Shown: positions 1-21,034 of the stretch, one piece after another | Position numbering within the stretch: the stretch's first letter is position 1 | Layout of the letters: every line of letters begins with the position of its first letter | IMG/VR virus record: IMGVR_UViG_3300024054_000217 | Location: 1 to 21,034 of that record | Strand: one strand, 5' to 3' | DNA length: 21,034 nt | Source: a virus | Made by a program: the position numbers and the translations under genes | The notes under the pieces: model-generated | What the model was told of the DNA's origin: nothing | The model's input: only the letters and a program-made list of their open reading frames with translations | Databases searched by the model: none

Positions 1-82
1 TGAAGACGGGGACCGCATCCTCGCCTCCCTTGCCATCACGTCACGAGCCTTCCAGCTCTCGGACAAAGGGAGTCCCAGGTGA
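1..82 (+). CDS. C-terminal tail of an upstream gene (partial, unidentified)
   Basis: An open frame enters from the left edge (first full codon at base 2) and ends at the TGA at 80-82, giving 26 visible residues that begin EDGDRILASLAI and end KGSPR. The stop overlaps the GTG start of the next gene (GTGA at 79-82), the same coupling used by other genes in this window, which is the main reason to believe it is real. The fragment is too short to assign a family. Its codons are GC-rich like the neighbours. Confidence 0.6.
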   Translation, partial: EDGDRILASLAITSRAFQLSDKGSPR

Positions 83-633
83 TCCGAGTCCTCGGCATCG
101 ACCCCGGGTTCGCTTCACTCGGGTACGCCGTCGTCGAACTCGAAGAGGAGAATCTCGTCCCGTTGCAGCTCGGAGTCGTACGTACGGAGAAGAGCAATAC
201 CAAGGCCAACGTGCTGGCCTCCGACGACAACGTGCGACGCATTCGCGAGATCTCCGGGACGATCTATACCCTCATGGAGGGCAAGCTTGCGATCTGTACC
301 GAGTCTCAGTCCTGGCCTCGAAACGCGTCTGCGTCGGCCAAGGTGGGGATGGCTTGGGGAGCCCTTGCTGGTTTTTCCGAGATTCTCGACATCCCGCTCT
401 TGCAGGTCAGCCCCATGGGCCTGAAGAAGGCGGTCACTGGCAACAAGGGCGCGACCAAGGAGCAGGTCATGGCGGCGCTCAACGAACGATTCGGTCGCGA
501 CTTCGCAGCAGAGCTGGTAAAGCAGGGAGTCCCGGCTTCGCAGCACGAGCACGCCTACGACGCGCTGGGGGCGGTGGTTGCCATGGAGAACAGCGAAACG
601 TTCCGGCTGGCGCGTAGGATGACGACGGGATGA
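79..633 (+). CDS. RuvC-like Holliday junction resolvase
   Basis: A 184-residue protein with the RNase H-like fold signature of RuvC-type resolvases. These enzymes cut four-way DNA junctions during recombination and, in phages, can clear branched DNA before packaging. Seen: an N-terminal first-strand motif LGIDPGFASLGYAVVE with Asp8, a central acidic residue in CTESQ (Glu75), and a C-terminal QHEHAYDAL motif with Asp161 and His158 at the positions of the last two metal ligands (HxxD instead of the DxxD of E. coli RuvC). The residues 110-135 (SPMGLKKAVTGNKGATKEQV) match the lysine-rich segment usual in RuvC. The start is GTG at 79, because the catalytic beta strand begins immediately after it and it overlaps the previous stop. 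Its own stop overlaps the SSB start (ATGA at 630-633), so the two are probably translationally coupled. The cut-site specificity cannot be read from the sequence. Confidence 0.85.
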   Translation: MIRVLGIDPGFASLGYAVVELEEENLVPLQLGVVRTEKSNTKANVLASDDNVRRIREISGTIYTLMEGKLAICTESQSWPRNASASAKVGMAWGALAGFSEILDIPLLQVSPMGLKKAVTGNKGATKEQVMAALNERFGRDFAAELVKQGVPASQHEHAYDALGAVVAMENSETFRLARRMTTG

Positions 634-935
634 GCGACGACGTCAACCACGTTTCGATCTCCGGCAACGTCGGGAAGATCGACTTCTCCACCACCGGGTC
701 TGGAGCCCCGGTTTGCACCTTTACGATCGCGAGCGATCGGAAGACGCCGGACCGAACCATCACGGCGTGGGTGAAGATCAACGTCTACCCTGTGGCTCTC
801 GTCACCGTCTGCAAGGCGAAGCTGGCGAAGGGTGTGAAGGTCTGGGTCGAAGGCGAGCTTATGAATCGAGAGGGGCGCATCGGTGAACTGACCGAGATCC
901 GCGCCCGACGCGTCCTTTTTCCTGAAGCGAGGTAG
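630..935 (+). CDS. Single-stranded DNA-binding protein-like (OB-fold)
   Basis: A 101-residue protein resembling the OB-fold core of bacterial SSB. Seen: an opening strand NHVSISGNVGKIDFS, a second strand VCTFTIASDR, a WVKINVYPVALVTVCKAKLAKGVKVWVEGEL block that corresponds to the SSB segment 'v.~fgklAe~~~~~l~KG~~v~V~Grl', and a last strand with LTEIRARRVLF. The acidic C-terminal tail that full-length bacterial SSB uses to recruit partners is absent; the protein ends in FPEAR, so it looks like a minimal OB-fold protein. It lies between a resolvase and a putative DNA-binding protein, fitting a role in replication or recombination. It starts by ATGA overlap with the upstream gene. Confidence 0.75.
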   Translation: MSDDVNHVSISGNVGKIDFSTTGSGAPVCTFTIASDRKTPDRTITAWVKINVYPVALVTVCKAKLAKGVKVWVEGELMNREGRIGELTEIRARRVLFPEAR

Positions 936-940
936 GTGCG

Positions 941-1933
941 ATGGGAGCAGCTAAAGTCGAGAGCATCGGAATCGGGTCGAAGGCGTGGGCAGGTAAGATC
1001 CGGAAGGAGGCCCAGGACCTCTCGAAGAACCTGGATACCGGGTACATCAAGATGGGCCAGCTTCTCTGGACCGTCTACAACACCCCCATCGACGGTGACC
1101 CGAAGAAGAACCCGATCTACACGATCTGGGGACACAAGACTTTCCGCGACTACGCGGAGGTCGAGCTGGGTCTGCACCACAAGAAGGCCGAGCGCCTTCG
1201 CGCGATCGGTGAAGTTCTCGACGTGAACCTTGCGGGGGCTCCGAAGGAGCTGCGCGAGCGGTTCATTGCGCTCGGGTGGTCGAAGGCAAGAGAACTGGCT
1301 CGCCTCTTCCGCATCAAGGCAGACAACAAGACCGTCGCCCGTTGGGTCGAGAAGGCGGAGCAGAGCAACTACCCGACGCTCATGCACACGCTCAAGAAGG
1401 CCATGGACCACATCGACAAGACCCCCTCCGGGTACGTCGACAAGGGTGATGCCTTCGCGGACAGCGAGGAAGAAGTCGAAGAAGCCGAGACGGAGGACGA
1501 AGAGGACGAGGTCGAGGACTCGGCGGAAGAAGACAACTGGCACGAGAAGCACCTCAAGCCGAAGGAGAAGGCGAAGAGCCCGAAGGACGACGAGGGCGTC
1601 GAGCTTCCGGAGACCGAACGTCAGCACCTCTTCAAGTTTCTCTGCTTCGACGAGCAGATCGACAACGTTCGCGACGCCATCGAGCGTGCCGAGGAGCTGG
1701 TGAAGGCGCAGGGCAACGTGCCCGCGCACGGAGGCTTCTCCACGAGCAACCTGCTCAGCCTGATCTGTATGGACTTCCTCGCCACCAACACCTTCGGCAA
1801 GAAGGGGGACCTCTCCGCACGCAAGCACTTTCTCGCGAAGCTGGAGCATCACCTCGGCATGAAGCTGATCGGTGTCGAGAACGGACAGGTCGTCTACGGC
1901 CTGAACACCCTCAAGAAGCTCGGCGAGGACTGA
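941..1933 (+). CDS. Putative DNA-binding protein with acidic linker
   Basis: A 330-residue protein of unproven function. Residues about 20-150 form a helical region (GYIKMGQLLWTVYN, then a TFRDYAEVELGLHHKKAERLR segment and GWSKARELARLF) that resembles a recurring phage/plasmid protein with 'WG..sf.eY.e.elGis..kA' followed by 'lGwtKarelar', thought to be DNA-binding; this is recall, not a search. Residues about 175-199 are an almost uninterrupted Glu/Asp run, followed by a Lys-rich stretch, i.e. a charged flexible linker. Residues about 220-330 are a second folded domain ending in YGLNTLKKLGED. A GAGG at 929-932 lies eight bases before the ATG. Its neighbours are SSB-like and ParB-like proteins, which favours a DNA-related role. 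No enzymatic motif is visible. Confidence 0.65.
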   Translation: MGAAKVESIGIGSKAWAGKIRKEAQDLSKNLDTGYIKMGQLLWTVYNTPIDGDPKKNPIYTIWGHKTFRDYAEVELGLHHKKAERLRAIGEVLDVNLAGAPKELRERFIALGWSKARELARLFRIKADNKTVARWVEKAEQSNYPTLMHTLKKAMDHIDKTPSGYVDKGDAFADSEEEVEEAETEDEEDEVEDSAEEDNWHEKHLKPKEKAKSPKDDEGVELPETERQHLFKFLCFDEQIDNVRDAIERAEELVKAQGNVPAHGGFSTSNLLSLICMDFLATNTFGKKGDLSARKHFLAKLEHHLGMKLIGVENGQVVYGLNTLKKLGED

Positions 1934-1934
1934 C

Positions 1935-2165
1935 ATGAACCAGTTTGCACTTCCGATCTCACAGAACGTCCTCTTCAACCAACTGGAGCTGTCCAGGAGC
2001 ATCCTGGAGAAGTGGACGAAGCAGGTCGAGACTCTCCCAGGCATCAACGCCCCGGGAGGGCCGGTGGAGCTGGAGCGCATCCTGCGTGAGATGATCGGAG
2101 AGCTTCAGCTCGTCTCCGGTCAGTGCGAATCCATCGCAGAGATCCTCGGGACTGCTATCGTCTGA
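1935..2165 (+). CDS. Small protein of unknown function
   Basis: A 76-residue protein beginning MNQFALPISQNVLFNQ. It starts one base after the stop of the upstream gene and ends two bases before the ParB-like start, so it sits in the same transcription unit. It is mostly predicted helical (LELSRSILEKWTKQVETL and VELERILREMIGELQLVSG), with a Gly/Pro turn GINAPGGP between the two helices, a pattern suitable for a helical hairpin or oligomeriser. I do not recognise a family. Conserved spacing and lack of a competing frame make it likely to be real. Confidence 0.6.
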   Translation: MNQFALPISQNVLFNQLELSRSILEKWTKQVETLPGINAPGGPVELERILREMIGELQLVSGQCESIAEILGTAIV

Positions 2166-2167
2166 TC

Positions 2168-2980
2168 ATGAAGAAAGCAGCCGCCAAGAAGATCTCCGTC
2201 CCGGACATGCGCCTCATTCCGGTCGAGGAGATCGAGCCGAACGGGTGGAATCCGAACGAGATGTCGAACGATGAGTTCGATGCGCTCGTTCAAGAGATCC
2301 GCGACGTGGGCTTCATCCAGCCGGTCCAGGTGGTCCCGATGGTGGACGGGAGTTTCCGCCTCCTCGGGGGTGAACACCGGTGGAAGGCGGCCAAGACGCT
2401 CGGGATGTACGAGATCCCTGCGGTCATCCTCTCGGAGATCAAGTGGCAGGAGGAGGACTTGCAGAAGCTCGTAACCGTGCGCCTCAATCACCTGCATGGG
2501 AAGACGAACGCGAAGAAGATGATCCCCATCTACCAGGAGATGGAGGCCAAGTACGGGGAGAAGGCGCTTCAGAAGCTCTTCGCGTGGACCGAAGAGGACT
2601 CCTGGAAGAAGTTCCTCAAGCAGATGAAGAAGACGGTCAAGAACGCGATGCCCAAGCACGTGGCGGACGCGATCAACGATCGGCTCGACGACTCAGACAC
2701 CGTCGAGGACATCCGCGACATCTTGAACACGATCATGAACCACCACGGAGACACGCTTCAGTACAGCTTCCTCGTCTTCTCCTTCGGATCGAAGGAGCAC
2801 GTCTACGTCACGATGACGAAGAAGACGAAGGCGGTTCTCGACAAGGTCCTGACCTTCTGCAAGGAGTGGGGCAAGGACATGAACGAGATCCTCCCCGGTC
2901 TGACGGAGGCGTGGCTCAAGGGTACCGAGGAGGCCGAAAAGAAGGAGCTGACGGCACAGGTGCCCGCGAAGGCTAGCTGA
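2168..2980 (+). CDS. ParB-like (ParB/sulfiredoxin fold) protein
   Basis: A 270-residue protein whose N-terminal third is a ParB N-terminal domain: LIPVEEIEPNGWNPNEMS (residues 17-33), an FIQPVQVVPM strand, and the nucleotide-binding box GGEHRWKAAKTLG at 67-79, equivalent to the GERR-type motif of ParB CTPases and ParB-like nucleases. Residues 85-170 are helical and charged; the last third (YSFLVFSFGSKEHVYVTM at about 189-206) looks like a separate alpha/beta domain. No ParA partner lies in the window. The ATG at 2168 is chosen over an upstream in-frame ATG at 2123 because the latter would overlap the previous gene by 43 bases and the domain begins only after 2168. Phage members of this family have been reported as DNA-binding factors, nucleases or regulators; which applies here cannot be decided. 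Confidence 0.75.
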   Translation: MKKAAAKKISVPDMRLIPVEEIEPNGWNPNEMSNDEFDALVQEIRDVGFIQPVQVVPMVDGSFRLLGGEHRWKAAKTLGMYEIPAVILSEIKWQEEDLQKLVTVRLNHLHGKTNAKKMIPIYQEMEAKYGEKALQKLFAWTEEDSWKKFLKQMKKTVKNAMPKHVADAINDRLDDSDTVEDIRDILNTIMNHHGDTLQYSFLVFSFGSKEHVYVTMTKKTKAVLDKVLTFCKEWGKDMNEILPGLTEAWLKGTEEAEKKELTAQVPAKAS

Positions 2981-2981
2981 T

Positions 2982-3010
2982 CCCTTCGGCGCCGTGGTAG
3001 AACCGGAGGG
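2982..3010 (+). promoter_or_regulatory. Intergenic stem-loop after the ParB-like gene
   Basis: CCCTTCGG at 2982-2989 can pair with CCGGAGGG at 3003-3010 (eight pairs, one U-G wobble) around a 13-base loop. It begins one base after the TGA of the ParB-like gene and ends five bases before the AGGAGG of the next gene. There is no T-run after it, so it is not a standard intrinsic terminator; an mRNA-stabilising or processing hairpin is more plausible. The GGCGCC inside is a competing short palindrome. Confidence 0.4.
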
Positions 3011-3014
3011 CTCC

Positions 3015-3020
3015 AGGAGG
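3015..3020 (+). promoter_or_regulatory. Ribosome binding site fixing the start at 3030
   Basis: A full AGGAGG lies nine bases before the ATG at 3030. It selects this start over the in-frame GTG at 2994, which would sit inside the stem-loop and has no Shine-Dalgarno. Confidence 0.75.
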
Positions 3021-3029
3021 ACTTCTCTC

Positions 3030-3743
3030 ATGACCCTTCAGGCACGAATCACCGAGGCCCGCTTCCTCCTCGAAGCGAACAAGGCCCGCAAGCCTCTCGT
3101 CGACTGCGCCAACGGTTGGCGCTCCTTCGTGCGTCTGGGAGACCGCTTCCTGGAGGCGGTCGAGAAGGTCATCGACGCGTCCGAGCGAGCCGCCAACGCC
3201 GAGGACCGCCTCACGGCCCGTAGGGCCAACAGCGACATCAGCGGCGCCATGTCCGTCGTGACGCAGGTCACCGGCCAGGCGTATGGGTTCTTCGCCACGG
3301 GTCGCGAGAATCTCTACGAGGTGGCCAAGCTCTACGGGCTCTCGACCAAGAGGCCGGGCAGCGGGTACGGGAAGAAGCCGACGCCGCTGGAGATGATGGC
3401 GGACGCGGAGATCATCAAAGCGCTGGCAAAGGGGTCGAAGGATCTCTCCTCGGGGATCCTCGCGATGCTCAACAAGGGTGCCGGTGTTTCGCAGTCGCTT
3501 CGCATGGCTGCTCAGCAGCCTGACGAACCTCCCTCCGAGGTGGTCGACGCTCTCGTCAAAGACGGCCTCGACTTCCGCGATGCGGTCAGCGTCAACGTCT
3601 TCGCCAGGACCAATGGCATCATGCGCCGCGCTGCGGAGCTGAGCCGAAGGAACTGGGAGCTGATGATGATGGAGGACTCGAAGCTCGGCTGGGTGGCCCC
3701 GTGGGAGCACGATCCCGAGATCGGAAACATCGAGCTGATCTGA
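3030..3743 (+). CDS. Protein of unknown function, 237 residues
   Basis: The protein begins MTLQARITEARFLLEANK and is mainly helical, with no signal peptide or membrane segment. A Gly/Lys/Pro-rich loop, STKRPGSGYGKKPTPLEMM, lies near residues 106-125, between an N-terminal helical half and a C-terminal half that ends WVAPWEHDPEIGNIELI. I do not recognise a family and see no catalytic motif. It has the best Shine-Dalgarno of this region, so it may be well translated. The next gene, the 1336-residue multidomain protein, begins nine bases after its stop, so the two are likely co-transcribed and could act together, for instance as an effector and a partner or chaperone; that is inference. Confidence 0.65.
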   Translation: MTLQARITEARFLLEANKARKPLVDCANGWRSFVRLGDRFLEAVEKVIDASERAANAEDRLTARRANSDISGAMSVVTQVTGQAYGFFATGRENLYEVAKLYGLSTKRPGSGYGKKPTPLEMMADAEIIKALAKGSKDLSSGILAMLNKGAGVSQSLRMAAQQPDEPPSEVVDALVKDGLDFRDAVSVNVFARTNGIMRRAAELSRRNWELMMMEDSKLGWVAPWEHDPEIGNIELI

Positions 3744-3752
3744 GAGGCGGCC

Positions 3753-6700
3753 ATGGCCGATGACTTTGTTCGTCCCGCGGGGACGGCACTCTGGGAAGAC
3801 AAGGAGCCTCTCCTCGACACACGCCTCGCTTCGGCGCGTCTGGACGAGGTCAAGATCATCGGCAAGAAGGGCGAGAAGATCCTCGTCTGGAAGAACTACC
3901 CGACCGGGGCGAAGCCTGTCTGGATCACGCTGAAGAACCTCGACATCCACAAGCCTGACCTCATGGACCCGCCCCCGGGCACCGAGGACGAGTACCCCGC
4001 CGTCGGCGACCTCGGGGATGGGGACGACGTGGTCCCTTTGCCGGGGCAGGACAAGGTCCCCGAGATGACCGGCTGGGTTCCGAGCGTGAAGCTCAAGAAC
4101 CTCGCCAAGAAGGTCCTCGACCTCGGCCTGGAGCCGCAGAACACGTTCAGCAAGGCCATCGCCGCAGGCGAACCGCTGCCCACCGTCATCCCCGAGCCCG
4201 CGGGTGTCGACCACCTTCCCAAGAAACCCGCCGAGGCTCCGCCTCCGGTCGAGCCTCCTGCCGGCGAGGAGCCGCCCAAGGAGCCCGAGAAGGCTGAGCC
4301 CCCGCCCGAGCAGGCCATGCCTGCCCCGGAGGTCCCCACGCTCGACGACGGGGAGTTCCAGGCCGCCCTGGCCACGAAGGACGCAGAGGCGCTCGGCAAG
4401 CACGCCGGTACGTTCACGTCATCGCAGGCGGACAAGCTCGCGGACTACGTCATCAACAGCGAGAACGGCTTCATGCTCCCTGACACGGGAGTTCTCGCAG
4501 CCAAGGCCCTCGCCAAGCACTTCTACAAGCTTGCGGCGACAACAGAAGATCCTGCGTCGTCCAAACAGAACAAGCACTACGGGGACTCGTGGGAGGCCAA
4601 AGCCGTCGCGCTGGAGAAGGAGCAGGAGAAGCAGAAGCCCAAGCCTGTCGTGAAGGACCCGGTGCCTCCGCCCGAGCCTGAGCCTGCTCCGGAGAACATC
4701 GAGCCGGACCTGGTCTTCAGCTTCAAGATGAAGCCCCCGAAGGACTGGAAGGCACCTGGCTTCGGAACGGCCAAGGTGCAGGCGAATGCGTGGGGGCTGA
4801 AGGACAACGAGTTCGTTCACCCGGGCAATCAAGAGATCTTCAAGATCAACGATCTCGGAAAGAACGAGTACGTCGATCCAAAGACGGGCATCGTCATCGA
4901 CATCTCCACTGGAGCCCCAGCGAAGGGTTCGAAGTCGATCTCCCCCTCGGGGAAGGTTCTGTCTCAGCCTTCCTTCGATGCCCCGCCTTCGGCTGCCCCG
5001 GCTCCTGTGCCTGCACCCTCGAAGGCTCCTCCCGAGGTTGCACCCCCGAAGCCCGAGCCGCCCGAAGCAGTCACTCCGAGCAAGGTCACCCCTGCGGACG
5101 TTCCTCCCCCGACGCCACCGGCGGAGCCCGAACCCGTCAAGACGACGAAGTCGAAGAAGGCCGCGCTCAAGATCAAGCCTCCGGCGGAATTGCCCGCCGC
5201 GAAGGACCTGAAGCTCGTCGGCTCCGGAAACTCCCTTGGCGGGGCCGGGGACAAGACCATCTACGAGGACGACAAGGGCCAGAAGTGGCTGCACAAGGCG
5301 GCCTACCAGAAGGGCGGCTCTGCGGCGAAACCGTACGCAGCCGCCGCTCAGCAGGTCTGGGCGGACATCGCGCGCTTCATCGACTCCGAGCACCTCCCCG
5401 TCGGAGTTCTGGAGGTCAACAAGAAGTTCGGTACGCTTCAGCCGCTCATCGATCTCGATCCCGCACAGCCAAACCTCAAGAATGTGGGGACGGAGACGCT
5501 CAGCGACGAGGACCGCGTTACCATCGCGCGCGAGCACGTGATGGACTGGCTCATGAGCCAGCACGACAGTCACTCGGCGAACTTCGTACGTCGCAAGGAC
5601 GGAAAGATCTTCAGCGTCGACAAGGAGCAAGGCTTCCGGTTCTTCGGATCGGACAAGCTCTCCGTCGACTACAAGCCGAACAGCGATCTCTACGGAGAGA
5701 ACCCGCCCTACTACAACGAGCTGTGGAAGAAGGCGGCCGATGGCAAGTACGACATGGACAAGCTCGCCGACTCCGTGAAGGCGACGATCGAAAAGATCGA
5801 GTCCATGAGCACGGGCGACTACATGAAGAAGCTGCGCCCGTACGTCGAGTCCTTCTACCCGGACAAGCCGGCGGAACAGGCGAAGCTCTTGAAGCAGATC
5901 CGCAAGCGCAAGCTCGACCTGCGCAAGGACTTCGAAGTGTTCCTCACCGGGCTCTACCGGAAGAAGGAAAGCACCGACAAGGGGGCCTACACCCTCGACA
6001 AGGGCTGGGTCTCTTCAGCCGCCGGCCCGAAGGTCGTGAAGAAGAAGAAGACCTTCAAGCTCGACGACGCTGGAAAGGAAAACTCCGCGCTGACGAAGGC
6101 GGGGTCAGGCTGGAACGTGAACCTTCCAGGCTTCGAAGGTGTTGTGCTGCGCCCCTACCACGACCCCACGAACCCGAGTCAGTCCGACGAGAACAAGATC
6201 ACGATCAAGGCTCCGGTGAGCGACTTGAACGCGGTCGAGAAGATCAAGAACTTCATGGACAAGTTGGGCTTGAAGCCTCTGGTCAACCCACTCAGTTCGG
6301 ACAGCTCCCACATCAAGGGCTCCCAGTACGTCATGATGTTCGCCTCGAAGAAGGACTTCGAGGCCGCCGGCATCGAGTACGAAGAGACTGTCGAGCCGCA
6401 GGACATCAGTCCGACGCCGTCGAGCGCGCGCTATCACCCGGACGATTACGAACACAACCCGACGACGAACAACGCGAACGAGCTGAAGCACATGGCTTCG
6501 ACGACGCTCGGGTACGGAGGCAAGCGCTACTCCTCGGACGGTCCTGCCGTCGAGGGTTCGACGAAGAAGATCAAGAGGTACGTCGACTCCTCGGGCGACT
6601 CGTACCACTACGTGACCTTCAAGCTGCGCCCTCACATGTGGAAGGACTTGGCCACCGAAGGGAAGGCTGGCTCGTTCGGCTTCCCGCTCGCGTCCTACGA

Positions 6701-7763
6701 CGCGAAGAACGATTCGTTCACGGAGATCGGAGGCTTCAGCGACTCGGTCACGACGCGTGTGTGGAAGGTGGGAAACAGCGAGGTCCATCTCGCGACGGGC
6801 AAGCAGAAGTACGCGTACATGGGGGGCGTCCACATGAAGATCCGCCCGAAGAAGGGGCAGTCTCATGAGGAGGCGGTGGCTGAGCTTCTCGATGCGATGA
6901 AGCCGGGCCTCTCAAAGCAGGTTCTTCGTGACCCGACGCCCGAGGAGAAGGAGACGCACCGCCTGAGCCAGCTCCTCTGGGCAAGCGCGCCGCAGGTCTC
7001 GGACAACCTCGCCGAAGGCGATCGGAACCCGGCCAAGCTGAAGGAGCTGCTCGCGAAGCACGGCATCTCGGAAAAGGACATCGAGAACACGACGCACGAG
7101 GAGGTCTTCCCTGGCTACGCCACCCACGTGCAGAAGGATCGATGGAAGAAGCTCGCGGGCGGGAAGTTCAAGTTCGGCTTCAACGGGGTCAACTCGATCT
7201 CCTCCGTCATCAACATCCTTCAGCACGGTCTCATGGGCATCGGCGACCGCAACCAGTCGGGCATCGCGAAGTTCGGTGCCTCGTACGAGGCAGACGTCGA
7301 GTCGGGCTCGGCAGACGGGATCCTTCTGCGCCCGGTGACCGACTCGGGAACGAAAAACTCCTTCCAGAACCACCCCTTTGCTGGTGTGGCCCAGGTCATC
7401 GTTCACCCGGGCGAGTACGACCGTCTCGATGCCTACCAGCACAACAGCGACAAGTTCGGGCGCTGCCGGGACGATTCGGGCGACTGGACTGCGCGCAAGA
7501 GCTTCACCGATACGATGGCAGCTCAGCAGAAGAACTACGCCACGGGCGCTGAGACGAGCTTCCGGAAGGGCATCCGCCCGGAGCGCATCCTGCGTGTCTG
7601 CGTCTCGAACGAGAGCCAGCGCAAGGACGCCATCAAGCAGGCGAAGGGCGCGGGGCTTCAGGAGGTCAACGGTGTCCCCATCGAAGACTTCATCGTCGTC
7701 GAAACGAGCTGCAAGGACGCGTGGGAGAAGTATGTGAAGCCCGTCGTCGAGGAAGACAAGTGA
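3753..7763 (+). CDS. Giant multidomain protein with kinase-like core and ART-like C-terminus
   Basis: A 1336-residue protein, the largest in the window. Three Pro/Glu-rich linkers (about residues 147-198, 295-320 and 409-464) separate small N-terminal modules from a catalytic region. From about 480 a Gly-rich loop (GSGNSLGGAGDKTIY) and a WLHKAAYQKG lysine strand precede MDWLMSQHDSHSANF (Asp605, Asn610) and FSVDKEQGF (Asp623): the order D..N..D matches the catalytic loop and metal-binding Asp of HipA and PI3/PI4-kinase-like proteins. Residues 1140-1336 (GVNSISSVINILQHGLMGIGDRNQSGI, Arg1166; GAETSFRKGI, Glu1267; then GVPIEDFIVV) resemble ADP-ribosyltransferase-type domains of the 'S..SIL..GL' kind; this is the weaker call. 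There is no signal peptide or membrane segment. A GAGG at 3744-3747 lies five bases before the ATG. The frame is intact. Possible roles are a virion-carried effector, a toxin or a structural protein; the kinase-like part is moderately sure. Confidence 0.7.
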   Translation: MADDFVRPAGTALWEDKEPLLDTRLASARLDEVKIIGKKGEKILVWKNYPTGAKPVWITLKNLDIHKPDLMDPPPGTEDEYPAVGDLGDGDDVVPLPGQDKVPEMTGWVPSVKLKNLAKKVLDLGLEPQNTFSKAIAAGEPLPTVIPEPAGVDHLPKKPAEAPPPVEPPAGEEPPKEPEKAEPPPEQAMPAPEVPTLDDGEFQAALATKDAEALGKHAGTFTSSQADKLADYVINSENGFMLPDTGVLAAKALAKHFYKLAATTEDPASSKQNKHYGDSWEAKAVALEKEQEKQKPKPVVKDPVPPPEPEPAPENIEPDLVFSFKMKPPKDWKAPGFGTAKVQANAWGLKDNEFVHPGNQEIFKINDLGKNEYVDPKTGIVIDISTGAPAKGSKSISPSGKVLSQPSFDAPPSAAPAPVPAPSKAPPEVAPPKPEPPEAVTPSKVTPADVPPPTPPAEPEPVKTTKSKKAALKIKPPAELPAAKDLKLVGSGNSLGGAGDKTIYEDDKGQKWLHKAAYQKGGSAAKPYAAAAQQVWADIARFIDSEHLPVGVLEVNKKFGTLQPLIDLDPAQPNLKNVGTETLSDEDRVTIAREHVMDWLMSQHDSHSANFVRRKDGKIFSVDKEQGFRFFGSDKLSVDYKPNSDLYGENPPYYNELWKKAADGKYDMDKLADSVKATIEKIESMSTGDYMKKLRPYVESFYPDKPAEQAKLLKQIRKRKLDLRKDFEVFLTGLYRKKESTDKGAYTLDKGWVSSAAGPKVVKKKKTFKLDDAGKENSALTKAGSGWNVNLPGFEGVVLRPYHDPTNPSQSDENKITIKAPVSDLNAVEKIKNFMDKLGLKPLVNPLSSDSSHIKGSQYVMMFASKKDFEAAGIEYEETVEPQDISPTPSSARYHPDDYEHNPTTNNANELKHMASTTLGYGGKRYSSDGPAVEGSTKKIKRYVDSSGDSYHYVTFKLRPHMWKDLATEGKAGSFGFPLASYDAKNDSFTEIGGFSDSVTTRVWKVGNSEVHLATGKQKYAYMGGVHMKIRPKKGQSHEEAVAELLDAMKPGLSKQVLRDPTPEEKETHRLSQLLWASAPQVSDNLAEGDRNPAKLKELLAKHGISEKDIENTTHEEVFPGYATHVQKDRWKKLAGGKFKFGFNGVNSISSVINILQHGLMGIGDRNQSGIAKFGASYEADVESGSADGILLRPVTDSGTKNSFQNHPFAGVAQVIVHPGEYDRLDAYQHNSDKFGRCRDDSGDWTARKSFTDTMAAQQKNYATGAETSFRKGIRPERILRVCVSNESQRKDAIKQAKGAGLQEVNGVPIEDFIVVETSCKDAWEKYVKPVVEEDK

Positions 7764-8146
7764 TGCTCTTCACGCACGCCTACAAGCTCACCAACCCGAC
7801 GAAGAACTACCTCACGGCCCCGCAGATCGTCGTTGGGGTACGCCCGGCGGCGGATGGGGGCGGCATCGAATTCCTCACGGCTGGGGAGGCGGGGCACTAC
7901 ATCCGAGGGGAGCTGAAGAAGCGCGATGAGGGCTACGAGATCGTGGACCAAGAGCGCGTCGGGAACGATGGCAACCCCGCCGTCTGGTTCTTCGAAGATC
8001 TCACCCTCGACAGTTGGGCTGCGATGCGTAGCGCCGTCGTCGGATTCGACATCATCCGCAAGGACATCGTGACCTACGATCTCTTGCAGAACTTCTACGT
8101 GGAGAACTTCCTCCACGACTGGTGGACCGAGAAACCCGAAAAGTGA
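7763..8146 (+). CDS. Small protein of unknown function, 127 residues
   Basis: It begins MLFTHAYKLTNPTKNYL and overlaps the stop of the giant gene by one base (TGATG at 7761-7765), with GAGGA at 7749-7753 nine bases upstream of the ATG. An in-frame start at 7721 lies deep in the upstream gene and was not used. The sequence looks like a compact alpha/beta protein: a beta-rich first half (APQIVVGVRP, IEFLTAG) and an aromatic C-terminus (NFYVENFLHDWWTEK). There are no cysteine clusters or catalytic motifs. Its tight coupling to the giant protein suggests joint function, possibly as an immunity, chaperone or regulatory partner, but nothing in the sequence proves this. Confidence 0.65.
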   Translation: MLFTHAYKLTNPTKNYLTAPQIVVGVRPAADGGGIEFLTAGEAGHYIRGELKKRDEGYEIVDQERVGNDGNPAVWFFEDLTLDSWAAMRSAVVGFDIIRKDIVTYDLLQNFYVENFLHDWWTEKPEK

Positions 8147-8166
8147 TCCATCGAGGATCGGTCTGC

Positions 8167-8195
8167 TTGACAATCGATCTCCTTGTGCCTACCCT
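8167..8195 (+). promoter_or_regulatory. Sigma70-like promoter candidate before the H1-like gene
   Basis: A perfect TTGACA at 8167-8172 is followed after 17 bases by TACCCT at 8190-8195, which keeps the key T1, A2 and T6 of the -10 box. It lies in the longest gap of the window (8147-8254) and would give a leader of about 50 bases carrying AAGGAG at 8239-8244, ten bases before the ATG at 8255. A phage-specific sigma factor cannot be excluded. Confidence 0.5.
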
Positions 8196-8237
8196 GGTTC
8201 TGAGGTAAGAACGATCTCGGTAACCCGATCCCAGGGT
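8191..8237 (+). repeat. Nested inverted repeats (possible three-way junction or operator)
   Basis: ACCCTGG (8191-8197) is the exact reverse complement of CCAGGGT (8231-8237). Between them lie two further inverted pairs that almost fill the space: TTCT/AGAA (8198-8201 with 8208-8211, loop of six) and GATC/GATC (8213-8216 with 8227-8230, with an inner GG/CC). As RNA this would fold as a stem carrying two adjacent hairpins with one unpaired base between them, ending two bases before the AAGGAG of the next gene. As DNA it could be an operator, since its left arm overlaps the -10 box. Short arms make chance possible. Confidence 0.35.
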
Positions 8238-8254
8238 CAAGGAGCGATCGTAGG

Positions 8255-9142
8255 ATGATCAGAGAAAGTCAGAAGAAGGTCGTGGAGGACGTCGGTGACG
8301 GGACCTACCGCGAGGTGACCATCAAGCTGAACCAGCACTATCACGACAACACGAAGAAGCTGGTCAAGACCGAGGAGATCTCCCGAACACCGGGACGTCT
8401 CTTCCGAGTGGCGAAGCCCGGCGAGAAGGCCGACACGCAGATCATGTGCGCGAAGACGTTCTCCGTTCTCTCCCTCGTTCAGGTCGAGGAGAAGACGGCT
8501 GCTACGCCCGCGCCTGCGGCCGAGAAGCCGGCGAAGCCCGAGAAGAAGGCCGAGGCCCCTGCGCCGAAGAAGGCGAAGGAGAAGCCCGCCACGAAGACCA
8601 AGCCGGAGGAATCCGGAACCACGGCAGAGGCACTGGCGCCCGAGCCGGCCAAAGTCGACACCCCCTCCGAGGAGGAATCGACGGACGAAGGAACGAACGA
8701 GGACGACATGAGCACGAAGAAGGCGAAGGCGAAGAAGACCACGGCGAAGAAGGCGGCTCCGAAGAAGGCGGCCGCGAAGAAGGCGGCGGCTCCCAAGGAG
8801 CCGAAGGCCAAGAAGGCCAAGGCTGCGGCGAAGAAGTCCGTCCCGCCCAAGGCTGCGAAGGACGCCCCGACCACGGGTCAGTCCGGACCGCCCGTCGACT
8901 TCTCCAAGAAGTCCTTGAACCCGAAGGAGGCGAAGGTCCTCGGGGCGCTGAACCACGGCTCGGGTCCGAGGTCGATCGCGGAGATCGCCGAGATCTGGAA
9001 GAGCCAGGGTCTCGCCAAGGCCAACTCGCACGTTCGCAACTCGCTGCGGCGCCTCGTTCGTGGCGGGCTGGTCGAGCAGGTCGAACGCGGCGTCTACAAG
9101 CTCACGGCCAAGGGCAAGAAGCACGAGGCGTCCGCTTCGTGA
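8255..9142 (+). CDS. Histone H1-like Lys/Ala-rich protein with winged-helix domain
   Basis: A 295-residue protein in three parts. Residues 1-77 form a small folded N-terminal domain (VGDGTYREVTIKLNQHY). Residues about 80-215 are low complexity: Pro/Glu/Lys first, then runs such as KKAAPKKAAAKKAAAPKEPK typical of eukaryotic and bacterial H1-like tails that bind DNA without sequence preference. Residues about 222-286 (NPKEAKVLGALNHGSGP, IAEIAEIWKSQGLAKANSHVRN, LRRLVRGGLVEQVERGVYKLT) have the helix-helix-helix-wing pattern of a winged-helix DNA-binding domain. It starts after AAGGAG and overlaps the polymerase GTG by four bases. A role in compacting or organising DNA near the polymerase, or as a regulator, is inferred. 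An in-frame ATG at 8708 opens exactly at the basic part and could give a short form. Confidence 0.7.
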   Translation: MIRESQKKVVEDVGDGTYREVTIKLNQHYHDNTKKLVKTEEISRTPGRLFRVAKPGEKADTQIMCAKTFSVLSLVQVEEKTAATPAPAAEKPAKPEKKAEAPAPKKAKEKPATKTKPEESGTTAEALAPEPAKVDTPSEEESTDEGTNEDDMSTKKAKAKKTTAKKAAPKKAAAKKAAAPKEPKAKKAKAAAKKSVPPKAAKDAPTTGQSGPPVDFSKKSLNPKEAKVLGALNHGSGPRSIAEIAEIWKSQGLAKANSHVRNSLRRLVRGGLVEQVERGVYKLTAKGKKHEASAS

Positions 9143-10884
9143 TCGAGTACGAGATCGTCCGCTCCGCGGACCGTCTCGGGCACATCGCGAACGAGGTCAG
9201 CAATGCGGGGGTCGTGGGTCTCGACATCGAGACCACGGCCCTCAAGCCTCATCACGGTGAGATCCGCCTTCTCCAGCTCAACACGGGCGCGGGGAAGTAC
9301 GTCGTCGACCTCTTCGAGACCAAGACCATGGGTCCGTTGGTCGAAGCGCTCGGTGGCGACGCCATCAAAGTGATCCACACCGCTGCGTTCGAGCAGACGT
9401 GGTTCTCAGCGAAGCACGACCTTCGTCTGTGGCCACTGTTCGACACGCACCGTGCGTCGGAGATTCTTCACTCCGGAAAGAACTACGGACACAACCTCTA
9501 CGATCTCTACAACCGGGAGCTGAAGATCGCTCCCGAGGCCCCGGACATGGGCGGCACCGACTGGAGCGGGGCGCTCACGAAGGAGCACTACGACTACGCG
9601 GCGGAGGACATCATGCACCTCCCGAAGCTCCGCGAGTCCATCAAGCCCAAGCTCGCGAAGGCCGAGCTGAACAAGATCGCGGCCATCGAGTTCGGCGCTG
9701 TCATCGGTGAAGCAGCGTTCCGCAACGCTGGCTTCCGACTCGACAAGGGTCGGTGGCTCGAACTGGCGGAGAAGAATCAGAAGGACCTGAAGGAGCTGAG
9801 CGAGAAGCTCGCGAAGATGCTCCCGCACCCGAAGGGGCAGCTCGGTCTTCCCGGTCTCGAACCCGGGTTCAACTTCAACAGCCCTGACCAGATCAAGGCT
9901 AGTTTCGCGCGCCTCGGGATCGACGTCGACAGCACGGACAAGAACGTCCTTGGGATGCTCTCGGGAGAGCACGAAGCCGTCAAGGTCTACCTCGATTGGA
10001 AGAAGATCAGGAAGTACCTCGACTCGTTCGGACCGGACTACCTGGAGAATATCGACCCGATCACGGGTCGTATCCACTGCGACTACTGGCCCTTCACCGG
10101 GGCCGGACGCTACGCCTGCTCGAAGCCGAACCTTCAGCAGATCCCTCGCGGCAAAGCCTTCCGCCGCTGCTTCTGTCCGGGACCTGGGAAGGTTCTTGTC
10201 ATTTGCGACTACGGTCAGATCGAGCTGCGCATCGCTGCGGAGATCTCTGGAGACAAGATCCTCCGGAGCATCTATCAGCGCGGAGAAGACGCACACCAGC
10301 GAACCGCCTCCCTCGTCTCCGGTGTGGCCTACGAGGAGGTCACAAAGGCGCAGAGGCAGTCAGCCAAGCCTGTCAACTTCGGGCTCATCTACGGTCTCGG
10401 CGCCGAGAAGCTCGTCATCTACTCGAAGGTCTCCTACGACGTTGACCTGACGCTCGCGGAGGCGAAGCGGTTCATCCAGCGCTACTTCGAGAACTACTCG
10501 GGCGTGCGCGCGTGGCACCAGCGGGTGCTCCGCGATGCCGAGCGGTATCCCATCGCCCGGACGCTCTGGGGCCGGCGTCGGTTTCTCGACCCGGACAAGG
10601 CCCGGAACGAGTTCTTCAACACGCCCATCCAGGGCACCGGAGCCGACGGCCTCAAGAGGTCCCTTCCCATCGTATGGAAACGACTCCTCAAGTACGGCGG
10701 TCGCGCCAAGATGGTCCACATGGTCCACGACGAGATCGTGGTCGAGTGCGATGACGATCCGGAGCTGATTGCGGCGGTGAAGCTCGACCTTCAGGAAGGG
10801 ATGATTGAGGGCATCCAGGACATGCTCCCGCACGTCCCGGTGGAGGCTGAAGCCGGTCACGGAGAGAGCTGGGCGGACAAATAG
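9139..10884 (+). CDS. polA-like: Family A DNA polymerase with 3'-5' exonuclease domain
   Basis: A 581-residue replicative-type DNA polymerase. Exonuclease part: ExoI DIETT (Asp29, Glu31), ExoII HTAAFE (80-85), ExoIII YAAED (Tyr153, Asp157). Polymerase part: motif A DYGQIELR with catalytic Asp357, motif B RQSAKPVNFGLIYG with Arg406, Lys410, Phe414 and Tyr418, and motif C VHDEIVVE with His530, Asp531 and Glu532. No 5'-3' nuclease domain is present, so it is the short phage form that copies the genome and proofreads. The start is GTG at 9139, because the domain begins at once and GTGA overlaps the previous stop; an open frame extends further upstream to 8446 but is only read-through of the H1-like gene. 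Odd: the Asn of the ExoII motif is Thr81 and its Asp is Glu85. Phe414 at the O-helix position is as in E. coli Pol I. Confidence 0.93.
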   Translation: MIEYEIVRSADRLGHIANEVSNAGVVGLDIETTALKPHHGEIRLLQLNTGAGKYVVDLFETKTMGPLVEALGGDAIKVIHTAAFEQTWFSAKHDLRLWPLFDTHRASEILHSGKNYGHNLYDLYNRELKIAPEAPDMGGTDWSGALTKEHYDYAAEDIMHLPKLRESIKPKLAKAELNKIAAIEFGAVIGEAAFRNAGFRLDKGRWLELAEKNQKDLKELSEKLAKMLPHPKGQLGLPGLEPGFNFNSPDQIKASFARLGIDVDSTDKNVLGMLSGEHEAVKVYLDWKKIRKYLDSFGPDYLENIDPITGRIHCDYWPFTGAGRYACSKPNLQQIPRGKAFRRCFCPGPGKVLVICDYGQIELRIAAEISGDKILRSIYQRGEDAHQRTASLVSGVAYEEVTKAQRQSAKPVNFGLIYGLGAEKLVIYSKVSYDVDLTLAEAKRFIQRYFENYSGVRAWHQRVLRDAERYPIARTLWGRRRFLDPDKARNEFFNTPIQGTGADGLKRSLPIVWKRLLKYGGRAKMVHMVHDEIVVECDDDPELIAAVKLDLQEGMIEGIQDMLPHVPVEAEAGHGESWADK

Positions 10885-10902
10885 GCGGAGATCCGTTAGA
10901 AT
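10874..10902 (+). promoter_or_regulatory. Promoter candidate before the terminase genes
   Basis: TAGAAT at 10897-10902 is a near-perfect -10 box; 17 bases upstream lies CGGACA (10874-10879), which matches the GACA half of the -35 consensus. Transcription would begin close to the GTG at 10909, giving a nearly leaderless mRNA for the small terminase. The -35 part lies inside the end of the polymerase gene. Confidence 0.35.
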
Positions 10903-10908
10903 CCGCCT
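10883..10908 (+). repeat. Inverted repeat enclosing the -10-like box
   Basis: AGGCGGA (10883-10889) and TCCGCCT (10902-10908) are exact reverse complements with 12 bases between. The repeat spans the polymerase stop (TAG 10882-10884) and ends one base before the GTG of the next gene. There is no T-run after it. It could be an operator over the -10 or an mRNA hairpin that limits translation of the next gene. Confidence 0.4.
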
Positions 10909-11589
10909 GTGGAAACCTCACGCTCTCGCCCCCGCGCCCGTCCGACCGCTCGGGCTTCTGGCCATGCCCGCATCCGCGGGCTGTCTTGCTTCGACGAGAT
11001 CCACAAGAAGATCCTTGAAGGCTGGCCGGCGCGCGAGGTGGCCAAGTACATCCAGGAAGAGGCTGGTGAGCTGGAAGACTCCAGCCACGAATCGGTCACC
11101 ACCATGGTGAAGCGGTACCGGGAGTCGCTGCCCCCGGCGGAGCTGGCCAAGCACCGGCTCCCGGTCGACATGCAGCGCGCTCAGCAGAAGGTCGCAGAAG
11201 GGATCGACGAGCTGAAGGAGCTGGAGAACCTCTACCGCTTGCAGATGGAGCGCATCCACATCGACTTCGCCCTGGAGAAGAAGTTCAACAAGCTCATTCC
11301 GGCGACGGCTCAGGAGGTTCGAGCGGCCCGCGAGATCCTCAGCACCATCGCTGAGCTGAAGATGGACCTCGGGCTTCACGAGCGGCACCTGGGTCGCATC
11401 GACGGTGATGCAGAGGTCAGCGCGGTCGTCATGGCCCGCGTGGGAGACGAGAAGATCGCGGCGGTGCTCTCCAACTCGGAGAAGCGTCAGCGCTTGCTCG
11501 GTATCGCGAAGCAGCTCGTGGGCAAGTCCGAGAAACCGGAGATCATCGACGTCGTCGCTGAAGAACCGGAGGGTAAGGACGCCGCATGA
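10909..11589 (+). CDS. Putative terminase small subunit
   Basis: A 226-residue protein directly before the large terminase, with which it overlaps as ATGA (11586-11589), the usual order of terS then terL. The small subunit recognises the packaging site and stimulates the large subunit. Residues 1-24 are Arg-rich (SRSRPRARPTARASGHARIR). Residues about 25-68 form a helix-turn-helix-like region (FDEIHKKILEGWPAREVAKYI, then SVTTMVKRYRESLP), followed by a long helical or coiled-coil segment (QRAQQKVAEGIDELKELENLYRLQ) suitable for ring oligomerisation, and an acidic tail. The GTG at 10909 is the first possible start, since an in-frame TAG lies at 10897-10899; no Shine-Dalgarno precedes it. The assignment rests on position and architecture rather than on clear sequence similarity. 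Confidence 0.6.
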   Translation: METSRSRPRARPTARASGHARIRGLSCFDEIHKKILEGWPAREVAKYIQEEAGELEDSSHESVTTMVKRYRESLPPAELAKHRLPVDMQRAQQKVAEGIDELKELENLYRLQMERIHIDFALEKKFNKLIPATAQEVRAAREILSTIAELKMDLGLHERHLGRIDGDAEVSAVVMARVGDEKIAAVLSNSEKRQRLLGIAKQLVGKSEKPEIIDVVAEEPEGKDAA

Positions 11590-13670
11590 TCGAAGAGAAG
11601 AGCGGTCGTGCGCGGAGTCATCGCACCCCGGAGGAAATGGAGGCGTCCCTCAAGAAGGAGCTGGACGCCCTCACGCCGGACGAGCGCGCCGCGCTCTTGT
11701 TCATGCTCGAAGACTTGGAGCACCAGGAGGACAAGAGCGTTCTCCAGGTCATCTCCGAGGCCGAGTACGCACGCGAGGTCGTCGACATCGAGACCTTCAT
11801 CAAAGATCCGTACTACATGGGCAACACCTGCGAAGCCCTCTACGACAAGCACGTCGAGGACCTCAAGGAGCTGTTCAGCGGTGGCTACCAGGAAGCGATC
11901 TGGACGGGTTCCATCGGATACGGCAAGACCTTCGTCGCGTCGGTGGCGGTCTGCCGCGTCCTCTACGAGATTTCTTGCCTCAAGAACCCCCACAAGTCCT
12001 TCGGTCTGGCTCCCGGTTCGAACATCTCGATCGTGTGTCTCTCGGTCAACGAGCAGCTCGCCATGCAGGTCGCCTTCGACAACATCGCGACCAAGCTGAA
12101 GGCGAGCCCGTACTTCGAGGAGCACTTCCCCTTCAAGGCCACGAAGAAGGAGTTCCGCTTCCCCAACGGTGTGTGGCTCGCGGCGCGCGCGACTACCGAT
12201 ACCTCGGCTCTCGGTCTCAACGTCATCAGCGGTCTCCTCGACGAGACCAACTTCATGCCGAAGGGCAAGAAGACCGATGCACGCTTCGGCCCTGTCGATC
12301 ATGCAGAGACCCTCTACGTCGGCATCAAGCGTCGTATGAAGTCCCGCTTCGAGCGGCGTGGGAAACTCCCGGGCATCCTCTTCCTCGTCTCCTCGAAGAA
12401 GACCACCGACGACTTCACCTCTCGACGGATCCGAGAGTCGACGAACGACTCCACCGTCTTCGTCCGGGACTACGCGATCTGGCACGTCAAGCCCGAGGAG
12501 TACTACAGCGCCAAGACCTTCCTCGTGCTCTGCGGCAACGAGCAGATGCCCTCTCGGATCATCCCCGAAGAAGACGAGCCTCGCTACCGAGCTGCCATCG
12601 CTGCCAAGACGCTTCCGGACGACGTCACGGTCATCGACGTGCCCGAGGATTTCCAACCCGACTTCGAAAGGGACCTCGAAGGCGCCATCCGCGACATCGC
12701 GGGCATGAGCACGGTCGCGCTCTCCCCGTTCATCCAGCGGCGCGAGAAGCTGCAACCTGCGGCGAAGCACCCCGGGCACCCCTTCTCGGTGGAGGTGTGG
12801 GATCCGTCGAAGCCTGGGACCTTCGTCTGGGACAAGCTCGTCGCAGAGTTCGAAGAGCGCGACTTCGGCGGGTACATGCACCGCAAGATGCGGCCGCGGG
12901 TGAACCCGCAGATCCCGCGCCACATCCACATCGACCCTGCGTATCGGAAGGACCGCGTCGGCTTCTGCCTCTCGCACATCTACGAGTGGCGAGACGTCAT
13001 TCGGAAGACGGACGAGGGGGAAACCTTCCAGGAGAGGGCTCCGGTCTACTACGTCGATGCGATCCTTCAGATCGTTCCCCCCATCGGGGACGAGATCGTC
13101 CTCGGAGACATCCGGAGGCTCGTCTACGACCTCAGCGCCCACGGCTTCATGATCACGGGCGTCACGATGGACACCTGGCAGTCTGTCGATGCGCTCCAGC
13201 AGCTCAAGGCGAAGGGCTACCGTGCGGAGCACCTGTCCGTGGACACGCGGATGGATCCGTACAACAACCTGAAGGACGCCTTCTACGAGGACCGCATCCT
13301 CGTCTACGACTACCGCCCTCTGTTCAAGGAGCTTCAGCAGTTGGAGCGTGACGCGAACAAGAACAAGGTCGATCACCCTCCCAAGGGATCAAAGGACGTG
13401 AGCGATGCGCTCGCGGGCTGCCTGTTCGCGTTGAAGGAGAAAAACTCCCGCCAGCCTCTACCGATGGTGAAGGGGCTGACGTACTCTGCCGACTCGTGGA
13501 TGGTCGAGCAGGAGCAGCACTCTTTGGCGAGCCAGGCGGGCGCCGGGAGGGACCGGTACTTCCCGGCGTTGGCCGGGTCCGGGGGAATGCCCGGAGGGAT
13601 GCTGCCTCCGTTCCTCGGAGGTGGTAGAGGCGGTTCGGACGACGGAGGGTGGAACCCGCCCGGCTTGTGA
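11586..13670 (+). CDS. terL: Terminase large subunit (ATPase and nuclease)
   Basis: A 694-residue packaging motor of the T4 gp17 type. The ATPase half has a Walker A box GSIGYGKT (residues 108-115, Lys114) and a Walker B with catalytic Glu in SGLLDETNF (Asp219, Glu220). The nuclease half has the RNase H-like acidic residues in HIDPAYRKDR (Asp450), TMDTWQS (Asp529) and SKDVSDALAG (Asp604 and Asp607). The adjacent AEHLSVDTR and NNLKDAFYEDRILVYDY segments are typical of the terminase C-terminal domain. It docks on the portal and drives DNA into the prohead, then cuts it. A Gly/Pro-rich tail (GGMPGGMLPPFLGGGRGG) closes the protein and is likely disordered. The start overlaps terS (ATGA), with AAGGA six bases upstream. 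Confidence 0.93.
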   Translation: MIEEKSGRARSHRTPEEMEASLKKELDALTPDERAALLFMLEDLEHQEDKSVLQVISEAEYAREVVDIETFIKDPYYMGNTCEALYDKHVEDLKELFSGGYQEAIWTGSIGYGKTFVASVAVCRVLYEISCLKNPHKSFGLAPGSNISIVCLSVNEQLAMQVAFDNIATKLKASPYFEEHFPFKATKKEFRFPNGVWLAARATTDTSALGLNVISGLLDETNFMPKGKKTDARFGPVDHAETLYVGIKRRMKSRFERRGKLPGILFLVSSKKTTDDFTSRRIRESTNDSTVFVRDYAIWHVKPEEYYSAKTFLVLCGNEQMPSRIIPEEDEPRYRAAIAAKTLPDDVTVIDVPEDFQPDFERDLEGAIRDIAGMSTVALSPFIQRREKLQPAAKHPGHPFSVEVWDPSKPGTFVWDKLVAEFEERDFGGYMHRKMRPRVNPQIPRHIHIDPAYRKDRVGFCLSHIYEWRDVIRKTDEGETFQERAPVYYVDAILQIVPPIGDEIVLGDIRRLVYDLSAHGFMITGVTMDTWQSVDALQQLKAKGYRAEHLSVDTRMDPYNNLKDAFYEDRILVYDYRPLFKELQQLERDANKNKVDHPPKGSKDVSDALAGCLFALKEKNSRQPLPMVKGLTYSADSWMVEQEQHSLASQAGAGRDRYFPALAGSGGMPGGMLPPFLGGGRGGSDDGGWNPPGL

Positions 13671-13700
13671 GACCACATGGTCCCTTGGAGGACGCGAGCG

Positions 13701-14066
13701 ATGCGAAAGAACCACTCCCTCTCCAACATGATCGAGGACCTTCGGATCCTCATGCTCGAACCCCCGTGGTTGGACTTCACCCGGCTTGTCCGCGTCGTCG
13801 ACTCGGTGGCGGAAAGCCCGGAACTGGAGCGCCTGACCAACGATGAGCTGCGCGCCTTCAAGGGCTTCCGCATCACGCTGCACCGTGCTGCGGCGATGGA
13901 GGCCGACATGATGGTGAAGCACGTCTACGCTCACTGGATTGGGCAGAACGGGATGGTGGCTCAGGCCATCCGGAAGCTGCCCATCGCCTCCGAGGCGTTC
14001 GGGGCCTTCGAGCGCCTCACGATGGGTCCCTACGTCTCCGCGAGCGAGCCTGGGGTCATTCTGTGA
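13701..14066 (+). CDS. Unknown protein between terminase and portal, 121 residues
   Basis: A helical protein starting MRKNHSLSNMIEDLRIL. The ATG at 13701 is preferred over the in-frame ATG at 13677, because GGAGG at 13687-13691 lies nine bases before it and the extra eight residues would cover that site. Segments such as PPWLDFTRLVRVVDSVAES and DELRAFKGFRITLHRAAAMEADMMVKHVYAHW suggest a helical bundle. I recognise no family. The stop overlaps the next gene (GTGA). Its position in the packaging/head block suggests a head or packaging accessory protein, by context only. Confidence 0.65.
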   Translation: MRKNHSLSNMIEDLRILMLEPPWLDFTRLVRVVDSVAESPELERLTNDELRAFKGFRITLHRAAAMEADMMVKHVYAHWIGQNGMVAQAIRKLPIASEAFGAFERLTMGPYVSASEPGVIL

Positions 14067-14410
14067 CCACTGCGAGGGTGCGGGGAGAGCTGGCGCGTGC
14101 GTTCGGACTGCCTCTGAAGGAGGGGCCGGTCTCGACGGGCGTGGTGCTCACCACACCTTCGACTGTGCAGAAGGAACTGGCCATCCACGCGGCCAAGGCG
14201 TGCCCCTTCCGGAATGTGCAACGCGACCTCGGAGCCGTAGTCGCTCGTGAGATCGCCAACGAAATGCAGGCGGCCAACCTCCGCCCTGCCGACTACGCCG
14301 ACATCGTGGAGATCTCGACCATCGCCCAAGAGCGTCTGGTCGCGCAGTTGCTCAAGGACCCGACCGAGTTCGTACGATCGGTCGCAGAACACCTTCGGAT
14401 GCGTGGATGA
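14063..14410 (+). CDS. Unknown protein before the portal gene, 115 residues
   Basis: It begins at a GTG overlapping the upstream stop (GTGA at 14063-14066) and reads MTTARVRGELARAFGLPL. A mixed first half (VSTGVVLTTPSTVQKELAI) is followed by helices (VVAREIANEMQAANLR, IAQERLVAQLLKDPTEFVRSVAEHLRM). There are no catalytic motifs or membrane segments. It is coupled to the previous small gene and lies 20 bases before the portal; both small proteins may act together in the head or packaging machine. Function is unknown. Confidence 0.6.
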   Translation: MTTARVRGELARAFGLPLKEGPVSTGVVLTTPSTVQKELAIHAAKACPFRNVQRDLGAVVAREIANEMQAANLRPADYADIVEISTIAQERLVAQLLKDPTEFVRSVAEHLRMRG

Positions 14411-14430
14411 CGAAGGGATAGGCACGGACG

Positions 14431-16224
14431 ATGGGTTTCATCTCGAATGTCGTGAACCGGATCCGTTCCGCATGGACGCGGGACAAGGAGCAGGTTCCCC
14501 TTCAGCTCGCCAAGGGAGCCATGGCGGCGGGCTTTCCGACGTCTGGCTACGATCTTCTTCAGGCGTACGGCTACGACATCCTCGGGGACTACCTGCGCCT
14601 GGAGCAGGATCTTCTGTCTCGCTTCGTCGACTACGAAGAGATGGATGACTACCCCGAGATCAACGCAGCCATCGACATCTTCGCGGACGACGCAACGCAG
14701 CCCGACACGCAGATCAACCGAACTGTCTGGGTGACTTCCCCGGACAAGAACATCGAGCAGATCGGGAACCGCCTCTTCCAGAAGCAGCTCCGCATGGACG
14801 AGGAGATCTGGGAGATCGCTCGCACCGTCGTGAAGTACGGCAACGACTACGAGGAGCTGCTCGTCACGGGCGAAGGTGTCGTGGGCCTAAACTTCATGCC
14901 GCCCCCGACCGTTCGCCGCATCGAAGGTCCGCGTGGAGAGCTGTTTGGCTTCGTGCAGGACTTCCAAGGTCGCTTCGGGTACTCGCCCGAGGAGTTCAAG
15001 CACATCCTCGCGAAGCGCACCGCCGCGCTCCAAGGCGTGGGCCCGGCTCCGGGCTCGAACCTCTCAGGTATGGACGACTCGGTCGCCGCGCTCGAAGACT
15101 GGGAGGTGGTTCACTTCCGCCTTCGCGGGAAGCACCGGCGCTCGGTCTACGGTTACTCGGTGCTCGACGGGGCCCGCTGGATCTTCAAGCGCCTCCTCCT
15201 CCTGGAGGACTCGGCTCTCATCTACCGGTTGCAACGCGCACCGGAGCGGTTCGCGTTCTACATCGACGTCGGTGACCTTCCCCCCGCGGAAGCGCTTGCC
15301 TACGTGAACCGCGTTCGGCAGCAGTACAAGAAGAAGAAGTTCGTCAACCCTTCGACGGGCAACCTCGACCTGAAGTTCGACTCGCTTGCGCAGGACGAAG
15401 ACATCTTCCTCCCGATGCGCCAAGGCCAAGAGGGCACACGCGTGGACGTGCTTGCCGGGCCTGTGTGGCAACACATGGAGGACATCGAGTACTTCCAGAA
15501 CAAGCTCTTCAGCTCGCTCAAGATCCCGAAGGCGTACCTTGCGCAAGACGAGAACACGGCGCGCGCCGTTCTCTCGTCAGAAGACGTTCGGTTCGCTCGC
15601 ACGGTGCTTCGCATCCAGCGGGAGCTTCAGAACGGTCTGAGGAAGATCTTCCGCGTACATCTCGCGGCTCTCGGGTACGATCCGCACAAGCTGGACTACG
15701 AGGTCCACATGACCGTCCCGTCGAGCATCTTCGAGCTGGCTCAGCTCGAAGTCCGGAACGCACGCGCGGACCTGGCTGGGCGGCTTGGCGATTTCTTCCC
15801 GCTCTATTGGATCTACAAGACGGTCTTCAATTGCTCGGACGAGGAGATCGAAGACCTCACCAAGAAACGCGAGGAGCAGGTCAAGAACGATGCGGTGTGG
15901 GCAGCCAAGGCGGAGGCTGAGGCTCAGAAGGCGGCTGCACCACCAGCACCTCCCGCCGCCCCTGGGGGAGCACCTGCTCCGGGAGCCCCTCCGCAAATGC
16001 AGCAGCTCGCCAACGCCCGGACCAACATCAACAGATCTCGCTTCCTTCGCTCCGGCGCAAAGGGTATCTCCGAGCGCGAACTAATGGCTGGGTACCGTCC
16101 TTCGGACAGCGCCCGGCTGGAGGACAAGCTCAACACCCTCTTGAAGCGCGATCGAGCCCTGGCGGCTTCCCTGGGTCAGCTTCAAGATCTCATCCACGGT
16201 CTTTCTCGATCTCAGCGTCGCTGA
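14431..16224 (+). CDS. Portal protein, T4 gp20-like
   Basis: A 597-residue protein that forms the dodecameric ring at one capsid vertex, on which the prohead nucleates and through which the terminase packages DNA. Typical of T4-type portals are YEEMDDYPEINAAIDIFADD at 70-89, the VKYGNDYEELLV strand, the VVHFRLRGKHRRSVYGYSVLDGARWIFKRLLLLEDSALIYR stem region, and EDIEYFQNKLFSSLKIPKAYLAQDE, a conserved C-terminal stretch. The residues near 480-545 are an Ala/Pro/Gly-rich linker (APPAPPAAPGGAPAPGAPP), followed by a helical tail; this extension makes it somewhat longer than T4 gp20 (524 residues, from memory). The start is the ATG at 14431, just before the conserved N-terminal helix. Confidence 0.9.
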   Translation: MGFISNVVNRIRSAWTRDKEQVPLQLAKGAMAAGFPTSGYDLLQAYGYDILGDYLRLEQDLLSRFVDYEEMDDYPEINAAIDIFADDATQPDTQINRTVWVTSPDKNIEQIGNRLFQKQLRMDEEIWEIARTVVKYGNDYEELLVTGEGVVGLNFMPPPTVRRIEGPRGELFGFVQDFQGRFGYSPEEFKHILAKRTAALQGVGPAPGSNLSGMDDSVAALEDWEVVHFRLRGKHRRSVYGYSVLDGARWIFKRLLLLEDSALIYRLQRAPERFAFYIDVGDLPPAEALAYVNRVRQQYKKKKFVNPSTGNLDLKFDSLAQDEDIFLPMRQGQEGTRVDVLAGPVWQHMEDIEYFQNKLFSSLKIPKAYLAQDENTARAVLSSEDVRFARTVLRIQRELQNGLRKIFRVHLAALGYDPHKLDYEVHMTVPSSIFELAQLEVRNARADLAGRLGDFFPLYWIYKTVFNCSDEEIEDLTKKREEQVKNDAVWAAKAEAEAQKAAAPPAPPAAPGGAPAPGAPPQMQQLANARTNINRSRFLRSGAKGISERELMAGYRPSDSARLEDKLNTLLKRDRALAASLGQLQDLIHGLSRSQRR

Positions 16225-16237
16225 ATCGATCCCTCTG

Positions 16238-16267
16238 TTGACACCCCTAGAACCTCGAAGGTAGTTT
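16238..16267 (+). promoter_or_regulatory. Promoter-like site after the portal gene
   Basis: TTGACA at 16238-16243 is followed after 18 bases by TAGTTT (16262-16267), in the 54-base gap between the portal gene and the next gene. A start point near 16274 would leave out the GGAGG at 16268-16272, so either the mRNA is nearly leaderless or this site is not a true promoter. The gap also holds the short dyad ACCT-CGA-AGGT (16252-16262). Confidence 0.3.
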
Positions 16268-16278
16268 GGAGGCGACCT

Positions 16279-17226
16279 GTGACAGCCCCTCGATTCATCC
16301 CCGTCCAAGAGATCAGGAAGCTTTCCGAAGGAAGCTTCGAGCACACGATCTCGAAGATCGAGCGCGCCGTGCAGGAGTCCAGCGAGCGCATCTTCGGGAA
16401 GAAGATCGGAGCCCGCGTCGTCGGTACGTTCCCCGAGAACGCTCTGGCCCTCTCCGAAGACGGAGACGTGGCACGCGTCTTCTGGGCCGTGTCGAAGGAC
16501 GGCTCGGTCAAGATCGTGAAGACCGAGTCCGTGAAGATCGCGTCCTACAGCCCCGAGAACGTCGAGGACTTCGCCCGGAAGCAAATCCGGAAGGCGGTCG
16601 CGGCTTGGGAATCCGGGCGCAAGGACGAAGCCGAGCGCCTGATCTCCGAGGTCGCCCCCTACGTCGATGAGCGGCCGCTGCTCTCCGACGCCAAGGTCGT
16701 CGAGGCTCTCACGGTCGAGTTCAAGGCTGCTCGCCCCTGGAGGCAGATCCTCAAGGCCAACCGCCAGCGCTTCGAGTCCGCCGTCGGGGAGCCCGCGATG
16801 ATGAAGATCGCCGCGGAGTCTTCCGGGCCGAAGTACACGGTCATCTACAACGGTTCCATGGAAGAGGCGGAGCGCGCGGGGTACCTCGATCTCGTCCACT
16901 CCGACTTTTCCTACCTCACTTCCCGAGTAACCTCTCTGAGGGATCTCTCTCGCACTTGCTACGAGGGCCTGAGATCTGTGGTAAGGTCCGAAGACCTGAA
17001 GGCGGACGAGACGATCTCCACCTTCATCACCTTCACCGAAGATCTGGTCTCCGATCTGAGCAGGCTGCAAAAGATCGTGAGTGACGCCCCCAAGACCCTC
17101 ACCAAGATCGAATCCCTCGGCCGGTTGTACGACACGATCAACGAGGGACTGCCGGACTACGAGCTGGCAGGCAAGTTCGTCGAGACCATGTCCAAGCAGC
17201 TCCAGGACGCCGCGAAGGCCAAGTAG
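16279..17226 (+). CDS. Putative head-assembly protein of unknown function, 315 residues
   Basis: It starts at GTG 16279 with GGAGG (16268-16272) six bases upstream. The N-terminal part (FIPVQEIRKLSEGSFEHTIS; IGARVVGTFPENALALSEDG) appears as a small alpha/beta domain; the rest is helical (ISTFITFTEDLVSDLSRL; KFVETMSKQLQDAAKAK) and rich in Lys and Glu. It lies between portal and protease genes, where T4-like phages encode prohead core proteins, so a core or internal head role is a reasonable inference. I recognise no specific family. The AGGAG for the next gene overlaps its TAG stop. Confidence 0.65.
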   Translation: MTAPRFIPVQEIRKLSEGSFEHTISKIERAVQESSERIFGKKIGARVVGTFPENALALSEDGDVARVFWAVSKDGSVKIVKTESVKIASYSPENVEDFARKQIRKAVAAWESGRKDEAERLISEVAPYVDERPLLSDAKVVEALTVEFKAARPWRQILKANRQRFESAVGEPAMMKIAAESSGPKYTVIYNGSMEEAERAGYLDLVHSDFSYLTSRVTSLRDLSRTCYEGLRSVVRSEDLKADETISTFITFTEDLVSDLSRLQKIVSDAPKTLTKIESLGRLYDTINEGLPDYELAGKFVETMSKQLQDAAKAK

Positions 17227-17234
17227 GAGAAACC

Positions 17235-18569
17235 ATGAACGCTCTCAGGAACCCCGTCGTGATCTCCTCCCTGGAAGAGGATCTGAAGAAGATCGGTCTC
17301 ACGGGTCTCGTTCGTGAGCAGGACGACTCTGCGGAGGAGCCTGCCCCCGAGGTCGGTGCCGACGGCGGGAATCCGATGGAAGGTGAAGGCGAGGACGAGC
17401 CGAAGGACGCCCAGACCGAAGCCGACGACGGCGAAGAGGGCGACGACAAGGAGAAGGAGCCGATGGAGGCGAAGAGCCTGGTGAAGAACCAAGCTGCGCG
17501 CTTCCTCCGCGCCTACGCTCCCGTCACCCCGAAGCCGGTCGGTGCTCGCGTCGAGAACAAGACCGGCAAGAAGGGCAAGTCCGTCACGGAGTCGCGCACC
17601 GCGCCGAAGGGTCCCGCGAAGCCGTTCAAGAAGCCGATCAAGGAGTCGCGCAGCCAGCGTCTCCACCGCCTCTCCGAAGGCAAGATCTTCGAGAGCGCCA
17701 AGCGGCCGGTGAAGACGGGAGTTTCCAAGATCGACTCCCTCCTCGAAGAGGTCGGAGCGCTCGTCGGGGACATCAACCGGTCCAAGAAGGTCGAGAAGAT
17801 CGAAGGCTTCGCGAACATCGCGGTCATCGCCGAGATGCTTCAGCGCCGCTTCCGCATGATCGGGATGGCCCTCTCCGAGGGCAACATCTACCGCGTCGCG
17901 GACCAGATGAAGAAGCTCTCCGAGCAGGCCGGCGACATGGCGATCGGCATGGACGGGGGCGAGGAGCCGAAGGTCGGCGAGCAGGACGAGCCCCCGCCGG
18001 GAGAGCCGAAGGACGCGATGGCGGCCGAGGCCGACGGCGACGACGCGCAGGTCGACGCGCTCTTCAAGAAGTTCATGGCGAAGCTGCTCGACGCGCTCCA
18101 GCTCTACAACGACGTCACGGGCAAGTCCGAGCAGGACGAAGTCCCGGGTGACGAAGAGGAGCCGGGCGCCGAGGACGGCATGCCGCCCGAGGACGAGGCC
18201 ACCGCGATCGAGCAGGACGACGTTCCGGGCGACGAAGAAGAGCCTCCGGCCGACGACTCCGAGGAGCCGACCGACGAGCAGGACGAGACCGAGCCCGACG
18301 GCGACGAGCCGGAGCAGGGTGAGGAGGAGCCCGAGGAGGAGCCCACGACCGAGGAGGAGGAGACCCCCTACGGTCAGCCCGACGAAGAGGGCGACGAGAC
18401 GACGGCGGATACCGCGACCGAGCAGGTCCGGAAGATCCTCGGTCTCGGCGAAGCTCGCAAGGCCCGCGTCGAGAACGCTCGTGCTCGGCGCGTCGAGGGA
18501 AAAGGCAAGCCGGCCCCCGGTCTGAAGGAGCGGATGGGCAGCAAGAAGAAGAAGGCGAAGAAGAAGTGA
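17235..18569 (+). CDS. Very acidic prohead-core candidate, 444 residues
   Basis: The protein combines a Glu/Asp-rich N-terminus (residues 30-80), a basic central section (about 100-155: KTGKKGKSVTESRTAPKGP), a helical domain (about 160-235), a long acidic stretch of Glu/Asp/Pro (about 245-395) with a repeated EQD-VPGDEEEP unit, and a Lys-rich tail ending in KKKKAKKK. AGGAG (17225-17229) lies five bases before the ATG and overlaps the upstream stop. T4 encodes the acidic core protein gp67 between portal and protease, and this gene lies in the same relative place; similarity of position and charge is the only basis. The acidic part might exclude DNA or fill the prohead and be digested by the protease before packaging. 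Confidence 0.65.
   Translation: MNALRNPVVISSLEEDLKKIGLTGLVREQDDSAEEPAPEVGADGGNPMEGEGEDEPKDAQTEADDGEEGDDKEKEPMEAKSLVKNQAARFLRAYAPVTPKPVGARVENKTGKKGKSVTESRTAPKGPAKPFKKPIKESRSQRLHRLSEGKIFESAKRPVKTGVSKIDSLLEEVGALVGDINRSKKVEKIEGFANIAVIAEMLQRRFRMIGMALSEGNIYRVADQMKKLSEQAGDMAIGMDGGEEPKVGEQDEPPPGEPKDAMAAEADGDDAQVDALFKKFMAKLLDALQLYNDVTGKSEQDEVPGDEEEPGAEDGMPPEDEATAIEQDDVPGDEEEPPADDSEEPTDEQDETEPDGDEPEQGEEEPEEEPTTEEEETPYGQPDEEGDETTADTATEQVRKILGLGEARKARVENARARRVEGKGKPAPGLKERMGSKKKKAKKK
18129..18245 (+). repeat. Duplicated acidic unit in the prohead-core candidate
   Basis: Residues 299-310 (EQDEVPGDEEEP, bases 18129-18164) and 326-337 (EQDDVPGDEEEP, bases 18210-18245) differ at one residue, with synonymous differences in the DNA. 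A degenerate third copy, GEQDEPPPGEP, lies about 50 residues upstream. The pattern points to an internal duplication that has since drifted at third positions. Confidence 0.7.
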
Positions 18570-18754
18570 CCGAAGCCTGGCGAGCGCGCCGCACGGCGTA
18601 CTCATCAGGGCGACGGGAAACGTTCGGGTACACCAAGAAAGAGATCACACCGTTCGCGAGGAAAGTCAGGAAGCGCAGGTCGGAGCTGTTCAAGCCGGAT
18701 GCCTCCCTGAAGTTCACGCCCTACCAAAGCAACTTCCGCTGGCGAGTTCACTGA
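18566..18754 (+). CDS. Small basic protein, 62 residues
   Basis: It begins at GTG 18566, overlapping the stop of the acidic protein (GTGA at 18566-18569), and ends one base before the start of the protease. It is very rich in Arg and Lys (WRARRTAYSSGRR; ARKVRKRRSELFK) and ends in SNFRWRVH. No family is recognised. A strongly basic peptide coupled to a strongly acidic head-core candidate suggests charge pairing or DNA binding in the capsid, by inference. The snug fit between two coupled genes supports a real gene. Confidence 0.6.
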   Translation: MTEAWRARRTAYSSGRRETFGYTKKEITPFARKVRKRRSELFKPDASLKFTPYQSNFRWRVH

Positions 18755-18755
18755 G

Positions 18756-20396
18756 ATGACGAAAGCGCACATGATCGAAGATCGAGGCCCGAAGCCGGGT
18801 CAGCGCCTTCTCACGGATTCGCTTCCGTTGAAGTTGCAGCTCGTCGAGGACGACACCGGAGGCAAGGTCGTCGTTCGAGGGGAGTTTGCCAGGGCGGGCC
18901 TCGCGACGGAGAACAAGCGGGTCTATCCGCGCACGCTCTGGGAGCGTGAGATCTCGAAGCTCGACCGCGCGATGCAGGAGCGTCGCATGTTCGGTGAGCT
19001 GGATCACCCCAACGACGGACGCACGCAGCTCACGAGGGTCTCTCACTTGGTCACGGGCATGAACGTGACCGAGCAGGGGATCGTCCTGGGCGAGGCTGAG
19101 GTTCTCGACACCGCGCGCGGTCGGGACCTGCGGGCCATGCTGAACGCCGGCTGCAAGGTCGGCGTCAGCTCGCGTGGCTACGGATCGACGCGCACGAACG
19201 ACAAGGGCGAAGAAGTGGTCCAGGAGGACTACACCCTCGTCACGTTCGACTTCGTGGCAGAACCCGCGGACAGCACCGCGTACCCCGACGTGTTCAGCGA
19301 GAACAAGGAGACGACCGGCATGGGCACCGAAGCTCAGAAGCAGGAAGACCAGGCGAAGGCGAAGGCTTTCGCTGCGAAGGTGGAGCAGGAGGCTCAGGCT
19401 GGTGGTGTGGGTCGTTCGGACCTCACGACGCAGTTCGAGAACGACATCCTGTCGCGGCTCGGGAAGCTGAACGCCGAAGCGCGTGCGGCCATCCGCAGCC
19501 AGCTCATGGCGGATCCTTCCGTCGGTGCGGCGAAGGAGGCGGTCGAGGGCATCAAGGCTCTCCTCCGGCCTTTCCTCCTCCCCGAGGACGTCGAGGCGGT
19601 CGTCAAGCAGAAGGACGAGGAGATCTCGCGTCTGCACACGGCGCTCAAGGAGCGCGACCTGCGCATCAAGACGCAGGAGGAGCAGATCTCCTCGCTCGGC
19701 TCGATGGCGCGCCAGGCCGGGTACAAGTTCTACCTGGAGCGCCGGCTCGCGGGGAACCCGGACAAGGTCCTCATCGTGAAGACGCTGGGCGACCTCACGC
19801 AGTTCGAGAGCGCCGAGACCTTCAAGTCGAAGGTCGAGGGCATCGTCGCCGACTTCGAGAAGCGTCGCGTCGAGCAGGCTGCCGAGGCGGCCGTCACGCA
19901 GCGCAAGGCCGAAGAGCAGCGCAAGGCTCTCGCGGCCGAGAGCGCGCGCTCGAAGCAGGTGGAGAACTCGCTCCAAGAGCAGGTCTCCAAGCTCACCACG
20001 GCCCTGGAGAAGAGCCTGGAGGCCAACAAGGCTCTGGGCATCCAGCTCTACACCGAGCGCCGGCTCGCCACGCACCCGCGGGGCAAGGAGCTGACGCAGC
20101 TCGTGGAGGGCCGCAAGCCGAAGTCTCAGCAGGAGGTCGAACGCCTCATCGAGGAGAACGCCCTTCCGCCGGAGAACCGCGATGCCGATGAGCTGGAGGC
20201 GGTGCGCTCTCGCGTGAGGAACGCGACGCGTGGCGCCAAGGGCTCGACTCCGAGCATCGAGGAGGAGACTCGCCCGCGTGGCCCGCGCGTGGAGGAGAAC
20301 TACAACGGGCTCGGCATCGACCTCACCACCCTCAAGCAACTCTCTGGGATCAACGGTTCGCCTGCTGGCGGCCAGCGTTCCCTCTCTCGTCGGTGA
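18756..20396 (+). CDS. Prohead protease fused to coiled-coil scaffold
   Basis: A 546-residue protein. Residues about 25-175 form a prohead serine protease of the T4 gp21 (MEROPS S80) type: ATENKRVYPRTLWEREI, the His box GELDHPNDGR (His84), KVGVSSRGYGS with the candidate catalytic Ser138 or Ser139, and FDFVAEPADSTAYPDV. The protease cuts scaffold and capsid proteins during maturation. Residues 189-546 are a long, mostly coiled-coil segment (EEISRLHTALKERDLRIK; EEQRKALAAESARSKQVE) that matches the scaffold role given to separate proteins such as T4 gp22. This half has an internal start of its own at 19320. A repeated module with YxERRLA occurs at 326 and 432. The gene lies directly before the capsid gene, the usual place for protease and scaffold. 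Confidence 0.88.
   Translation: MTKAHMIEDRGPKPGQRLLTDSLPLKLQLVEDDTGGKVVVRGEFARAGLATENKRVYPRTLWEREISKLDRAMQERRMFGELDHPNDGRTQLTRVSHLVTGMNVTEQGIVLGEAEVLDTARGRDLRAMLNAGCKVGVSSRGYGSTRTNDKGEEVVQEDYTLVTFDFVAEPADSTAYPDVFSENKETTGMGTEAQKQEDQAKAKAFAAKVEQEAQAGGVGRSDLTTQFENDILSRLGKLNAEARAAIRSQLMADPSVGAAKEAVEGIKALLRPFLLPEDVEAVVKQKDEEISRLHTALKERDLRIKTQEEQISSLGSMARQAGYKFYLERRLAGNPDKVLIVKTLGDLTQFESAETFKSKVEGIVADFEKRRVEQAAEAAVTQRKAEEQRKALAAESARSKQVENSLQEQVSKLTTALEKSLEANKALGIQLYTERRLATHPRGKELTQLVEGRKPKSQQEVERLIEENALPPENRDADELEAVRSRVRNATRGAKGSTPSIEEETRPRGPRVEENYNGLGIDLTTLKQLSGINGSPAGGQRSLSRR
19305..19310 (+). promoter_or_regulatory. Internal ribosome binding site in the protease-scaffold gene
   Basis: AAGGAG lies nine bases before the in-frame ATG at 19320, exactly at the border between protease and coiled coil. 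The region AAGGAGAC...ATGGG.ACCGAAGCTC is nearly identical to the site before the capsid gene (20442-20470), where it is used for a real start. Confidence 0.6.
19320..20396 (+). CDS. Nested scaffold product from an internal start
   Basis: Starting at Met189 (MGTEAQKQEDQAKAKAF) this gives a 358-residue protein made almost only of helices and coiled coil, in the same frame as the fused gene. Lambda makes its scaffold Nu3 from an internal start in the protease gene C, so the arrangement has precedent. Free scaffold would be needed in large excess over protease, which an internal start provides. Seen: Shine-Dalgarno, spacing and domain border; inferred: that it is used. Confidence 0.55.
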   Translation: MGTEAQKQEDQAKAKAFAAKVEQEAQAGGVGRSDLTTQFENDILSRLGKLNAEARAAIRSQLMADPSVGAAKEAVEGIKALLRPFLLPEDVEAVVKQKDEEISRLHTALKERDLRIKTQEEQISSLGSMARQAGYKFYLERRLAGNPDKVLIVKTLGDLTQFESAETFKSKVEGIVADFEKRRVEQAAEAAVTQRKAEEQRKALAAESARSKQVENSLQEQVSKLTTALEKSLEANKALGIQLYTERRLATHPRGKELTQLVEGRKPKSQQEVERLIEENALPPENRDADELEAVRSRVRNATRGAKGSTPSIEEETRPRGPRVEENYNGLGIDLTTLKQLSGINGSPAGGQRSLSRR

Positions 20397-20440
20397 GACG
20401 GGGAAAACTTCGCGCCCACAGCGCAACAGCAAGGCCACCT

Positions 20441-20447
20441 GAAGGAG
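20441..20447 (+). promoter_or_regulatory. Ribosome binding site fixing the capsid start
   Basis: GAAGGAG lies eight bases before the ATG at 20456 but only two bases before the ATG at 20450. Spacing therefore favours 20456, which also makes the protein begin MGTEA like the internal scaffold start. Confidence 0.65.
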
Positions 20448-20455
20448 ACATGAAG

Positions 20456-21034
20456 ATGGGAACCGAAGCTCGGCAGATTCTCAACGAGGACGCCAGGCGC
20501 ACCGCGGCGGACAAGAGCTACGTGGGCGCGCTGGTTCGCAAGTGGAGGGACTTCCTGGAGGGCATGCCCGACAGGACCGACCACGATCGGTACGTTTTGG
20601 GCGTCACGGCCGTTCTCATGGAGAACGAGTCGCAGTACCTCCAGGGCCTCAACGAGGAGACGCGGACGGTCAACGTCGGCTCCTTCACGAAGTTCATCTT
20701 CCCGGTCCTGCGCCGGGTCTTCCCGAACCTCATCGCGAACGAGATCGTCTCCGTTCAGCCGATGACGGCTCCGGTCGGGGCGGTCTTCTTCCTCGACTAC
20801 ATCTACGGGACGACCAAGGGCCCGACCTCGGCGGGCAACGTCTTCCCCCGGGACTTCGACCGCAACTACTCGTCGGAGTTCATCAACGGTGAGCCCCTCG
20901 CGACTGGCGACGGCGTGAACTTCGGCGGCGCCGGTGCCGCGCTCGGGGCGACCCTCGCGTTCAACCCGGTGCGCCCGCTCGACTCGTCGCGCGGCTTCTC
21001 CGTGGTCATCCGCGAGATCAACGCCGCCACGGGT
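20456..21034 (+). CDS. Major capsid protein, T4 gp23-like (partial, runs off the window)
   Basis: 193 residues are visible with no stop. The stretch VFPNLIANEIVSVQPMTAPVGAVFFLDYIYG (residues 88-118) is the hallmark of T4-type capsid proteins, where the N-terminal arm leads into the HK97-fold shell domain. The first about 65 residues are helical and charged and correspond to the segment that T4 gp23 loses by gp21 cleavage; (L/I)-x-E sites occur after Glu56 (LME) and Glu67 (LNE), near the T4 position. It follows protease-scaffold after a 59-base gap with a strong Shine-Dalgarno. Only the N-terminal part is seen, so length and C-terminus are unknown. Confidence 0.9.
   Translation, partial: MGTEARQILNEDARRTAADKSYVGALVRKWRDFLEGMPDRTDHDRYVLGVTAVLMENESQYLQGLNEETRTVNVGSFTKFIFPVLRRVFPNLIANEIVSVQPMTAPVGAVFFLDYIYGTTKGPTSAGNVFPRDFDRNYSSEFINGEPLATGDGVNFGGAGAALGATLAFNPVRPLDSSRGFSVVIREINAATG

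Follow-up and report, generated by a model that had tools for sequence, protein, structure and literature searches.

The open reading frame (ORF) at 18756-20396 of the window, the whole 21,034-nt stretch of viral DNA analysed here, was interpreted as a nested two-product protease-scaffold gene, with a probability of about 0.82. A conserved second start at the boundary between its two parts very probably makes the scaffold alone, translation being predicted from the sequence. The separate protease and scaffold genes of T4 and the nested ones of lambda form a textbook contrast; we judge the gene in the window, on sequence grounds, to be a real nested gene of the kind known from lambda, here with a protease and capsid protein of T4 type. 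The fused layout is that of an uncultured and widespread phage group whose heads are of T4 type. No description of a nested layout on a T4-type protease and capsid was found in the open-access literature (most subscription journals were outside the search). The features referred to below are as follows.

14431-16224, + strand: portal protein, T4 gp20 type (PF07230, E 8.5e-70).
18566-18754, + strand: small ORF of 62 codons, with its stop one base 5′ of the protease start.
18756-20396, + strand: fused prohead protease-scaffold gene, 546 aa (Pfam Peptidase_S77 and phrog_207 matches).
18756-19256, + strand: protease domain, T4 gp21 type, residues 1-167 (AlphaFold2 strands up to 167; 5jbl).
19263-19325, + strand: disordered linker, residues 170-190 (pLDDT <50), differing widely among relatives in both length and sequence.
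19305-19310, + strand: internal Shine-Dalgarno (SD) sequence AAGGAG, duplex -8.5 kcal/mol, matched in 44 of 49 relatives by an SD-like sequence at the equivalent position.
19320-20396, + strand: scaffold proposed to be translated separately, 358 aa, N-terminus MGTEAQK (conserved boundary start; helical model).
20301-20348, + strand: conserved C-terminal peptide YNGLGIDLTTLKQLSG, residues 516-531 (invariant residues and modelled helix).
20456-21034, + strand: major capsid protein, Gp23 type, cut by the window end (PF07068, E 8.2e-14).

The gene order in the window is portal, ORFs of no assigned family, protease-scaffold and Gp23 capsid. The first-pass annotation had described the capsid genes as T4 type, and the PF07230 portal, the S77 protease and the Gp23 major capsid protein agree with that description. 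The helical domain lies between protease and capsid protein, the place that gene 22 takes in T4-type phages. Protease and scaffold had been said to be normally separate genes in T4-type phages, and a separate gene indeed lies at the gene 22 position in 14 annotated T4-type comparators (T4, S-SM1, Vibrio 2.275, DLP6, HTVC008M, Ci1, P-RSM6, LIMEstone1, UPM 2146, FKP10, vB_CECAV_050, OLIVR5, Mosig and K368); in Campylobacter PC14 two small ORFs occupy that position. "Hybrid solution" was thus a fair description of T4-type capsid genes combined with a conserved nested start. Elsewhere in the window, 17235-18569, between portal and protease, encodes a very acidic 444-residue protein whose end is rich in lysine; its location resembles that of T4 core proteins 67/68, and Pfam and PHROG searches assigned it to no family. 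A 1336-residue protein without a Pfam match is encoded 5′ of the head genes (3753-7763), and RuvC (79-633), SSB (630-935), ParB_N (2123-2980) and a family A DNA polymerase with 3′-5′ exonuclease (8446-10884) lie close 5′ of them.

Peptidase_S77 (PF03420) matched residues 38-176 of the fused protein (E 3.7e-15, above the Pfam cut-off), and phrog_207, head maturation protease, matched residues 31-462 (E 6.4e-47). The S49 (lambda C-type) protease domain was also considered, and S77 alone passed the Pfam cut-off. The protease part matched T4 gp21 (5jbl) both by profile (E 2e-17) and as the best fold match (E 2.4e-12, TM 0.77-0.81 on target). The predicted candidate catalytic His and Ser residues, H84, H97, S138 and S139, are invariant in the 49 relatives. 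In an AlphaFold2 model of the full protein, built on a 49-sequence alignment, the last protease strand runs to residue 167, pLDDT is <50 at 170-190 and the first helix begins at 192, placing Met189 at the end of the disordered linker, at the linker/helix boundary. The earlier statement that the ATG lies at the exact end of the protease domain fits this model, as does the statement that the downstream part is nearly all coiled coil: the region 3′ of the linker is almost entirely helix, with two very long helices, and the scaffold part modelled alone is all helix (mean pLDDT 84). Within YNGLGIDLTTLKQLSG, G518, L519, G520, L529, S530 and G531 are invariant in nine relatives and a helix is modelled at 523-529; this peptide is a candidate capsid-binding element.

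Homology of the scaffold domain to T4 gp22 is no more than suggestive. Comparison by hhalign gave E 0.003 and a score of 31, where controls scored 14 to 30, and a fold search with the scaffold part returned no useful matches. As BLAST, HMM, profile-profile and fold comparisons gave at best a colinear, non-significant match, gp22 homology was not adopted, and the region is called a scaffold for its position, its helical structure and the precedents. L077 gave a tblastn match that spanned genes 21 and 22 of Ackermannviridae, but a search with only the scaffold part did not confirm it, and it was set aside. We regard it as unlikely that the internal start is real but makes a core or regulatory protein, the true scaffold being encoded by 16279-17226 or 17235-18569. 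Pfam and phrog searches assigned no function to either ORF, and T4 core proteins 67 and 68 are encoded in the portal-protease interval; however, the gene 22 scaffold lies between the protease and capsid genes in the annotated T4-type phages examined, long coiled coils suit a scaffold, and gp22 proteins were the best non-family matches of the scaffold HMM, albeit below significance.

The proposed internal start was found exactly where the first-pass annotation had placed it, with AAGGAG at 19305-19310 followed after a nine-base spacer by ATG 19320, which is codon 189 and in frame with the ORF. Of nine in-frame ATGs in the ORF, this one has the strongest SD duplex, and the ORF's own start at 18756 has a duplex of -3.0 kcal/mol. 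Codon shuffling placed an in-frame AAGGAG-N5-10-ATG no more than 15 codons from the junction in 0.5% of trials. Could the SD and ATG nevertheless be an unused by-product of the linker amino acids, with Lys-Glu-like pairs written in AAGGAG-like codons in GC-rich genomes? When the window's NKETTG linker was recoded synonymously, about 80% of the versions had an equally strong SD. The AAGGAG-N5-10-ATG pattern, present in five copies on the window + strand, also occurs at non-start places; the two copies at genes 8255 and 20456 probably mark real starts. The recodings make the window alone only modest evidence for the site; it is conservation among relatives that puts the site far beyond chance.

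Scans of IMG/VR with the window protein and with a nine-sequence profile yielded 11 and 80 loci, respectively, and the reduced set comprised 49 fused ORFs (<90% identity, window included) with identities down to ~33%. In an annotated phage collection, the window protein found no full-length match to the fused family and the scaffold part found no match. Although the linker past the last protease motif varies from ~10 to 43 codons, an in-frame start with SD complementarity is present at the junction in 44 of the 49 relatives (41 ATG and 3 GTG; the junction GTG of L024 is marginal). A plausible junction start is absent in the other five, so the internal start is not indispensable. An SD of -7 kcal/mol or lower with an ATG occurred 38 times in 2,009 junction codons versus 14 times in the remaining 23,529 codons of these ORFs, a ~30-fold enrichment over the rest of the ORF (Fisher p 5e-31, a value that ignores relatedness); counted by ORF, 37 of 49 had such a site at the junction, versus 2.2% of other 41-codon windows. 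Both L187 and L188, which come from bacterial genome bins outside the set that defined the pattern, have the internal start (SD -10.2 and -7.1 kcal/mol). Extra coiled coil follows the internal start in the 688-residue ORF of L188 (1896-3959), suggesting that scaffold length varies.

The SD core occurs in two codon phases and encodes KE, RE, EE, VEA, PED, EGV, QEA and others, so neither one amino-acid motif nor a fold-conserved Met explains the site. Family sites are also stronger than synonymously resampled ones (mean -8.3 versus -6.0). Together with the junction enrichment and with a Met that is kept while linker length and composition vary, this makes an unused by-product very unlikely, the least probable of the alternatives considered here. 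On a quick tree (162 columns, several weak forks), both halves contain ORFs with the start, and its absence from a four-member clade and from L086 reads as loss; the internal start thus looks ancestral in the family and lost twice, as far as this tree indicates.

Across the family, mean SD energy is -8.2 kcal/mol at the internal start, -8.9 at the capsid start and -5.1 to -5.6 at the protease start (paired p 2e-6), and the internal-site region is less base-paired than random in-frame sites (0.45 versus 0.40, p 6e-4). A weak protease SD and a strong internal SD form the pattern needed for a low dose of protease and a high dose of scaffold. The upstream 62-codon ORF and the protease start are likely translationally coupled, their layout being typical of coupling; the sequence ahead of the protease start is near-identical in L002 and L003. 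Retained at the junction of a diverse family whose linkers are not, close in strength to the capsid-gene site and apparently ancestral, the internal start proposed in the first-pass annotation is well supported.

The capsid gene of the window has its own SD, AAGGAG at 20442-20447 (-8.8 kcal/mol). The internal start (19305-19343) and the capsid start (20442-20479) are nearly alike: both have AAGGAGAC, then a spacer, then MGTEAQ or MGTEAR, respectively; 15 of the 21 bases after the ATG are identical, and the best among 189 other ATGs has 10. This likeness is also seen in L022 and weakly in L001-L003, is absent in distant relatives, and may reflect a duplication, a gene conversion or an N-terminal motif common to both proteins.

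Free scaffold might instead be released if the full-length protein alone were translated and the protease cut its own linker, an explanation that we consider improbable. T4 gp21 cleaves after L/I-X-E and its own C-terminus is also processed (PMC9026906), LFE-G or IFE-G is found in the linker of some relatives, and the clade without the internal start (L038, L039, L040 and L043) keeps LFE-G in 4 of 4. The window linker, however, has no strict L/I-X-E (the nearest is FSE-N) and many relatives have none; self-cleavage would demand that protease and scaffold be equally abundant until maturation, and it leaves unexplained why an SD and start codon, in differing codon phases, are conserved across 44 of 49 lineages. 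As the motif is absent from most linkers, self-cleavage was rejected as the sole source of scaffold and as a general explanation. The start-less clade may have swapped translational for proteolytic release and would be a natural experiment in this respect. A separate L/I-X-E motif occurs late in the scaffold (LVE-G at window residues 449-451, nt 20100-20108). Of the 49 relatives, 46 have it, and in 35 the next residue is G, A or S; it is a candidate maturation cleavage site, or a mere helix motif.

For the nested two-product gene, a mechanism can be proposed whose two domains, conserved internal start and relative SD strengths are supported by the sequence. Initiation at 18756, with its poor SD and probable coupling to the small ORF, would give a small amount of the 546-residue protease-scaffold, and initiation at 19320, with its strong SD, a large amount of a ~40 kDa scaffold. 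Through the helical tail that both forms have in common, the long form would assemble with the scaffold as a minority subunit and so bring the protease inside the prohead core as it grows. Once the gp23-type shell had closed, the protease would cleave the scaffold and the capsid protein as well as the junction, clearing the interior. Translation of the short product, the abundance and ratio of the products, the scaffold role, co-assembly with protease delivery, and junction cleavage are the steps that we infer. If the mechanism is true, one gene supplies little protease and much scaffold, and the family offers a clear test of the route by which protease reaches the prohead and of what sets its dose. 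For annotation, gene callers record one "prohead protease" and overlook a product that probably ranks with the most abundant proteins of head assembly.

Genes 21 and 22 share a frame in T4 (starts 669 nt apart) and in Ackermannviridae (711-714 nt), so loss of the in-frame stops between them would suffice for fusion, and the old gene 22 start would then have been left as the internal start. The nested layout in a T4-type family suggests that the arrangement of protease and scaffold genes is evolutionarily labile. More tentatively, and with somewhat less than even confidence, we propose a fuller account: genes 21 and 22 merged in a large uncultured T4-capsid lineage, the long product delivers the protease as a scaffold subunit, the internal start sets the ratio, and one sub-lineage lost the start and may self-cleave the linker.

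Compared with T4 genes 21/22, the window gene has the same protease family and fold and the same order, portal-protease-scaffold-capsid; the T4 genes are separate, whereas here one ORF contains an internal scaffold start, and homology of that scaffold to gp22 is no more than suggestive. T4 gene 21 has a different internal in-frame start, near the N-terminus, that gives a truncated protease (annotation; PMC9026906). It is alike in being an in-frame internal start inside the protease gene of a T4-type phage, but the start in the window gene would yield free scaffold. Another architecture is common to L099 (3001-4740), Desulfovibrio phage 7757 and LR756508, in which ~400 residues precede a gp21-type protease. 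The cultured Tenacibaculum phage PTm1 likewise carries a single long ORF immediately 5′ of the capsid gene, annotated as both prohead scaffold and protease, but the fusion is different and its stretch from residue 121 to 263 contains no in-frame ATG; PTm1 was therefore rejected as a cultured model of the nested start. The phylum of its host relies little on SD sequences.

Herpesvirus UL26/UL26.5 also nests protease and scaffold with a common C-terminus, the short form being made from a separate transcript and not from an internal SD site; the protease of HCMV was a weak match in the fold search of the protease part. Similar in layout is lambda C/Nu3, annotated with the scaffold in frame in the 3′ part of the protease gene, an internal start and a shared C-terminus. 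Lambda C is an S49-type peptidase working with a lambda-type capsid, whereas the window gene combines S77 (gp21 fold) with a T4-type capsid. By the same SD metric the Nu3 start scores only -2.7, so a strong SD is not required for internal initiation, and in contrast to this weak site that of the window family is strong.
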